A DNA stretch of 63,233 bases, taken from positions 29,034 through 92,266 of the forward strand of contig NZ_JAPQEZ010000005.1 of the NCBI RefSeq assembly GCF_026798195.1. Reading direction: 5' to 3'. Source of the stretch: Lentilactobacillus senioris (GTDB lineage Bacteria > Bacillota > Bacilli > Lactobacillales > Lactobacillaceae). Position numbers and translations under genes: made by a program. The notes below the pieces were generated by a model, which had not been told where the DNA came from, ran no database searches, and worked only from the letters and a program-made list of their open reading frames with translations. Below, piece after piece: positions 1 to 63,233 of the stretch; position 1 is the stretch's first letter; each line of letters begins with the position of its first letter.

Positions 1-173
1 GATTTGCAATATACCCGTATACCCAAATTTTGCTGTTACTTGAGTATAGGAGGCATTATTTTCAATTGCCCATGGGGTAGTTTTAATTCTAAATCTAGCC
101 AATATTTTTGAGCAATTCCTTTAACTTTAGGGGTATAGCACAGATGAAGGATGGCTTTTTGTCTACATTAAAA
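1..173 (-). pseudogene. Possible decayed or partial gene at window edge
   Basis: On the minus strand the frame through positions 120-1 is open for 40 codons to the window edge and reads like protein (ARFRIKTTPWAIENNASYTQ and onward), but has no ATG and no ribosome binding site. A second frame upstream of it (YTPKVKGIAQKYWLDLELK, about positions 70-135) also looks protein-like. Together they suggest one gene with a frame break near position 90, or chance. No family was recognised. The rest of the stretch shows nothing else. Confidence 0.25.
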
Positions 174-743
174 TTATTTAAGGTTGACGCTGATGTCTTT
201 GTGCCATTTTATTTCTGGTGAAAACCAATCGGAAATCCACAGATTTAACCGTAAGTTAGTCTTGCCCAGTTTGCCGGTCTTGGCTTTAGAAACTTCCCAA
301 CGACTGTGATCGTAGGTTCGGGTACGACCGCCACCACCAGCGACCGAGCTTGGAAAAGTTTGGAAACTATCGGAATACTTGAAGTTAGCTTTCTTTGCCT
401 TGCCTTTAGTGAAATGGTATATGGGGAGTTTAGAACCACCGTATTTGTCTATATCTATTAAATATTTATCATTCGTATTTTTGATAGAAAGATCTACTTT
501 TACCCAGGTTTGGTATTTACTCTTTGCCTTGCTGACATGATAGACGTAAATTTTTTTGAGTTTAAGATAGCCAGAGTGTGGGGTTTTGTAAGTTTTGTTA
601 ATTTTGTAGGTCTGAACGCTTTGGTAGGTCTTGTGTTTATTGTTAGCGTATGTAAATGACTTTGCCGACGTTCCTTTGGCTCCTGTGCCTAATACTAATA
701 ACGCCATGAACAACGCTAAACTAAACCGAATTATTTTCTTCAT
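174..743 (-). CDS. Small secreted protein, function unknown
   Basis: This 189-residue protein begins with a typical signal peptide (MKKIIRFSLALFMALLVLG, cleavage near SAK-SF). The mature part is basic and rich in Lys, Tyr and Thr, with no motif I recognise. The ATG at 743 is chosen because GGAGG lies 10 nt upstream; an upstream in-frame ATG at 773 lacks such a site. It resembles in style three other small secreted proteins in this window (6881-7337, 15654-16073, 53423-53899). Secretion is well supported; the role is unknown. Confidence 0.75.
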   Translation of the reverse strand: MKKIIRFSLALFMALLVLGTGAKGTSAKSFTYANNKHKTYQSVQTYKINKTYKTPHSGYLKLKKIYVYHVSKAKSKYQTWVKVDLSIKNTNDKYLIDIDKYGGSKLPIYHFTKGKAKKANFKYSDSFQTFPSSVAGGGGRTRTYDHSRWEVSKAKTGKLGKTNLRLNLWISDWFSPEIKWHKDISVNLK

Positions 744-886
744 TTTCCTAATTCCTCCAATATGGCTAACCATGAGCCGATTTGATTACGTAACTAGAAT
801 ACCAACCGACCGTGACATTATGTGTCGTTTGAAGGTAAATGGGAAAAATAAATCAGAATTTTTTAAAGGAGAGTAGATCTAGCTAG

Positions 887-977
887 TTATCAACATTTTT
901 GTGGATAAAAGGGAGCATTTAAGCTGGTCGACAGTTGTCCACAGGTGGATAAATATCAATCTTGGTAGTTATCCAAA
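887..977. promoter_or_regulatory. Cluster of DnaA-box-like sites
   Basis: Five 9-mers match TTATCCACA with zero or one mismatch: TTATCAACA at 887-895, TGTGGATAA (perfect, reverse) at 900-908, TTGTCCACA at 935-943, GGTGGATAA (reverse) at 944-952, and TTATCCAAA at 969-977. The third and fourth abut as an inverted pair. No dnaA or dnaN gene is nearby, so this may be a DnaA-binding or titration site rather than oriC. Binding is inferred from the motif only. Confidence 0.5.
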
Positions 978-1054
978 GGATGAAGACATCATCAGCCTTG
1001 AAATGGCTACTGGTGGTACAACTTCGATGACAAGTTGAACGTGGTATCAAAGAC

Positions 1055-1121
1055 TAAGCTTGACTAATTAAATTGATTAAAGTAAAAGAGACCTTCTCGA
1101 TGTGAGAGGGTCTTTTTTACT
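1055..1121 (+). terminator. AT-rich repeat with intrinsic terminator, copy A
   Basis: The left arm AAGAGACCTTCTC (1086-1098) pairs with GAGAGGGTCTCTT (1104-1116) around GATGT and is followed by a T run. It is preceded by GCTTGACTAATTAAATTGAT. Related copies occur at 1810-1844 and 3353-3385, and the AT-rich leader recurs near 6766. Confidence 0.8.
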
Positions 1122-1194
1122 GAATATAAGTGAAATTGGATTTGTTAGCCTGATTATAAGGTGGTGAGGCCAAAAATTAAAGAAGTCAAAATTA

Positions 1195-1389
1195 CTAAGA
1201 AGTGGGATGAAATAGCGTATCCACCGTTGTTTCTAACCGTTGCGCTAAACTAAACGCCAATTTTAAGGTTGGATCATACTTGTCATTTTCAATGGCATTA
1301 ATAGTTTGGCGACTGACGTTACAGAGTTTGGCCAGTGTATCTTGAGAAATACCAGCCTGTTTACGTAAAATACGAATTTGATTTTGCAA
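1195..1389 (-). CDS. XRE-family helix-turn-helix regulator
   Basis: This 64-residue protein is almost entirely a Cro/CI-type HTH (ISQDTLAKLCNVSRQTINAI), followed by the DP.L.LA...L....TLF tail typical of small YozG-like regulators. It starts at TTG 1389, two bases after the stop of the upstream membrane-protein gene, so the two are an operon read leftward. The role is probably an autorepressor acting on the palindrome at 1755-1774. Identity as a DNA-binding protein is firm; the target is inferred. Confidence 0.9.
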   Translation of the reverse strand: MQNQIRILRKQAGISQDTLAKLCNVSRQTINAIENDKYDPTLKLAFSLAQRLETTVDTLFHPTS

Positions 1390-1391
1390 TG

Positions 1392-1694
1392 TTAATCACC
1401 AAATTTTTTAGAAGCATTATGTAATTCCAGTAAAAAGATAACGGCGCTAGTCAATAACAAATGAAAGGGTTTCAAGTTATTAGGGGTCTTATTGAGAAAA
1501 ATACTAATAATTTGCCCAATAAAGTCTAGAACCAGTAATCCAATGATAATGTAAAAAGTTTTGGCCGAAGCCGTCATGACAATTTGTTTGCGGCGTTCAT
1601 CACCCTGTTTACTGATGGTTCGAAACATAGCGATGATGGCACCAAACGAAACGATTAAAAAAAGGAATACAAAAATTAGAATAGCGATTTCCAT
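1392..1694 (-). CDS. Small three-helix membrane protein paired with XRE regulator
   Basis: This 100-residue protein has an N-terminal transmembrane helix (residues about 3-23), a cytoplasmic stretch with GDERRKQIVMTA, and two more hydrophobic helices (about 46-65 and 75-92). The helix-GDER-helix layout resembles DUF2178/DUF3796-type proteins that commonly pair with a downstream XRE regulator. It is the first gene of the pair and has a near-consensus promoter. The molecular role is unknown. Confidence 0.75.
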   Translation of the reverse strand: MEIAILIFVFLFLIVSFGAIIAMFRTISKQGDERRKQIVMTASAKTFYIIIGLLVLDFIGQIISIFLNKTPNNLKPFHLLLTSAVIFLLELHNASKKFGD

Positions 1695-1732
1695 AATATA
1701 ATCTCCAAATGTAAAAAGTATTTGACTATTAG

Positions 1733-1774
1733 AGTATAGGAAATTAAATTATTAATGTCAAATAAGTTTGACAT
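1733..1774 (-). promoter_or_regulatory. Promoter with overlapping palindromic operator
   Basis: On the minus strand TTGACA (1761-1756) and TATACT (1738-1733) are separated by 17 bp, a near-consensus sigma-A promoter for the membrane-protein/XRE pair. A perfect inverted repeat, ATGTCAAATAAGTTTGACAT (1755-1774, 8-bp arms), covers the -35 box. A further TTTGAC half-site lies at 1721-1726. The location fits autorepression by the XRE protein. Confidence 0.75.
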
Positions 1775-1809
1775 ATTTTAGAGTAACCAAAGCATATAAA
1801 ATTTAATGA

Positions 1810-1844
1810 AAGAGACCGTCTCGATGTGAGAGGGTCTCTTTTTT
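1810..1844 (+). terminator. Repeated intrinsic terminator, copy B
   Basis: AAGAGACCGTCTC (1810-1822) pairs with GAGAGGGTCTCTT (1828-1840) around GATGT, followed by T's. It is nearly identical to copy A. The DNA to its right (to about 1960) is homologous to that right of copy C, indicating a segment duplication. Confidence 0.8.
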
Positions 1845-1868
1845 GGTGATGATGGCTGTGGATAACAT

Positions 1869-1960
1869 TTATTTAGTTTGCTGTTCTGCCTGCTTAACCA
1901 TGACGTTATAGAGTTGATCTAAGTAACGTTTCAATTCTGACCCGTACTGAAAACGAGTAT
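1869..1960 (-). pseudogene. Duplicated 3' end of the 3412-3913 gene
   Basis: The last 30 or so codons (RFQYGSELKRYLDQLYNVMV..QAEQQTK) match the end of the gene at 3412-3913 (RFQQAQDLKHYLDQLYTIMV..QAEQQNK). Upstream of this the reading frame (to 2060) is unrelated, so only the 3' tail and its terminator survive. This is best read as a remnant of a duplicated segment. Confidence 0.7.
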
Positions 1961-2158
1961 TTATATTATTAACAGGGGACTGAAATATTAAGATCATCAG
2001 TAGTGATCCTATTAGTTCTATAATATTTTTGTTTATATTTATGTCTATTACTTTCCTCATTTCTTATTGCTATTACTATTTGATATTATTTGTGATACAA
2101 TTATAATTAAATTGTAAAGTAAAAAATACTTCTAAATAAAGAAATGGAGAGGTTTATT

Positions 2159-3201
2159 ATGCAAAGCAAGAAATTAAAAATTTTTGCTCAGATTATCACT
2201 ACTATGGCTACTCTAGTATTAGCTACTACTGGCAACAATATGTCACACCTGAAGATGTAAACGCTGCCACCGGTAAGAAGACTCTTAGTCAAAAGAAGAT
2301 TAACAACACTCATGCTCATATTTTTAAAGGGGTTATGTATACTAACCTTAAATTAAATAAGGTTGCTCATAATACTAAGAACTACAAGACTACGCCTTTC
2401 TATGTGAAGAAGGAAGCTACTGTTAAATTGTCTAATGGTAAGAAGGTTGTAGAACAATATATCCAATCAAAGACTAAGAGTGGTTCTATCAAGGGCTGGA
2501 TTTATAAAGGTAATGTTAAAAAATACTTCCCTCAAACTTACTCATCGGCTACTTTCCGTAAATATGGTTTAGCTCAAGGTTATCACGACAAAGCTGCTTT
2601 GAAATATTCTGATTGGAGTCGTGATGGAATATACCTACATAAAGGACCTACCTCTCTTGAAAAACATCTAAAGGGGTCAGATATTACTTTTAAAGATGGT
2701 AAACTTTACATGGAAAATATTGATCCTCAAGCTTTTCCTGGAATGAATGGTAAATATGCTTATCTAAAAAATGGTCATCGGGCATATTTAGGAAATCTGC
2801 ATATACCAGATAAAAAATTAGGAGCTGGGGCTGTTGAATGGATTCCAGGAATTTATAAATTATCAGACAATTTTACTAATAACATTAAACATTGGAAGTT
2901 ATTCTTTGTTAATGAAAAACTAATTGCTGATCAACCATATAGCGATGTTTGGGGTGATGCAGGCCGATACCGGTTAGCCAATAAGAAGGGATATGTAAAT
3001 GGTAGTCGGTTAACCGATTATCCTTCTGTAAAAGGGGATGTATTGAATACATCATTAGGAGTTTTATACAATGCCTCAATGTGGTGGAACACCCAAACAG
3101 CTCAAGTTAGTATGAAAAAACACATTATTTTACAACAATTACCAAAGAATGACCCTATGGAAAAAATTGTAAATAATTCTGATGGACTTAATCTAAATTA
3201 A
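2159..3201 (+). pseudogene. Secreted SH3-like domain protein, frameshifted after signal peptide
   Basis: An ATG at 2159 with GGAGAGG upstream begins a signal peptide (MQSKKLKIFAQIITTMATLV). That frame stops at about 2260. The mature protein (VTPEDVNAATGKKTLSQ, then open to 3201) continues in the +2 frame, implying a single-base deletion near 2240. The mature region carries an SH3/GW-like wall-binding segment (about 2430-2540, SGSIKGWIYKGNVKKYF) and a longer domain I do not recognise. Without the frameshift it would be about 347 residues. The break may be a real null mutation or a sequencing error. Confidence 0.7.
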
Positions 3202-3352
3202 TAAATCTTCGTTATTTCGTTTAAAATTATTTCATCAGCATCGATCGTCATCACGGTGGAAAACAAAACGATAGTTTTTACGATTGAGAACTATATTATT
3301 AACTAACGTTTGCTGAATGTTAATATAAGTTTAATTAATTAAATCATTAGAA

Positions 3353-3385
3353 AAGAGACTTTCTCAATGTGAGAAAGTCTCTTTT
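3353..3385 (+). terminator. Repeated intrinsic terminator, copy C
   Basis: AAGAGACTTTCTC (3353-3365) pairs perfectly with GAGAAAGTCTCTT (3371-3383) around AATGT, then T's. Relative to copies A and B two stem pairs have changed on both strands, so the helix is conserved although the bases are not. Confidence 0.8.
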
Positions 3386-3411
3386 CTGATAATTATGGCT
3401 GCAAATAGTCT

Positions 3412-3913
3412 TTATTTATTTTGCTGTTCCGCTTGATTAACCATGATTGTGTATAGTTGATCCAAGTAGTGTTTCAAATCTTGAGCTTGCTGAAAACGGG
3501 AACAAAGCTGTTCCGAATTTAAACAAAAGGCCGCAATATCCTTTTGTTTCTTGCCCGGCACGGGGTAGTCCATGACCACTAGTTCGTCATTATCGAAAAA
3601 CATGGTGTCGTCCTTATAGATGATAGGCTTATTAAAAACGTCTTCGATGCCGTTTAAGAAGGATTGGTTGAACTTAGTATAAGTTACCAACCGGATGCAG
3701 ATTGTAGCCGCCATAAACCGCACCATCGTCGAACTCGACAAGTAGGAGTTGTTGCCCGCGTGATTTTCGTTCAGACAAAAAGCTGGTAAAGCTAATCGAA
3801 TCATTGGCGTTGCTGGTATAAATGGGCTGGGCCGGCCAAGTGAGGGTGACTTCCTCTGCTGCGTTGGTCATTGATGCTTGGCGCTCTTTTCGTTTCCGGG
3901 ATCCTTTTCCCAT
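3412..3913 (-). pseudogene. Unknown cytoplasmic protein, frameshifted
   Basis: The start is ATG 3913 (MGKGSRKRKERQASM), with GAGAGG 9 nt upstream. The frame reads to a stop at 3674, while the +1 frame from about 3700 continues (TKFNQSFLNGIEDVFNKPII) to 3412. Removing one T near 3682 would give a continuous protein of about 165 residues (GNYTKFNQSF). The N-terminus is Lys/Arg-rich, the middle has LLLVEFDDG, and the C-terminus is helical. No family was recognised. A duplicate of its 3' end sits at 1869-1960. Confidence 0.65.
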
Positions 3914-4070
3914 GATAATCATCCTCTCAGAATTAATAACTCACCATTGAGTGTAAACTATTCAACTAGGCAACTCAAATATCATTGTGCTCCTTGCCAA
4001 AACTCCGATCAGAGGTTAATTTAAGGATGAGAAATAGTATCTTAAATAAAAAAACGGTAGGAGAATTAAA

Positions 4071-4652
4071 ATGACAGATGCAGAAATTTTTGCGGCAATT
4101 CAGGCCGATCCCCAAAACGCAGAATATACTTCCCAAAATATCCCACCCATTTATCAAGTTGATCCCCAAGCAGAAATATTGATTATCAGTCAGGCGCCGA
4201 GTAAAAAGGTGCAAGAGACCCAAATTTTTTGGAACGATCAAAGTGGCGACCGATTACGCCAATGGATGAATCTCAGTCGCGAAGAGTTTTATCAAACCAA
4301 TAAGATTGCCGTTTTGCCGCTAGATTTTTACTTCCCGGGAAAGGGGATCCATGGTGATTTACCGCCAAGAAAAGGCTTTGCCGAAAAATGGCATGCTCCC
4401 TTGTTAGAGCTGATGCCTAACGTTAAGCTCACTTTATTAATCGGTGCTTACGCCCAAAAATTTTACTTGCAAAAGCGGGCGCAAAAAAACCTCACCGAAA
4501 CGGTCCGCCATTATCAAGAATACTTACCGCAATATTTTCCCATCGTGCATCCTTCTCCACTAAATTACGGGTGGTTTAAGAAAAATCCGTGGTTTGAAGC
4601 ACAGGTAGTGCCGGATTTGCAACGGCGAGTAGCTGAGATTATGGAGAAATAG
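4071..4652 (+). CDS. Uracil-DNA glycosylase superfamily protein
   Basis: This 193-residue protein has the shape of the UDG superfamily: an N-terminal IISQAPSKK segment in the place of motif A, an LPLDFYFPGKG segment, and a C-terminal HPSPLNYGWFKKNPWFE matching the His-Pro-Ser-Pro-Leu-Asn DNA-intercalation motif. UDGs excise uracil from DNA as the first step of base excision repair. AGGAG lies 8 nt before the ATG. The subfamily is uncertain; a second family member with different motifs is at 34744-35361. Confidence 0.8.
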   Translation: MTDAEIFAAIQADPQNAEYTSQNIPPIYQVDPQAEILIISQAPSKKVQETQIFWNDQSGDRLRQWMNLSREEFYQTNKIAVLPLDFYFPGKGIHGDLPPRKGFAEKWHAPLLELMPNVKLTLLIGAYAQKFYLQKRAQKNLTETVRHYQEYLPQYFPIVHPSPLNYGWFKKNPWFEAQVVPDLQRRVAEIMEK

Positions 4653-4802
4653 GGTGGTGTGCCCTAACAAACCAATTAGTAACTATTGGTAAATTTCGTA
4701 ATCACTTGAAACGCTAATAGGACTATGTTAATTTCAATGCATAACTGGTAATTGCAGGCGATACCGGATAAAACATTGCCGTTGAAATGGAAAGGATTAT
4801 CT

Positions 4803-5471
4803 ATGCGTATTAACGTCTTGCAACACACCCCGAGTGAAGGCCCCGGAGCTATTCAAGAATGGGCCACCCTGCATCAACACGAAATGTTTGTTTACCATCC
4901 TTATCAGTTTTGCATTTTACCCCGGGCCACGGAAACTGATCTATTGATCATTTTAGGTGGACCGATGAGTCCCAATGATGATTTGGAGTGGATTAAACAA
5001 GAACGCGAGTTGATTCACCAGCTGTTACAACAGCACAAGCCCATCTTCGGCGCTTGCTATGGGGCCCAACAAATTACTAAGGTTTTAAGCTGCGAAGTTT
5101 TGACTGCTCCCCACAAAGAAGTGGGGTGGGCACCAGTGTATCGACAAAATGATATGATTCCAGGATTACCAGAGCAATTAATCGTTTTGCATTGGCACGA
5201 AGAAATGTTTCAAATTCCACGAGGAGCAGAATTGCTATTTAGTAGTGATTTAGTTGCTAATCAAGGATTTTGCTACAATGGTAACGTGGTGGGCTTACAA
5301 TTTCATTTAGAACCACAACTAATGGACGTTCGCACTATGACCATCAATGACGGTGACTATGCCGATGTTAATAACGATTTGCACCAAACGGCAACTGAAA
5401 TTGCTGAAAAAACCGTCCCGGTGGCAAATAAGGCAGCGTTCTTTACGATTTTAGATTATATCGTGAGCTAA
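4803..5471 (+). CDS. Class I glutamine amidotransferase-like protein
   Basis: This 222-residue protein has a GuaA-like type 1 amidotransferase fold: LGGPMSPND, the nucleophile elbow FGACYGAQQI (Cys about residue 81) and the catalytic-His segment GLQFHLEP. Stand-alone members hydrolyse glutamine or act on unknown amide substrates; the substrate here is not evident. The ATG at 4803 is chosen over 4752 because AAAGGA precedes it and homologous sequence begins at RINVLQH. It appears monocistronic and ends before the strong hairpin at 5520-5553. Confidence 0.85.
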   Translation: MRINVLQHTPSEGPGAIQEWATLHQHEMFVYHPYQFCILPRATETDLLIILGGPMSPNDDLEWIKQERELIHQLLQQHKPIFGACYGAQQITKVLSCEVLTAPHKEVGWAPVYRQNDMIPGLPEQLIVLHWHEEMFQIPRGAELLFSSDLVANQGFCYNGNVVGLQFHLEPQLMDVRTMTINDGDYADVNNDLHQTATEIAEKTVPVANKAAFFTILDYIVS

Positions 5472-5519
5472 TTTCGCTGATATTAACTGATTTAAAAACA
5501 ATTGAGACTATAAACTTAA

Positions 5520-5553
5520 GAGGCCAGCTCATCATGAGCTGGCCTCTTTTTTT
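5520..5553 (+). terminator. Strong intrinsic terminator
   Basis: A perfect 12-bp stem (GAGGCCAGCTCA / TGAGCTGGCCTC, 5520-5531 and 5535-5546) with a TCA loop is followed by seven T's. It serves the amidotransferase gene and may also end the converging TetR gene. Confidence 0.9.
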
Positions 5554-5561
5554 ATCTATCG

Positions 5562-6182
5562 CTATTTAATATCCTTTTCAATCAATCCATAAGGCGAGAA
5601 GAAGCGCGACACTAAAATAATTTGGGTGATTTCTTGAGGGGATCTGGGCTGCTCTTCTTGCAACCAGATATTAATAATATCCACTAGACTTTGAACAATA
5701 ATGGCTTCGGCGTAATTAGTTGGAATCCGTAAATGGTAACGCTGCAGTACCTTATCGAGTCCTAAGTAGTTTTGGAGTAATTTGGTAATTTTTCCGGGCA
5801 GGTATGGGTCCCCTTCCGGACTAAGGAGGGCTTTGATAAGTGCAAAATTTTGGGAGATTAGCAGGCAAATTTCGTAAATCGCCTGTTCCAGTGGTTGTCG
5901 TTGTTGCGGATTATCAATAACTAGGCCGACTGGACCGGCCAAGTGGTGGTCTAAAATATGTTCTATTTGGACTAAAATAGTTGTTTCCAACTGGTTGACT
6001 AGGTCAAATTTGTCTTCGTAGTGCAAGTAAAAAGTACCGCGGTTAATATCAGCAGTTTGACTGAGATCGCTGACGGTAACGTTGGGTAATCCCTTAGTGT
6101 TAATCAAACTAATAAGGGCGGTTTGAATGGCACGCTTGGTGCGAGCCGTTTTGGTTTGGGCCGTTTTGTGATTTTCTACCAT
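5562..6182 (-). CDS. TetR-family transcriptional regulator
   Basis: The 206-residue protein has an N-terminal HTH (TVSDLSQTADINRGTFYLHY at about residues 34-53), the most conserved TetR signature, followed by a helical ligand-binding domain of the DhaS-like (TetR_C_8) type. It probably represses a transporter or its own gene. It is divergent from the MerR gene at 6314. The intergenic region has no obvious ribosome binding site in front of the ATG at 6182, so translation may be leaderless or weak. Confidence 0.9.
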   Translation of the reverse strand: MVENHKTAQTKTARTKRAIQTALISLINTKGLPNVTVSDLSQTADINRGTFYLHYEDKFDLVNQLETTILVQIEHILDHHLAGPVGLVIDNPQQRQPLEQAIYEICLLISQNFALIKALLSPEGDPYLPGKITKLLQNYLGLDKVLQRYHLRIPTNYAEAIIVQSLVDIINIWLQEEQPRSPQEITQIILVSRFFSPYGLIEKDIK

Positions 6183-6280
6183 GAAATCAACACGATGTTA
6201 ATTATAGGGAGGGAATTAAAGCCACTTTGTTATTGTTCATAATTGAGTTCTCCCTGTTTAAAAACTGAGTAGAGTATAAA

Positions 6281-6300
6281 CTATCAAGTGTACTTGATAG
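6281..6300 (+). promoter_or_regulatory. Palindromic MerR operator
   Basis: CTATCAAGTGTACTTGATAG has 8-bp arms (CTATCAAG/CTTGATAG) around TGTA and lies just upstream of the MerR gene's ribosome binding site, next to a TATAAA at 6275-6280. The TCAAGT/ACTTGA half-sites match operators often seen for small lactobacillal MerR regulators. Autoregulation is inferred. Confidence 0.7.
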
Positions 6301-6313
6301 CAAGGAGTTAATT

Positions 6314-6658
6314 ATGAAAACATATTCTGCAGAAGAGACGGCTAACTTAACCGGCATTAGTAAAGCGACGCTAAGATATTATGAAGAAGAAAAAATTATT
6401 GGACCTATTAGGCGAAATACCAATCATTACCGGCGCTATACTGAAGCTGATTTAGAGTGGATTAACGTGATTAAGAGAATTAGAGAGATTGGGGTTCCGG
6501 TCAGGGAATTAAGAGGAGTAACTGAGACGGAGATGAATGAAAGGTTAGAGGGACTGCTAATCTATCAACAGAAGGTTCGTAAGCAGATCCAGCAGTTAAG
6601 ACTAGTTGATGAATTTTTGAAAAATAAAATTGATTATATGAAAAACATTACTAAATAG
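6314..6658 (+). CDS. MerR-family transcriptional regulator
   Basis: This 114-residue protein has a winged-helix MerR domain (SAEETANLTGISKATLRYYE, wing residues YRRYTEADLEWI) followed by a coiled-coil dimerisation helix. There is no C-terminal effector domain and no cysteines for metal binding, so the ligand is unclear; this class often responds to electrophiles or regulates reductase genes. The ATG follows AAGGAG. It appears to stand alone and is followed by an AT-rich repeat and a 22-bp-stem terminator. Confidence 0.9.
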   Translation: MKTYSAEETANLTGISKATLRYYEEEKIIGPIRRNTNHYRRYTEADLEWINVIKRIREIGVPVRELRGVTETEMNERLEGLLIYQQKVRKQIQQLRLVDEFLKNKIDYMKNITK

Positions 6659-6765
6659 AGGCTGTGACTGCGAAGTTATTAGTTTATTTAGAAGATAATA
6701 TTCCTCATTTGGATATGATTGTTTAGAAAAATAGCTAATATTTTGGAGATAATTTTTTCCTAATT

Positions 6766-6830
6766 AAGCTTGACTAATTAAATTAATCAAAAGTAATGAG
6801 ATTGTCTAGACTGTGACATAAGTCTCTAAA
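6766..6830 (+). repeat. Degenerate copy of AT-rich terminator repeat
   Basis: AAGCTTGACTAATTAAATTA here matches the leader of copy A at 1053-1077. The downstream hairpin is degenerate: GAGATTGTC...GACATAAGTCTC pairs only partly. It is a fourth, eroded member of the repeat family. Confidence 0.6.
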
Positions 6831-6882
6831 CAAGAGGGATCCCAGAAAACCAATTTTGTTTTCTGGGATCCCTCTTGTTTTT
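6829..6882 (+). terminator. Very long perfect hairpin terminator
   Basis: A 22-bp perfect inverted repeat (6829-6850 and 6858-6879, core GAGGGATCCC/GGGATCCCTC) with a 7-nt loop is followed by T's. It lies between the MerR gene and the convergent secreted-protein pseudogene and can act on both strands. Confidence 0.9.
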
Positions 6883-7337
6883 AATATTTGTAGTAAGTGG
6901 TATTATTCCATTTATCTTTCGAAGACTGATTGAATTTGATTTTCATTTTTTTACTATTAGTCATACTAATAGTGATGGAATATTTAATGCCACCCTTAGG
7001 AGCATTATTGACTTGATAGCCTACCAATTTATAGTGTTTGTGACCTAGTGACTTATATTTTACCTTAACGGTATAATTAATTAGGATCAGGATAAAAAGC
7101 ACCTTGGTTAGAAAAAGATTTTTTGTAAAAATGAGCATGTGCTCGACTTTTACGAATAATTTTACCGTATTTATATGTTTTTATGCCTGAACGCCACTTA
7201 CCACGTAGTACTTTGGGAACACCATTGTGGTAACTTGCAGCATTAACAGTTTGTGGTGTAGCGACGCTAAAAGCTAATCCTGATGCCACAGTTAGTAGTA
7301 ACGCAATATTCTTAAATGAACTGTTTGGTTTAGTCAT
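6881..7337 (-). pseudogene. Small secreted protein, broken by 4-bp duplication
   Basis: The ATG at 7337 (MTKPNSSFKNIALLLTVASG) begins a signal peptide with cleavage near VNA-AS; the mature part starts HGVPKVLRGKWRSGIKTYKY. The frame stops at 7077-7079, and the remainder (YTVKVKYKSLGHKHYKLVGY to 6881) is in another frame. The junction contains ATTAATTA (7076-7083). Removing one ATTA restores a continuous protein of about 150 residues. It is related in layout to the protein at 53423-53899, which has PVALRGKWATTK. Function is unknown. Confidence 0.75.
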
Positions 7338-7457
7338 TTTTTTACTTCTTTCTGTATTCATTTGGATATGTATTAGTTGTAATGATATCATTATTGTTTA
7401 ATTATTTCGATTTAATATCCATACTGTCATTAATCAAGAAAATAATTCAAAAAATCC

Positions 7458-7488
7458 TTGCAAGTTACGCAACGTCATGGCGTATAAA
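7458..7488 (+). promoter_or_regulatory. MerR-type promoter with 19-bp spacer
   Basis: TTGCAA (7458-7463) and TATAAA (7483-7488) are 19 bp apart, the overlong spacing characteristic of MerR-activated promoters. A dyad TACGC-N9-GCGTA (7466-7470, 7480-7484) fills the spacer. It drives the MerR gene at 7511. Confidence 0.65.
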
Positions 7489-7510
7489 GAAGACCGTGGA
7501 GGTGAAATCA

Positions 7511-8236
7511 ATGACTCAATACACATCGGGGGAACTCGCAAAAATCACCGGGGTTTCCGTTAGAACCATTCAATATTATGATCAACAAAATTTGCTGCAT
7601 CCAGCATCAACGCTGAATGGCCGCCGGATTTATGATGATAGTGCAATCACGGTTTTGAAAACCATTTCGCTACTCAAGGTTCTCGGTTTCCGGTTAGCCG
7701 ATATTCGCGAAATTCTCAGTCAGGAAAATCCCGGTGAATTCATTCAAGCACATTTAGATAGACAGTTGCAGGAATTTAAAACCGAAATTGATGCTGCCAA
7801 AGAATCAGTGGAAACTATAAAAGCTCTGCAACCATATTTAAGTCATTTAAATGACTTACCGATCACTAGCATTGGAGAAATGGGGGACATTATGCAAAAT
7901 AAAAAAGATTTGCGAAACACTAGAACCGTTTTATTCGCGGCGGGAATTGTAATTGATATCGTGGAAGTAGTGGCGTTTGTGATTAGTTTGCGAACCGGTC
8001 AGTGGGGTTGGTTCATCGGTGCCATCGTGCTTGCTGTTTTAGGGGCTACCTGGTTAGTTAATTTTATGTACCACCGTGTCGCTTACGTTTGCCCTAATTG
8101 CGGTTTCATTTTTCGACCAACTAAAAAGGCCTTTTTCTTCTCTGCTCACACGTTTGCTACTCGGAAATTGAAGTGCCCTAACTGTCATGAAACTAATTCT
8201 TGCTTAGAAATTAGTGCGAATGCGAAAGAATATTGA
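7511..8236 (+). CDS. MerR regulator with two TM helices and zinc ribbon
   Basis: The 241-residue protein has an N-terminal MerR HTH (TSGELAKITGVSVRTIQYYD), a coiled coil, two transmembrane helices (about residues 140-160 and 166-184) and a C-terminal zinc ribbon (CPNCGF...CPNCHE). It is therefore a membrane-anchored regulator. GGAGG lies 8 nt before the ATG at 7511. Its promoter has MerR geometry, suggesting autoregulation. A YfhO-like tail follows in frame directly after the stop codon. Confidence 0.88.
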   Translation: MTQYTSGELAKITGVSVRTIQYYDQQNLLHPASTLNGRRIYDDSAITVLKTISLLKVLGFRLADIREILSQENPGEFIQAHLDRQLQEFKTEIDAAKESVETIKALQPYLSHLNDLPITSIGEMGDIMQNKKDLRNTRTVLFAAGIVIDIVEVVAFVISLRTGQWGWFIGAIVLAVLGATWLVNFMYHRVAYVCPNCGFIFRPTKKAFFFSAHTFATRKLKCPNCHETNSCLEISANAKEY

Positions 8237-8377
8237 TCAAAATTAAAAACTGGAATAAACCATATTAAACTAGTGTATAGACCTGCTGGTTGGTATGTGG
8301 GATTAACGATCAGCATACTCTCAGTATTACTGGTGGCAGTGACGTACTTTTTACAACTTAAAAGAAAGCCACGTTAA
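8237..8377 (+). pseudogene. C-terminal remnant of YfhO-like membrane protein
   Basis: Immediately after the MerR stop codon and in the same frame, 46 codons read KLVYRPAGWYVGLTISILSV and onward, with a terminal transmembrane helix and a Lys/Arg tail. VYRP.G...G..IS is typical of the extreme C-terminus of YfhO-family GT-C-like membrane proteins. There is no start or ribosome binding site, so it is a gene fragment. Confidence 0.55.
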
Positions 8378-8769
8378 CCCAAATAGACTAACTTTAAGAT
8401 GATACAGAGGTTGATAAAACGGCCTCTGTTTTTTGATACTTTTCACTAGCCAATCGCGTTTTCCAATTAGTGAAAATTATGATATAACAGATTTAGCTAT
8501 TTTAAACTGTTTTATTATTATCTTATAAATATAAGAACTAAATAGTTATCAAAAATTGTGAAAATTAAAAACATAAAATTATTGTTAAATTCCTTATATT
8601 ATAACTATTAAAACGATTGATTTGGAAAGCTCACTTGTAAAGAATAATTACAAATATTATGGTTTTTTTAAATATTTAAATTTACCCCCTATCGTAGTTT
8701 AAATAATGGTAAATTTAATAAGTAATTAATAATTTTGGGGAAGAAAAGAAAGTCTAGAGGAAAAGAATT
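8378..8769. other. AT-rich gene-free stretch before oatA
   Basis: Apart from a terminator at 8404-8434 (ACAGAGG/CCTCTGT plus T's), this stretch holds only AT-rich DNA and presumably the promoter of the acyltransferase gene. No ORF or repeat stands out. Confidence 0.6.
8404..8434 (+). terminator. Intrinsic terminator
   Basis: ACAGAGG (8404-8410) pairs with CCTCTGT (8423-8429), followed by a T run. It ends the transcript carrying the MerR gene and YfhO remnant. Confidence 0.75.
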
Positions 8770-10686
8770 ATGAAACGTGCAGAATGGCGCAATCAACAAA
8801 TGGCAAAGAAGACGCATAAACGCCGTTATATTTCGGGAATCGATGGTCTTAGAACCTTAGCAGTTATTGGTGTGATTGTCTTTCACTTAGCTCCTTCAGC
8901 TCTTCAAGGGGGATTTTTAGGGGTGCCAATCTTTTTAGTATTGGCGGGCTATTTAGTAACCTACTTCATGTTATTAGATTGGGATAACGAACAGTCATTA
9001 CATATTGGAGCATTTTTAAAACGACGAATCTCCAGATTATATCCAACGCTAGTGACCGTTTTGGTGGCCACCACGGCATACATTACGTTATTTAACCGTT
9101 CATTATTAACAAATATTAAGGCAACCTTGGCCACTAATTTAACCTTTGTGTATAATTGGTTTGAAATTGGGCATGGTCAATCGTATTTTGACCGGGCAAT
9201 GGGAGAATCACCATTTACTCATTTATGGACATTATCTTTGGAAGGTCAATTCTATTTGATTTGGCCATTCGTGATTATTTTGTTATTAAAGCTTACCAAG
9301 AAACGGTGGCAATCGGCCCTAGTTTTATTAGTAGGGGCAATTGCTTCGGCTATAGAAATGGCTATCTTGTACGATCCTAATAACATCAACCGGGTGTACT
9401 ACGGAACTGATACTCGTTTCTTCGCGTTGCTACTAGGAGCATCGTTGGCCTTTATCTGGCCAATTCATAAATTATCAAGTAACGTCAGCAAGGGGAGTCG
9501 CTGGACGTTTGATGGTGTAGGATTATTATTAATGCTAGGAATGATTTACTACTACATCACTATGTCTGGTTCAGATGCTTGGGCTTATCATGGTGGCATG
9601 TTTATTTTCTCACTTTTGGCTACCTTGTTCGTTGCTATTATCGTTCATCCAGCCAGCCATTGGAATCAATGGTTAACTAATCCAGTCTTTACGTATATTG
9701 GAAAACGCAGTTACGGGATTTATGTTTACCAATTTCCGGTAATGATTTTTTACGAAAACAGTGTAAAAAGTATCGGTAACCATCCATTAATTAATGCTTT
9801 GATCCAAGTAGCCATTATTTTGGTAATTAGCGAATTGAGTTATCGCTACGTTGAAAAGCCACTTAATCACATGGATTGGCATCAATTAGGAACGGCTTTA
9901 AAGAACCCAACTAGAGTAGTTACTGCGGCTATTATGGCAGCTATGGTGGCGTTAACCTTTGTGGGAATGGCCACTAAACCAGAGCAATCTACCGCGGACT
10001 CGTTGAAAAAAACGATCACCGCTCGTCAAGCCGCCGCTGATAAGAAAAACCAACGGGCAGAACTCTTGCAAAAGAAGCAAGCTGCTCAAGCTAAAAAGTT
10101 TGCGCATAACCGTAAGTTAGAAAAACAAGCGATTAAACATTTGTCAGTGAAGAAACGTAAGGTCATGAAGAGTTATGGCATTACCGCTCAAGAAATGGTG
10201 ACGTTGCAACACACACCATTAACCAGCGTTGGTGATTCCGTCATGATTGATATTTCCGGTGGCCTACAACAATTATTCCCAGGAGCAGTTGTGGACGGAC
10301 AAGTTGGGCGCCAAATGGATGCAGCTCAATCTATCGTTCAACAAATGGCTAACAGCGGCAAAATTAGTGATAATTTACTCTTGAATTTGGGGACTAACGG
10401 AACCGTTACTTCCGATCAAGTAAAAGCCGTGATGGGCGCTGTAGGGCCTAAACGAGATGTTTATTGGACTACCGCCTACGTGCCTAACCGCAGTTGGCAA
10501 AATGAAGTTAACAGTACGATTATTTCCGCATCTAAAAAATATAAAAACCTCCATATCATCGATTGGTACAGCTTAGCTAAGAAACATCCAGGCTGGTTCA
10601 CTAGCGATGGAATTCATCCTAATAATACTGGGGTGCATTACTTTGCCAAATTGATTGCCAAGTCGATTGCTAAGGATAAAAATTAA
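8770..10686 (+). CDS. oatA: Peptidoglycan O-acetyltransferase, OatA-like
   Basis: This 638-residue protein combines an N-terminal acyltransferase-3 domain of about 10 transmembrane helices (conserved GIDGLRTLAVIGVIVFH, His about residue 39) with a C-terminal extracellular SGNH domain. The SGNH parts visible are GDS near residue 489 and the SDGIHPN Asp/His pair near 613-616. A Lys/Ala-rich linker joins the two. OatA moves acetyl groups to peptidoglycan sugar C6 hydroxyls and raises lysozyme resistance. It is a single-gene unit with its own terminator. The glycan substrate is inferred from architecture. Confidence 0.88.
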   Translation: MKRAEWRNQQMAKKTHKRRYISGIDGLRTLAVIGVIVFHLAPSALQGGFLGVPIFLVLAGYLVTYFMLLDWDNEQSLHIGAFLKRRISRLYPTLVTVLVATTAYITLFNRSLLTNIKATLATNLTFVYNWFEIGHGQSYFDRAMGESPFTHLWTLSLEGQFYLIWPFVIILLLKLTKKRWQSALVLLVGAIASAIEMAILYDPNNINRVYYGTDTRFFALLLGASLAFIWPIHKLSSNVSKGSRWTFDGVGLLLMLGMIYYYITMSGSDAWAYHGGMFIFSLLATLFVAIIVHPASHWNQWLTNPVFTYIGKRSYGIYVYQFPVMIFYENSVKSIGNHPLINALIQVAIILVISELSYRYVEKPLNHMDWHQLGTALKNPTRVVTAAIMAAMVALTFVGMATKPEQSTADSLKKTITARQAAADKKNQRAELLQKKQAAQAKKFAHNRKLEKQAIKHLSVKKRKVMKSYGITAQEMVTLQHTPLTSVGDSVMIDISGGLQQLFPGAVVDGQVGRQMDAAQSIVQQMANSGKISDNLLLNLGTNGTVTSDQVKAVMGAVGPKRDVYWTTAYVPNRSWQNEVNSTIISASKKYKNLHIIDWYSLAKKHPGWFTSDGIHPNNTGVHYFAKLIAKSIAKDKN

Positions 10687-10701
10687 AGTAGGAATTAATA
10701 A

Positions 10702-10737
10702 AAAGACTTAACGAAATTAACCGTTAAGTCTTTTTTT
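10702..10737 (+). terminator. Intrinsic terminator
   Basis: AAAGACTTAACG (10702-10713) pairs with CGTTAAGTCTTT (10722-10733), then T's. It ends the oatA transcript. Confidence 0.88.
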
Positions 10738-10743
10738 GTAGTT

Positions 10744-10856
10744 AAAAACGAACTATTTATGTGACGTTAAATCGTTTTAAGAATTATTTACATAAAAATA
10801 CGAACAATATTAGTTTTGTTTTTAAAAATGTTTGTGATATACTAAAAATATTCTTG
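10744..10856 (+). promoter_or_regulatory. Two PurR-box-like sites and promoter of guaD
   Basis: AAAAACGAACTAT (10744-10756) and AAATACGAACAAT (10796-10808) each match the PurBox consensus AWWWCCGAACWWT except at position 5. They are in the same orientation, 52 bp apart. Downstream is an extended -10 (TGATATACT, about 10842-10850). The genes behind it salvage purines, so PurR control is plausible. Confidence 0.6.
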
Positions 10857-10890
10857 GGGAACTAATTAGGATTCGAAGGGAGCAACCAGA

Positions 10891-12243
10891 ATGTACTCAC
10901 AGGTGATTGCAGGGACGTATTTTACTTCAAAGGACGACCAGACAGTTCAAGTTGGTGAAAACACACTGATTTGTATTGATGAACAGGGGCAGATTGTTCG
11001 GATTATTTCTGATCGGGAACCAGAATTTCATAGTGTCCGCCAAACCGCAGCAGATCAAAATAACTTACTGCAGCTAGCTGCTAACGAACGGTTACTACCA
11101 GGATTTGTAGACTTACATATTCATGCTCCTCAATGGGCACAAGCTGGATTGGCGTTAGATCGATCACTGAACGATTGGCTAAATACTTACACTTTTCCAC
11201 TGGAGGCTAAGTTTGCTGATGATCAGTTTGCGTTAACCGTCTATTCTAGTTTAGTACAAACGTTATTGGCGAACGGTACCACCACGGCGTTGATGTTTGG
11301 AACCATCTATAATTCCAGCAATTTAATTTTGGCTCAGCAAGCAGCTAAATTTGGGTTGCGGGCGTTAATTGGCAAAGTAGCGATGGATGATCCTACGCAA
11401 ACTCCTGAATATTACCGGGACGAATCAGCAACTGAGGCTCTTAAAGCCACGCGAGAATTTATTGAATCAATGTTGAAATTGCAACAGCAAACTAGAACTA
11501 CTCTGATGCCGGTTATTACACCCCGGTTCATTCCTAGTTGTACGAATGAACTATTGCAGGGCTTGGGTGAGTTGGCTAAGCAGTATGATTTGCCGATTCA
11601 ATCTCACTGTAGTGAAAGCGATTGGGAAGATCAGTACGTGCAAGAACGTTTTGGTCAACGAGATGCGGAAGTGTTTGATCATTTTGGCTTGTTGACTGAC
11701 CAAGCGGTGATGGCTCACGGGACTCAACTAACCGATGGTGATCTATCCCTGTTTCGCCAACGCCAAGCTGCAGTTGCCCATTGTCCCATTTCTAACGTGT
11801 ACTTCGGTAATGCGGTGTTTCCCACTCGAAAAGCTTTGCAAGCTGGTAACCAAATTGGGTTGGGCAGTGACATCTCTGGTGGCTTTTCACCTAGCTTATA
11901 CCGCAATATGCAACAGGCAGTGATGTCATCACAACTCCTAACGGACGGAGTTAATAATGAAATGGATTCGACTAAACGAGGAGTACCTGATTCGCGAATT
12001 TCGATGAAAACTGCATTTTATCTGGCGACTAAGGGGGGCGCTCAGGCGCTGAATTTACCAGTAGGGGCGATTGAAGTTGGCAAGCAGGCGGATTTTCAAG
12101 TAGTCAAGTTGACACCCGCGTTAACTGCTGAAAGCATTGATGATGAATTTGAACGGCTTCTCTACCAAGCCGAACGTAACTCTATTAGTTGGGTAATGGT
12201 GGGTGGCGAAATGGTATATCAAAATCAGGAGGGACACAGATAA
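10891..12243 (+). CDS. guaD: Guanine deaminase
   Basis: The 450-residue protein is an amidohydrolase-superfamily guanine deaminase, converting guanine to xanthine and ammonia. Metal ligands are visible in GFVDLHIHAPQW (HxH about residues 76-78), the SHCSESDWE segment, AHGTQL and the final GSDISGG Asp. Length fits the family. The next gene, a purine permease, starts on the base after its stop, so import and deamination are co-expressed. PurR-box-like sites lie upstream. Confidence 0.92.
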   Translation: MYSQVIAGTYFTSKDDQTVQVGENTLICIDEQGQIVRIISDREPEFHSVRQTAADQNNLLQLAANERLLPGFVDLHIHAPQWAQAGLALDRSLNDWLNTYTFPLEAKFADDQFALTVYSSLVQTLLANGTTTALMFGTIYNSSNLILAQQAAKFGLRALIGKVAMDDPTQTPEYYRDESATEALKATREFIESMLKLQQQTRTTLMPVITPRFIPSCTNELLQGLGELAKQYDLPIQSHCSESDWEDQYVQERFGQRDAEVFDHFGLLTDQAVMAHGTQLTDGDLSLFRQRQAAVAHCPISNVYFGNAVFPTRKALQAGNQIGLGSDISGGFSPSLYRNMQQAVMSSQLLTDGVNNEMDSTKRGVPDSRISMKTAFYLATKGGAQALNLPVGAIEVGKQADFQVVKLTPALTAESIDDEFERLLYQAERNSISWVMVGGEMVYQNQEGHR

Positions 12244-13590
12244 ATGAAGGATAATCACGGAATTTTAATCGGACCAGATGATAAGATCAGTAATTCCCAA
12301 GCAGGGTTGCTCGGATTACAGCACGTGTTGGCAATGGATGTTTACGTGCCACCCATCGTTTTGGCCGGAGCGGTAGCGATGGGAAGCGGTGCTACTTCAG
12401 GACTACTGCAGTCTACCTTCTTAGCGGCGGGAATCGGGACGATTTTACAAACCTGGTTCTTCATGAAAATGCCAGTATCGCAAGGCCCTTCGTTTGTGCC
12501 CCTGGGGGCTGCTGCCGGAATTATCTTGGGGGCCGGTAGTCTTAACGGGGGAATGGCTAACTTGATTGGAGCTTCCCTGATCGGGGCCTTAATTTTGATA
12601 TTACTGGGGATCACCGGAATCTTTCATAAAATCATTTCTACCTTGGTGCCGGCTTTAGTAGGGGGAACCATCATCACCTGTGTGGGGTTGTCACTAATCC
12701 CAACGGCCTTGAATTCTAATATTTTTCAGGCTAGTGGAAACGTTAATCAAAACATCTTATTGGCAGTGGTAACGGCAGCTACATTGTTGGTAGCAGTGAT
12801 GATAAGTATGAGATTTCCCAAATTACAACGAATTTTCAAGACTAGTTCCATTATTTTAGCTCTACTGGTGGGTTCTAGCTTAGCAGCCACCATGGGTCGT
12901 TTTGACTGGCAAGCAGTGGCTAAAGCACCGTGGTTTAGCTTACCTACCCAAACGGTCTTTCACTACGGAATTCATTTTTCGGTACCGGCCATTTTAACCT
13001 TTGTTTTGATTTACGCCATCTTAACTACGGAAACTACGGGAACTTGGTTTGCGATGGGCGCGGTGATCAATCGTGACATTAGCCAAAAACAATGGAACCA
13101 AGGAATCATCGGTGAAGGGGTCAGTTGTTTAATCGCAGCACTAGTCGGGACCACTCCGGTAACCGGTTATTCAACTAATGCCGGAGTTATTTCCATTACG
13201 GGAATTGCTAGTAAACGTGTCTTTATTGGCGCTGGGGTTTGGTTTATCTTGCTTGGCTTTTGTAGTAAGATTTCGGCCTTTCTTGCCGCGATTCCGGCAG
13301 CCGTAATTGGCGGGGTATTTGCTATTATTTGTGTCATTATTATGCTAAACGGCTTAAACGTCATTCGTAGCTTAGACACTAGCGAAGGTGATATTTACGT
13401 CATTGGCATTCCAATTATTTTGACGTTAGCGTTAGTATTACTTCCAGCTAAAGTGCTTGCAGAAACACCCCAGACGGTTCAATATCTATTGGGTTCGCCA
13501 ATTGCGGTGGCAGCTATTGCAGCTATTTTATTAAACTTACTAATGCCTAAACAGACTGGCGTTGATGAGTTAGCAGAAGAAAAAATTTAA
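12244..13590 (+). CDS. NCS2-family xanthine/purine permease
   Basis: This 448-residue protein has about 14 hydrophobic segments. It shows the N-terminal QHVLAM.VYVPPI region and the NAT signature near STNAGVISITG typical of nucleobase:cation symporter-2 proteins. It carries a purine base (xanthine, guanine or urate class) with a cation across the membrane. It is translationally linked to guaD: the ATG directly follows guaD's TAA, with GGAGGG inside the end of guaD. A terminator at 13603-13637 closes the operon. Exact substrate is inferred from context. Confidence 0.88.
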   Translation: MKDNHGILIGPDDKISNSQAGLLGLQHVLAMDVYVPPIVLAGAVAMGSGATSGLLQSTFLAAGIGTILQTWFFMKMPVSQGPSFVPLGAAAGIILGAGSLNGGMANLIGASLIGALILILLGITGIFHKIISTLVPALVGGTIITCVGLSLIPTALNSNIFQASGNVNQNILLAVVTAATLLVAVMISMRFPKLQRIFKTSSIILALLVGSSLAATMGRFDWQAVAKAPWFSLPTQTVFHYGIHFSVPAILTFVLIYAILTTETTGTWFAMGAVINRDISQKQWNQGIIGEGVSCLIAALVGTTPVTGYSTNAGVISITGIASKRVFIGAGVWFILLGFCSKISAFLAAIPAAVIGGVFAIICVIIMLNGLNVIRSLDTSEGDIYVIGIPIILTLALVLLPAKVLAETPQTVQYLLGSPIAVAAIAAILLNLLMPKQTGVDELAEEKI

Positions 13591-13602
13591 GTGCTAAACT
13601 AT

Positions 13603-13637
13603 AAAGCCCTTACGAGTTGAATCTAATTCGGAGGGCT
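13603..13637 (+). terminator. Intrinsic terminator
   Basis: AAAGCCCT and AGGGCTTT flank a 19-20-nt loop, followed by T's. It ends the guaD-permease operon. Confidence 0.7.
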
Positions 13638-13742
13638 TTTTTATTTTATTTAAATGGGGGCATGAAGGTTAACAACTTTAGTAACCGATTTCAATGGTGT
13701 ACAATTGTGGCAACCTCATTTTGAATCAGAAAGGATATTGCT

Positions 13743-14804
13743 ATGTATTTAGCGACACACGAATTAAAAGCTAACAAGGGACGTTACGGGCTAGTGATTT
13801 TAATGTTATTTTTGATCGCCTACTTGATTTACTTTCTAACTGGGTTGGCTTACGGACTTGCTTCGAATAACCGGTTGGCGGTCGACCAATGGGATGCCAA
13901 TCGAATTAGTATCAGCAAATTCGCCGATGGTAATTTAGCGGCTTCCACCTTGTCAGGAGTCAACTTAAAACAGTTGAATGCCAATCAAGCACCAGTCGGG
14001 GAAATGAATGCGGTGGCTACCTTAAACGGTGGTGATGGAAACATTGATGCTACTATTTTTGGGATTAACTTTCAGAGCTTCATTAAACCGAAATTGGTGA
14101 AGGGCCACCAAGTACGCAGTGACAAGCAGGTGGTAGTGGATGAACAGCTTAATGACGGTAAAGTTAAGCTAGGTGATCACCTTAAAATTAATGGTAGTCA
14201 GCAACAATACCAGGTGGTCGGGCTCACGCAGGATAACCTGTATGGGACGCTGCCAGTGGTGTTTACTACGTTACCCACCTATAACCAACTCAAATATACT
14301 AATGTTCATGCAGGTAATATCAGTGGAATTGTATATAAAAACCAAGCGGACGTGAAGCGAGTCATTAACGCTAAAGTGATTACTCCTAAAACCTTGATTA
14401 ATAATATTCCGGGCTATAGTGCCCAAAATTCAACGTTTAGTTTAATGATCGGTGCGTTATTTATCATTGTGCTATTTATCGTAGGAATCTTTATGTATAT
14501 TTTGACGGTTCAAAAAATTAGCGTTTACGGAATTATGCGGGCTCAAGGAATTAGTAGCAGAATTTTAGTGAATAGTATCGTGGCCCAAGCTTTGATCTTG
14601 GGAATTGTCGGGATTGGACTAGGCTTGATTGCTAATCAATTAACCGTGCTGATTTTACCAGCGGCGATGCCATACGCTAATAACGGTTTGTTAGTGGGTG
14701 GCTTTTCCGTGGGCTTATTAGCCATGGTGATTTTGGGATCCATCTTTTCAATTCGGCAAATTCTTAAAATTGATCCGATTAGTGCGATTGGGGGGACGGA
14801 ATAA
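13743..14804 (+). CDS. hrtB: ABC transporter permease, HrtB-like
   Basis: The 353-residue protein has one N-terminal and three C-terminal transmembrane helices flanking an extracellular domain of about 200 residues, the MacB/FtsX layout. Length and C-terminus (VYGIMRAQG...) fit HrtB, the permease of the heme-efflux exporter HrtBA. AAAGGA precedes the ATG. Its stop overlaps the ATPase start (TAATG), so the pair is translationally coupled. No HssRS or HrtR regulator is adjacent. Heme as substrate is inferred by similarity only. Confidence 0.8.
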   Translation: MYLATHELKANKGRYGLVILMLFLIAYLIYFLTGLAYGLASNNRLAVDQWDANRISISKFADGNLAASTLSGVNLKQLNANQAPVGEMNAVATLNGGDGNIDATIFGINFQSFIKPKLVKGHQVRSDKQVVVDEQLNDGKVKLGDHLKINGSQQQYQVVGLTQDNLYGTLPVVFTTLPTYNQLKYTNVHAGNISGIVYKNQADVKRVINAKVITPKTLINNIPGYSAQNSTFSLMIGALFIIVLFIVGIFMYILTVQKISVYGIMRAQGISSRILVNSIVAQALILGIVGIGLGLIANQLTVLILPAAMPYANNGLLVGGFSVGLLAMVILGSIFSIRQILKIDPISAIGGTE

Positions 14805-15466
14805 TGGCAGTATTAGAATTAAAGCAAGTTAGCAAAACTTTCGGGAGTGGTGAGACGGCGACTACTGCAGTAGCACCGTTGGACCTAACTATTAACGCTG
14901 GTGAGTTTGTTATTTTAACTGGACCTTCTGGCTCCGGAAAAACTACTTTGCTTACCATGATGGGAGGCTTGCTGACCCCCACCAGTGGACAAGTATTGTT
15001 AAACGGTCAGGATCTAAGCCAGATGACGGAAAAGCAACGGGGCCAGGTTAGGTTTAATCAGTACGGCTTTATTTTACAGGCATCGAATTTAATTCCATTT
15101 TTGACGGTTGAGGAGCAATTTGAGTTGGTCGATCGAATTAGCAAGCAAGATCATAATGGCTATGCTGAGCAATTATTGACTGAGCTGGGAGTGGCTGCGG
15201 AACGAAGCAGTTTGCCGGCCAAATTATCTGGTGGGCAACGGCAACGAGTGGCGATTGCTCGCGCATTATACAATCAACCAGCGGTGATCTTCGCAGACGA
15301 ACCCACGGCGGCATTGGATTCCAAGCGGGCCTTTCAAGTGGTGAAAACGTTGAAAACCCAAGCCAAAGAGCACAATGTAGCGGTGATTATGATTACCCAC
15401 GACGATGACTTGCTAGCGGAGGCGGACCGGGTGTACACGATGATCGACGGGAAGCTGAAGGATTAA
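14804..15466 (+). CDS. hrtA: ABC transporter ATP-binding protein, HrtA-like
   Basis: The 220-residue ATPase carries Walker A GPSGSGKTT (about residue 39), Q-loop FILQASNLIPF, signature LSGGQRQR, Walker B VIFADEPT and the H-loop TH. It is a LolD/MacB-class subunit; VILTGPSGSGKTTLLTMMGG closely resembles HrtA. It powers the permease encoded just upstream and is probably a heme or membrane-toxicant exporter. Confidence 0.85.
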   Translation: MAVLELKQVSKTFGSGETATTAVAPLDLTINAGEFVILTGPSGSGKTTLLTMMGGLLTPTSGQVLLNGQDLSQMTEKQRGQVRFNQYGFILQASNLIPFLTVEEQFELVDRISKQDHNGYAEQLLTELGVAAERSSLPAKLSGGQRQRVAIARALYNQPAVIFADEPTAALDSKRAFQVVKTLKTQAKEHNVAVIMITHDDDLLAEADRVYTMIDGKLKD

Positions 15467-15653
15467 TATAAGAAAAATAAAATTGTGGAAATTTACTAAG
15501 ATGTATTACAATGTACGCTTGCTAGTATAGGTTCTCGTATTTTTTAAATTAAGTATTATATTATTTTGTTTGATATGTAGTTAGTCCAAACTCTGACGAC
15601 TCTAAAAGCTGGTAATTAACTTAGTTGAGGGGCTAAGATTTGGAGGATTTATC

Positions 15654-16073
15654 ATGAAGTTTAAGCATTACGTATTAGCGGGATTAACCGCTCTATCATT
15701 TGGAATGGTTGTATGCACATCCCCAGTAAGTGCTAAAACCTTACCAAAATCATACCTAGGCGTTTGGATTTCTAAACCAGTTTATACTTATGGAACTAAA
15801 CATATCAATAAGAACATGGCAATTCCTAAAATGAAAATGTCGGTAACTAGTAAAACTGTCAAATACCGCTTTTATGGATATTTACCCCAAGCACCCGGAG
15901 TTCATTATAATAAGTCTATCCATACCTTAAAATTAAAAAAAGCTCAAAAAGATTTTTATACTTTGAGTGGGAAAAGACCATTCGGAAAATTTAACTATTT
16001 AGCAAAAGTAGGTAAACATTTACATTATGCTTATCAAAATGGCGGTGAGATTATATTTACTAAAATGAAATAG
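15654..16073 (+). CDS. Small secreted protein, function unknown
   Basis: This 139-residue protein has a clear signal peptide (MKFKHYVLAGLTALSFGMVV, cleavage near SAK-TL). The short basic mature domain starts LPKSYLGVWISKP. GGAGG precedes the ATG. The LPK..LG.W opening resembles VPKVLRGKW and VTPVALRGKW in two other small secreted proteins in the window. No catalytic motif is visible. It is probably extracellular or wall-bound by charge. Confidence 0.75.
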   Translation: MKFKHYVLAGLTALSFGMVVCTSPVSAKTLPKSYLGVWISKPVYTYGTKHINKNMAIPKMKMSVTSKTVKYRFYGYLPQAPGVHYNKSIHTLKLKKAQKDFYTLSGKRPFGKFNYLAKVGKHLHYAYQNGGEIIFTKMK

Positions 16074-16125
16074 AAGTATAAATCCTAATATGTAATTACC
16101 TTAATATTAATGTTTAAGCAACTCA

Positions 16126-16169
16126 TCCCGCTCTGGTGATTCGTAGTAGTTCGATTCTACTGGCGGGAA
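16126..16169 (+). pseudogene. tRNA-like remnant lacking D and anticodon arms
   Basis: TCCCGCT (16126-16132) pairs over 7 bp (last pair T-G) with GGCGGGA (16162-16168). Directly before the latter is a canonical T arm: AGTAG, loop TTCGATT, CTACT (16145-16161). Only 12 nt sit where D and anticodon arms should be. It reads as a tRNA gene with its middle deleted, or a chance match. The isoacceptor cannot be told. Confidence 0.35.
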
Positions 16170-16215
16170 TTACGACCAACGAAACTGATCGTCGTTAAAA
16201 GCTGAAATTGGGAGT

Positions 16216-16363
16216 AAATATTATTCAAGAAAACGGGAAAGAAACACCAGCAGAAATTGAGGGCTGGAACTGGGGAGTTTTTGTATTTAATTGGATTTGG
16301 GGAATTGGAAATAAGTCATATTTACCATATAAAAAGCCATTAACCTCTGAAAGGATGGCCTAA
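16216..16363 (+). pseudogene. Truncated small membrane protein fragment
   Basis: The frame reads IQENGKETPAEIEGWNWGVF, then VFNWIWGIGNKSYLPYKKP and stops at 16363. The E-I-x-G-W-N-W-G...W-I-W-G-x-G-N-K motif is found in small membrane proteins where it is normally followed by another hydrophobic segment, missing here. There is no good start codon. Confidence 0.5.
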
Positions 16364-16367
16364 CACC

Positions 16368-16511
16368 ATGACCACTAAAATATCTGGGATTCATGAACGC
16401 AGTATCTCCGGAAATTGCCCGCATTGTGGGCGTCAGATGACGATTCATTACGGGTTAAATCGGTGTCCGCACTGCCGTTACATTTTTAAATCGAATTTTA
16501 AAGTAAAATAA
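16368..16511 (+). CDS. 47-residue zinc-ribbon protein
   Basis: A short ORF from ATG 16368 encodes GNCPHCGRQMTIHYGLNRCPHCRYIF, here split as CPHC and CPHC pairs 16 residues apart: a rubredoxin-type zinc ribbon. The ribosome binding site (AAAGGA) is 15 nt upstream, which is weak. It might be a real microprotein or the tail of a lost gene. It is followed by a bidirectional terminator. Confidence 0.5.
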   Translation: MTTKISGIHERSISGNCPHCGRQMTIHYGLNRCPHCRYIFKSNFKVK

Positions 16512-16522
16512 CCAAAGAATGG

Positions 16523-16562
16523 CAAAAAACTCCCGGCAATCATTACGACTGCGGGGAGTTTT
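16523..16562. terminator. Bidirectional terminator
   Basis: AAAAAACTCCC and GGGGAGTTTT flank a roughly 18-nt loop between the rightward zinc-ribbon ORF and the leftward gene at 16566. A's and T's on both sides allow termination in both directions. Confidence 0.75.
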
Positions 16563-16565
16563 AAG

Positions 16566-16922
16566 TTAAGGCTGTAGTTTGGTAATTTGTTCGATAATTG
16601 CCAAGAAGTTATCTTTGGCCCGTTGATAATCAGTTAGCTTATCAGCAAATTGATTATTAAATCCCTCTAACCCGCCGGTTGCATAAGCATCTTCGTATTG
16701 GTAGACAGATTCGTAAGCTGCGGCAAATGAAGCTAATAAGGCGTGATTTTGTTCGCTAGTTAATTGTAAAGCCACCTCAATTACCCGAAAGTCAGTGTAG
16801 GCTAGTTCAAAATGAATGGGAAAAGCACGGGTGAAGGAGCGTTGTTGCTGAATATATTTGAAGTGTTCTTCCGTTGTGGTTTTTAAATTATTGATAGAAC
16901 CTTTAACATCAAGCATTGCCAT
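16566..16922 (-). CDS. Hypothetical helical protein
   Basis: This 118-residue, predicted all-helical, soluble protein has no signal peptide, membrane segment or recognised motif (starts MAMLDVKGSINNLKTTTEEH). It starts after GGGGGA. Its upstream region carries a GTTGCATTTGCAAC palindrome like that in front of the neighbouring MarR gene, so both may be controlled by that MarR protein. Confidence 0.65.
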   Translation of the reverse strand: MAMLDVKGSINNLKTTTEEHFKYIQQQRSFTRAFPIHFELAYTDFRVIEVALQLTSEQNHALLASFAAAYESVYQYEDAYATGGLEGFNNQFADKLTDYQRAKDNFLAIIEQITKLQP

Positions 16923-17015
16923 AATTAATTCCCCCTAATCAAGATTACCATCATTATAGTGCAATGCCGATAAAATGAAAGCAATTCGCTGACAAGATTA
17001 CATTTTAAAAGAATA

Positions 17016-17029
17016 GTTGCATTTGCAAC
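17016..17029. promoter_or_regulatory. MarR-operator-like palindrome, copy 1
   Basis: GTTGCATTTGCAAC is a perfect 5-bp inverted repeat around ATTT upstream of the leftward gene at 16566-16922. It matches GTTGCATATACAAC at 17494-17507 in 11 of 14 positions. Confidence 0.6.
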
Positions 17030-17052
17030 CGTTGGTGTTATAATAAAAATCG

Positions 17053-17466
17053 TTATAACGATGCGCTGATTTTTTGCAATAAAGTAGCCAACTGGATTCT
17101 ATCAGTTGGGGTTAGTGGCCTGAGAGCTTGTTTAATAATTCCTTGTTCCACCTGATAGAGTTGGTTATAAACTTCTCGACCAGAATCGGTGGGATAGAGT
17201 AGTTTGTATTTTTTATTTGTGGGATTAGGGACTTTCACCAAGTAACCGTGACGTTCTAACTTTTGTAGGGCTCGACTTAGGGTAGTTTTGTCTACCTTGA
17301 TTAAGTTGGTAAGCTCTACTTGGGTAATACCTTCGTTTTCAACAATTCGCATTAGGTACTGGAATAGATTGTTATCTAACCCATAAGGCTTTACCTGTTG
17401 GTTAGCACTAGTAGTAGCTTTGCGAGAGATAGCACCGAGAGTTCTAAAAAGCTGGGTATCGTCCAT
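17053..17466 (-). CDS. MarR-family transcriptional regulator
   Basis: The 137-residue protein has the MarR winged-helix core: ITQVELTNLIKVDKTTLSRA (recognition helix) and a wing KVPNPTNKKYKLLYPT. The family forms dimers that bind palindromes and repress nearby genes until a ligand binds. A palindrome lies between it and the divergent GNAT gene, and a second copy lies on its other side, which suggests local control of three genes. GAAGG precedes the ATG. Confidence 0.9.
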   Translation of the reverse strand: MDDTQLFRTLGAISRKATTSANQQVKPYGLDNNLFQYLMRIVENEGITQVELTNLIKVDKTTLSRALQKLERHGYLVKVPNPTNKKYKLLYPTDSGREVYNQLYQVEQGIIKQALRPLTPTDRIQLATLLQKISASL

Positions 17467-17493
17467 GTAAAAAACCTTCGTTTCTGTTTGATA

Positions 17494-17507
17494 GTTGCAT
17501 ATACAAC
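17494..17507. promoter_or_regulatory. MarR-operator-like palindrome, copy 2
   Basis: GTTGCATATACAAC (with flanks AGTTG/CAACT) lies between the divergent MarR and GNAT genes. It fits between a TTGATA (17487-17492) and TAGTAT for the rightward GNAT promoter, so occupancy should block it. Confidence 0.65.
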
Positions 17508-17547
17508 TCTAGTATAACTTATTTTACTCGAAAAGGGGAACTTAATC

Positions 17548-17994
17548 ATGTGGTCACAAAAAAAGTTTTTAGAATTAACTAGTTCTGATTTTTACGATAT
17601 TATCAAATTACGGACCGATATTTTTGTAGTGGAACAAAAGCGCATCTACCACGAAGTCGATGAGGAAGATAAGAAAGCTGTTCATCTGTATTATCGTGAT
17701 GACGTGACCGGTCAACTTTGGGCCTACGCAAGAATTTTTCGTGAAGATGATGGGCAATTAACCTTTGGGCGGGTAGTTACAGCACCAGCAGCGCGGGGCA
17801 AAGGTCTCGGCAATCAGTTACTAGACCATATTTTGGCCTATTGCCAAGCTAAATGCCCTGGAGAAACTATTAAAATTGAAGCACAACAACAGGTAGTTGG
17901 TTTTTATGAAAAACATGGCTTTGTAGCCCAGGGCGAACCATTTATTTTTAATAATACGCCACACGTGTTGATGACGTACACCAAAAAGGGTTAA
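17548..17994 (+). CDS. GNAT-family N-acetyltransferase, ElaA-like
   Basis: This 148-residue protein matches the ElaA type of GNAT proteins: an N-terminal YDIIKLRTDIFVVEQ segment, a core FGRVVTAPAARGKGLG acetyl-CoA-binding loop (R-G-x-G-x-G equivalent) and FYEKHGF near the end. It transfers acetyl groups from acetyl-CoA to an unknown amine. It is divergent from the MarR gene and shares its operator region. Confidence 0.88.
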   Translation: MWSQKKFLELTSSDFYDIIKLRTDIFVVEQKRIYHEVDEEDKKAVHLYYRDDVTGQLWAYARIFREDDGQLTFGRVVTAPAARGKGLGNQLLDHILAYCQAKCPGETIKIEAQQQVVGFYEKHGFVAQGEPFIFNNTPHVLMTYTKKG

Positions 17995-18122
17995 CTGTTA
18001 GTAGTTAACTCTTTTAGTTTGTAATTATCCACTTGTGGATTGACAATTTAAATTCCTACGACTTTATTCCCCAATCCGCATCAGGGTTTGTTAAACTTAA
18101 ACTAACGGGAGGTAGTTAATCC

Positions 18123-19460
18123 ATGTTTAAAAAATTTACCCAACACCGACTGTCGTTGGTGCAGGGACTAACATTAGGGTTTCTCGGTTTCATTATTTTA
18201 GGAACTGGATTGTTGATGCTACCCGTTGCGGCGCACGAATCTACTAGTCTGATTCATGCGTTGTTCACGGCTACCTCGGCAACTTGTGTGACTGGCTTGA
18301 CGGTGGTGAACACCGCGGCCCACTGGACCATTTTTGGCAAACTAGTGATTTTAGCTTTGATTGAAATTGGTGGACTAGGTTTTATGACTTTCGTAGTATT
18401 ACTGTTCATGTCTACCAGGCGTCATTTGGATCTGTCTACTCAGCTGATGGCGCAAGAGTCACTAAATCTGGTGAGCTTATCCCAGATCGCATTAATTCGC
18501 TGGATCGTTTCGTTTTCTTTTGGGGTCCAAATGGTAGGAGCGGTGTTGCTATCATTTGATTTCATTCCACGATACGGACTAGGTAAGGGAATGTGGTATA
18601 GCTTTTTTCACGCGATTTCAGCTTTTTGTAACGCGGGATTTGATCTATTTGGGAATAGTTTAGAAAATTTCGCTACTGATCCCTATGTTTTGATTGTAAT
18701 TATGCTGTTGATTATTAGCGGCTCGTTTGGTTTCTTAGTTTTGGCTGATTTATTAGCCTACCGCAAACAACACCATTTAACGTTACATACTAAATTGGCG
18801 CTGACCACATCTGGGATTTTGCTGGGACTCAGTGTCGTGGTGTATTTATTTACAGAACAAAATGCTCAGCAACTGGCTCAGTTAACGCCGGTGCAACGAT
18901 TCGTTAACACTTTATTTTTGGCGGTCACTCCTAGAACGGCTGGCTTTGATACCATACCGTTCGCGCATTTATCCATGGCCGGCATTGTTTTCACCATGGT
19001 ATTGATGTTTATCGGTGGAACGCCTGGGTCAACTGCCGGGGGAATCAAAACCACCACAGCAGGGGTATTGATTATTCAAGGAATGGCTACTTTACGTGGC
19101 AAACGGGATGCAACATTTGCCCACCGCCGCTTTACCCGCCAAAATGTTGCACACGCCATGACAATGTTTTTTATCGCATTGGCTTTGGTAGTGGTGGCGG
19201 TTATGATTATGGCTGCTACTGAAACGGTGCCCCAAAATGTGGGTCTCGAGTATATTTTATTTGAAGTATTAACGGCATTTGGAACGACTGGAGCGACATT
19301 GGGATTGACTCCGGACTTAACCGTTTGGGGACAGCTAGTAATCATATTTATGATGTTTATCGGCCGAGTCGGTATCTACACCGTTATGTATGCAGTTTTA
19401 AATTCCAACCATCCTGACGATGGTTATCGTTATCCAGAGGAGAGTGTGTTAATTGGCTAA
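18123..19460 (+). CDS. ktrB: Potassium uptake channel subunit KtrB/TrkH
   Basis: This 445-residue membrane protein has four M1-P-M2 repeats. P-loop filter segments are visible as TATSATCVTGLT, FCNAGFDL, PRTAGFDT and FGTTGATLGLT. It forms the pore of the Ktr Na+-dependent K+ uptake system. GGGAGG lies before the ATG. It overlaps the following KtrA gene by 8 bp, so the two are translationally coupled. Confidence 0.92.
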   Translation: MFKKFTQHRLSLVQGLTLGFLGFIILGTGLLMLPVAAHESTSLIHALFTATSATCVTGLTVVNTAAHWTIFGKLVILALIEIGGLGFMTFVVLLFMSTRRHLDLSTQLMAQESLNLVSLSQIALIRWIVSFSFGVQMVGAVLLSFDFIPRYGLGKGMWYSFFHAISAFCNAGFDLFGNSLENFATDPYVLIVIMLLIISGSFGFLVLADLLAYRKQHHLTLHTKLALTTSGILLGLSVVVYLFTEQNAQQLAQLTPVQRFVNTLFLAVTPRTAGFDTIPFAHLSMAGIVFTMVLMFIGGTPGSTAGGIKTTTAGVLIIQGMATLRGKRDATFAHRRFTRQNVAHAMTMFFIALALVVVAVMIMAATETVPQNVGLEYILFEVLTAFGTTGATLGLTPDLTVWGQLVIIFMMFIGRVGIYTVMYAVLNSNHPDDGYRYPEESVLIG

Positions 19461-20127
19461 GCAAGCAGCGAAAAATTATGCGGTCATCGGCTTGGGGCTA
19501 TTTGGTGGCAGTATTTGTAAAACCCTAGTTAAACGGGGGCAAGAAGTGTTAGCAATTGATAGTAATGAAACGGTGATTGATGATTATGCGCCGTTGGTTA
19601 CGCAAGCTGTAATTGCGGATGCTACTGATGAAGCGGCAATGAAAAATTTGGCGTTAGGTCAATTTGATCACGTCTTTATTTGCATCGGGCAAAATATGCA
19701 GGCCAGCATCATGGCTACTTTGATTATGAAGGAATTAGGTGCGAAAAACGTAATCTGCAAGGCAGAATCACCATTGCACGCGCGAGTGTTGAAAAAGGTC
19801 GGTGCTGATCAAGTGATTCAACCAGAAGTTGATATGGGGCGGCGAGTAGCAGAACGAATTTTGGAACCTAACATTTTGCATTATTTGATGTTAAATAAGG
19901 ATGTGTCTTTGTCTGACGTCCGGGTAGAAAACAAACAGTTAGTGGGGCAAACGTTAAGACAGTTGGCATTAAATGATCGTTATCAGGTAACGGTAATTGC
20001 CATTAGTCACCAAGATCAGGTTCACGTTTCTCCCAGTCCAGACACTGAATTAATGTTGGATGATCGGCTGACCGTGGTAGGGAAAGCCACGGCTGTGGAT
20101 AAATTTAATCAGATTGCGAGTTCATAA
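19453..20127 (+). CDS. ktrA: Potassium uptake regulatory subunit KtrA
   Basis: The 224-residue protein has an N-terminal RCK/TrkA-N Rossmann domain (YAVIGLGLFGGSICKTLVKR, acidic VLAIDSNE) and a C-terminal TrkA-C domain from about residue 140. KtrA rings bind ATP/ADP and gate KtrB on the cytoplasmic face. It starts at TTG 19453 inside the end of ktrB. Confidence 0.92.
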   Translation: MAKQAAKNYAVIGLGLFGGSICKTLVKRGQEVLAIDSNETVIDDYAPLVTQAVIADATDEAAMKNLALGQFDHVFICIGQNMQASIMATLIMKELGAKNVICKAESPLHARVLKKVGADQVIQPEVDMGRRVAERILEPNILHYLMLNKDVSLSDVRVENKQLVGQTLRQLALNDRYQVTVIAISHQDQVHVSPSPDTELMLDDRLTVVGKATAVDKFNQIASS

Positions 20128-20163
20128 AAAAGAGCCGGAAATTTAATTTCCGACTCTTTTTGT
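20126..20163 (+). terminator. Intrinsic terminator after ktrBA
   Basis: AAAAAGAGCCGGAAAT pairs, with mismatches, with ATTTCCGACTCTTTTT and is followed by more T's. Confidence 0.75.
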
Positions 20164-20171
20164 TTTTGTAG

Positions 20172-20284
20172 GTTACCCAAGGGGATTGGTTATCTTAATA
20201 AAGGTCATGCCCAAGAGCATTTGTTATCTTAATAAAGGTCATGCCCAAGGGCATTTGTTATCTTAAAATCATCATAGGTCATTT
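20172..20284. repeat. 34-bp tandem repeat at 3' end of membrane-protein gene
   Basis: Two adjacent 34-bp units (20189-20222, 20223-20256) differ at one base. A third, diverged unit (20257-20284) overlaps the end of the leftward gene, and a fragment lies on the left. The core on the minus strand is ATGACCTTTATTAAGATAAC. As 34 is not a multiple of 3 and each unit carries stops, the extra units are noncoding. Confidence 0.8.
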
Positions 20285-20541
20285 TCTTCGACATCCTTGA
20301 GGATTTTACGTTCAGGATGGGGAGCGTCGTCACGGAAAAATTCAGCCTGAGGGGATTCCTGGGCCTTGTTAGCGGTTGAGCGTGCTTGAATGCGATTGCG
20401 GACGAAAAAGAAGACACCGACAACCGCAGCTACAACTACTGCCGCTAAGATTAACCGCCAAGCTAAAACCAAACTAAGAACGATTAGTACGGTTGAAATA
20501 ATAAAGCGTAACGGATTGTGACTAAACAGGTTAAGGGTCAA
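20272..20541 (-). CDS. Small membrane protein, function unknown
   Basis: This 89-residue protein has two adjacent hydrophobic helices (about residues 11-45), then a basic cytoplasmic tail ending EENDL. It starts at TTG 20541 with GGAGG 8 nt upstream. The stop codon lies at the edge of a 34-bp tandem repeat, so repeat slippage could change the C-terminus. No family was recognised. Confidence 0.65.
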   Translation of the reverse strand: MTLNLFSHNPLRFIISTVLIVLSLVLAWRLILAAVVVAAVVGVFFFVRNRIQARSTANKAQESPQAEFFRDDAPHPERKILKDVEENDL

Positions 20542-20747
20542 TTAAAGTTCCTCCATAATTCTTTTATTTGAGAAATGATTCTACCAGTTTCCACCCGAAA
20601 AGCAAGCTTTTAAAGTGACTTTAAACTTATTTAATTAATAGCACTTATTATCCGGTTACGAACTAGTTAAATTTGAATAAAATGCAGTCATTTTAAAATA
20701 ATTATGGGATAATATTCTAATTGAAATTAAAAACGGAGTTAAAGCAC

Positions 20748-21458
20748 ATGAAAAAATGGTTAACAATTATCGGCTGTCTGGTGATATTGCTAGGGATGCC
20801 CGCTGTGCCTGCATTCGCGCGAGCTGGCGGATCTACCGGTGGAGGTGGCAGCGCTGGCGGTGGTGGAAGTGCCGGGGGCGGCGGGAGCACCTATGTTGGT
20901 GGTGGAACTGGTAGTTACGGTGGCGGTTATTATGGCGGCCGTGGCTATGGTCGCGGTGCTGGCTGGGTTTTGCTGGCTCCGTTGGGCTTTCTCGGCATTT
21001 TAGTGGGACGCAACCGTTATAAGCAACGTCAATTTGAACGTAATCAACCTCATGGTGTAGGCCCAATTGATCCGCAGTTGGCTGCCCAATTCGAGGAATT
21101 ATTTTATGCGGTGGAAGCTGCTTGGTCCCAAAACGATCAAGAGCAGTTAGCAAAATTAATGACCCCGGAATACTACGCTAAACAAAAACGAATTATGTCT
21201 AATTGGCAAAAAGAAGGCAAAATTAACCGGTTAGAAAATGTAGCTATCGTTGATTTACAACAGGAATTCAGTGATCCCCATGCTACTCACGTAGTGGTGG
21301 TTGCACAGGCCAAGGACTATTTTGAATATCCGAACCAATCTGAACAGTATAACCAGTTAAAGCGAGATGAAGCGTTAATTCAACGTTTTACCGAGGTGTG
21401 GGAGCTCACAACCAAATCAACTGGCCAACTAATAGTGGCAAATATTCGCCAATCATAA
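20748..21458 (+). CDS. Secreted/membrane Tim44-like domain protein
   Basis: The 236-residue protein has a signal sequence (MKKWLTIIGCLVILLGMPAV), a very Gly/Ser-rich linker (repeats of GGGGSA, then GGYYGGRGYG), one transmembrane helix (about 70-88) and a C-terminal Tim44-like domain (FEELFYAVEAAWSQNDQEQL onward). Such bacterial Tim44-like proteins are membrane-anchored with unknown roles. The ATG at 20748 is preferred over 20721 because CGGAG lies 9 nt before it. Confidence 0.75.
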   Translation: MKKWLTIIGCLVILLGMPAVPAFARAGGSTGGGGSAGGGGSAGGGGSTYVGGGTGSYGGGYYGGRGYGRGAGWVLLAPLGFLGILVGRNRYKQRQFERNQPHGVGPIDPQLAAQFEELFYAVEAAWSQNDQEQLAKLMTPEYYAKQKRIMSNWQKEGKINRLENVAIVDLQQEFSDPHATHVVVVAQAKDYFEYPNQSEQYNQLKRDEALIQRFTEVWELTTKSTGQLIVANIRQS

Positions 21459-21459
21459 G

Positions 21460-21491
21460 AAACCCACCAATCAAATGATTGGTGGGTTTTA
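21460..21491. terminator. Bidirectional hairpin terminator
   Basis: AAACCCACCAATCA (21460-21473) pairs perfectly with TGATTGGTGGGTTT (21476-21489) between convergent genes. Confidence 0.88.
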
Positions 21492-21803
21492 GTTTACTTC
21501 GGTAGCCAAATGATTTAGAGCTTGGCGACCTAGTATTTCAATGTGGACTAATATTCGTTGAATTTGCTGACCATTGGCAGTTAGACGATATTCATAATCG
21601 GTATTACTAGTCACTAAGTTAAGCTCTTCTAATTGTTCTAGCGTAAGCAAAAAATTAAAGGTAGAAATTCCTCGAATTGCAGTTCGTAACTCCATAAAGG
21701 GGATGAATTCTGAAGTTAATTGTTTCAAAATCAAGGCGTTCCACTTATCAGCGATGATTTCTAAACCAACGTGAGTACTGAAATTAATATCGTGTACAGC
21801 CAT
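21489..21803 (-). CDS. HxlR-family transcriptional regulator
   Basis: The 104-residue protein is a single winged-helix HxlR domain: IIADKWNALILKQL, FMELRTAIRGIS, LEQLEELNLVT and wing YRLTANG. The usual N-terminal Cys of redox-sensing members is absent. It sits alone between convergent and co-directional genes; the target is unknown. GGGAGG lies before the ATG. Confidence 0.88.
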   Translation of the reverse strand: MAVHDINFSTHVGLEIIADKWNALILKQLTSEFIPFMELRTAIRGISTFNFLLTLEQLEELNLVTSNTDYEYRLTANGQQIQRILVHIEILGRQALNHLATEVN

Positions 21804-21877
21804 AAGCTACCTCCCGAAAATTTAAGTACCTTTAACCTAGCACTGTTGCTTACTAAATACAAGTGCTAAACCGTTAA

Positions 21878-23080
21878 TTAGGCGGCAGATTCAGAACGGG
21901 GCAGTAGTTTGTGCACTCCAGCACTGGCTAAGCTACTGATTACCACTAACGGGAATAAGGATAGTGGTAGGACTAAGATTAATAATCCACAGACCAACAA
22001 AGGTTTTTGCATAATATTAGTTAAAATTACCGCGCAAGAGACCGTCGCAACCGCAACTACTGGAAGTCCAAAAGCCACTCCGACGGCTAAACCTAGACAA
22101 ATCGATCCAAAAATATTAGGAAAAATATCTCCGCCTCGCCAACCCACAGCATTATAAAAAATTGCTAGTAACATTTTGCCCACTCCTAAGATGATTAAAA
22201 AACCTACGGACATTTGGGAGTAGGTTTGCAGCAAGGTAGTGATGCTTTCTTCACCTGAAAATAACAAATAAGAAGACCACATTCCAGTAAGTCCCAGGAT
22301 TAGACCGCCCAATAAAGCTAGCCAAATTGGTTTTTGCATTTTACTCAAGGCCTCAATCGGTTTGATGGCTTGAAAATACACCCAACTGTAGGCCTCAGCT
22401 AGAATAAAAGCTAATAAACCAGCCCATAGCCAACTCCAAGACCAGTTAAAGTGTTGAAAACGGAGATGGAAAAAAGGAGTACTGACAAATTTTTGTAGCG
22501 TTGAAAATACTAACCAAGCACTAAGGATAGTGGCAATATTGACAGCGTAATGGGCGGCAGACTTAGTTTTAGCTGGTTCATGATCAATCTGTTCTGATAG
22601 GCCAAAAAAGGGGTTAGTGAAGACGAGAGCCATCACTGCCCCGATTCCGTTGGTGGTTAAAAATTCTGAGTTAGAATCGGCATATTGAAGTCGATCATTA
22701 ATCCAAACCACAAAGCAAGCTACGATCGCTACTAAGGCCGCTTCTGGTCCGACCCCCGCTCCAAAAATTAAGATCACTATGGCGTTTACAAAATTACGCC
22801 AGGTTTTGCCCCGATAAAATTGAGGTTGCTTAGCCATTTTTAGGGTTTCTTGCATGTGATAAGGATAAGGCCCGACGTATTTTTGAAGAAGGCCAACAAT
22901 CAAGCCCCCGGTTAAACCAATGATAAGCGGCCAAACTAATGGTTGGCCTAATTCTTCAGGTAAAAATTCCCAAAGCAGCCAAGTACCCCAGTGAATAAGA
23001 CTAGTAAACAGGACAACGATTAATGCCGCAACTACTCCTAATAAAATACCATAGCTCAATTCCTTAATAAACTTGTGCAT
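21878..23080 (-). CDS. ClC-family chloride channel/transporter
   Basis: This 400-residue protein has about ten hydrophobic segments. GAGVGPEAAL corresponds to the GxExGP ion-binding motif, and GGDIFPNIFGS to the GxFxP motif of ClC proteins. The canonical gating Glu position of GREGP is Val here while a Glu follows the Pro, so it belongs to the divergent ClC branch. It may move chloride or fluoride, coupled or not. A ribosome binding site AAGGGG precedes the ATG. Confidence 0.85.
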   Translation of the reverse strand: MHKFIKELSYGILLGVVAALIVVLFTSLIHWGTWLLWEFLPEELGQPLVWPLIIGLTGGLIVGLLQKYVGPYPYHMQETLKMAKQPQFYRGKTWRNFVNAIVILIFGAGVGPEAALVAIVACFVVWINDRLQYADSNSEFLTTNGIGAVMALVFTNPFFGLSEQIDHEPAKTKSAAHYAVNIATILSAWLVFSTLQKFVSTPFFHLRFQHFNWSWSWLWAGLLAFILAEAYSWVYFQAIKPIEALSKMQKPIWLALLGGLILGLTGMWSSYLLFSGEESITTLLQTYSQMSVGFLIILGVGKMLLAIFYNAVGWRGGDIFPNIFGSICLGLAVGVAFGLPVVAVATVSCAVILTNIMQKPLLVCGLLILVLPLSLFPLVVISSLASAGVHKLLPRSESAA

Positions 23081-23166
23081 GCTGATCCGCCCCTTTCAGA
23101 CTCTACTTACATATAGCGTACGCAAGACTTTGGCAAACGTCAATTCACTGGATTACGGGCAAAATA

Positions 23167-23208
23167 AAAAACCAAACCGGCAAATAGAATGTTTACCAAT
23201 TTGGTTTG
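23167..23208 (-). terminator. Weak terminator after aldo/keto reductase gene
   Basis: AAACCAAA and TTTGGTTT flank a long loop just beyond the reductase stop codon. The stem is short, so efficiency is uncertain. Confidence 0.4.
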
Positions 23209-23214
23209 GAAAAA

Positions 23215-24078
23215 TTATTGTTCGTTACCGGTGTACCAATCAAAGGTGGTTAACCAGTAACTAGTTCTTAAGTGTTGATCTAAGGTCTTTAGTTGACACA
23301 AATCATCGGAATCTAACTCAAAGTCGAATACGTCGGCGTTAGCTTGAATGTATTCCGGGTGAACTGATTTGGGAATCGTAACGTAACCGTTTTGAAGATC
23401 CCATCTAATTAAAACTTGAGCAGGTGACTTGTGGTGCTTTAAGGCGATGTCGCCAATGATTGGATTTTGCATCAAGTTACCACCGGTACCGCCAAGTGGG
23501 GACCAGGCTTCAGCCTGAATCCCTTGACCATCCAAATATTGTTTCAATTCTGGTTGCTGTAAGAGGGGATGGTATTCGATTTGGTTGACCATCGGTTTAA
23601 TTTCACTTTGGGCAATTAAGGATTTCATGGTAGCTTCGGTAAAATTGCAAACCCCAATTGCTCTAACTTTGCCGTCGTTATATAGTTTTTCAAATGCGCG
23701 CCAGGTTTCGGCCCACTTGCCAGCGACTGGCCAGTGAATCAAGTAGAGATCCAGATAATCTAGTTGTAGCCGGTCCAAGCTAGCTTGGAAGTTTTCTAAG
23801 GTAGATTCATAACCCTGGTCCGCATTAGCTAGTTTGGTGGTGATGAATAAATCTTCTCGGTTTTTGCCGGTAGCAGCTAGCCCGGCTTTAATCCCTTCAC
23901 CAACTTCGGCTTCGTTGCCGTAAGCTTTGGCGGTATCAATTAATAGGTAACCAGTTTCAATGGCGGTTTTAACCGCATTAATCGTGTCTTCGGGGGCGGC
24001 TTGCCAGACGCCTAACCCAAGTCTGGGCATTTTGACGCCGTTAGACAATGTGACTGTGTCTTCAATATTATTAAGCAT
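23215..24078 (-). CDS. Aldo/keto reductase
   Basis: The 287-residue protein is an NAD(P)H-dependent AKR: DTAKAYGNEAEVG carries the catalytic Asp and Tyr, the Lys lies in ITTKLANAD, and LYLIHWPVAGKW carries the His. The C-terminal IPKSVHPEYI binds cofactor. It resembles the 2,5-diketo-D-gluconate/methylglyoxal reductase group of lactobacilli. The start is ATG 24078 with GAGG 8 nt upstream rather than TTG 24084. Confidence 0.9.
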   Translation of the reverse strand: MLNNIEDTVTLSNGVKMPRLGLGVWQAAPEDTINAVKTAIETGYLLIDTAKAYGNEAEVGEGIKAGLAATGKNREDLFITTKLANADQGYESTLENFQASLDRLQLDYLDLYLIHWPVAGKWAETWRAFEKLYNDGKVRAIGVCNFTEATMKSLIAQSEIKPMVNQIEYHPLLQQPELKQYLDGQGIQAEAWSPLGGTGGNLMQNPIIGDIALKHHKSPAQVLIRWDLQNGYVTIPKSVHPEYIQANADVFDFELDSDDLCQLKTLDQHLRTSYWLTTFDWYTGNEQ

Positions 24079-24145
24079 GTGCAATACCTCACTTTCTCTA
24101 CTATTAGCCTAATGCTAATGGCGAGACTTGTATAGTATTTTTAGT

Positions 24146-24424
24146 TTAGTTTTTCTTATATTGTTCAAAGTATACATTATGGCTTCGCGGAAATTCCCGA
24201 GTCAAACTTTTTTTAAATTGGTGCTTCGCTGCATCCACACTTAAGTTTGAATAGGTATTGGATTGAAAGCCAACTTCGACGATGGTAACCGTGCCATCCG
24301 TATTACCGGTCAATTCTAAAGATCGGTCCTTTTTAAAGGTCAGTAATTTTAGGTGGTAGCCGGTGGCATTTTTCCAGAATAATTTTAAATGCTTGTTTAA
24401 GGCATTTTTAGCGATTAATTTCAT
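24146..24424 (-). CDS. Hypothetical 92-residue protein
   Basis: This is a small soluble protein with no signal peptide (starts MKLIAKNALNKHLKLFWKNA). Pattern: a basic N-terminal helix, then beta-rich TGNTDGTVTIVEVGF, then a helix. GGGAGG lies 9 nt before the ATG. No family recognised. It may share a transcript with the reductase downstream. Confidence 0.65.
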   Translation of the reverse strand: MKLIAKNALNKHLKLFWKNATGYHLKLLTFKKDRSLELTGNTDGTVTIVEVGFQSNTYSNLSVDAAKHQFKKSLTREFPRSHNVYFEQYKKN

Positions 24425-24613
24425 TAAAGGGAACCTCCCAAATAGGTTACTTTATTGTAGTTCAAAATGCTCGTTAGTTTAAACTAAATAACGTAAACTA
24501 TTACTAATTAATATTTTATTTTGCTTAAAATTGTTGACTTTTAAAAATAATTCTCATATAGTTAGCTACACAAGTAATTAACCAACTGACAAACTAGGAT
24601 CGAGGAGTTTACT

Positions 24614-25372
24614 ATGACAAAACAACCAATTATTAAAGTAACTGATCTGCACAAAACTTATGGTAGTAAAGGTGAAAAACAATATGAAGCTTTAAAGGGA
24701 ATTAATTTTACAATGCAACCCGGTGACTTTGTGGGCATTATGGGGGCCTCTGGTTCTGGGAAGACCACGTTGCTTAATATGTTGGCTACGTTAGACCAAC
24801 CCACTAGTGGAACGGTTGAAATCAATGGTCAAGACGTAACCCGCCTTAAGGGGGATCAAATTTCTGATTTTCGGGCTAACCAAATTGGGTTTATCTTCCA
24901 AGACTTTAACCTGCTAGAAACATTAACGGCCTTTGAAAACATTGCATTACCCTTATCACTACAAGGAGTTAGCCGTAGTAAAATTAATGCTGCCGTTCAA
25001 AAAATTGCCGAAACTTTATCAATTACGGAATTGTTAAGTAAGTATCCGTCTGAATTATCTGGAGGGCAAAAGCAACGGGTAGCTGCAGCTCGCGGAATTA
25101 TTGCTAATCCAGCGTTATTATTCGGGGATGAACCTACCGGGGCGCTGGATTCCAACAGTGCGCGCGAACTATTAGAATTACTAACCGAAATTAACCAGGA
25201 ACAACATATTTCCGTCTTACTAGTGACCCACGATCCGTTTTCTGCTAGTTACTGCAACCGGATTTTGTTTATCAAAGACGGGGTAATTGGTAAGGAAATT
25301 AACCGGGATGGTCGTGATCGGACTGAATTTTACCAAGATATTTTGGAACAATTAGGTACGTTTGAACAATAA
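24614..25372 (+). CDS. ABC transporter ATPase, BceA-type
   Basis: This 252-residue ATPase carries Walker A GASGSGKTT (about residue 44), FIFQDFNLLETLT at the Q-loop, signature LSGGQKQR, Walker B LLFGDEPT and a C-terminal FYQDILE tail. The FNLLETLT and tail features match BceA/SalX-type peptide-resistance transporters. It pairs with the permease 14 bp downstream. No BceRS-like two-component system adjoins it. Confidence 0.88.
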   Translation: MTKQPIIKVTDLHKTYGSKGEKQYEALKGINFTMQPGDFVGIMGASGSGKTTLLNMLATLDQPTSGTVEINGQDVTRLKGDQISDFRANQIGFIFQDFNLLETLTAFENIALPLSLQGVSRSKINAAVQKIAETLSITELLSKYPSELSGGQKQRVAAARGIIANPALLFGDEPTGALDSNSARELLELLTEINQEQHISVLLVTHDPFSASYCNRILFIKDGVIGKEINRDGRDRTEFYQDILEQLGTFEQ

Positions 25373-25386
25373 GAAAGGAGGATACT

Positions 25387-27180
25387 ATGTTAATTAAACT
25401 TACGATGGCTAACATTAAAAGCCACATTCGAGACTATATTGTCTTGTTAACTGGGTTAGTAATGTCGGCAGCTATTTTTTATATGTTTGCTAATTTAGCC
25501 ACCAATCAAACCTTGATTAAGGCTAATATTAACTTTAAGTTTGCTTCTATTACGTTCGTCTTTGGCTTGATTTTACTAGCAATAATTACCTTAGTTTACG
25601 TTATGTACGCGAACAGATTCTTACTAAATATGCGCCAACATGACTATGGTTTGTTTATGATGTTAGGGGCCAAGAAAAGCCGAGTTAGTCGGTTACTAGT
25701 GGTAGAAACTTTGTTAGTAGGAACAATTGCTACGGTTATTGGTATTATTTTAGGAATTGTGGTTACCGGGGGACTTTCCGGTTGGTTATTTAATCGATTG
25801 GGATTAACCATGCACCACTTTAATCCGTTTTATCCTAAAGCGGTGGTAGTGACCCTGATTTTATTTATCGGTTTATTCATTGTGGCAGCGTTGATGAACT
25901 TGGGCCAAATGATTAAAACACCAGTCTTGAAGTTATTGAAACAAGCTGACACCGTTGACCGCGTTAATTTCAAACCAGTGCGGTTAGTATTGCAAACAAT
26001 TTTGGGAATCGGCTTACTCGCAATTGGTTATTGGGCAATGGCTAACGTTGCTACGTTAGTCTTGGCTTCTATTCCCATTGCCTTAGTAACCATTACTATT
26101 GGTAGTTACCTAGTTTTTCACGCAGTGATGTTGTTGTTATTGACCCTAATTAAACGCACTAATTGGGCGATTAAAGGACTCAATGGTTTCACTCTTTCCC
26201 AAATTATGTTCCGGGTGCATGACTATACTAAAATTTTAACCGTTACTTCATTGCTGTTTGCAATGGCTTTAGGAGCAATTACCGTCGGAACGGGGTTCAG
26301 AAGAGATATTCCGCTGATTGCTAAAAATTCGTCAGCTTATACTATGGCAATTAATAATCCGGATCAAAACCAAAAACGACAAATTAAGCAATTAACGGAC
26401 GCTCAAACGGTGACTTACCAACAAAAAGTTACTAAGAAGTATGTTTATTATTTACAGTCTGAATTTACTAAGCAGCCATTTAAGACGGTGATTCCGGGAA
26501 AAGATCCGCACACCGCCGCAAAATACAAAGATACAACTACTAAGCAATTAACTAATAATCAACAATATGAATTTGGTTTCTTAGCGGGAACCAGAACCCC
26601 ATTAAACGCTAAATTTGTTTCTGCTAGTCAATTTGCTCAGTTAAAAGCTAAACCCCAACGGGTAACCATGGTAACGGTTAAGGATATTCCAACTAACTAC
26701 CATAAACTAGTTAAACTGGCAGATTATCAAACTAAAAAATATCCGTTAGCCACTGGAGAAGTTGGCTTTGGAGCCTTTACAACTTATCAGTTGGCTATTG
26801 GCATGTTTGGTGGCTTAGAATTTGTGGGCTACTTCTTGGGAATTGCTTTCTTAGCAATGTTAGCTAGCTGTTTGATGTTTAAAATTTTGTCTGGGGCCAC
26901 TCAGGATCAAATTCGTTACCAAATGTTGGCCAAGATTGGGGCGCGACAAAAATTACTCAAACAAAGTATTAACCGAGAAATTTTAGTGCTCTTCACACTA
27001 CCAGCTATTTTAGGGGTGGTGGATGTCCTCTTTGGTCTTCAGCTATTTAAGGTGGTAATGACGGATCCTTACTACCAAATCGGTTGGATCATTTTAATAT
27101 TTGTCCTAATCTATCTGGTTTATTATTTACTCACGGTATGGTTATACCGGTTGTTGGTTCTCCCCAGTAAGAAGAAATAG
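25387..27180 (+). CDS. ABC transporter permease, BceB-type
   Basis: This 597-residue permease has about ten transmembrane helices in a 1-3-2-1-3-like FtsX pattern, with an extracellular domain (about residues 300-450) between helices 7 and 8. That is the layout of BceB-family permeases, which sense and release antimicrobial peptides such as bacitracin or lantibiotics. It is slightly shorter than typical BceB (about 640), with a reduced extracellular loop. AAGGAGG precedes the ATG. Confidence 0.88.
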   Translation: MLIKLTMANIKSHIRDYIVLLTGLVMSAAIFYMFANLATNQTLIKANINFKFASITFVFGLILLAIITLVYVMYANRFLLNMRQHDYGLFMMLGAKKSRVSRLLVVETLLVGTIATVIGIILGIVVTGGLSGWLFNRLGLTMHHFNPFYPKAVVVTLILFIGLFIVAALMNLGQMIKTPVLKLLKQADTVDRVNFKPVRLVLQTILGIGLLAIGYWAMANVATLVLASIPIALVTITIGSYLVFHAVMLLLLTLIKRTNWAIKGLNGFTLSQIMFRVHDYTKILTVTSLLFAMALGAITVGTGFRRDIPLIAKNSSAYTMAINNPDQNQKRQIKQLTDAQTVTYQQKVTKKYVYYLQSEFTKQPFKTVIPGKDPHTAAKYKDTTTKQLTNNQQYEFGFLAGTRTPLNAKFVSASQFAQLKAKPQRVTMVTVKDIPTNYHKLVKLADYQTKKYPLATGEVGFGAFTTYQLAIGMFGGLEFVGYFLGIAFLAMLASCLMFKILSGATQDQIRYQMLAKIGARQKLLKQSINREILVLFTLPAILGVVDVLFGLQLFKVVMTDPYYQIGWIILIFVLIYLVYYLLTVWLYRLLVLPSKKK

Positions 27181-27227
27181 TTAAGCTAGATAAGTTTAAC
27201 GGCTCCATTCTAGTAATAAATAGCACC

Positions 27228-27277
27228 AAATAAAAACTGGAATCTTGATATTGACGTCAAGATTCCAGTTTTTATTT
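27228..27277 (+). terminator. Strong bidirectional terminator
   Basis: A perfect 21-bp stem (27228-27248 and 27257-27277, core CTGGAATCTTGA) with A-rich and T-rich outer ends lies between convergent genes. Confidence 0.92.
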
Positions 27278-27309
27278 ATAAAGTTTAGAGTCGTAGCTTA
27301 ACGATTAAG

Positions 27310-27522
27310 CTACTTAACTTCTACGTAGTATTTGCCGTTAGCCTCTTTAATTTCAAAATGCTTATTAGGAGCAACTTCTTTGGCAATTCCCAGTGCGGTT
27401 TCTGCTTCTTCGTGGGTTTCAAAGCGCCGATCACCGATCACTTTAGCGGAGTCAATTTGACCTGAGGTTTCCTTTTTAACGGCGTTAATAAATTGGTTTC
27501 GATCTTCACTGCTCATATCCAT
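27310..27522 (-). CDS. Hypothetical 70-residue acidic/basic protein
   Basis: A small soluble protein without cysteines or membrane segments (starts MDMSSEDRNQFINAVKKETS, ends GKYYVEVK). AAGGGG precedes the ATG. Predicted helix-turn-helix-strand; no family recognised. It is a single gene between two terminator regions. Confidence 0.65.
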   Translation of the reverse strand: MDMSSEDRNQFINAVKKETSGQIDSAKVIGDRRFETHEEAETALGIAKEVAPNKHFEIKEANGKYYVEVK

Positions 27523-27592
27523 AATAAAATTTCCCCTTATTTTTTACAACATTAGTATAGCGCTTAATGGACTAAAAGCAGTGGAATTTGAC

Positions 27593-28657
27593 TTAGCGGG
27601 TACTAAAATAAGCTGCTGAAAATGCGGAAAGAAGGGCAAGGATGAAGAAAAAGATGTGCCATTTTTTGTATTTTAAAAAGATGGCTACGTATTCTCGAAT
27701 GAGGGCGGCAGGAATGAAGAAGAGGGAAGTTTTGGCCCCGATACCATCAGCGTTAAGGCCAACTTGACGGGCCATTCTAGCAGCCCGGTAGGTGTGGTAA
27801 TTGTTGCTAACAAAGATGGTATTGTGAGTTCCTGGACGTTGCTCAATGATTTCTTTGGAGTTACGCATATTTTCGTAAGTATTAGCGGACTTAGTTTCAG
27901 CGATCCCCTGTTCCGCAGGTAAGCCCTGTTGTAAAGCGTATTGTAACATGGCTTGACCTTCTGAAGTAGTTTCGCCAGGCCCCTGACCACCGGAAAAAAT
28001 CAAAATGGCTTTTTTCCCCGTTTGGGCTAATTGTTGCTGATAAAAGGCCAAGCCCCGATTAATCCGGGCTGCTAACAAAGGAGTAACTTGATCCCCGTTC
28101 ATTAAGCCGGCCCCTAAAACGATGATGTAATCTTGATCTGGTTTAGGTCGGTTAAATTGGTACAGTAGCGAAACGGTAAGGAAATTGTAGGCCCAAACAA
28201 ATATATAGAAGAAAAGTGAATCCCCTAGATTGGTGAAAAAGACGTTAATGACTTTGGGCAAAAACGGTTGAAGCAACCGAATGACAATGGGTTCTAATAA
28301 GAGGACAATCCCAATAATCAGAGTCAAAGTATTAGCTAGAGTATGACTTTCTCTGTGCCACATTATGATACCGTTCCAAATAAAGAAAAAGGCTTGGAGC
28401 ATAAAAGTAAGAATGATAATCACTATAATGGCTAAAGCTATGTACATGGCAGTATTAATTAGAATTGCGTTTTGGGTACCAATAATACTAAAGCCTAAGC
28501 AGATTAAAAATGAAAAGAAGAAGAGATTAAACCAAACACCGTCAACTAGCTTGACTTTGTTGTGCCGGTACCGTAATGCAAAAATAGCAAAGCAGGCAAC
28601 CGGGATTATCCACAACCAGTAAATGGCTGGTGAAATAGAATATACGTCGTTGTGCAT
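27593..28657 (-). CDS. YdcF/SanA-family membrane protein (DUF218)
   Basis: The 354-residue protein has about six N-terminal membrane helices (to residue 180), then a DUF218 domain: DYIIVLGAGLMNGDQVTPLL, SGGQGPGE, SEGQAMLQYAL, SANTYENMRNS and FVSNNYHTYRA. A last helix ends the protein. SanA/YdcF-like proteins are implicated in envelope integrity, with no settled reaction. AGGAG lies 7 nt before the ATG. Confidence 0.85.
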   Translation of the reverse strand: MHNDVYSISPAIYWLWIIPVACFAIFALRYRHNKVKLVDGVWFNLFFFSFLICLGFSIIGTQNAILINTAMYIALAIIVIIILTFMLQAFFFIWNGIIMWHRESHTLANTLTLIIGIVLLLEPIVIRLLQPFLPKVINVFFTNLGDSLFFYIFVWAYNFLTVSLLYQFNRPKPDQDYIIVLGAGLMNGDQVTPLLAARINRGLAFYQQQLAQTGKKAILIFSGGQGPGETTSEGQAMLQYALQQGLPAEQGIAETKSANTYENMRNSKEIIEQRPGTHNTIFVSNNYHTYRAARMARQVGLNADGIGAKTSLFFIPAALIREYVAIFLKYKKWHIFFFILALLSAFSAAYFSTR

Positions 28658-29059
28658 GAGACTACTCCTAACTAGATTATTTATATGTTTAATGTACCAT
28701 AAATTTTCTAGGGATAATATTATTAGGAATTATTAGTGAGAATAATATGTAAATTTTATGATGTATTAGTATAAGTATAGTGACTTGTTTATGCTGGGCT
28801 TGAATACAATTTCAATCTACCTAAATTAACGGCGTTTATAAAAGTTAATAGGCTGATTCAATAATAAGAAAAAAGTAATCAATGCGATCCGTTATATAAT
28901 AGAAATTAATATCAATTTGTGATAAACCGCTAAACGAAAGTAAGTATGAATAGATAATTATTGTTAATAGGGTTACTTATAATAAATAGGGGGGAGTTGT
29001 CATCAAGCAATTTGATGGTACTCCTTTTTGTTGTCTAAAAAAGTTGAGGCGGTTAACAA
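28658..29059. other. Gene-free leader region of WxL cluster
   Basis: These 402 AT-rich bp hold divergent promoter sequence, including TATAAT at 28895-28900, and a leader hairpin at 28992-29028. No ORF of interest was seen. The rightward leader to the TTG start is long (about 150 nt), leaving room for attenuation. Confidence 0.55.
28992..29028 (+). terminator. Leader hairpin with T run (attenuator-like)
   Basis: GGAGTTGTCATCAA pairs with TTGATGGTACTCC and is followed by TTTTTG, 30 nt upstream of the surface-protein start. It may attenuate the WxL operon or terminate upstream transcription. Confidence 0.6.
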
Positions 29060-30988
29060 TTGAAGCAAATTTTAAAAAAGATGTTGAATGTGGGAATGGC
29101 TATACTGTTTAGTTTAGTATTTACGACCGTTACAAGTTATGCAACCAGTGCAGGCAAAACGATTGATTACATGGCTACCCACGGTTATGCGTTAGGGGTG
29201 GCATCTAACTTTAACGTGTTTGCAACGGATGCTAGCACCCCAGCTACGGGTAATGACTATGCCTATATACAAAATGTTAGCCTATCTAATGCACGACTAG
29301 CAGCCGGGAGTTTCTTAGCGGAAAGTCCTAACAAAACAATTGGTTGGAATCAGCCCAATGAAAACTTAGATTCTCATATGTTAGTAGTTGGTAATCGAAG
29401 TAATAGTTCCCAAACTGATGGCATTATTATGGAAACAGATCAAACAAAGGGCGTTTTTGCAGCGGAAGATACTAATACTAAGCCGCTTCGTAATCAGAAT
29501 AATGAACTAGTTCAGGTAGATACCCTATCTGACGTTAAGGATTTCACTGACAATGGGGTGGCTTCTTTTTCAGATGCACAGAAACAAATCAATGATGTTA
29601 GTCAATTTTATACCTCTGATGCTAGGTTAAATAAAGCATTTGCTAATCAATTTTTGAAAAAAGTAAATTTAACCGATGATCAAGCAGCAGATTTAAAGGC
29701 TGGTAAGGAAATCGTGGTTCACGATTCTGGCAGCCAACAGCACCAATTTTTAATAGTCAATGTTCCTGGATTAACTAAAGATGATATTAAAGCAGATACA
29801 GACGTTTTAAATATTAAGTTGAAATATGTAACTAAGTTAACAAGCAGTAAAAAGCCGATTGTTATTTTAAATTTCCCTAACTTAAGTGGCAATATGGAAC
29901 TGCATAGTGGTGCAACTTATGTAGACGTTACTTATGGAACCGTTAATGATCAGAAACCAATTCCAAGCAAGGCAAACTTACTATTAAATTTCCCCAAATT
30001 AAATGCTTTAGATTTAAATGATGCTTTTGTTGGAACAGTACTTGCCCCTAAAGCAACCATTCAGGTGAATCAATTTAATGAAAAGTTAAATGCCCTGATA
30101 GCCCAGCGGATAAGGATTACCACCGATGTTAAAACAAATGGTGCTGACGGGGTCTTTAACCCCCCTGATTTTCAAAACAACGGCGAGAATCAAGATGTAA
30201 CTGCAACGGCTCAGCATATTTACGCAGATGGTAGTCCCACTACTAGTACGTCGTTTGATAGAGATGCCCAAATGCCAGAACTTTATAACTTTGATGATCA
30301 GATTGAATATGGAATTCGGTGGAGTAATCATCCCGATGAACAACTATACCGGTCTAATGACGGTAAAACTTGGCAGGCTACTGGTATTAATTCTGATAGT
30401 GATGGTAACGGTAGTTATTCATCTGAAAAAGAAAAACCAGCTCAAAATTTAAAATTAACGCAAAGCCAAACAGCCGATCAGGCTACTTTAACGGCAGCCA
30501 ACACTAAAAAAGTTTATTTTGCTTTGGCAGCTAGTGATCCTAATAAGGATGCAGATGCCATTGATTGGCAAAGTAGCATTTTATTGAATATGAAACCATT
30601 TACGCTTAGTGTGCCACAAAAAATTATTTTTGAAAGTGCCAACGTGAATAACGGGGTGGTTACTCCATCAGTGACACCACAAGTTATCGTAGATAATTCA
30701 TTGGGGGCTGACTTCAGATTAACATTAGGAGTGGATGCCACTAGTGCTAATAATTTACCTAGTTCAGCTGCTAAAAATGTCTTTTTAGGGGCTAACCAAT
30801 TTACGTACAAGCAAAATGATTTGAACAGTGCATTTCAGACTTTGATTCCTAGTGCTGATAATGCTGATTTAACAACAACTACTAATTATGATTTAACGGG
30901 CCTTGAATTAAAGGTACCGGCGGAATTAAAAGCCACGCCAGCAACTATCGGCTTGAAATGGAACGTGGATTGGGGCACGCCAACCTAG
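29060..30988 (+). CDS. Secreted choice-of-anchor A / WxL-like surface protein
   Basis: This 642-residue protein has a signal peptide (MKQILKKMLNVGMAILFSLV). A choice-of-anchor A domain spans residues about 38-360 (SNFNVFATDASTPATGNDYA; LNFPKL..L...DAFVGTVLAPKAT). The C-terminal part ends LKWNVDWGTP, resembling a WxL-like wall-binding fold. It starts at TTG 29060 with GAGGCGG upstream. It leads the cluster with a WxL protein and a DUF916 protein, so it is probably part of a non-covalent surface complex. No LPxTG motif. Confidence 0.8.
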   Translation: MKQILKKMLNVGMAILFSLVFTTVTSYATSAGKTIDYMATHGYALGVASNFNVFATDASTPATGNDYAYIQNVSLSNARLAAGSFLAESPNKTIGWNQPNENLDSHMLVVGNRSNSSQTDGIIMETDQTKGVFAAEDTNTKPLRNQNNELVQVDTLSDVKDFTDNGVASFSDAQKQINDVSQFYTSDARLNKAFANQFLKKVNLTDDQAADLKAGKEIVVHDSGSQQHQFLIVNVPGLTKDDIKADTDVLNIKLKYVTKLTSSKKPIVILNFPNLSGNMELHSGATYVDVTYGTVNDQKPIPSKANLLLNFPKLNALDLNDAFVGTVLAPKATIQVNQFNEKLNALIAQRIRITTDVKTNGADGVFNPPDFQNNGENQDVTATAQHIYADGSPTTSTSFDRDAQMPELYNFDDQIEYGIRWSNHPDEQLYRSNDGKTWQATGINSDSDGNGSYSSEKEKPAQNLKLTQSQTADQATLTAANTKKVYFALAASDPNKDADAIDWQSSILLNMKPFTLSVPQKIIFESANVNNGVVTPSVTPQVIVDNSLGADFRLTLGVDATSANNLPSSAAKNVFLGANQFTYKQNDLNSAFQTLIPSADNADLTTTTNYDLTGLELKVPAELKATPATIGLKWNVDWGTPT

Positions 30989-31009
30989 TTAAAGATGTAA
31001 GGTGAGAGA

Positions 31010-31612
31010 ATGAAAAAGAGAATTACCACGATTGTATTACTAATAATAGGAAGTTTATTTATTCCAATGATGACGGTGAAGGCTGCAGATGGTAGCTTAA
31101 ACACTCAAGCGGTCTTTCAAGTTAATGGTAAGCTGCTGAGTTTATCTAAAACTCCAAGCTTTCACTTTGGCGAAGTTAACTTATCCGAAGTCGCAAAGGG
31201 TAATGATCGAATTCAATTACAATCTGGCAAAGATAACCAATTGCAAGTTACTAATTATGACCCTGACGTTGCTCAATGGTCGGTTGATGTTCAAGCCACT
31301 GATTTTAAAGACGACAAGGGCAAAGTATTAAGTGGGGCCCAGTTATCATTAACGCCAGATCAAGCGACTAATGATGAAAATCAAACTGATATACAGTCGA
31401 TGAATGTGGTTGATATTATTGGTAGTAGCGCCACTATTTTACTAGGCCAAGCGTTAGGGACAACTTCAGTCTCATTTGATCAGTCTAAAAATGCTGTTTT
31501 GGACTTAAGTAATGTGGATACTAATGCTATTGATGAGGATGACACTTATACGTCAACCGTTCAATGGACTTTATCCAGTCAGGCTAAGGCACCAGCTGCT
31601 AGCACATATTAA
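31010..31612 (+). CDS. WxL-domain surface protein
   Basis: The 200-residue secreted protein has a signal peptide (cleavage near VKA-AD) and one WxL domain: the two hallmarks are QWSVDV (about residue 90) and the C-terminal VQWTLS. WxL domains bind peptidoglycan non-covalently, usually with a DUF916 partner. It lies 21 bp after the preceding gene with GGTGAGAG upstream of the ATG. A small protein made of little more than the WxL domain is typical of Csc-like clusters. Confidence 0.88.
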   Translation: MKKRITTIVLLIIGSLFIPMMTVKAADGSLNTQAVFQVNGKLLSLSKTPSFHFGEVNLSEVAKGNDRIQLQSGKDNQLQVTNYDPDVAQWSVDVQATDFKDDKGKVLSGAQLSLTPDQATNDENQTDIQSMNVVDIIGSSATILLGQALGTTSVSFDQSKNAVLDLSNVDTNAIDEDDTYTSTVQWTLSSQAKAPAASTY

Positions 31613-31623
31613 TATTTTAAGTA

Positions 31624-31664
31624 GTGGGAACCTCACACCGTTAAGGTTGAAGTTCCCATTTTTG
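31624..31664 (+). terminator. Internal hairpin between WxL and DUF916 genes
   Basis: GTGGGAACCTCA and TTGAAGTTCCCAT form an imperfect stem followed by TTTTT, just before the DUF916 gene. It probably lowers read-through, making the membrane partner less abundant than the WxL protein. Confidence 0.6.
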
Positions 31665-31681
31665 TATCTGTAGGAGGAAAA

Positions 31682-32683
31682 ATGACTAAAATAATGTCTC
31701 GGTGGTTGGTAATATTAGCGGTGGTTATCGGAACTGCTTTGGTGCTACCCGTAATGGCACAGTCTGATGCCGGCTTTACTATTAAGGCCCAACCATCAGC
31801 TAATACAATTAACCGGAAACAAGATTGCTTTAATTTGCGGGTCAAACCCAATCAACAACAAACGTTGACGGTGCTGATTACCAATACGGATAATAAAATC
31901 CACCGCATCAAAACCACTCCGGTGTCTTCATACACTAGTGATAATGGTTCATTGGCTTACAAGCCCAGGGTTAATAGCAGTCAAACTAACAGTGATGTGC
32001 AGTTTACCGATTTAGTAGCGGGTAATGGTCAGACGGTGGAGGTACCAGCAGGTCAGACCAGAAAAGTTCAATTTAAGTTAGCAATTCCTAATAAAAAAAT
32101 TACGGGGATGGTGTTGGGGGGCTTTCAGTCTGAAGCCGTAGATAATCAAAGTGAAACGACAACCCAAAAAGGAATTAGAATTAACAACCGGTATAGCTTG
32201 TTATTAGGAGCTACCGTTCAAGAGCAATCTAGATTGCCGGTTCCGCAGTTAAAGTTGTTGACCGTAAAATCACAAGTAGATCAGGGGATTCCAGAACTGG
32301 TAAGTCGATTTGCTAGTCCGGTTCCTATATTGTTTGGTGAATTAAAGATTAATGCTAAGATTATGCGGGTTGGCAGTAATAAAATAATTCAACAAGTACA
32401 AAGTGAAAATATGACTGTGGCCCCAGCGACCAATTTTAACTATCGGTTTCGTTTGAATCAACGGATAGTGACTAAAGGCAAATACATGTTGGTGGTAAAT
32501 GCAACTTCGGGAGCCACTCGGTGGCAGTTTCACCAGCAGTTTAGGATTTCTAAGCAACAAGTTGAACAGTTGAAAAAAGGTACAAATAAATCTTCCTATT
32601 TAAAAATGATAACTATTATAGTTATAATTATGATTACTTTTGTCGGAGTAGCATACTTCTTGTTGTGCAATCATATATATTGA
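31682..32683 (+). CDS. DUF916/DUF3324 membrane-anchored WxL partner
   Basis: The 333-residue protein has a signal peptide, an N-terminal DUF916 (WxL peptidoglycan-binding) domain (FTIKAQPSANTINRKQDCFN, with LRVKPNQQQTLTV; residues about 30-160), a DUF3324 host-binding domain (about 165-300) and a C-terminal transmembrane helix. It tethers WxL proteins to wall and membrane. AGGAGG lies before the ATG. It is the last gene of the three-gene cluster. The single Cys at QDCFN is unusual. Confidence 0.88.
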   Translation: MTKIMSRWLVILAVVIGTALVLPVMAQSDAGFTIKAQPSANTINRKQDCFNLRVKPNQQQTLTVLITNTDNKIHRIKTTPVSSYTSDNGSLAYKPRVNSSQTNSDVQFTDLVAGNGQTVEVPAGQTRKVQFKLAIPNKKITGMVLGGFQSEAVDNQSETTTQKGIRINNRYSLLLGATVQEQSRLPVPQLKLLTVKSQVDQGIPELVSRFASPVPILFGELKINAKIMRVGSNKIIQQVQSENMTVAPATNFNYRFRLNQRIVTKGKYMLVVNATSGATRWQFHQQFRISKQQVEQLKKGTNKSSYLKMITIIVIIMITFVGVAYFLLCNHIY

Positions 32684-32744
32684 CTAGATGAATAATAATA
32701 AAATATTGTTTTATAGATGGAGCTTACGAGGCTCAAATTATTTA

Positions 32745-32781
32745 AAAAACAGGTAATCCGCGCCCGGATTACCTGTTTTTG
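32745..32781. terminator. Strong terminator between convergent genes
   Basis: AAAAACAGGTAATCCG (32745-32760) pairs with CGGATTACCTGTTTTT (32765-32780) around CGCC. Confidence 0.9.
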
Positions 32782-32782
32782 T

Positions 32783-33775
32783 TTAATAATTATTCACTTC
32801 TTTATGGTGTACGTTATTAGTTTGTACATGTTCTGTAATCGTAATTCTGAGAAAACGAGCATATTGTAACAATACAAACAAGATAACTACTACGGAGAAG
32901 CCTTGTTCAATGTACGCCAACCAAGTTCCCGCAATTGTAAAACTAGTTTGAGGAAGGCGAGTCATTAGCAAGAATAATCCGGTAGAAGAAATCACCATTG
33001 GAAAAGTGAACGCTGCAAAACTAGGGAAGAAGTGCAGGAGAGAATGCCGAGACGAAACATAAATTCTTAGCATAGTCAAAATGGTAGTGAAGTAAAGTAG
33101 TTGAGCCAAGATTCCTAGTGCTGAAGCAAAAATTACGTTAAATTGAACGAATGAAAATAGGTAACCAGTCAAGCAAAGAGATGCTGGAGCAGCGGTAATG
33201 GTGATAAGTGGCAAAGCTCCTTCAGGCATTTCTTTGTACTTGTATAGGCGCCATAAAACGATTGGCAACAAAATAACGTAAAAAGCGAGTGCTACGTACA
33301 AAAGAATGCGACCTAACAATGGAATAAATTGGCTAGCAGTAACTGGCACCACTCCAATTCCTACAAAAGTTACAAACCAGCTAGGATAAACGTGTTCGAT
33401 CCCAACCTCAGGTTTGATTAAGTGGAGGTAAATAAAAGTTCCAGTGATTCCTAAGTGGATGGCAATTGCTACACACCATAAGATTAAACCAAAGGTATGA
33501 AAACCCCAGCGTCCCAAGAAAGTAGCAATTACCATCAAGGCCATGGTAAAGGTGGGCATAGTAGCTGCCGACATTGGGTTAGTTAGTTCTTTCCAAACAG
33601 AACTACCGGCTAACGTTAATTTTAAGATAACGAGAACCATTAAAATCATGGCGATGACGCCCCAGATGTTACCAATAGAAGCTAGATTTTCGTTTACAAA
33701 CAAGTTACCTAGTGAGGCGATCCCCAAGATTAAACCACAAATGGCCATGGGAACTTTTTTTAAGATTTCCAACAT
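32783..33775 (-). CDS. TDT-family transporter (TehA/Mae1-like)
   Basis: The 330-residue protein has ten hydrophobic helices and the TDT family pattern: KVPMAICGLILGIASLGN at the N-terminus, GFHTFGLILWC and a conserved PSWFV.F.GI.VVP segment. Family members export dicarboxylates, sulfite or tellurite-related anions. It is divergent from a LysR gene 140 bp away, which probably controls it. AAGGAG precedes the ATG. Confidence 0.85.
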   Translation of the reverse strand: MLEILKKVPMAICGLILGIASLGNLFVNENLASIGNIWGVIAMILMVLVILKLTLAGSSVWKELTNPMSAATMPTFTMALMVIATFLGRWGFHTFGLILWCVAIAIHLGITGTFIYLHLIKPEVGIEHVYPSWFVTFVGIGVVPVTASQFIPLLGRILLYVALAFYVILLPIVLWRLYKYKEMPEGALPLITITAAPASLCLTGYLFSFVQFNVIFASALGILAQLLYFTTILTMLRIYVSSRHSLLHFFPSFAAFTFPMVISSTGLFLLMTRLPQTSFTIAGTWLAYIEQGFSVVVILFVLLQYARFLRITITEHVQTNNVHHKEVNNY

Positions 33776-33914
33776 AGATAGTAAGCTCCTTTTTTCAAGT
33801 GTTTTTCTTTACGGTTTTTATTTTAGGAAGATTACTATAATAAGTCAAAACAATCATTTTTATTGTTATAATAAAAATAGTTAATAGTAAAATCAAGTGG
33901 GAAGGACAAATGCC

Positions 33915-34754
33915 ATGAATGATTACTTGGAAACGTTTATCAGTGTTTACGAAAGTCGAAGTTTTTCAATTGCGGCTAAGGAACTTTTTGTGACCCAACC
34001 AACCGTTTCGGTCAGAATTGAGCAGTTAGAAAAAAAACTGGGGGTTCAGCTATTTACCAGAAAGTACCGGCAAGAAATTGTTCCAACTGAAGCTGGAAAA
34101 ATTTTGTATCACCAGGCAATTAGAATGCGGGAGTTATGGCGTGATACTGAAGACGAGATTAGGTACGTGGGAGATACTGAACGCCATTTGGTTCGAATGG
34201 GATTTTCGCAAACGTTGGCAGTAACGATCGCCCCCGAATTTCTAAAATTGGCCCAACAAAAAAATCCCAGTTACGATTGGAATATCACTGTGGATAACTC
34301 CGAAAGTATTCTGGGATTAATTGATAATAAACGATTAGACGTGGGCCTCATCGAAAAGTCTATGCTTACTGATACTGATCTGGTGGTTCGGAGGGAACTG
34401 GCAGCTGATCAATTAGTTCGCATTGGTGAGCCCACTGGCACCTGGTTAATTCGAGAACCGGGGTCAGGAATTGAACACTACACGGAACTCTTTTTTAACG
34501 AGTATGATATCAAACCGGAACATACGATTATGTTGAACCGGAATGATTTGATCATGGAACTAGTTGCTAGTGGCGTAGGCGAAACCATTATTTCTAAAAG
34601 TGTATTGCCACCCAATTATCCGTATACGGAACTAAACCCGCATTTTAAACGGTCGTTGTATTTCTTAAACGGTAAACACATGAATAAAGAAATACTAGAA
34701 ATGGTGTACACCTCAATCAAACAAATTGCTCAAGAAATTTATCCTATAGCTTAA
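33915..34754 (+). CDS. LysR-family regulator of the TDT transporter
   Basis: The 279-residue protein has an N-terminal HTH (FSIAAKELFVTQPTVSVRIE, linker LEKKLGVQLF) and a substrate-binding domain with the phosphate/sulfate-like pocket LIREPGSG. It shares LREPGSG with the second LysR at 36639, suggesting related anionic ligands. AAGGAC lies 7 nt before ATG 33915. Its 3' end overlaps the convergent UDG gene by 11 bp. Confidence 0.9.
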   Translation: MNDYLETFISVYESRSFSIAAKELFVTQPTVSVRIEQLEKKLGVQLFTRKYRQEIVPTEAGKILYHQAIRMRELWRDTEDEIRYVGDTERHLVRMGFSQTLAVTIAPEFLKLAQQKNPSYDWNITVDNSESILGLIDNKRLDVGLIEKSMLTDTDLVVRRELAADQLVRIGEPTGTWLIREPGSGIEHYTELFFNEYDIKPEHTIMLNRNDLIMELVASGVGETIISKSVLPPNYPYTELNPHFKRSLYFLNGKHMNKEILEMVYTSIKQIAQEIYPIA

Positions 34755-35361
34755 GTAGTTGTTTGAGAGTATTCAAATCTTGATAGGCTAAATCGCGTTT
34801 ACTAGGAAACCGGCGAATGTAAGAGGGATGAAATAATGGAAATAATTGATAAGCTTGGGTAGTTAATTCGTATTTGTTAGTAACGGGATCTAATCGTTGA
34901 ATGGGAGTCGTGATCAACTGACCATGAAGGTTAGTAATGGTAGATTGCTTACCTAATAACCGAGTTAGGGCGGTACCACCAACCGGTACGATTAAACGAT
35001 CGGTAAAATGAATTAGTTCTGCATCTAGCAATGGGGCAAAGGCCTTCATTTCGGTGTTGGTAGGTTTGCGATCACTTTTCCGGCCGGCTTTGAGGTTAAA
35101 CGGACGTGCGAAGACGGTTTTGGTAAAATAGATATCTGCTCGCGTGATTTCTAGGTAGTCTAACCATTTATTTAATTCTTGACCACTGGGCCCCATAAAT
35201 GGTAATCCGGTTTCGATTTCCTTAGACCCTGGAGCCTCAGCCACCAACACAAACTTGGGGTCTAGGCTGCCGGCGCTGATAACTAATCCCTCTAGCTTAT
35301 TATTTTGAGCAACTAGCTGTCGGGCCATTTCAATCTGATCTGTGGATAGATATGTACTCAT
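34744..35361 (-). CDS. Uracil-DNA glycosylase superfamily protein without cysteines
   Basis: The 205-residue protein fits the type 4/5 UDG group: LVAEAPGSKEIETGLPFMGP (motif A region, GE/AAPG..E...G.PF.G..G) and FPLFHPSYIRRF (motif B). Bona fide family 4 enzymes ligate a 4Fe-4S cluster with four Cys; none are present here, so it is an iron-free relative. AGGAG lies 8 nt before ATG 35361. Activity on uracil is inferred. Confidence 0.82.
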   Translation of the reverse strand: MSTYLSTDQIEMARQLVAQNNKLEGLVISAGSLDPKFVLVAEAPGSKEIETGLPFMGPSGQELNKWLDYLEITRADIYFTKTVFARPFNLKAGRKSDRKPTNTEMKAFAPLLDAELIHFTDRLIVPVGGTALTRLLGKQSTITNLHGQLITTPIQRLDPVTNKYELTTQAYQLFPLFHPSYIRRFPSKRDLAYQDLNTLKQLLKL

Positions 35362-35398
35362 GTTCTTCACTCCTAACTTATTGATATCAGTGTAAAAC

Positions 35399-35443
35399 AA
35401 AAACCCCCTAATTGGAATTGATCCGAATTAGGAGGTTTCTTAT
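35399..35443 (-). terminator. Terminator after YeiH-family gene
   Basis: On the minus strand AAGAAACCTCCTAATT pairs with AATTAGGGGGTTT and runs into T's. It separates the YeiH gene from the downstream UDG gene. Confidence 0.75.
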
Positions 35444-35483
35444 TTATATTCATCTTACCCGCAATAAATCGATGAAGTAAATA

Positions 35484-36521
35484 TTAGAAGAATAACTTAC
35501 TTACTACCGCTACAAAAATTAATAGGATGGTAGAAGCAATTGCTGAGGCGGTAAATGGTTTAGCACCTCGATTAGCAATTACTCGGAAATTAACACTCAT
35601 TCCTAGGGCAGCCATGGCCATTCCTAAGAAGATGTAGGCTAGTTTAACCAACCAAGCTAAAACAGTTGCGCCAAGGGGAACGAAAGTCCCAATCACACTA
35701 GCTAAAATAAAACCAGCCATGAACCAAGGAATTGGTAACTTACCGTTGGTTTCAGATTGAACGCCGTGTTTTTTAGCTTGACGTTGCCACCATGCTCCAA
35801 TGATAAAGGCAGCTGGGGCTAACATCAAAACTCGAGAAAGCTTAGTGATAATGGCAGTGTCCAAACTAACTGGACCACCAGCACCACCAGCAGCAACAGC
35901 GTGGGCGATTTCGTGAAGCGAACCACCGGTCATAACCCCAAATTGAGTAGGAGTCATGTGTAAAATTGGCTTCAAACCAATTTCAAGCAAGGTGAAGACC
36001 GTTCCCATAATGGCAACGATGGCTACAGCCAATACCTCGTCTTCGTGCTTTTTTTGACTTTCAGATTTGGAAACCGTAATTTGAGGTGAAATTCCCATCA
36101 CCGCAGCGGCCCCACAAATTCCAGTCCCACTGGCAGTTAAGATAGAAAGGGCAGGATCTACCCCCATTTTCCGAGCAATCCAGTAGGTTAAAATAATTGT
36201 CCCGGTAACTACAAAAATAGCTAAAGTAATGGTTTTGACTCCGGCAGCTGCCAAGTCAATCAAGTTCAACTTGAACCCTAATAAAATAATACCAAGACGT
36301 AAAAATTTGTTGGAAATAAAGCCGATTCCACTTTCAGCAGCGTTAACCCCGGTACGCCAAACTTGAAAGACCATTCCCAACAATAATGAAATAACTAATG
36401 AACCAACCACTGCCAAATATGGTAAAGTGGCTAAGAAAGACCCCGCTACTGCACAGATCAAAGTGAAAATCGCTGCGACCCAGAAGCTGCGGGTGGACAT
36501 TGTTTCGATAATTGCCTTCAT
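35484..36521 (-). CDS. YeiH-family putative sulfate/sulfite exporter (UPF0324)
   Basis: This 345-residue membrane protein has about ten helices and the UPF0324 hallmarks: LGIILLGFKLNL, SGTGICGAAAVMGISP and SLHEIAHAVAA. It is linked to sulfur-compound or other anion export in other bacteria; the substrate is not proven. It is divergent from a CysB-like LysR gene. GAGAGG lies about 10 nt before the ATG. Confidence 0.88.
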   Translation of the reverse strand: MKAIIETMSTRSFWVAAIFTLICAVAGSFLATLPYLAVVGSLVISLLLGMVFQVWRTGVNAAESGIGFISNKFLRLGIILLGFKLNLIDLAAAGVKTITLAIFVVTGTIILTYWIARKMGVDPALSILTASGTGICGAAAVMGISPQITVSKSESQKKHEDEVLAVAIVAIMGTVFTLLEIGLKPILHMTPTQFGVMTGGSLHEIAHAVAAGGAGGPVSLDTAIITKLSRVLMLAPAAFIIGAWWQRQAKKHGVQSETNGKLPIPWFMAGFILASVIGTFVPLGATVLAWLVKLAYIFLGMAMAALGMSVNFRVIANRGAKPFTASAIASTILLIFVAVVSKLFF

Positions 36522-36585
36522 GAATACATTCCTCTCTAAAAAACATTACCTATTGATTTTACTAGTTTTGTTGCATAAAATAAAA

Positions 36586-36609
36586 TTATTAATTGTTATT
36601 CATTAATAA
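36586..36609. promoter_or_regulatory. LysR binding-site candidate between YeiH and LysR genes
   Basis: TTATTAAT (36586-36593) and ATTAATAA (36602-36609) form a perfect 8-bp inverted repeat 8 nt apart in the divergent promoter region, typical of a LysR recognition site. Confidence 0.55.
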
Positions 36610-36638
36610 AAATAACTTATCTAAAATGGAGGACCACC

Positions 36639-37502
36639 ATGCTTGATCATCGTTACCATACTTTTTTGACGTTGGTTCAGACCGGTTCCTATACCGTTAC
36701 TGCTGAACACTTATATATTAGTCAACCAGCAGTGACTCAACAAATCAAGAGCTTAGAGCGCGAAATTGGGGTGCCATTAGTACGATACCATCGACCTCAT
36801 CTGCAAATTACGGTTGAAGGGCAGAAATTGGCTCAATTTATCTCCACCATTGAGGTTCAATCCCGCCAGGTGATGCAACAATTACGATCTCCTAAGGTAG
36901 AACGAGAAATTTCGTTTGCGGCTACCTTATCAGTGAGTGATTTTTTAGTTCCCCAATTGATTTTAAAGCTTCAAAAGTTGGGCTACACTAGAATTGATTG
37001 TCAAACTGCAAACACTGAATCAGCTTTAAAAAAATTGGATGATGGAACTAGTCAGTTTGCACTGATTGAAGGTAATTTTGATAAGGATAATTACGATTAC
37101 CAAGTAATTCGGCAGGAACCATTTATTGGAGTGGCCTCAGTAGCCAATGAATTGGTTAATCAAACTAATTTGACCGTTCCGGAATTACAAGCTCAATCCT
37201 TATTATTAAGAGAACCTGGTTCAGGAACGCGCGATATTTTTAAAAATTTTGCGGGCTCGTTAAATATTGAGTTGACTGACTTTAGCCAGGTAGTAACGGT
37301 AGATAGTCCGACGGCAATTAGGGAGTTATTGTTACAAAACGCCGGGATCAGCTTTATGTATCAGTCATTAGTTCAAAGTGAAATTGATGCTGGCCTATTA
37401 GCTAAGTTACCATTACAGGACCTACAATTGCAACATGAACTTACGCTGGTTTGGATAAAGGACAGCTACTTTGCTGAGGAATACGAACATTTATTTGAAT
37501 GA
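36639..37502 (+). CDS. LysR-family regulator of the YeiH transporter
   Basis: The 287-residue protein has an N-terminal HTH (YTVTAEHLYISQPAVTQQIK, then SLEREIGVPLV) and a CysB-like effector domain with LLREPGSGTRD. YeiH genes often lie divergent from such a YeiE-like regulator, as here. GGAGG precedes the ATG. It is followed by a bidirectional terminator. Confidence 0.9.
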   Translation: MLDHRYHTFLTLVQTGSYTVTAEHLYISQPAVTQQIKSLEREIGVPLVRYHRPHLQITVEGQKLAQFISTIEVQSRQVMQQLRSPKVEREISFAATLSVSDFLVPQLILKLQKLGYTRIDCQTANTESALKKLDDGTSQFALIEGNFDKDNYDYQVIRQEPFIGVASVANELVNQTNLTVPELQAQSLLLREPGSGTRDIFKNFAGSLNIELTDFSQVVTVDSPTAIRELLLQNAGISFMYQSLVQSEIDAGLLAKLPLQDLQLQHELTLVWIKDSYFAEEYEHLFE

Positions 37503-37503
37503 A

Positions 37504-37540
37504 AAAAAGTTTTGACATTATTGTCAAAACTTTTTTTATT
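37504..37540. terminator. Bidirectional terminator
   Basis: AAAAAGTTTTGACA and TGTCAAAACTTTTT pair around TTAT between the LysR gene and the convergent DUF805 gene. Confidence 0.9.
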
Positions 37541-37541
37541 C

Positions 37542-37931
37542 TTAGTCTTCTGCTACGTAGTTATCGCTCCAACGGTTTGGCTTAGATGGTAGTACCATCA
37601 AGATAAAGAACCAGATGGTCCCGATAATTGGAATGATCGAGATTAAAATCCACCAACCAGAGTGGTCGGTATCATGTAAGCGGCGGAACTTTACTGAAAG
37701 GGTTCCAAACCAGACAACAAGAAATACAATTTGAACCACCAAGTTAGTAGTAATTTGACTCCAAGTCATAACGTTACTATCAATAGAATGTCCTGTAATT
37801 AGGTCGGCAATAATAACAACAACAATAGCTAAAATATAGTTAAGAAACATTGGCCACCAATAATCTGGCCGGTTTGCAGTTCCAGAAAAGTTTCCTAGAT
37901 TACTCCAGAAACGTTTGTATGATTCAATCAT
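37542..37931 (-). CDS. DUF805 membrane protein (YhaH-like)
   Basis: The 129-residue protein has the DUF805 pattern: FSGTANRPDYWWPMFLNYIL, then a second helix pair with KFRRLHDTDHSGWWIL and a final helix. The function of DUF805 is unknown; it is common in firmicutes and proteobacteria. GGGGGG precedes the ATG. Upstream, 200 bp away, lies the tandem structured array at 38131-38672, which a leftward transcript would include. Confidence 0.88.
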   Translation of the reverse strand: MIESYKRFWSNLGNFSGTANRPDYWWPMFLNYILAIVVVIIADLITGHSIDSNVMTWSQITTNLVVQIVFLVVWFGTLSVKFRRLHDTDHSGWWILISIIPIIGTIWFFILMVLPSKPNRWSDNYVAED

Positions 37932-38130
37932 ATAAATCCCCCCTTATTTATAAACCTAGATTAACATAGATTTTAATTAGTGGGGTATTAAAAGCTCACA
38001 GAAAATTCAATAAGTATTTTAATTTATTTCATATTTCTCGTTAATAATCTGGTACAGAATTATGCTAAGTGACGTACTTTTGGCTTCAATAGGTTATTTT
38101 CTTAGGTTAATTTATCACTAATTCTCAAAG
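37932..38130. other. AT-rich upstream region of DUF805 gene
   Basis: This stretch probably holds the leftward promoter of the DUF805 gene (TTGAAT near 38010 and TTTAAT-like -10 elements on the minus strand). No ORF, terminator hairpin or clear repeat was seen. Confidence 0.45.
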
Positions 38131-38672
38131 GTCTTAGCACTCTGCCATAAATCGGCATCTCAAAGCAAACAGTTTCGCCTAGCTCAATTAATTTAATAGC
38201 GATTCAAAGTTCGAAGCTAACTATCTAAATTAATGAGCACTATGCTCGCTGTTTAACCGCTTTGTTCACTAAAACGGCTTCCAGAACCAATCATTTCCGG
38301 TTAAATTAAAGAGCAGCAATAGCAATTCAAATTTCGAATCGAACTATTACTGCTCTTTAGAATTAATCCTCAATGATTAAGCGGTTCTGTCAGCACTTTA
38401 TTCTTAAAACGGCTTTACCTCACTGCTTTTTCCGTCCAACAGAAAAATGCTAAATAGTGATTCAAAAAACAAATCGAACTATTCAGCATTTTTTCATTGG
38501 TACTCGAAAGCACCCGTGAGTTTCAGCACTCTGTCATAAATCGGCCTCTCAAAGCAAACAGTTCCGCTTAGCTCAATTAATTTAATAGCGATTCAAAATT
38601 CGAATCGAACTATCTAAATTAATTAGCACTATGCTCGCTGTTTAACCGCTTTGTTCAGCACTCTGTCTCTAG
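38131..38672 (-). ncRNA. Tandem array of four structured ~130-nt repeat units
   Basis: Four units share one architecture. Outer helix: 38161-38172/38249-38264, 38282-38295/38372-38389, 38419-38430/38506-38520, 38550-38561/38638-38653; each is interrupted by a 3-4-nt bulge on the right strand (AACC, AAGC, CCC, AACC). Inner helix: 38182-38199/38221-38238, 38307-38322/38344-38359, 38443-38457/38479-38493, 38571-38588/38610-38627. Helix sequences differ between units 1/4, 2 and 3 but stay paired. Apical parts (ATAGYRATTC...AATCGAACTAT) and linkers (CAGCACT, CGGC) are conserved. Strand is not certain; minus is chosen because asnS and the DUF805 gene read leftward. Confidence 0.7.
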
Positions 38673-40057
38673 AATTCCGCGTTACCCGGCGTTCTTGGGT
38701 AAGGGATCACGTCTCGGATGTTTTCCATCCCAGTTACGTACATCAAGAGGCGTTCAAAGCCAATTCCGAAACCAGAATGTTCTGTTTCACCATATTTACG
38801 TAAATCAAGGTACCATTGGTATTCTTCCATTGGCATGTTTAATTCTTTGATCTTAGCGGCTAGGACGTCTTCACGTTCTTCCCGTTGACTACCACCGATT
38901 AATTCTCCGATTTCAGGAACCAAAAGGTCCACAGCAGCAACGGTCTTATCATCATCGTTAACTCTCATGTAGAAAGCCTTAATGTCTTTAGGATAGTCAG
39001 TTAAGAAGACTGGTTTCTTAAAGACTTGTTCTGAAAGGTAACGTTCGTGTTCACTTTCAAGATCTAGTCCCCAATAAACTGGTACTTCGAAGTCTACATC
39101 AGCCTTTTGTAAAATGTCGATGGCTTCGGTATAAGTGATTTGGGCAAATGGTTCTTCACGAGTCTTGGTCAAACGTTCGATTAAGTGTTCATCCACGTTG
39201 TCGTTCAAGAATTGCAGTTCGTCCATGGCGTGATCGAAGAGGTAGCTAACTACGTACTTCAATAGTCCTTCGGCTTCCACAATAACGTCTTTTAAGTCAG
39301 CGAATGCCATTTCGGGCTCGATCATCCAAAATTCAGCAGCGTGCCGAGAAGTGTGGGAGTTTTCAGCTCTAAAGGTAGGGCCAAAAGTATAAACGTTCTT
39401 AAATGCCAACGCAAAAGGTTCCACGGCTAATTGGCCACTAACGGTTAAGTTAGTTTCCTTCTTGAAGAAGTCTTCGTGATCGTCCACCTTACCGTCTTCG
39501 GTCCGTGGCAGGTTTTCCATATCCAAAGTGGTTACTCGGAACATTTCACCAGCGCCTTCAGCATCACTACTAGTGATAATTGGGGTGTTTACGTAAACGA
39601 AATCTTCTGATTGAAGGTATTGGTGAATGGCGAAGGCAGCCAAGGAACGGATCCGGAAAACAGCGTAGAACGTGTTAGTCCGGGGACGTAAGTGAGCCAT
39701 TGTCCGTAAATATTCGTAAGTGTGCTTCTTCTTTTGAAGAGGGTAGTCGTTGTCAGAATGTCCTTCTAATTCGATTGATTCTGCGTGAATTTCTAGTGGT
39801 TGTTTAGCTTCTGGAGTGTAAACAACGGTCCCAGTAACGCCAATCGTAGAGCTAATTGGCAATTTAGTGAGTTCCTCGTAGTTAGGTAAGTCACTTTGCA
39901 TAACGATTTGGGCACGCTTGAAGCAGCTACCATCGCTTAATTCGATGAAGCCAACTCGTTTAGAGCCCCGAACGGTTTTAACCCAACCGTGTAAGGTGAT
40001 TTGTTCGTCTTCAGCAAAATGTTGGTCGCTGAATAATTGTTTAACTGTAATATCCAT
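38669..40057 (-). CDS. asnS: Asparaginyl-tRNA synthetase
   Basis: The 462-residue class II synthetase has an N-terminal OB-fold anticodon-binding domain ([20 protein letters not shown]) and a catalytic core with motif 2 [20 protein letters not shown] and motif 3 [15 protein letters not shown], ending PRTPGNAEF. It charges tRNA-Asn. The start is ATG 40057 with GAGAGGAG upstream. A T-box leader lies directly upstream. No terminator follows: its stop codon abuts the tandem RNA-like array. Confidence 0.95.
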
Positions 40058-40081
40058 AATGGTTCTCCTCTCGATAGTTGA

Positions 40082-40345
40082 GAAAATAAAAAAGCCTTTC
40101 CTCCCTTGATAGGGACGAAAGACTTCCGCGGTACCACCCAAATTGTCCGTTACTGCCCGGACCAGCTTAAACGTACTAACATACGTTCCGCTTGATAACG
40201 TTGCGGTGACGGCGCGTCCTACTAAGGAGTTCAGACGGCAACTAAAAGGGTGTTATTTCGGTTACCAAATTTTATTAGGCTCACACTCTTCCTAACTCGC
40301 TTCAAAACTTTAGTAACTTACTTGTCCGCTTTTCTCGTTTTTTTC
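40082..40345 (-). ncRNA. T-box riboswitch of asnS
   Basis: The minus strand contains the T-box motif TGGGTGGTACCGCGG (40140-40126) followed by an intrinsic terminator (40125-40089, AAGTCTTTCGTCCCT / AGGGAGGAAAGGCTTTTTT). Upstream lies the roughly 200-nt Stem I region. Uncharged tRNA-Asn should favour the antiterminator and switch asnS on. Confidence 0.92.
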
Positions 40346-40356
40346 TGATTGGCTTG

Positions 40357-40385
40357 ATTTTAGCATAGCTGAATGGCTACTGCAA
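40357..40385 (-). promoter_or_regulatory. asnS promoter
   Basis: On the minus strand TTGCAG (40385-40380) and TAAAAT (40362-40357) are 17 bp apart with an extended-10 TGC. Transcription would begin about 40350, at the 5' end of the T-box. Confidence 0.75.
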
Positions 40386-40488
40386 GATGGCTGATTTATT
40401 TAGGAGACATTACTTCACCACCATGCCAAATTAGCGTACAATGATAATACATAATTATTGGAATGATTCTAAAGAGGGAGACGAGGAA

Positions 40489-41145
40489 ATGAACATTTTA
40501 GAAGTGGAGCACGTTGGCTTTCAAGCGGACAATCGGCAAATTTTAAATGACATTAATTTTACGGTGGCCGACCAAGAAGTAGTGACCATCTCGGGACCTT
40601 CTGGGAGTGGTAAATCAACGTTGGTGCGAATCATTGCTACGTTGCAATCTAGAACTGCCGGTGAGATTACATACAACGGTAAAAGTATCGATAGTTATGA
40701 TCCAATTGAATACCGACGGGAAGTTTCATACTGTTTTCAACAGCCAACGCTGTTTGGCGATACTGTGCGGGATAATTTGAAGTTTCCGTATGACATTCGT
40801 AACCAAGCTTTTGATGAACAACACGCCAAAGATGCTTTACAATCAGTAGATTTGGCTACCGATTATTTGGATAAACAAATCACAGAATTGTCCGGAGGAG
40901 AACGGCAACGAGTCGCTTTACTCAGAAACGTGATGTTTCATCCCCGAATTTTAATTTTAGACGAAGTCACTGCCGGATTAGATGAAACTAACAAGCATAT
41001 CGTTCACCAGATGATGCAGCGGTTTAATCAAGACGATAAAATTACGATGTTAATTATTACCCACGATCAAGAGGAAATGGATAGTGCAAAACGGTTAATT
41101 ACCATCGAAAATGGTCAGTTGAAAGGGGATGAAAACCGTGAATAA
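40489..41145 (+). CDS. fetA: ABC transporter ATPase, FetA-like
   Basis: The 218-residue ATPase has Walker A GPSGSGKST, Q-loop YCFQQPTLFGDTV, signature LSGGERQR and Walker B LILDEVTAGLD. Length, FGDTV and the following UPF0014 gene identify it as FetA/YbbL, partner of a putative iron exporter. The start is ATG 40489 (GGGAGACGAGG upstream). It overlaps fetB by 8 bp. Confidence 0.88.
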   Translation: MNILEVEHVGFQADNRQILNDINFTVADQEVVTISGPSGSGKSTLVRIIATLQSRTAGEITYNGKSIDSYDPIEYRREVSYCFQQPTLFGDTVRDNLKFPYDIRNQAFDEQHAKDALQSVDLATDYLDKQITELSGGERQRVALLRNVMFHPRILILDEVTAGLDETNKHIVHQMMQRFNQDDKITMLIITHDQEEMDSAKRLITIENGQLKGDENRE

Positions 41146-41914
41146 TTTAGCGATTTCAAATACGTCATTAGCAATGGCTGCCGGCTTAGTTTTAGTTGCT
41201 CTTTTTATTGGTTATCGTGAACGGCTAGGAATTGACCGTGATATGGTTATTGGAGTAATCAGAGCTGTTATTCAGCTATTCTTAGTAGGTTACTTACTGC
41301 GTTATGTGATCAAGGTTGATAGTATTATTTTAACGATCGTCTTGATGTTAATTATCATTTTCAATGCGGGTTATAATGCAATGAAACGCAGTCAAGGAAT
41401 TCCCCACACTTTTTGGATTTCAGTCGGTGCTATTTTTATTAGTACCTCGGTAGCAGTGGGAACGATGGTGTTAACTCACGCACTAAAATTTATTCCGGCC
41501 CAAATGATTCCAATCACCGGGATGATGGCTTCCCAGTCTATGGTGGCGATTGGATTGTGTTATCGTAACCTCAATTCTAATTTTCATGATGAACGCCAAC
41601 AGGTTCTAGAAAAGCTGTCATTAGGGGGAACGGTAAAACAATCTTCCATGCATATTATTAGAGAAAGTATTAAAACTGGGATGCAACCGACAGTGGATGC
41701 TACCAAAACAATGGGGATTGTGGCGCTCCCCGGGATGATGAGTGGGATGATCTTTGCCGGAGTTAACCCCGTTTACGCTATCAAATACCAAATTATGGTA
41801 ACTTTTATGTTACTAGCTGCTACTAGTTTAGGTTCGTTTTTGGCGGTATATTGGTCTTACAAAGGTTTTTACAATAGTAAAGCGCAGTTGACGTTACCAG
41901 AAGCTAAGAAATAA
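41138..41914 (+). CDS. fetB: UPF0014 membrane protein, FetB-like
   Basis: The 258-residue protein has about seven helices with the UPF0014 hallmarks RAVIQLFLVGYLLR, FNAGYNAMKRS and GMMSGMIFAG. In E. coli FetAB supports iron efflux and oxidative-stress resistance. GTG 41138 is preferred over ATG 41129 because AAAGGGG is 9 nt upstream of the GTG and abuts the ATG. Confidence 0.88.
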   Translation: MNNLAISNTSLAMAAGLVLVALFIGYRERLGIDRDMVIGVIRAVIQLFLVGYLLRYVIKVDSIILTIVLMLIIIFNAGYNAMKRSQGIPHTFWISVGAIFISTSVAVGTMVLTHALKFIPAQMIPITGMMASQSMVAIGLCYRNLNSNFHDERQQVLEKLSLGGTVKQSSMHIIRESIKTGMQPTVDATKTMGIVALPGMMSGMIFAGVNPVYAIKYQIMVTFMLLAATSLGSFLAVYWSYKGFYNSKAQLTLPEAKK

Positions 41915-41951
41915 CAAAAAGGAATGCCTTTAAGGCATTCCTTTTTGTTAT
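41913..41951. terminator. Bidirectional terminator
   Basis: AACAAAAAGGAATGCC and GGCATTCCTTTTTGTT form a near-perfect hairpin around TTTAA between convergent genes. Confidence 0.92.
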
Positions 41952-43123
41952 TATTCTGCATCATAGGCTGCTTGGAAAATTTTAACGAGGTCGTCAACCG
42001 TTCCCTTGCGAGGGTTAGAGAAGGCGTTCCCGTCTTTCAAAGCATTTTCCGCCATCATTCGGAAATCTTCTGGCTTAGCACCAATTTCCTTGATAGATTT
42101 TGGAATACCAACGTCTTCTGACATTTGTTTCATGGCTTTGATGGATAATTCGGCGGCGTCTCTAGTTGATAGGCCGTCAGTGTTTTCGCCCATGAATTCT
42201 GCTAATTCAGCAAATCGTTGTGGATCCGCAATTAAATTGTATTGTTCTACGTAAGGGAGAAGTAAAGCACAGCAGACCCCATGAGGAGCATCATATTGAC
42301 CACCTAATTGGTGAGCCATGGCGTGAACGTAACCTAAGTTGGCGTTATTAAATGCCATCCCGGCTAGCATTTCTGCTTCTACCATTGCGGTTCTAGCTTC
42401 CAGATTGTGACCGTTAGCAACGGCTTCTCGCAAAGAGCCTTCAATTAACTTGATAGCTTCAATACATTGAGAGTCTGTAATGGGGTTGTGATCAACAGAA
42501 ACATAAGGTTCAATAGCTTGAACAAATGCATCCATCCCCGTTGCGGCAGTCAAGGAAGCTGGTACGTCTAACATTAAGGTTGGATCATTAAATGAAACCA
42601 ACGGAATATTGCGCCAAGAAACCACTACAAATTTTAAATGAGTTTCTTCGTTAGTAATTACTGCGTGACGAGTTAATTCTGAACCCGTTCCGGCTGTGGT
42701 GTTAACAGCAATTAGTGGAGGAAGGGGATTGTTTAAAGTTTCGATTCCAGCTAGTTCAGTGATATCATCGCCATTAGTTAAAATAATGCCGGCCCCTTTA
42801 CCAGTATCATGGGCAGAACCACCACCAACGGTAATAATAGAATCAGCACCAGATTCTTCATAAAGCTTTTTAACTTCTTGAATGTTGCGAACTTTAGGGT
42901 TAGGTTCAACCCCGTTGTAAATAACGTAATCTACTCCGGCTTCATCTAAAGAAGCAAGGGTTTGTTGCACGGCCCCGTCCTTTAGACCTTCCAAAAATTT
43001 ATCGGTAACGATTACTGGTTTTTTCATGCCCAGCATTTTAGCTCGTTCTCCAATTTTTTCAATGACACCAGGGCCAAAGAAGTTAACACTTGGCATCAAA
43101 AAATCGTAACTACGTTCACTCAT
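41951..43123 (-). CDS. Iron-containing alcohol dehydrogenase
   Basis: The 390-residue protein is a group III Fe-ADH: cofactor motif TVGGGSAHDTGKG, TTAGTGSELTRHAVI, and metal ligands in GMDAFVQAIE and YVHAMAHQLGGQYDAPHG. Full length (family about 385). It reduces aldehydes or oxidises alcohols or diols with NAD(P)H. A cre-like site overlaps its promoter, so expression is probably repressed by CcpA on preferred sugars. Confidence 0.92.
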   Translation of the reverse strand: MSERSYDFLMPSVNFFGPGVIEKIGERAKMLGMKKPVIVTDKFLEGLKDGAVQQTLASLDEAGVDYVIYNGVEPNPKVRNIQEVKKLYEESGADSIITVGGGSAHDTGKGAGIILTNGDDITELAGIETLNNPLPPLIAVNTTAGTGSELTRHAVITNEETHLKFVVVSWRNIPLVSFNDPTLMLDVPASLTAATGMDAFVQAIEPYVSVDHNPITDSQCIEAIKLIEGSLREAVANGHNLEARTAMVEAEMLAGMAFNNANLGYVHAMAHQLGGQYDAPHGVCCALLLPYVEQYNLIADPQRFAELAEFMGENTDGLSTRDAAELSIKAMKQMSEDVGIPKSIKEIGAKPEDFRMMAENALKDGNAFSNPRKGTVDDLVKIFQAAYDAE

Positions 43124-43173
43124 AAACCAATCCTTCTTTCCATCTCAGGTAACAAAAATATTTTCATGAAAAT

Positions 43174-43187
43174 TATAAGCGCTTACA
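43174..43187 (-). promoter_or_regulatory. cre site (CcpA) upstream of Fe-ADH
   Basis: On the minus strand TGTAAGCGCTTATA matches the cre consensus TGWAANCGNTNWCA at all but one position. It overlaps a TATAAT-like -10, fitting repression. Confidence 0.75.
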
Positions 43188-43290
43188 AGTTAATTATAGT
43201 GATAGGGTGACTGTTATTCAATACTAAATTACCAAAATCATAAAAAAGTTGAGTTACGCCCTACATTATTTAGTGGGGTAAATAATATTT

Positions 43291-43880
43291 TTAAATTAAA
43301 TATTTAGATACCTTCTTAAGATCGGCTTTACGTTGGGTTTCAGATCGATTTTCTGGATTGAAATTGTGACAGTGATAATTGAATAACCCTAGTTTGTTAA
43401 AGGTTCCACGTTTTAAGGATTTGCTGACGGGATTACCAAAGACAAGTTTATAAAGAGCTGTAGGAGTACCTGAAATAGTAAAGGTAACAACTCTGGGTTT
43501 CTTAGGTAAGACATGGGGGCGACTAGGTTGGTAGTGGCCTTTACTGAAGACTTTGTCTAAAAAACCTTGGTCATGGTTGGCATTACTTCCCACCAGATAG
43601 GAAAGATAAAAATAATTTGGTCGGCTTGAGCTAGCCGTTGATAATAGTCCTCGGCAACGGGATCGACAATTTGTTTGGTTCGCCAATTAGTTAGTTCGGT
43701 TGCACTCATAACCGGGTTAAAGTGATCAGCGTGTAAGTCAATTACATCGACTTCTTCGTTTCGTTGCTTGAGAACCTGAAGACATTCTTGAGCGATGGCA
43801 GCACTGTAACTACGGTGGTGAGGCTGATTAAATCTGGCGCTTAAAGTATAGGGATGATCAAAGACGATTACTGTTTTCAT
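43291..43880 (-). pseudogene. NAD(P)H oxidoreductase (flavodoxin-2 type), frameshifted
   Basis: The protein starts MKTVIVFDHPYTLSARFNQP, runs through a flavodoxin-like IFIFPIWWEVMPTMTK, and stops at 43557. The rest (GFLDKVFSKGHYQPSRPHVL to 43291) continues in another frame. In the family P.M.KG..D.VF is continuous; one missing base in the GG/T6 run at 43559-43566 explains the break. Intact length would be about 196 residues, as for YwrO/MdaB/KefF relatives. It is divergent from a MarR gene. Confidence 0.82.
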
Positions 43881-43904
43881 AATTAACTACCTCGTTTGCA
43901 TTTT

Positions 43905-43966
43905 TATATTCCATGGAATGTTATATACATAGTAAAAGAAAAGTCAAATATATTCGGAGGAATATA
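43905..43966. promoter_or_regulatory. Two MarR-type operators, one over the ribosome binding site
   Basis: TATATTCGGAGGAATATA (43949-43966) is a perfect 7-4-7 palindrome that contains the GGAGG of the MarR gene. TATATTCCATGGAATGTT (43905-43922) has the same TATATTC-N4-GAAT layout 44 bp away, near the start of the divergent oxidoreductase. Autoregulation and control of the oxidoreductase are likely. Confidence 0.7.
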
Positions 43967-43968
43967 AA

Positions 43969-44463
43969 ATGAAAAACATTAATAATGAAACTTTGGATAC
44001 ATTAGCCAATCAAATTAATAACGAATTGACTACGTTTCGTAATCGTGAAATTGACCCCCAAACCAATGAATGGTTTAAACAGCACAGTTCACCAACCGTA
44101 AGGGACTTAATTACTAAGTTAAAAATTACTGATTTGGATTTAATTACCATTATTGAACAGCATCCTGAAAGTCGACTAAGTGATTTGACGCAATTTACTA
44201 ATGTAAGGCAGGGGACCGTTTCTAAAATGGTAAATAAGTTTGTAAAGCTGGGATTAGTTGCTAAGTATCATCAAGGTGATAATTTGAAGAACACTTATTT
44301 GCAATTAACCACTAGCGGAACTGAGTTAGCTGAACTTCATACTGAGTTTCATCGAATGAACCAGCAAAAAATGCAAGCAGCGCTAAGTGATTTTTCCATG
44401 TCGGATCTACAAATAGTTGCTAAATTTTTGAATCAGATTAACGAGTTGGCTGGGCAAAACTAA
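43969..44463 (+). CDS. MarR-family transcriptional regulator
   Basis: The 164-residue protein has a MarR winged helix (SRLSDLTQFTNVRQGTVSKM, wing YHQGDNLKNTYLQLT) with extended helices for dimerisation. It is divergent from the broken NAD(P)H oxidoreductase, a common MarR-reductase arrangement for quinone or electrophile sensing. The palindromic operator includes its own ribosome binding site. Confidence 0.9.
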   Translation: MKNINNETLDTLANQINNELTTFRNREIDPQTNEWFKQHSSPTVRDLITKLKITDLDLITIIEQHPESRLSDLTQFTNVRQGTVSKMVNKFVKLGLVAKYHQGDNLKNTYLQLTTSGTELAELHTEFHRMNQQKMQAALSDFSMSDLQIVAKFLNQINELAGQN

Positions 44464-44557
44464 CGCTGGACTAGTGATAGTGTTGCATTTTCATTTGAAA
44501 TAGCGTAGAATCAAAACTTGTTAATAATGATTCTAATTTACATACGGAGATGACATC

Positions 44558-45235
44558 TTGAAGAAAAAACTATCACTTGCTCAAAAAATTAACATTTTAA
44601 GAGCTAGCGTCATGGGAGCTAACGACGGTATTCTTTCGGTAGCCGGAATCGTTGTGGGGGTAGCTGGAGCGACGACTAACAGTTTTGCAATTTTGATTTC
44701 TGGATTAGCCGGCATGTTAGCCGGAACGGTTTCAATGGCTATGGGGGAATATGTCTCGGTTAATACCCAAAAGGATGCTCAAAAACAAGCCGTGGAAAAT
44801 GAAAAACAAGCACTCAAAGATAATTACCAACGAGAATTTGAATTTGTGGAAACCAAGTATAGTGATACTGGTATGGCACCGGAGTTGGCTCATCAAGCAA
44901 CTGAAGAAATGCTGGCTAAGGATCCCCTAACTGCAGTAGTTCGGGAACGGTATGGTTTTGATGCTAATGAGTTTACCAGTCCTTATGATGCAGCAATTGC
45001 GTCAATGATTTCATTTCCAACTGGTTCCATTTTGCCACTACTAGCTATCTGGTTATTTCCGAAGGATATTCGAGTAACTGCAACCATCATTGCTGTGACA
45101 TTAGCTTTAACGGTAACTGGATATTTTGCCGCCGTTTTAGGCAAAGCTGATTGGAAACGGGGAATTTTGCGAAACGTAGTGGCGGGATTACTTACCATGA
45201 TTGTGACTTACTACATTGGGACGTTATTTGCCTAG
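44558..45235 (+). CDS. VIT/CCC1-family transporter, paralogue 1
   Basis: The 225-residue protein has five membrane helices with family motifs: RASVMGANDGILSVAGIVVG, SMAMGEYVSVNTQKD, a cytoplasmic helical segment, and PTGSILPLLA. CCC1/VIT1 proteins move Fe2+ or Mn2+ out of the cytosol in exchange for protons. It starts at TTG 44558 (GGAG 8 nt upstream). It is followed after 15 bp by a paralogue. Confidence 0.9.
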   Translation: MKKKLSLAQKINILRASVMGANDGILSVAGIVVGVAGATTNSFAILISGLAGMLAGTVSMAMGEYVSVNTQKDAQKQAVENEKQALKDNYQREFEFVETKYSDTGMAPELAHQATEEMLAKDPLTAVVRERYGFDANEFTSPYDAAIASMISFPTGSILPLLAIWLFPKDIRVTATIIAVTLALTVTGYFAAVLGKADWKRGILRNVVAGLLTMIVTYYIGTLFA

Positions 45236-45250
45236 AAAGGAGAGGATCAC

Positions 45251-45958
45251 ATGCAAGTTGAAACTCGCAAGCCCGCTAAGACGGCTAAAAGCAAAATGAC
45301 GATGGATGAAAAACTGAATGCATTAAGAGCGGGAGTTCTTGGTTCTAATGATGGTATTTTAACCGTAGTCGGAGTTTTATTTAGTGTTGCAGCAGCAACA
45401 ACTAATAGTTTTACTATTTTTATTGCCGGGTTATCTGATTTACTCGCCTGTGCCTTTTCAATGGCTTCCGGAGAATATGCGTCAGTTAGCACCCAAAAAG
45501 ATACTGAAAAAGCAGCGGTAGCTAAGGAAGAACAGTTATTGCAAACTAATTTTGCAGAGGAAGTCCAAGTAGTTCAACAATACTACATGGATAAGGGGGT
45601 TACGGCTGCTACTGCATTGGCAATCGCTCAAGATTTGATGGCCAAAAAACCATTGGAAACAATTGTGGACGTGAAGTACGATATTAAGCTTGGACATTAC
45701 ATGAATCCGTGGGATGCCGCTTTTGCATCACTGTTCTCTGCAGCGGCTGGGGGAATTTTCCCGTTAGCTGCCATTACATTATTGCCGGATACTATTAAAT
45801 GGCCGGGAACCATTTTAGCAGTCTGCATTTCCGTGGCGTTAACTGGGTATTTAAGTGCTAAGTTAGGAAAAGGCAACGTCAAAGTTGCCGTGATTCGAAA
45901 TATCTTGGTGGGAATTATTACTATTATTATTCACTACGGAATTGGGAAATTATTTTAA
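45251..45958 (+). CDS. VIT/CCC1-family transporter, paralogue 2
   Basis: This 235-residue protein is paralogous to its upstream neighbour: RAGVLGSNDGILTVVGVLFS, SMASGEYASVSTQKD and AAGGIFPLAA. It carries an extra basic N-terminus (TRKPAKTAKSK). The tandem pair may form a heterodimer or export different metals. AAAGGAGAGG precedes the ATG; a strong terminator follows. Confidence 0.9.
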   Translation: MQVETRKPAKTAKSKMTMDEKLNALRAGVLGSNDGILTVVGVLFSVAAATTNSFTIFIAGLSDLLACAFSMASGEYASVSTQKDTEKAAVAKEEQLLQTNFAEEVQVVQQYYMDKGVTAATALAIAQDLMAKKPLETIVDVKYDIKLGHYMNPWDAAFASLFSAAAGGIFPLAAITLLPDTIKWPGTILAVCISVALTGYLSAKLGKGNVKVAVIRNILVGIITIIIHYGIGKLF

Positions 45959-45999
45959 AACAAAAAGGATTAACACCATTACGTGTTAATCCTTTTTTT
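45959..45999. terminator. Bidirectional terminator
   Basis: AAAAAGGATTAACAC and GTGTTAATCCTTTTT pair around CATTAC after the VIT pair. Confidence 0.9.
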
Positions 46000-46042
46000 G
46001 AAAGCCAGTATGGTCATTCAATGACCGTGGTTTTGTGGATGA

Positions 46043-46849
46043 TTATGCTAGTGTGCCAGAGGCTGGCAAATCTGCAGCGTTGACTTGGTATTGGTTAAAT
46101 AGTTTTTGGTAACGGTCAATTTCTTCAGGAGTATCTTCCGTACTGTAAAAACTAATCTGGCCCTTTTCCTGATTGTCAGTGTTAAGGCCACCTTCGTTAA
46201 GCTTATGCTTGAGCATCTTGGTTACCCCTAAGAAACCATCGTAAAAGTTGGCATTAGGGAAAAATTCTTGAATGCTGTTACGAACAAATGGGTAATGGGT
46301 GCAACCTAGGACTACGCCATCAATTTGATCAGCATTAAATTCACTGAGATTATTGGTTAAAAACTCTTTAATTGCTGGACCACTAACTACGCCAGTTTCA
46401 ATAATATCAACTAGCCCTGGTAGTGGTTTGAGATCAATTTGAGTTTGATCTTCAAAACGGTGGTATTGAGCTTGAAATTTTGTTAGTTTCATGGTTAAAG
46501 CGGTCCCCAAAACCAAAATATCTTGGTTGCCAGCTTCAACAGCAGGCTTTAAGGCCGGTTCAATACCAATAATTGGGACGTTGTACTCAGCCATTAATTC
46601 AGTTTTAGCGGCACTGGTAGCTGTGTTACAAGCAATTACAATTGCTTTTACTCCTTTATTCAATAAGAATTCCACGTTATTCCGGGAAAATTGGAGGATT
46701 TGGTCTTTTTCCTTGTCACCATAAGGGGCGTTTTTAGAATCCCCTAAAAAAATAAATGACTCATTAGGCAAAATGGTTGCCATGGTTTTTAGAGTTGAAA
46801 GCCCCCCGATTCCAGAATCAAATACCCCAATTGGCCGATTATCAGTCAT
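46043..46849 (-). CDS. murI: Glutamate racemase
   Basis: The 268-residue protein has the MurI signature PIGVFDSGIGGLSTL and the two catalytic cysteines in ACNTATSAA and GCTHYPF. It supplies D-glutamate for peptidoglycan. The start is ATG 46849 (GGAG 8 nt upstream), not 46912. It is divergent from the YbaK-like gene. Confidence 0.95.
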   Translation of the reverse strand: MTDNRPIGVFDSGIGGLSTLKTMATILPNESFIFLGDSKNAPYGDKEKDQILQFSRNNVEFLLNKGVKAIVIACNTATSAAKTELMAEYNVPIIGIEPALKPAVEAGNQDILVLGTALTMKLTKFQAQYHRFEDQTQIDLKPLPGLVDIIETGVVSGPAIKEFLTNNLSEFNADQIDGVVLGCTHYPFVRNSIQEFFPNANFYDGFLGVTKMLKHKLNEGGLNTDNQEKGQISFYSTEDTPEEIDRYQKLFNQYQVNAADLPASGTLA

Positions 46850-46937
46850 GGTTTCATCTCCAGTTCGAAAGTTTTGTAGCCTATATTGTAGCATTGAATG
46901 TCGCCAATTCAAAATGAGGTTATGAATTTAATTTACC

Positions 46938-46966
46938 GGTTGGTGATAATCAGCTATAATGAGGGC
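46938..46966 (+). promoter_or_regulatory. Promoter of YbaK-like gene
   Basis: TTTACC and TATAAT, 17 bp apart, end about 46963. This places the transcript start near 46970 and fixes translation at ATG 46985 rather than at the upstream ATGs. Confidence 0.6.
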
Positions 46967-46984
46967 AAATTTAAGGCGGTGATT

Positions 46985-47452
46985 ATGGTGAGTTTAGAGG
47001 CGGTTAAGCAGTATTTTGCAAAACAAGGGTTAGCAGATAGAATTGTAGTTCACGATCAAGTTAGTGACACAGTAGAACATGCGGCAACGGTAATCGGTTG
47101 TTTACCAGGACAGATTGCTAAAACCATGGCTTTTCAACAAAAAGCAGGCGTGGTGTTAGTGGTTATGGCTGGTGATTATAAAATTAACAATCAGGCCTAT
47201 AAAGCTCAATTTCACCAAAAAGCTTCTATGGTGCCATTTACTGAAGTGGCTACCGTAGTTGGACATGAACCGGGAGGAGTATGTCCATTTGCAATTAATC
47301 CTGGTATCTCAGTGTACCTAGACGAATCATTGAACCAATACGAAACAGTTTATCCGGCAGCAGGAAGTCCAGATAGCACAATTGAATTAACGGTGACTGA
47401 ATTAGCTAAGTATAGTCAAGGAACTTGGGTAACGGTCGCTAAATCCATGTAA
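46985..47452 (+). CDS. YbaK/EbsC-family aminoacyl-tRNA deacylase
   Basis: The 155-residue protein is a YbaK-domain protein: CLPGQIAKTMAF contains the invariant Lys of the editing site, followed by VVMAGDYKINN and HEPGGVCPFAI. It hydrolyses mischarged tRNAs such as Cys- or Ala-tRNA-Pro in trans. AAGGCGG lies just before the ATG; upstream ATGs precede the promoter. Confidence 0.88.
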   Translation: MVSLEAVKQYFAKQGLADRIVVHDQVSDTVEHAATVIGCLPGQIAKTMAFQQKAGVVLVVMAGDYKINNQAYKAQFHQKASMVPFTEVATVVGHEPGGVCPFAINPGISVYLDESLNQYETVYPAAGSPDSTIELTVTELAKYSQGTWVTVAKSM

Positions 47453-47508
47453 AAAAAGCAATGAGCTTGAAAGTTAACGGAATTTTCAAACTCATTGCTC
47501 TTTTTTAT
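47452..47508. terminator. Bidirectional terminator
   Basis: AAAAAAGCAATGAGCTTGAAA pairs with TTTCAAACTCATTGCTCTTTTTT, with small mismatches, between convergent genes. (Arms quoted are 21 and 23 nt in the DNA; cores are GCAATGAG and CTCATTGC.). Confidence 0.85.
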
Positions 47509-49508
47509 TGAGGAGTAAAGGCATCATTATTTTGCAAGTAGGCCATTTCATCGTACACAATGTGTTCTTGTAAGGTTTGAGCACTAGCTACGGTTAATTT
47601 TTTAGCAGAAATGGCTTGTTGCATAAATTCGTATTCGCTATGAAAAGCCAACAGAAAAGTTTGGTACAAAGTAACGGGATCTGGTTCACCGTAGTTAATT
47701 CGACGATGACGTTGTAAATAAAAGCGTTGGACTAAATGCAATTCCACGGTGTCTTTATGTTGGCGACGACTGGTTCGTAAAGCTCGTTCAGCAGCATGGT
47801 AACCAGCATCTTCGATTTTAGCAAAGTCTTCACCATGTTTATCGAATTCTCGTTTCCAGTAATATTGTTCGGCAATTAATGGGGAAGTTAAAAACATATT
47901 TTGGGTAGCTTGTAAGTTTTGTGACATGCGGCCGGTATGAACGCCAAATCTAACTCGTAGCCAGAAGTTTTTCAAGAGATTATTGTTGACGGTGTAAAGA
48001 CTCATTGAAATAAATTCTTGATAGTAGTGAGATTCCACGGCAGTAATTTGATTAGACTGTTCTAATTCTTTAATGGCAGCTAATTCAGCGTTATAGGCTA
48101 ATTGATAAATTTGACGCAACCGACGTTTATTAACGTGGCTATGCTGATGCAGTTGTTGACTGAGCGCATCGGTGACGAGCTGGCTTTCGGCCGGATGTTC
48201 AGCCGCCTGTTGTTTTACCTTATTCATGGCCACCATCACCATTTCCCGTAACCACTGGTGCTTGTGCGCTTCAGCAGTATCATCAGGGGTGGCCTTAGTT
48301 ATCAGGGGCACGAAAATGGCCGCAACGGTGAGGCTAAGTAAAATAATGACCGCAACAATGAAAATTAACGAGTTTCGATCGATGAAAGAGTGAGCTAAAT
48401 TAGTAGGAATTAGAAAAGCCAATGAAAGCGAAATGGTCCCACTAGCACCACTGATCGCCATTAGCCAACTATCTTGCCAACGGTGCGGACTCTTAATATG
48501 CATCCAGACTAAATAGCGAGTCCAAAGTAAGCGAATGACAAATTTGAAGGCGTATAAACTAACGCCAATCAAAACTAGCAGTCCTAACAGGTTTTTGTGC
48601 TGTTCGGAAATGGCCATCGTGATGGTGGGCAAAGAAAGACCTAGCAAGATGAAAATAATTCCAGTGAGGGCGTGTTCTAAAATTTCCCAAACGTTGGTTT
48701 TAACTAATTGCATTTTAGTAGAAACAAAGCGCAAATTGTCGTTTTCTACTCCCTGGACCAAGCCGGCGGCCACGATCGCTAAGATTCCTGATAGTTCCAA
48801 TTCTTCTGCCAGGTAGTAAACCAAAAACGGAACCGTCAGTTCTAAGACAATCATGATTAATGGACTATCATCGGCTGATGAGATTAACCAACGACGTAAG
48901 TGATGAAACACAATTCCAATTACCGCTCCTAACAACAAACCACCTAAGAATTCCACTAAGAAGAGGGAGATAGCGTTACTCCAGGTGAAATTTCCTTCCA
49001 TAAAAGCACTAAGCGCTAAGCTGAAGGCTACAAAACCAGTAGCATCATTGAATAACGATTCATTTTGTAAAATTAAAAATGGTATTTGAAACTTGGGATT
49101 TGGTTGGGCAAAGGCACTAACCGCAGAAGCATCCGTTGGCGTAACAATGGCACAAATGGTAAATGCTAGTGCCAAAGGAACGAGTGGAAATAACCAGTTG
49201 ATTAAGCCCCCAACTACTAGAACGGTAGTAACCACTAATAAGATGGATAACGATAATATGTTAATGGCCCCTCTACTTATCCAGTAACGAGAAGCATTTT
49301 GGGCGTCATTATATAGTAGAGGCGTGACTACTAAGAACATGAACAGCTCCGGATTAAATAAAAAGTGGCGGTAAAATGGAATGATTGCGAGTAGCAGTCC
49401 ACTAATAATATACAGCATAGGCAGTGGTAACCATTTGATATGGTTGCCCACGACGTTGGCTGTAACTACCCCTAACAGTAGAATTAACACAAAAAACGTG
49501 GCGGTCAT
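47505..49508 (-). CDS. CPA1-family Na+/H+ antiporter (NhaP-like)
   Basis: The 667-residue protein has 12 membrane helices in the first 390 residues, with the transport-site pattern AICAIVTPTDASAVSAF and NESLFNDATGFVAF (two acidic residues). A long cytoplasmic helical C-terminus of about 270 residues follows. It exchanges Na+ or K+ for H+ for pH and salt homeostasis. AAAGGAG precedes the ATG. Confidence 0.9.
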   Translation of the reverse strand: MTATFFVLILLLGVVTANVVGNHIKWLPLPMLYIISGLLLAIIPFYRHFLFNPELFMFLVVTPLLYNDAQNASRYWISRGAINILSLSILLVVTTVLVVGGLINWLFPLVPLALAFTICAIVTPTDASAVSAFAQPNPKFQIPFLILQNESLFNDATGFVAFSLALSAFMEGNFTWSNAISLFLVEFLGGLLLGAVIGIVFHHLRRWLISSADDSPLIMIVLELTVPFLVYYLAEELELSGILAIVAAGLVQGVENDNLRFVSTKMQLVKTNVWEILEHALTGIIFILLGLSLPTITMAISEQHKNLLGLLVLIGVSLYAFKFVIRLLWTRYLVWMHIKSPHRWQDSWLMAISGASGTISLSLAFLIPTNLAHSFIDRNSLIFIVAVIILLSLTVAAIFVPLITKATPDDTAEAHKHQWLREMVMVAMNKVKQQAAEHPAESQLVTDALSQQLHQHSHVNKRRLRQIYQLAYNAELAAIKELEQSNQITAVESHYYQEFISMSLYTVNNNLLKNFWLRVRFGVHTGRMSQNLQATQNMFLTSPLIAEQYYWKREFDKHGEDFAKIEDAGYHAAERALRTSRRQHKDTVELHLVQRFYLQRHRRINYGEPDPVTLYQTFLLAFHSEYEFMQQAISAKKLTVASAQTLQEHIVYDEMAYLQNNDAFTPQ

Positions 49509-49653
49509 GAGTTTCTCCTTTCAGTCGTACTTACTAAGGTATAGTATACAGTGAACTGTAATCAGATGAAATAGTTTGCAATCGAGTCTTGACGTAGCTT
49601 TAGACGGGGTGAATACTAAAATGAGCTAATAGGAATTAGGAAGTGGTAAGATT

Positions 49654-50877
49654 TTGAAGTTATTAAGTTACAAGTCACAACCTCAGTGGCAAAAAAACGT
49701 TTATGCATTATGGATTGGCAATTTTGCTACGGGAGCGGGCTCTAGTATGAGTTTGCCGTTTTTACCATTATTCATTGCAACAATGGGTAATTTTCCTAAG
49801 TGGGAATTAACTTTATACGCTGGCTTGGGGTATGCGGCTACCTACTTGAGTCAGGCAATTGCTTCACCACTCTGGGGCAAGTTAGCTGATCGAACTGGGC
49901 GGAAGCCCATGTTATTGCGGGCTAGTATTGGGATGACAATTACCGCGACGCTAACTGGTTTTTCTACTAGTGTGTGGATGCTAATTAGTTTGCGGTTTAT
50001 TCAGGGAATGTTTTCTGGCTACATTAATAATGCGTTTGCGCTGATTGCTAGTGAAGTGCCGCAAGAACAAAGTGGAAAAACAATGGGCACTTTAACTACC
50101 GGTAGCGTGGGCGGACAATTAGTTGGTCCAATATTTGGGGGCTTTATTGCCGGAATTTGGGGTTATCGAATTCCGTTTTACGTCTTTGGGGGCCTAATGT
50201 TCTTAGCAGCCCTAGCAACTTATTTTGGCGTGAAAGAAGATTTCACCCCGATTGAAAAGGATAGTCAACAAGCTAAGCAGAGCGCGTTTGCTGGAATTAA
50301 GAACTTGTGGATTGTTTGGGCAATGATTATTTCTTCCATGCTAATTCAAGCTGCTACCAATTCTATTAACCCGATTTTGAGTTTGTTCGTTAGGGAATTA
50401 ATGCACGGCACCGGTAATATAGCTTGGGCGAGCGGGGTTATTGCAGCCTTGCCCGGAATTGCCACCTTGGCAACTGCTTCGCGACTAGGAGCTTTAGGAG
50501 ATCGGATTGGGCCTAGAAAAGTATTGGTGGGTGGATTAGTACTGTCTGCTGCAATGTTTTTCCCAATGTTTTTTACCACTTCAGTGGTTGTCCTGGGTAT
50601 TTTACGGTTTATCATTGGAATTGCCGATGCAGCTTTAATGCCGGTAACCCAGACGGTAACGATGTTAAATACTCCTCCAGAAGCAATTAGCCGGATCTTT
50701 AGTTATAATCAGTCGGCTCAGGCAATGGGATCCGTGGTAGGACCATTATTGGCTTCGGCAGTGGCTGGGATTTTAGATTACCGGTTTGTCTTTTTGATGA
50801 CTGGTATTTTGGTCATTATTAATTTAATAGTAGTGTTAGTGGCATACCGCAAAGACGGAATGGCATTAATTGGTTAA
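49654..50877 (+). CDS. MFS multidrug efflux transporter
   Basis: The 407-residue protein has 12 helices and MFS motif A GKLADRTGRKPML between helices 2 and 3, with GALGDRIGPRKVL as the second copy. It resembles the MdtG/PmrA group of drug:H+ antiporters. It starts at TTG 49654 after AGGAAGTGG. It is a single gene with its own terminator. Confidence 0.88.
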   Translation: MKLLSYKSQPQWQKNVYALWIGNFATGAGSSMSLPFLPLFIATMGNFPKWELTLYAGLGYAATYLSQAIASPLWGKLADRTGRKPMLLRASIGMTITATLTGFSTSVWMLISLRFIQGMFSGYINNAFALIASEVPQEQSGKTMGTLTTGSVGGQLVGPIFGGFIAGIWGYRIPFYVFGGLMFLAALATYFGVKEDFTPIEKDSQQAKQSAFAGIKNLWIVWAMIISSMLIQAATNSINPILSLFVRELMHGTGNIAWASGVIAALPGIATLATASRLGALGDRIGPRKVLVGGLVLSAAMFFPMFFTTSVVVLGILRFIIGIADAALMPVTQTVTMLNTPPEAISRIFSYNQSAQAMGSVVGPLLASAVAGILDYRFVFLMTGILVIINLIVVLVAYRKDGMALIG

Positions 50878-50909
50878 GACGGTGGAGTTAAATAACCGTC
50901 TTTTTTATT
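50876..50909 (+). terminator. Intrinsic terminator
   Basis: AAGACGGT and ACCGTCTT flank an 11-nt loop, then T's, right after the MFS gene. Confidence 0.85.
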
Positions 50910-51158
50910 TATCTACCACGACTGGTTATTTGATGTTAGCTAAACAGTTATGTGATGAGTTACAAAAATCAAGTATTTTTTAACAATTGTCATATAGCAA
51001 GTTAGAATAAAGCCTGTTTGCCGGTGTTTTCAGAAAAATAACGTTAAAAACTTTGTAATATTTCTTTACCTGTTTGAAATTTTTCCGTTCGGTTCCTGTA
51101 GCAATTGCACAGTACAATGGTCACTGTAGATTAGAGAAATCAGTTCGGAGGATATGTT

Positions 51159-51923
51159 TTGAAAAATTACATAAGTAAATTAGCCATCGTGGGCGTCGCA
51201 GTTTCAGCAATGACGATTGGAGCAAACGTAACTTCCACAGCAACAGCACATGCGGATGGTACTAATACTATTTCAAACTTGAAATCAGTAACCAAACAAA
51301 CTTACGTAAGAAAGTCAGCTACTGGTTGGACTTATAATATTGATACTAGTAGTCAAACATTTAATTGGGGCGGCAGAACCCACTATTTAAAGAATTACCC
51401 CAACACTACTTGGTACGTAACCAAGTCAATGAAAGTTACTACTGCTAAAAATACTACCGGAACTTTTTATTATGTAACTAACGGTAAAAATACGGTTAGT
51501 GGTTGGGTTTGGAGCGGTTATTTAAAAGCTAAAGAAACGACTCAAACTAGCACTCAATCATTTGATAGCGTTTATACTACTGCCAAAAAATACTTAGGAA
51601 CCCGTTATATTTATGGAGGCACTACTCCAGCTGGCTTTGATTGTTCCGGTTATACTCAATATGTATATAAAAAGTCAATTAAAAAGAACCTTGCTCGAAC
51701 TGCCCAAGCTCAGTACAATAGTACCAGCAAGGTTTCCAGTTCTAACGTCCAAAAAGGCGATTTGGTATACTTTGGTTATAGTAAGAGAAGCATCAGCCAT
51801 GTGGGGATTTACATCGGTAATGGTAATATGATTGATTCTCAAAACAATGGGGTAGTAATCGAAAAGGTTAACGCTCCATGGTGGAATAAAGTTGGCTATT
51901 CACGACCAGCTAATTTAAGTTAA
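51159..51923 (+). CDS. Secreted NlpC/P60 peptidoglycan endopeptidase
   Basis: The 254-residue protein has a signal peptide (cleavage near AHA-DG), an SH3-like wall-binding segment (residues about 45-125, ending NTVSGWVWSGYLKA), and a C-terminal NlpC/P60 domain with GFDCSGYTQYVY (Cys about 162) and ISHVGIYIGNG (His). It cuts peptide stems in peptidoglycan. It starts at TTG 51159 with GGAGG 7 nt upstream. A lysozyme gene follows 25 bp downstream. Confidence 0.92.
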   Translation: MKNYISKLAIVGVAVSAMTIGANVTSTATAHADGTNTISNLKSVTKQTYVRKSATGWTYNIDTSSQTFNWGGRTHYLKNYPNTTWYVTKSMKVTTAKNTTGTFYYVTNGKNTVSGWVWSGYLKAKETTQTSTQSFDSVYTTAKKYLGTRYIYGGTTPAGFDCSGYTQYVYKKSIKKNLARTAQAQYNSTSKVSSSNVQKGDLVYFGYSKRSISHVGIYIGNGNMIDSQNNGVVIEKVNAPWWNKVGYSRPANLS

Positions 51924-51948
51924 GCTTGGAAAACAAAGGGAGACAGTT

Positions 51949-53364
51949 ATGACAACAAAATTAGGTAAGGCATTATTAGGATTAGGACTAGTCGGTGGTA
52001 TGTTAATGGCTGGTGGAGTAACAGCTAGTGCTGATACTACGTTAAGTGAAAAACCAGCGGGAACTATGGGTTCCAGTTATCCGGTGCAACAATATAACGC
52101 GTTTGCAAAATCACGTATTTCTATTAATCGTTCTAATTCAGTGCCGGATTTGTCTGAATGGCAAGGCAGCTTTACTGATGCGCAAGTAAAAAAATTAAAA
52201 AACCAAGTACCATTCGTTATTTTACGAGTACAATATGGTAGTGATTACAAGGATAAGACTTTTAATCACAACGTAGCTTTGATGCAAAAATATGGAGTGC
52301 CTTACGGGGTATATTCATTTAGTCAATACAGTTCTGCTAGTGATGCTAAGACTGAAGCTAGAGACTTGTATAATCGCGCTCCTGACGCTGAATTTTACGT
52401 CAATGATTATGAAGACCAAACCACTAGTGGTAACACTAATACCGCTGCAACTAACTGGTACAATACGATTAAACCATTAGCTGGTTCACGTAAGGTGCTC
52501 TTGTATTCTTACGCTAGTTTCATGCAATCATACGCAAGTAGTGCTGTTAAAGATTATGATGGTTTCTGGTTAGCTGCTTATCAAACTAGTGAACCAACAT
52601 CTGCTAGTCATGTCTTATGGCAATATACTGACTCCTACTATATGAGTTCATTAGGCCAAGCAGTAGATGCCAGCGTTTCAACTAGCAAAGACAGCTCTTG
52701 GTTCTTAAGCGGGGCAAGCACTGGCTCAGACAATAGTTCTGATAATAATGGTGATACTGACAATAGCAGTAATACCGATACCGACAATAATACTGACACT
52801 AATGGTGTAGACCCAGATGATTCAACTGGGGCAAACAATAGTAATTCTACTTCTAACGTTGCTTCTAACTTTAATTATATTGATATTGATAGTCAGTTTA
52901 CTGTTAAAAACAAGCCGGGCCATAACTTCTTTAACCACATTCCTAATGAAGGCCGTTACAGTTATAAGAAACTTCATAATGGTTCTACTTATGCCGGTAA
53001 GAATATCACCGTTGATTCTCAAGGTACTAAGAAGTCAGGTTCTTCTCATTCCTATTACCGGGCATACTACAAAGGTAAGAAGATTGGTTGGATCTACGAC
53101 ACTGCTTTAGCTTCTAAGATTACTTATACTACCCCTAGTTTAAAGGTAAAAGTAAAGGCTAACCCAGCTTCTAATTTCTACAACCACGTTACTAACAGTA
53201 AGTACACAGTAAAGAAGACCCATAATGGTTCTACTTATGCTGGTAAGACTTTGACAGTTAATGCTGCCGGAGTTAAGTACGGTTGGAAGACTCCTTACTA
53301 TCGAGCATATTACAATGGTAAATTAGTTGGCTGGATTTACAGTGGTTCAGTTGACGTTAAATAG
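51949..53364 (+). CDS. Secreted GH25 lysozyme with C-terminal wall-binding repeats
   Basis: The 471-residue protein has a signal peptide (cleavage near ASA-DT), a GH25 muramidase domain (residues about 60-245) with VPDLSEWQG and the catalytic Asp-x-Glu in VNDYED, an Asp/Asn/Ser/Thr-rich linker (about 250-300), and two SH3-like repeats (about 305-390 and 395-471, both with KKxHNGSTYAGK and GWIY). It cleaves the glycan strands; it is probably an autolysin acting with the neighbouring NlpC/P60 protein. Confidence 0.92.
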   Translation: MTTKLGKALLGLGLVGGMLMAGGVTASADTTLSEKPAGTMGSSYPVQQYNAFAKSRISINRSNSVPDLSEWQGSFTDAQVKKLKNQVPFVILRVQYGSDYKDKTFNHNVALMQKYGVPYGVYSFSQYSSASDAKTEARDLYNRAPDAEFYVNDYEDQTTSGNTNTAATNWYNTIKPLAGSRKVLLYSYASFMQSYASSAVKDYDGFWLAAYQTSEPTSASHVLWQYTDSYYMSSLGQAVDASVSTSKDSSWFLSGASTGSDNSSDNNGDTDNSSNTDTDNNTDTNGVDPDDSTGANNSNSTSNVASNFNYIDIDSQFTVKNKPGHNFFNHIPNEGRYSYKKLHNGSTYAGKNITVDSQGTKKSGSSHSYYRAYYKGKKIGWIYDTALASKITYTTPSLKVKVKANPASNFYNHVTNSKYTVKKTHNGSTYAGKTLTVNAAGVKYGWKTPYYRAYYNGKLVGWIYSGSVDVK

Positions 53365-53373
53365 CTAGTAAAT

Positions 53374-53405
53374 AAAAAGGCGATCTGAAAAGATCGTCTT
53401 TTTTT
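53374..53405 (+). terminator. Intrinsic terminator
   Basis: AAAGGCGATCT and AGATCGTCTTT flank GAAA, then T's. It ends the lysozyme transcript. Confidence 0.85.
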
Positions 53406-53422
53406 GTGGATTTAATTAGTGA

Positions 53423-53899
53423 TTACTTTTGGTAGTAATAGCGATGAATAAATTTCATTTGGTAAGCATTATAATCTTCGATAAAAACGGCACTTAGGGC
53501 TTTTACTTTTTTACCATTATGTTTGACGGTGACCGGTTTTAATTTCCAAGTGGCAATGCTTTGAGACATGCCAATGTTCCAATAACCAAACTTATTTTTA
53601 TGTTTGCTTAATGCCAAGTTAGTAAAATTAGTATTAGCAATAAATTTTTTACCAGAGGCATAAATACTGTTAGGTTGTTTTTTACCGTTTTTATAGTCTG
53701 CTCCGTAAAACGTGTATTTGGTAATGTTGATGTATTTACTAATTCCGTTGGCATTTTTAGTGGTAGCCCATTTACCTCGCAAAGCAACGGGGGTAACGGT
53801 GTAGTGGCGACTAGCTTGGGCAGGATGACTGAACAATCCAGTAACCATGATTCCAAGTAAAAGCGCTAACCAAATAGTAGTTCGAAAATGTTTAGGCAA
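53423..53899 (-). CDS. Small secreted protein, function unknown
   Basis: This 158-residue protein has a signal peptide (cleavage near AQA-SR) and a mature domain opening VTPVALRGKWATTK. That resembles VPKVLRGKWRSG in the broken gene at 6881-7337 and LPKSYLGVWISK at 15654. TTG 53899 is chosen over GTG 53908 because GAGGAG lies 8 nt before the TTG but abuts the GTG. No catalytic motif is seen. Confidence 0.75.
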   Translation of the reverse strand: MPKHFRTTIWLALLLGIMVTGLFSHPAQASRHYTVTPVALRGKWATTKNANGISKYINITKYTFYGADYKNGKKQPNSIYASGKKFIANTNFTNLALSKHKNKFGYWNIGMSQSIATWKLKPVTVKHNGKKVKALSAVFIEDYNAYQMKFIHRYYYQK

Positions 53900-54107
53900 T
53901 CTGATCACTCCTCAATAAGTTATTTGTAAATAAGTGTATAACTAATTATTTAATCATACAACTTATCTTATAAATAAATTGCAAAATGGGATGATGAAAA
54001 GCCAAATTATAACTAATTTTTTGGTTACTAAAACGCAACTAAAATTGCTTGTGTCTCCTTGAAAAAACGATTACACTTTGGAAAAAGGTAAAAAAGAAGG
54101 TCATAAC

Positions 54108-55010
54108 ATGAATTCGATCACTAGACTATTGGGAACTAAGTATCCATTGATTCAAGGATCGCTAGCTCATATTTCAACGTATCCGTTGGTAGCAGCTGTT
54201 AGCAATGCCGGTGGATTAGGTACTTTAAGCTCGACTGGCTTGAATTCCAAACAACTTGCGTTACAAATTCAACGAGTAAAGGAGTTAACCAATCAACCAT
54301 TTGCGGTTAATTTGACTCTGTTGGATGCCAACGTGGAAACATTAGTTAAAATAGTGATCGAACAAAAAGTCCCGATAGTAATCACTAGTGCGGGGACCCC
54401 CAAACGGTTTATTCCGGCTTTAAAAACCGCAGGAATTAAAACTTTAGCGGTGATTCCTAACGTTAAAATTGCTAAAAAAATGGAAAGCTTAGGAGTGGAC
54501 GCAGTAATTGCCGAAGGAATGGAATCTGGTGGGCATATTGGGCAATTAACCACTATGGGTTTGGTACCTCAAGTGGTGGCGGCCGTAAATATTCCTGTAA
54601 TAGCTGCTGGTGGAATTGCTGACGCTCGCGGAGTTTTAGCGGTACAAGCGCTAGGGGCTCAAGGAATTCAAGTTGGGACTGCCTTTTTGGTAGCTGAAGA
54701 AACGCCAATTGCACCAGAATATAAGCAAGCCGTTATTACGGCTGATGATATGGCAACCGTAGTTACTGGTAACGGAGCAGATGCAGTGCGGGGCATTGCT
54801 AACGGGTTAACTGACCGTTATTTCCAAATGATAGCTGATAATGCTTGGCCTGAAGAACTGGATAAGCTTACTACTGGTAGCTTACAACGGGCAATTCATG
54901 GTGATGTGGCTACTGGTTCATTGATGGCAGGGCAAGTAGCTGGGATGATCACCAAGGTGGAACCAGCGGCGACAATCGTGAAACGGTTGATGAATAAAGT
55001 GGAGGCTTAA
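54108..55010 (+). CDS. Nitronate monooxygenase / FabK-like flavoprotein
   Basis: The 300-residue protein is an FMN TIM-barrel: YPLIQGSLAHISTYPLVAAV at the start, VIAEGMESGGHIGQLTTM, PVIAAGGIAD and IQVGTAFLVAEE phosphate-binding segments. The tail (AIHGDVATGSLMAGQVAGMI) resembles the enoyl-ACP reductase FabK more than typical nitronate monooxygenases, but no fab genes adjoin it. AGAAGG lies 7 nt before ATG 54108. The next gene follows after 1 bp, so they are an operon. Confidence 0.85.
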   Translation: MNSITRLLGTKYPLIQGSLAHISTYPLVAAVSNAGGLGTLSSTGLNSKQLALQIQRVKELTNQPFAVNLTLLDANVETLVKIVIEQKVPIVITSAGTPKRFIPALKTAGIKTLAVIPNVKIAKKMESLGVDAVIAEGMESGGHIGQLTTMGLVPQVVAAVNIPVIAAGGIADARGVLAVQALGAQGIQVGTAFLVAEETPIAPEYKQAVITADDMATVVTGNGADAVRGIANGLTDRYFQMIADNAWPEELDKLTTGSLQRAIHGDVATGSLMAGQVAGMITKVEPAATIVKRLMNKVEA

Positions 55011-55011
55011 T

Positions 55012-55887
55012 ATGAAAATTGGATTTATTGGTACTGGAGTTATGGGAAGTGCCATGGTTAAAAATTTGTTGAAGGCTGATTTTACGGTGACGGTTTTTAA
55101 CCGTACGAAAGAACACGCGCAAGCTGTACTAGATGCAGGAGCTACGTGGGCTGATTCACCTGCCGAAGTGACTAGTCAATCTGACGTGGTAATTACAATG
55201 GTGGGGTTTCCTAATGACGTTAAAAGTGTCTATTTTGGAAATAACGGAATTTTCAAACAAGTTCATGCGGGTCAGGTGTTGATTGATATGACTACCAGTT
55301 CACCCAAAATCGCTCAACAGATTTTTGCTGAGGGCCAAAAACAGGGGGTAGAAGTATTGGACGCCCCGGTTTCCGGTGGGGATGTAGGAGCTCAAAACGC
55401 CACTCTTACCATTATGGTGGGCGGTTTAGAAGCCACGTATCAAAAAATGCAGTCGTTATTTTCAGTGTTAGGCAAATCGATCACTTACTTTGGTACTGCT
55501 GGAGCGGGCCAAAATGCTAAGATGGCTAATCAGATTATGATTGCCGGGACGATGACTGGAATGAGTGAAATGTTGGTGTATGCTAAGGCAGCCGGTTTGG
55601 ATTTGCAACAAGTGATTCAAACCGTTGATAACGGTGGCGGCCAAAATTGGAGTTTGGCAAATTATGGTCCTAGAGTATTAAAGGGCGATTACCAACCCGG
55701 CTTTTATGCTAAACATTTTTTGAAGGATCTTAAAATTGCTTTGGACGTGGCCGCCGAAATGAAACTAAATTTACCGGCTACTGAATTAGCTAAGCAATTA
55801 TATGATCGAATGGTCAACGATGCTGGTCTAGGTGACGAAAGTACGGATGGATTAGTTAATATCTATCATAGTTGGCGAGAAGATTAA
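55012..55887 (+). CDS. 3-hydroxyisobutyrate / tartronate semialdehyde reductase family protein
   Basis: The 291-residue beta-hydroxyacid dehydrogenase has an N-terminal Rossmann motif GFIGTGVMGSAMVKNL, the substrate segment DAPVSGGDVGAQNATL, catalytic Lys in GQNAKMANQ and a C-terminal helical domain. It oxidises or reduces short 3-hydroxyacids with NAD(P). GGAGG inside the end of the upstream gene is its ribosome binding site. Substrate is unknown. Confidence 0.9.
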   Translation: MKIGFIGTGVMGSAMVKNLLKADFTVTVFNRTKEHAQAVLDAGATWADSPAEVTSQSDVVITMVGFPNDVKSVYFGNNGIFKQVHAGQVLIDMTTSSPKIAQQIFAEGQKQGVEVLDAPVSGGDVGAQNATLTIMVGGLEATYQKMQSLFSVLGKSITYFGTAGAGQNAKMANQIMIAGTMTGMSEMLVYAKAAGLDLQQVIQTVDNGGGQNWSLANYGPRVLKGDYQPGFYAKHFLKDLKIALDVAAEMKLNLPATELAKQLYDRMVNDAGLGDESTDGLVNIYHSWRED

Positions 55888-55900
55888 TTATTATAATACA

Positions 55901-55934
55901 CAAAAGGACTTAACGGTTTAGTTAAGTCCTTTTA
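55901..55934. terminator. Bidirectional terminator
   Basis: AAAAGGACTTAAC and GTTAAGTCCTTTT flank GGTTTA between convergent genes. Confidence 0.9.
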
Positions 55935-56123
55935 TTTTGATTTGCGTTTATCCCTAGCATTGGCAAAATTAATCCAAATAGAAATTCCTAAACAGATTAC
56001 GGCTACGATAATTAATAGTACCCGAATAGTAGTGGTTGGTTCAGATCGTTGGATGTACCAAGCTAATAAAATGGAAATAATTAAGCAGATATCTGCCAAA
56101 ATTAATTTAGGAGAAAATCCCAT
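55932..56123 (-). CDS. Small two-helix membrane protein
   Basis: This 63-residue protein has two hydrophobic helices (about residues 7-24 and 32-52) and a basic C-terminus (ANARDKRKSK). AGAAGGG precedes the ATG. No family recognised. It lies just downstream of pyruvate oxidase (53 bp) and could be on its transcript. Confidence 0.6.
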   Translation of the reverse strand: MGFSPKLILADICLIISILLAWYIQRSEPTTTIRVLLIIVAVICLGISIWINFANARDKRKSK

Positions 56124-56175
56124 CGTTATCAGTCCCTTCTGCGTTATTATAGCAGATTTGAACTGATCACATTAT

Positions 56176-57924
56176 TTATTTTTGGTGATCTAAGAAGTAA
56201 CTAAGTGGTTGCAGATCTTCAGCTAAGTAGCGTTTTTTAAAGGCGTTAATTTGGTCTTCACTAAATTGGTTAGGATCTAATTGTAAGTGTTCAACTGGAA
56301 TTGGTCGTTCATCTAAGATATGGATGTTAATTAAAACTGGAGAACCGGCCTGAGCTATCTCATTAGCTTGATCAAAGGCGGCCTCAAGTTCACTCATCTT
56401 AGTAACCGTGATGCCTTTTACTCCTTGAGCTTCAGCGATTTGAGCAAAATCCATCGAGTTCAAATCAATTCCGAAAAATTCATGCTTTTCATCTTCTTGT
56501 TCGTCTTGAATAAAGCCCAAGACGTCGTTAGAAAAGACAACGTTAATAATTGGTAAATGGTAACGGCGCTCAGTGATTAAATCTTGCATAATCATAGAGA
56601 AGGCTCCGTCACCAGTGAGATTAAAGATTTGGCGTCCCGGATATTGTAAGGCAGCGGCTAACGCCCCAGGAAGGCCAAAGCCCATCGTAGCAAATAAGCC
56701 AGAAGTAAACCAACGGCGTTGACCGTTCATCTTCAACATCCGAACCGCATTTTGATCGACTTGACCAACATCGATAGAGAAGACGGCATCTGGGTCGGCA
56801 ATTCGGTTGAGTTGTTTGAAGGCTGGTTCAACTCTCATTGGATCAGCCGTGCGATCCATGAGGTGATCTAGATATTGCCACCAGTTAGTCACGTTTGCCA
56901 CGTTCGCAGCGTACCAATCAGATTTAGCTGCCGGAGTGCTTAAGTCCAATAATTTGGTTAAGGCTTCAGAAGCATCAGTTAGGATGGCAATGTCTGCATG
57001 ATGTCGTTTTCCTAACTTAGCTGGGTTGGAATCGATTTGAATGAATTTAACTTCGGGCCTAAATTCAATTTGGCCAAATGGCAAGTCAGAACCAATAAAC
57101 AAAATTAAGTCTGTTTTAGACAAGGCTTCGTTGGCCGGTTTAGAAGCTACTCGCATAGAAGAACCTAATAGAGCTTCAAAATCAGTAGGGATAATATCTT
57201 TGGCAATAGCGGAAGTGATCACGGGCATTTGTAATTTAGTTGAGAGTTCCATGACCGCATCCGCGTCATTTTTGGTTCCAATTCCGACAAACATTACCGG
57301 CCGTTTAGCTTCAGAAATTAACTTAAGCGAGGATTTGATATCTTGATCATTGGGAGCAGCTAAGTGGTTGTAGCGGTGAGCATTAGCCGAAGAATAATTG
57401 CCTTTAACTGGAATTTCTTGACCAGCTAAATCGTTAGGAATGATAACAACAGCGGGACCATTATATGCATAGGCTCTTCGAATAGCTTCATCTACTACGT
57501 GAGGCAGACTAACTGCGGTAGTTACCGTCCTAGCATAAACTGCCCCGTCTTGGAAGAGCGGATCCTCGTCCATTTCTTGAAAGGCATCAAAGTTCATGTC
57601 GCCTTGTGGAGATTGCCCTACTAAGTAAAGCGTGGGAACTTTATCCATCTTGGCGTCATAAATTCCTTGTAGTAAATGAGTGGCACCGGGGCCAGCTGAA
57701 CCGATGGCTACCCCGATTTGGCCTGCAATTTTGTAATCCGCACTGGCCGCCATAGCTCCGACCTCTTCGTGGCGAACGTGAATGAAGTTAATGTTGTCTT
57801 TTTCGGCATCTAAGGCGTACATTAAATTATTAACGGTTCCGCCAGGTAAGCCGTAAACGTGATTAACTCCCCAACTTTCTAGAGTTTGAACCATGGCAAC
57901 GCCTGAATTAATTGTTTCACTCAT
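56176..57924 (-). CDS. pox: Pyruvate oxidase
   Basis: The 582-residue thiamine-diphosphate enzyme shows HVRHEEVGAMAASADYKI (catalytic Glu), an FAD domain in the middle, and TPP motif LTGDGAFSMIMQDLITERRY. It converts pyruvate, phosphate and O2 to acetyl phosphate, CO2 and H2O2 in lactobacilli. Close homologues use FAD. A cre-like site lies upstream, so glucose repression is likely. GAGGAGG precedes the ATG. Confidence 0.92.
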   Translation of the reverse strand: MSETINSGVAMVQTLESWGVNHVYGLPGGTVNNLMYALDAEKDNINFIHVRHEEVGAMAASADYKIAGQIGVAIGSAGPGATHLLQGIYDAKMDKVPTLYLVGQSPQGDMNFDAFQEMDEDPLFQDGAVYARTVTTAVSLPHVVDEAIRRAYAYNGPAVVIIPNDLAGQEIPVKGNYSSANAHRYNHLAAPNDQDIKSSLKLISEAKRPVMFVGIGTKNDADAVMELSTKLQMPVITSAIAKDIIPTDFEALLGSSMRVASKPANEALSKTDLILFIGSDLPFGQIEFRPEVKFIQIDSNPAKLGKRHHADIAILTDASEALTKLLDLSTPAAKSDWYAANVANVTNWWQYLDHLMDRTADPMRVEPAFKQLNRIADPDAVFSIDVGQVDQNAVRMLKMNGQRRWFTSGLFATMGFGLPGALAAALQYPGRQIFNLTGDGAFSMIMQDLITERRYHLPIINVVFSNDVLGFIQDEQEDEKHEFFGIDLNSMDFAQIAEAQGVKGITVTKMSELEAAFDQANEIAQAGSPVLINIHILDERPIPVEHLQLDPNQFSEDQINAFKKRYLAEDLQPLSYFLDHQK

Positions 57925-57971
57925 AACTATTTTCCTCCTCTACATTTGAACTACTAACTTTAATATCCAAA

Positions 57972-57985
57972 GCTTAGCGCTTTCA
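57972..57985 (-). promoter_or_regulatory. cre-like site upstream of pyruvate oxidase
   Basis: On the minus strand TGAAAGCGCTAAGC matches TGWAANCGNTNWCA except at the last two positions. pox genes of lactobacilli are known to be CcpA-regulated, which supports the call. Confidence 0.6.
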
Positions 57986-58101
57986 AATAGTAATTACAAT
58001 TAAGTTGCTTATGGATCTATTCTTTGAAGCAAATGAGAAATAATTACAGGATCAAAAGCAAAGGTTTGCTATAATGGAATTAGATAAAGAGGGGGAAAAT
58101 C

Positions 58102-59322
58102 ATGCAATTGGGATTATGGATAAGAAAAAATAAAAGTGGTTTATACATACTTTTAGTTTTACTAGCATCTTTTAAACAATATTTGGCTAACCTAACACGG
58201 GCTACATCCCCAAATATTTTAGCTTTGATGGATGGCTTTTCGAACCTAGCAGTGTTTATCATTTTGGGACTAGTAGTGGTACTGTGTTGTAGCTCTCGGA
58301 CTCTTAAGCAAAGTATTGAAATGGCAGTGGTTTTGTTACTAAGTAGTTTTATTGGAGCTCAAAACGGCTTCATATATATGGTACCGTTCTTTTTATTTGC
58401 GTACGCTAGCTTAGATATCGACTTAAATAAACTAATTAAGTGGGATCTAGGACTTAGATTAGGAATGATTTTATTTGCTAATATCTTAGCCTGGCAGGGA
58501 ATTTCTCAAGATGTTTTGATTTATCGTTATGACAGCATGGGCGGAATTCAAATTGTGCGTCACAGTTTCGGTTTTTATCATCCTAATATGTTGATGGTCA
58601 TGGTTTTATTTGTAATCTTGGAGTGGATGTACTTACGCTATCGTCGGCTAGTTTGGTGGGAAATAGCCATCTTAACTGGAATCACGTTATATTATAACTA
58701 CCTAACTAATTCTCGAACTTCAACAATGTTAGCCTTATTGGCAATTTTTGGTTGTTATATTTTACAGTTGTTGAATCAACACGCACCTAAGGTAGATCAA
58801 GTAATTCGGCGAATCTTAAATACCGTCTTGCGAGTATTTGTTCCATTAGTAGCAGTGATTGATGTCTTCATTATGTATCTACCTAAGAGCAGTACTGCTT
58901 ATATAAAATTAAATGGGCTTTTAGCCAATCGGGTAGATATCGGTCAATTTTATTTAAAGCAAACCTGAATTACACTATTAGGTGGCAAAATTAGTAAGTA
59001 CTACGTGATGGATGGTGTCGGATATGGAATTGACAGTTCCTACATTAGAATTCTAGTTTTTGGTGGGCTAATTATGTTGCTATTATTTGTTTGGGTTATG
59101 CAACGGGCAATTAATCATATGATCAAATTAAATCAAACTGATATAGCCTGCTTATTTGCGATTAACATGTTACTAGCGTTTACCGAAGCGGTGCCCAACG
59201 GTATTGGGCAAAATATTTTAATTTTGGGGATGTTGGCTTACGTTGGCTACGATCGGCTTAGCTCAGTTGAATACAGTACCGTTAACCAATTTAATTTTAC
59301 CCGCCAGTATGGCTTGATGTGA
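58102..59322 (+). pseudogene. O-antigen polymerase (Wzy-like) gene with nonsense codon
   Basis: A polytopic membrane protein of about 406 codons with ten or more helices starts at ATG 58102 (GAGGGGG upstream). A TGA at 58966-58968 interrupts the same frame, which then continues (ITLLGGKISKYYVMDGVGYG) to 59322. TGG to TGA is the simplest change, giving QTWITLLGG. The pattern (HSFGFYHPN, NYLTNSRTS, then DGVGYGIDSSYI) fits Wzy/RfaL-type polysaccharide polymerases. No other polysaccharide genes adjoin it. Confidence 0.82.
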
Positions 59323-59351
59323 TTGACATTTATAGTGATACCCCGTAAGAT
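59323..59351 (+). promoter_or_regulatory. tyrS promoter
   Basis: TTGACA (59323-59328) and TAAGAT (59346-59351) are separated by 17 bp, just 5' of the T-box leader. Confidence 0.75.
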
Positions 59352-59584
59352 GAAAATATCATATTGCGTTGAGCAAATAGAGTAGAAGGTTAGGGGCCAA
59401 ATAGAAAGCTAACGGACGCTGCAAGTTAGCCAAACTAATCTTTGAAATTACAATTTGGGAGCAATTTAAAATCCGGGTCATTTCGTTATCAATGCTAATG
59501 AAGCGATTATCTTATTTGATAATAACCTGGGTGGTAACGCGGAAAATTTCGTCCCTGACATCAATTGATGTTGGGGACTTTTTA
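59352..59584 (+). ncRNA. T-box riboswitch of tyrS
   Basis: CTGGGTGGTAACGCGG (59527-59542) is the T-box sequence. It is followed by a terminator (GTCCCTGACATCAATTGATG.. to GGGAC, 59551-59578, then T's). The roughly 180-nt upstream segment contains Stem I. Uncharged tRNA-Tyr should relieve termination. Confidence 0.92.
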
Positions 59585-59601
59585 TTTAGGAGGAACTTTT
59601 G

Positions 59602-60858
59602 ATGAATATTTTAGATGATTTAAAGTGGCGGGGCGCCATTAACCAAGAAACCGATCACGACGGTTTATACGAATTAGTTAACGACAAATCCGTGGGAATT
59701 TACGTGGGAATCGATCCTACTGGTGACAGTATGCATATCGGACATTTAATTCCCTTCATGATCTTGAAACGATTCCAATTAGCCGGTCACAAACCAGTAA
59801 TCGTGATCGGTGGGGGAACTGGTTCAATTGGTGATCCAAGTGGTAAGAACTCTGAACGAGTTTTGCAAACCATGGACCAAGTTCACCATAATGAACAAGC
59901 CCTTACTAAGCAACTAACTGGGTTGTTTGGTAGCGACGGTAAATTTGATATCGTCAATAACTATGAATGGTTGTCTCAATTATCACTTCTAGATTTCTTG
60001 CGAGACTACGGTAAGCTTTTTAACGTTAATACCATGCTAAACAAAGAAGTAGTGGCTAGCCGGTTAGAAGTCGGAATTTCCTTCACAGAATTTACCTACC
60101 AAATTTTGCAATCTATCGACTTCTTGCACCTCTACCAAAATAACGAAGTTCAAGTTCAATTAGGTGGTGCCGATCAATGGGGCAACATTACTGCCGGAAT
60201 TGATTTGATCCATAAGGTTGAAGGACCCAATGCTGGCGTTTACGGCTTAACGATTCCGTTAATGTTAAAGGCCGATGGTACTAAATTTGGCAAAACTGCC
60301 GGGGGAGCCGTTTGGTTAGATGCCGATAAGACCACACCTTACGAATTCTACCAATTCTGGTTGAACCAAGATGACCGGGATGTAATCAAGTACTTGAAGT
60401 ACTTCACCTTCTTAACCCAAGCTGAAATCGAAGACTTAGAAGAACAAGTGAAGACTCAACCTGAAAAACGGGCTGCTCAACGCCGTTTGGCTGAAGAAGT
60501 TACTGCCTTTGTTCACGGTGAAAACGCAGTGGCGGAAGCTGAACATATTTCTGCTGCCTTATTCTCTGGTGACGTCGCTAACTTAACCGCTGCCGAAATT
60601 GAACAAGGCTTTAAGAACATGCCTACTGTGGACGTAACCAGTGAACCAGCTAACATCGTAGAATGGTTAGTAGATGTGACTGGGATTGAACCTTCACGGC
60701 GGCAAGCCCGCGAAGATGTTTCTAACGGTGCCATCCGGATTAACGGTGAAAAAGTGACTGACACTGACGCTACTATTAACCCAGCTGATCATTTTGACGG
60801 TCGGTTCGTAATTGTTAGACGAGGCAAGAAGAAGTATTTCTTAGCTCGGGTGAAATAA
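59602..60858 (+). CDS. tyrS: Tyrosyl-tRNA synthetase
   Basis: The 418-residue class I synthetase has the HIGH box as HIGHL (residues 45-49), a tyrosine pocket segment, KFGKT as the KMSKS box near residue 230, and a C-terminal S4 domain (about 350-418). The start is ATG 59602 with AGGAGG 8 nt upstream; a TTG one codon earlier is less well placed. It is preceded by a T-box and followed by a terminator. Confidence 0.96.
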   Translation: MNILDDLKWRGAINQETDHDGLYELVNDKSVGIYVGIDPTGDSMHIGHLIPFMILKRFQLAGHKPVIVIGGGTGSIGDPSGKNSERVLQTMDQVHHNEQALTKQLTGLFGSDGKFDIVNNYEWLSQLSLLDFLRDYGKLFNVNTMLNKEVVASRLEVGISFTEFTYQILQSIDFLHLYQNNEVQVQLGGADQWGNITAGIDLIHKVEGPNAGVYGLTIPLMLKADGTKFGKTAGGAVWLDADKTTPYEFYQFWLNQDDRDVIKYLKYFTFLTQAEIEDLEEQVKTQPEKRAAQRRLAEEVTAFVHGENAVAEAEHISAALFSGDVANLTAAEIEQGFKNMPTVDVTSEPANIVEWLVDVTGIEPSRRQAREDVSNGAIRINGEKVTDTDATINPADHFDGRFVIVRRGKKKYFLARVK

Positions 60859-60860
60859 TT

Positions 60861-60908
60861 AAAATAAAACAGGACTCCGCTAGTTAGCATTGAGTCCTGT
60901 TTTATTTT
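60861..60908 (+). terminator. Intrinsic terminator after tyrS
   Basis: AAAATAAAACAGGACTC pairs perfectly with GAGTCCTGTTTTATTTT around a 14-nt loop. Confidence 0.9.
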
Positions 60909-60994
60909 GTAAGTCGTTTAATTTGTATTTTGGCACTAATGCTTTACAATCAAGGTTAATTACTCAATCATCATATAGAAAGAAAGTGACCGAG

Positions 60995-61210
60995 ATGCTT
61001 GAAATTGTGTATACAGATGGTGGCGAACCAGCGGAAATTAACTATGCTTCTGCAAAGGATTTTGTAGCTAACCAACAATTAGAAGTACCGGACTTAGAAG
61101 ACTATTACGTGGTGGTAGATGCGGCTGTTGATGGTAAGCCCATTGAATTAACGGATAAAACGATTTTTGGCCTCTATAACTTTTTAGAAGATCGAGAACA
61201 TTCAGAATAA
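60995..61210 (+). CDS. Small acidic protein, DUF4649-like
   Basis: This 71-residue acidic protein starts MLEIVYTDGGEPAEINYASA and contains LEDYYVVVDAAVDG and TIFGLYNFLED. This resembles the small DUF4649 family of lactobacilli and streptococci; that name is from memory of the pattern. The ATG at 60995 follows GAAAGTG; upstream in-frame starts overlap the tyrS terminator. Function unknown. Confidence 0.7.
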   Translation: MLEIVYTDGGEPAEINYASAKDFVANQQLEVPDLEDYYVVVDAAVDGKPIELTDKTIFGLYNFLEDREHSE

Positions 61211-61212
61211 TC

Positions 61213-61259
61213 AAAAAGAAGTAGCAGTGGTCAATGTTGATCACTACTACCTCTTTTTA
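61213..61259. terminator. Bidirectional terminator
   Basis: AAAAAGAAGTAGCAGTGGTCA pairs, with mismatches, with a right arm ending CACTACTACCTCTTTTT between convergent genes (core GTAGCAGTG / CACTACTAC). Confidence 0.75.
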
Positions 61260-61271
61260 GTTTCAATTCAA

Positions 61272-62732
61272 TTACTTCATATTTGGATCATGCATCATTT
61301 CGTCCATTGATAGTAAATGGTATTTAACTGGGTGCTTAGGATCGTAAATTTCAATCTGAGCCATCATTCCGGTATCCTCGTGTTCCAGAATATGGCAGTG
61401 ATACATGAAAACGCCGGGTTTGGTGAATTGAATTTTGATCAAGACGGTTTCTCCGGGGTTAACGCCGATGGTGTCTTTCCAACCGTGTTCGTTAGCGTAA
61501 ACGTCGTGACCATCTCGTTTAAGCACTTGGAATTGGCAACCATGAACGTGGAAGGGATGAATCATACCATCATCCATATCGTTGGTGTTAGTAACTTCCC
61601 AGAGAGCGACTTTATTTAGTTCTTGGCGGGTATCGATTCGTTGCATATCAAATAATTTGCCATCTAAGCGAACCTCGTCATCCATTCCTGACATAACGGT
61701 GTGGAAGGTAGGTTCGGGATCATCAGGGGTTAAATCAGGCATTATAGCCAGAGTTTCCGGTAAACTCAAATCTTGAGGGGCAAACTTGCCGATTTTAAAA
61801 GTCAAAAATGACAAATCATCGGTTTGAAGGGTGACAATATCTCCTTCTTGATAATCAGAGAAGTTAACTAAGACATCAGCTCGTTCGGCGGTAGTTAGCA
61901 TTAAGTGGTCGAATTCAACTGGTTGAGGAAGGAGACCACCGTCACTGCTAATTTGGGTGAAAGGATGGTTGTCACTGAAATGTAGCCGCCATTCTCTTCT
62001 ATTAGAACCGTCTAAAAATCTCAAGCGCACGATCGGGCTAGTAACTTCAAAGTATGGGTTGAGGGTCCCGTTGATCAATGGGTATTCGCCAAGGGTACCA
62101 TCAACATCATAACTTTTTTGGTAGTCAAGTTGATTATCATAGTAGGTTCTGTCTTGCATAATAACCGGAATGTCGTTTACGCCCCAGTCGGCTGGGAGGT
62201 TTAATGATCGTTCATGTTCGTCTTTGATTAGTACCATTGCAGCCAATCCGTTCCAAACTTGCCGCGCAGTTTCTGGACATGGATGGGGATGAAGCCACAA
62301 TGTAGCTGAAGGTTGGTCTACGGTAAATGTAATTTTACGTTCGCCACCTGGGTAAACAGGGGCGTGGGGACCGCCATCATCGTATGGACCCACAATGTTT
62401 AAGCCGTGCCAGTGAAAGGTGGTGACTTCGTCGAGGACGTTTTTTAGTGTAATATGGTAGGTTTTACCAGTTTCAAATAAAACGGTAGGGCCTAATAAAG
62501 AACCGTTATAGCCCCAGGTTTTGGTAACTGCTCCGGTAAGTAGTTGGGTAGTACCTTCTTGAGCAGTTAAAGTATAGTAGATATCATCGCCATCTACTTT
62601 GTCGGGGGTCAACATTGCCGGAACATTTAGTGGCGTTTCCGGGGTATCTGGTTGTTGTAAGTGAATATATGCACCGTCATGGGAATCAAAGGCGGTTTTA
62701 TCAAAAAAGTAATCGTGAATTGTTGAGTTCAT
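61272..62732 (-). CDS. Multicopper oxidase
   Basis: The 486-residue protein has three cupredoxin domains. Copper ligands are seen in TFHWHGLNI, LWLHPHPC, HPFHVHGCQF and HCHILEHEDTGMM (His-Cys-His and axial Met of the type 1 site). There is no signal peptide, so it is probably cytoplasmic, like bilirubin oxidase/CotA-type laccases of lactobacilli. It oxidises Cu(I), phenols or bilirubin-like substrates. AGGAGG precedes the ATG. A 54-residue membrane protein gene lies just upstream. Confidence 0.92.
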   Translation of the reverse strand: MNSTIHDYFFDKTAFDSHDGAYIHLQQPDTPETPLNVPAMLTPDKVDGDDIYYTLTAQEGTTQLLTGAVTKTWGYNGSLLGPTVLFETGKTYHITLKNVLDEVTTFHWHGLNIVGPYDDGGPHAPVYPGGERKITFTVDQPSATLWLHPHPCPETARQVWNGLAAMVLIKDEHERSLNLPADWGVNDIPVIMQDRTYYDNQLDYQKSYDVDGTLGEYPLINGTLNPYFEVTSPIVRLRFLDGSNRREWRLHFSDNHPFTQISSDGGLLPQPVEFDHLMLTTAERADVLVNFSDYQEGDIVTLQTDDLSFLTFKIGKFAPQDLSLPETLAIMPDLTPDDPEPTFHTVMSGMDDEVRLDGKLFDMQRIDTRQELNKVALWEVTNTNDMDDGMIHPFHVHGCQFQVLKRDGHDVYANEHGWKDTIGVNPGETVLIKIQFTKPGVFMYHCHILEHEDTGMMAQIEIYDPKHPVKYHLLSMDEMMHDPNMK

Positions 62733-62754
62733 TACGGTTCCTCCTATGTATTAG

Positions 62755-62919
62755 TTATTTACGAAAGCAGTTGATTAGGCAGGTTAGGGATTCTAAAAAC
62801 ATGCCGATCGCCATTACATACATAGCCGCGGTCATTTGCCCAGCAAATACTAAATAAATTAAAATCGCATATAATATGGTGAAACAAGCAGCGATAATTT
62901 TAGAATTGGTCATTAACAT
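62755..62919 (-). CDS. 54-residue membrane protein upstream of multicopper oxidase
   Basis: An ORF from ATG 62919 with AAAGGAG 7 nt upstream encodes MLMTNSKIIAACFTILYAIL, then a second helix with Met residues (QMTAAMYVMAIGMFLESLTC) and two cysteines near the end. It ends 22 bp before the oxidase start on the same strand, so they share a transcript. The Met/Cys-rich helix suggests, but does not prove, a copper role. Confidence 0.7.
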   Translation of the reverse strand: MLMTNSKIIAACFTILYAILIYLVFAGQMTAAMYVMAIGMFLESLTCLINCFRK

Positions 62920-63233
62920 GGCTTTACTCCTTTGATTTAGTTAGAACAATTCCAATTTAATCCCCTTTCAATGGAATGTAAAGGAATACATCTTGAAAAA
63001 TGAAACTAATTTACAAAAAGGGCTTGTGCTCTCCGCTAGTATGTGGTTTAATAGTTCTTGTCGGTTGCGACGGGTAACACATCAATGAAAAGCTTTTGAA
63101 AATTAATTTTAAAAAGTAGTTGACGACAAGCGCTTCTGATGATATGATATAACACGTTGCTTAAGAGATAAATAAGTTCTTAGCAATGTAAGTAGACCTT
63201 TGAAAACTGAACAAAATATTCGATGAAAACAAA
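62920..63233. other. rRNA operon promoter and leader region
   Basis: No protein gene lies here. The left part holds the leftward promoter of the oxidase operon, with a TACATTCC/TGTATTCC direct repeat (minus strand, about 62975-62995). The right part is the rightward rRNA promoter and leader. Confidence 0.6.
63120..63148 (+). promoter_or_regulatory. rRNA operon promoter
   Basis: TTGACG (63120-63125) and TATGAT (63143-63148) are 17 bp apart. Downstream, GAAAACTGAACAAAA and an inverted repeat (TTGCTTAAGA/TTCTTAGCAA, 63157-63188) are typical of the leader before a 16S rRNA gene. The 16S gene itself lies beyond the window. Confidence 0.75.

Follow-up and report, generated by a model that had tools for sequence, protein, structure and literature searches.

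Four similar hairpin units stand in tandem between a gene for asparaginyl-tRNA synthetase (asnS) and a DUF805 gene of Lentilactobacillus senioris, and the question is whether they form an RNA element that belongs to this locus, a DNA repeat that folds, or both. The window, i.e. the whole stretch of DNA that was analyzed, comprises 63,233 nucleotides. From its letters the original prediction had described the array as four covarying RNA-like units between asnS and the DUF805 gene, with a tandem layout for which it knew no named counterpart.

The array behind asnS and the fold of its units

A search with a covariance model of 18 units of the host genome (model R1, whose training set included the four array units among others) found four full hairpin units between asnS and the DUF805 gene, and blastn added the left half of a fifth, all on the minus strand. 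The array sets in 6 nt past the stop codon of asnS, read on the minus strand, and the features of the locus are:

37542-37931, minus strand: DUF805 gene, the next gene downstream of asnS and on the same strand (Pfam PF05656, 2e-24)
38100-38141, minus strand: fifth unit, left half only, type F (blastn matches at three other places of the host genome that hold F-type units)
38145-38270, minus strand: unit of type A, second copy (R1 match, 93 bits; not among the R2 matches)
38267-38397, minus strand: unit of type B, P1 = CAGAACC/GGTTCTG (R1 and R2 matches)
38402-38530, minus strand: unit of type C, P1 = ACTCAC/GTGAGG (R1 and R2 matches)
38534-38662, minus strand: unit of type A, the first in the sense of asnS (R1 and R2 matches)
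38669-40141, minus strand: asnS open reading frame (asparaginyl-tRNA synthetase; Pfam PF00152 and PF01336), ATG start likely near 40057
40108-40344, minus strand: T-box leader upstream of asnS (Rfam RF00230, 95.5 bits)

The gene name asnS, which was given in the original prediction, fits the two Pfam domains. On contig C35 of the host genome (G000) the four full units occupy, in the order of the list, positions 67178-67303, 67300-67430, 67435-67563, and 67567-67695. They score 93-124 bits with R1, and the broader model R2 (35 units, 46 pairs) recovers three of the four, the first A, C and B, at E<=0.01. The folding energy of the 601-nt array region lies 8.8 standard deviations below that of shuffled sequences (n=20). 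The prediction of four structured units is thus borne out, as is their spacing, the starts being 122, 135, and 132 nt apart. A second T-box leader is present elsewhere in the window (59360-59559, plus strand, Rfam RF00230, 93.3 bits).

The units, which are about 120 nt long (about 122-130 nt in the asnS array), share one plan: P0 of 4 bp, P1 of 7 bp, a one-sided bulge of 3-4 nt, P2 of 7 bp, the internal loop TGAG/CGGA, GC-GC pairs, and a long apical stem. Read 5' to 3', the sense consensus runs from AGTG(C) in P0 over three loose bases and P1 to the bulge GG(T)TA on the 5' side and to P2. Inward of P2, TGA on the left faces GGAG on the right, followed by two GC pairs, a bulged A, and the long apical stem with its loop; the 3' end of the unit is CACGTTT. 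Kept throughout the family are the GG(T)TA bulge, the TGAGC/GCGGA internal loop, and the ends AGTG...CACGTTT, and the two bases preceding AGTG are AG in 87 of 101 first units of arrays. Unit types A to F occur in varying orders. One array of G000 holds a chimeric unit (L002:1452-1576) with a left half of type B and a right half of type A, and in the arrays of G000 and its relative G007 a left half is a frequent terminal piece.

The helices, the one-sided bulge and the internal loop of the original description were recovered by RNAalifold on the 18 units of the host genome. Two of its details need correction. The bulge is real, but the natural strand of the units is the minus strand, i.e. the sense of asnS, so that a bulge described as lying in the right strand lies on the 5' side. 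The apical GATTC...GAATC element is also present, but it is restricted to a few species instead of being family-wide; in the window's species, in G007, and in G002 it corresponds to a two-base UU bulge in the apical stem, UAG-UU-CG...CG-CUA.

Spread of the family and the strand that pairs

Blastn with the array led to 12 places in the host genome, and R1 found 27 matches there and matches in 20 of the 24 genomes of the genus. The notion of an element special to asnS and DUF805 had to be given up, as the array is one of 27 dispersed matches in its own genome, and there are many more in the order. A regulator linked to DUF805 or asnS was likewise rejected, because units adjoin unrelated genes. 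Homologous arrays, for which the original prediction had called, were found in other genomes of the host's family and order. With R2, at least 103 of 201 genomes and at least 22 of 40 genera of the host's family were matched, and in the order sample at least 68 of 295 genomes and at least 28 of 74 genera; the model E-values are rough, stricter filters were used together with a ceiling on the candidates scored in each genome, and these counts are lower bounds. Informally, the 98 genomes of the family in which R2 found nothing act as a negative control. Order-sample matches outside the host's family came from 50 genomes, many with weak scores, and five out-of-family genomes that were inspected closely (G034 and G435 are among the unit bearers) have 14 to 86 matches each with the same plan. 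A single-contig genome contains 97 matches, the weaker ones of which are partial. A pattern of the loop letters only, which covers part of the family and was run on named genome contigs, found at least 120 stretches. Ten genera of Lactobacillaceae are represented among the 80 matches listed, namely Levilactobacillus, Lactiplantibacillus, Lapidilactobacillus, Loigolactobacillus, Lacticaseibacillus, Companilactobacillus, Ligilactobacillus, Paucilactobacillus, Latilactobacillus, and Pediococcus, together with a few records named only Lactobacillus.

DUF805 and DUF805b RNA motifs are in Rfam, and the neighboring DUF805 gene is what links them to this locus. The comparison with Rfam that had been proposed gave no family match in the array. 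At curated cut-offs only T-box and TPP elements, both outside the units, were found in the window and 12 relatives, which excludes an element catalogued in Rfam, and the 12 matches to the array region at E values up to 10 belong to other families and stay far below their cut-offs. The titles, abstract openings and parts of matching papers that were covered by a literature search contained no description of such a hairpin family in lactobacilli; a Lacto-int motif appears without an Rfam number in a listing within PMC2864571. The units represent a large family of folding elements of about 120 bases that is present in many lactic acid bacteria and is apparently uncatalogued.

Support for the claim of divergent stems, conserved loops and covariation comes from the MAFFT alignment of the 18 units of the host genome, for which RNAalifold predicts 38 pairs, 29 of them with double changes. 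Among 122 matches on named contigs, which amount to 121 distinct rows including two partial ones, double changes occur in 43 of 46 pairs, and 91.8% of 5395 cells are paired. The covariation score of this set is 0.707, whereas shuffles reach 0.187 and slid structures no more than 0.129, and all five covariation measures exceed those of 500 of 500 shuffles and of every slid structure; the 122-match alignment was fitted to the model, and thus the MAFFT alignment is the more telling one. Compensatory changes above the level of shuffles and slid structures are what is expected of a structured RNA family. The original prediction had concluded from the divergent stems that structure is selected and that a recent DNA repeat is excluded. 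The former part holds, but the latter does not, as the two type A units of the asnS array are 93% identical over 138 nt.

Equal numbers of G-U and A-C oppositions are expected if pairing were kept at the level of double-stranded DNA. A pairing-neutral test, in which the apical arm was read ungapped and unfiltered in all 76 distinct hits of the loop pattern, yielded 209 G-U versus 22 A-C oppositions; 69 sequences are richer in G-U, four are richer in A-C, and three have equal numbers. With a filter that counts G-U as paired, which keeps 72 of the 76, the numbers are 205 versus 18. The excess goes in the same direction across four alignments (alignments A4 and A6 were fitted to the model), with 40 versus 4 in the units of the host genome, 421 versus 93 in those of the sister genomes G187 and G164, 470 versus 103 in the named units, and, as a weaker bias, 99 versus 38 in units of other families. 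Therefore, pairing is kept on one strand, the sense strand of the unit. As G-T is the mildest mismatch in DNA, RNA is favored without being proven, and a folded single strand of DNA is compatible with the counts as well. The strand-specific structure probably exists at the level of RNA. Units in sense orientation between their neighbors (n=31) have 114 G-U versus 27 A-C oppositions, and those antisense to both neighbors (n=15) have 50 versus 15; the latter bias is not predicted by a pure role in 3'-UTRs.

Place behind stop codons and differences of whole units

The placement of the units was analyzed with 101 first-of-array units and mechanical gene calls (open reading frames of at least 100 codons). 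Thirty-four lie between convergent genes, four between divergent genes, and 17 at locus edges; between codirectional genes, 31 are in sense and 15 in antisense orientation (p 0.026). In 46 of 65 units the start is at most 20 nt from the stop codon of an upstream gene of the same sense, with a median of 8 nt. A strict terminator-like hairpin is present in the 100 nt downstream of 25 units and upstream of five (n=96), compared to 0.2% in shuffles, so that most units have no downstream terminator by that test. Of 99 units, 14 have TCGGAG in the 30 nt downstream, compared to 0.44 in shuffles. Reading by eye revealed arrays whose last piece is a left half joined to a terminator hairpin (L187/L198, L192/L202) and, in some of the matches listed, a single unit with a TCGGAG remnant and then a terminator behind it. 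None of the compared sites presented a clean empty target of a single unit. Along contig C1 of G187, units are nearly absent from the middle, at about 0.8-1.4 Mb of 1.995 Mb; the unit loci per contig tenth (n=74) are 10, 19, 8, 6, 0, 1, 2, 4, 16, and 8.

The sites of related genomes differ by whole units. Most of the fetched sites of G000 and G007 align at 80-97%. At one of them G000 has units C and D, while the sequence of G007 continues without either; AAAGTGCTR precedes each unit, and at this one insertion boundary that was read there is no target duplication beyond the unit's own start motif. The asnS site carries A-C-B-A in G000 versus a single D unit in G007, and at L190/L200, where 7 kb of the two genomes align at 90%, the unit is of type F in G000 and of type C in G007. 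A two-genome alignment contains a stretch of 117 nt, the length of one unit, in one genome that is missing in the other. These comparisons of sites indicate that whole units are gained, lost or substituted from one related species to another. Slippage losses between short repeats explain some of the presence/absence differences without transposition. As copy number and unit type differ at the same sites, the original opposition of selection on RNA structure to a DNA repeat was a false choice, and both hold.

Twenty-three sites of the sister genomes G187 and G164 were paired by hand. At 13 of them the units are at most 0.80 identical, while the 400-nt upstream flanks are 0.86-0.97 identical, and each unit still folds. 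One of the 13 pairs, L234/L364, is probably a mispairing, as the L364 unit matches another L234 unit at 0.94; among the ten pairs outside the 13, the upstream flanks of L228/L333 are unaligned. Each of the 12 differing G187 units listed is nearer to some other unit than to its partner at the same site, with best identities to other units of 0.76-0.86, compared to a median best match of 0.80. Among the partners only L339 reaches 0.90 with a paralogue. No near-identical donor for the differing units was found among 101 distinct fetched units, a part of all units, so that exchange and a fast compensated change in place are both compatible with these sites.

Pairing has been retained where sister units are similar. 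In the 11 G187/G164 pairs with a unit identity of at least 0.80 (L240/L357, with 0.80, belongs to the 13 as well), 25 one-sided changes and six double changes keep the pair and 11 changes break it. The neutral expectation is that 27-37% of single changes keep a pair, and the changes between G187 and G164 keep pairs more often than that. A count on model columns, in which some pairings are wrong, gave 31 kept, four double, and 28 broken for 14 pairs. In ten same-type pairs of G000 and G007 (of 11, the different-type pair being left out), 12 one-sided changes keep the pair, one is double, and 19 break it; these counts are near neutral, and therefore individual copies in the host genome may be decaying. 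The fold is kept across the family as a whole, and single copies may decay.

Orthologous units that are identical over 128 nt and 121 nt were observed within stretches that are 88% and 94% identical, respectively; the 128-nt unit is shared by two species (L186:3832-3959 and L197:4076-4203). Such full identity speaks for exchange or strong constraint.

Known elements, movers, and possible explanations

The claim that no named element has this layout is probably wrong, because the EFAR elements of Enterococcus faecalis look like the same kind. EFAR, which Venditti et al. are said to have described in 2007, reportedly comprises modular elements of 42-650 bp with 16 sequence types, most of them 170 bp long with two stem-loops, and is said to insert into stem-loop targets, the stems of which are partly kept. 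The likeness consists in short, modular, intergenic hairpin repeats of Lactobacillales with several sequence types that are variably assembled. Modular assembly as reported for EFAR was found here in the orders of the unit types and in the chimera, and stem-loop targets of the reported kind would fit both the half units fused to terminators and the single units with a TCGGAG remnant and a terminator. The differences are that EFAR has reportedly been described in one species and as DNA elements, whereas one covariance model here joins many genera, pairing is strand-specific, and the arms are compensated. We regard the family as a variant of the EFAR kind and not as a member, the comparison being one with the reported plan of EFAR. 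EFAR elements of enterococci are counted among the MITEs in a passage of PMC3733652, and a passage of PMC2267715 lists an E. faecalis family Efa-1 of 163 bp with a pair of adjacent stem-loops; our guess is that Efa-1 and EFAR are the same.

Other known repeats are less similar. ERIC, YPAL, and NEMIS/Correia elements are known by their conserved sequence, whereas the units described here have free arms and keep mainly loops and bulges. According to passages of two papers (PMC2267715, PMC3733652), those elements are imperfect intergenic palindromes of about 100-170 bp that are foldable, occur in many copies, and influence neighboring genes as RNA. The units share with REP/BIME elements and their RAYTs the hairpin repeats in intergenic space, but they are 3 to 4 times longer, and a Y1 transposase is missing in 11 of 16 unit-bearing genomes. 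It (PF01797) is present in five of the 16 and in none of G000, G007, G187, and G164; a reverse transcriptase (RVT_1, PF00078) is also present in five and absent from G000, G187, and G164, and eight of the 16 lack both. Since each is missing in 11 genomes, neither can be the general resident mover. A phage origin has no support, as phage records had no match to the window array or to a unit of G034, and the loop pattern, which covers part of the family, found no stretch in viral contigs. Plasmid searches with the window array and the G034 unit led nowhere. A Pediococcus unit as query matched eight plasmids of Lactobacillaceae at one common MarC locus, seven of them over the whole length of a subsequent query and one over 62%; the locus is matched in all eight, and there is thus no empty site. 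In an annotated plasmid record the alignment with the unit sets in 17 nt past the MarC stop codon, which puts the start of the unit itself about 8 nt past it. The MarC-linked unit resides on mobilizable plasmids of Lactiplantibacillus plantarum and Loigolactobacillus backii, which are a possible route between genera. On plasmid NZ_CP012655.1 (L296:2501-2614) the unit lies directly 3' of the MarC gene, and a recombinase-family gene is nearby.

Any explanation has to account for the fold, the strand, the place, and the whole-unit differences between related genomes, all of which are established by sequence comparison. The reading that we favor, and that we hold to be somewhat better than an even guess, is that the units are mobile, modular, non-autonomous hairpin cassettes of an EFAR-like kind that lie in most cases behind stop codons and are recognized by their fold on the transcribed strand. 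We infer that a unit would be copied as RNA into the 3'-UTR of the upstream mRNA, where its long duplex could shield the 3' end or serve as a site for a double-strand-specific nuclease and would in either case set the lifetime of the mRNA. The same fold would be what the moving machinery recognizes, which would leave the arms free to vary but not the bulges and loops. Insertion between the stop codon and the terminator, or beside another unit, would generate arrays, and the units would be mobilized by an enzyme acting in trans. A more far-reaching version is a bold proposal that we put forward with considerable doubt: sites between stop codon and terminator might be docking sites that are repopulated across Lactobacillales by exchangeable 3'-UTR cassettes, recognized by their fold, not their sequence, on the transcribed strand and moved by an enzyme of some type other than Y1 transposases and reverse transcriptases; the 3' ends of mRNAs would thereby be reshuffled among sister species.

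The units could instead be single-stranded DNA cassettes like the attC sites of integrons, with a hairpin in one DNA strand, a recombinase that joins the ends, and no part for RNA. In attC sites the arms are free, one-sided bulges are fixed, and folding is strand-specific, and all of this is also true for the units, which moreover form arrays, differ at fixed sites as whole units that adjoin other units at a short conserved boundary, and have antisense copies with the same strand bias. However, no coding cassettes lie between the units, their ends are different, with AGTG...CACGTTT in place of R boxes at the outer ends (by eye, compared to the attC consensus), their strand was not linked to the contig half in G187 (Fisher p 0.24; halves taken by contig position), and a tolerance of G-U this strong agrees better with RNA than with DNA. 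We consider this explanation unlikely. It is rather improbable that the units are solely a host-serving family of 3'-UTR RNAs, kept by selection at each gene and changing fast and compensated in place, with a dispersion that goes back to old duplications. The placement at 3' ends, the strand-specific pairing, its maintenance at conserved sites of G187 and G164, and the lack of a near-identical donor for most differing units would all be in agreement with such a family. It accounts poorly for unit types and numbers that differ at the same site between G000 and G007, for the lack of a common gene function among the cases seen (asnS, MarC, others), for the antisense copies, for the near-neutral changes between G000 and G007, and for the family genomes without a match. 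Ordinary MITEs, i.e. palindromic remnants of DNA transposons that are moved in trans via terminal inverted repeats, would have the size, the copy number, the palindromic ends AGTG/CAC, and the intergenic placement of the units, but this is a very improbable explanation: the arms share little sequence beyond the loops, and thus there is no long sequence-specific terminal repeat, pairing is strand-specific, and the one insertion boundary shows no target duplication beyond the start motif.

Lactic acid bacteria are in wide use, and their genomes bear units at dozens of gene ends each (up to 97 matches). If the units set mRNA ends or lifetimes, they would represent a hidden layer of gene control, and if the cassettes are recognized by their fold, they would point to a new recombination enzyme. 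Both questions can be tested directly in the sister genomes, whose fixed sites differ by whole units.

Two further elements accompany the units. An element of two hairpins, AAAGTGCTG-GAGAGAGAAACTAAATTTC... followed by the hairpin GTTGGCT...AGCCAAC, alternates with units in the same arrays (L187:4050-4340, L188:4265-4360, L192:4315-4430, L219:745-845); it lies outside the coverage of R1 and R2 and is sometimes fused into P1 of a unit. Terminator-like hairpins 3' of units in Levilactobacillus (L068, L128, L130, L132, L136) have a stretch similar to TGGGACAAAAG (complement CTTTTGTCCCA) in common with the P0/P1 arms, as if the arms came from terminators or could pair with them.
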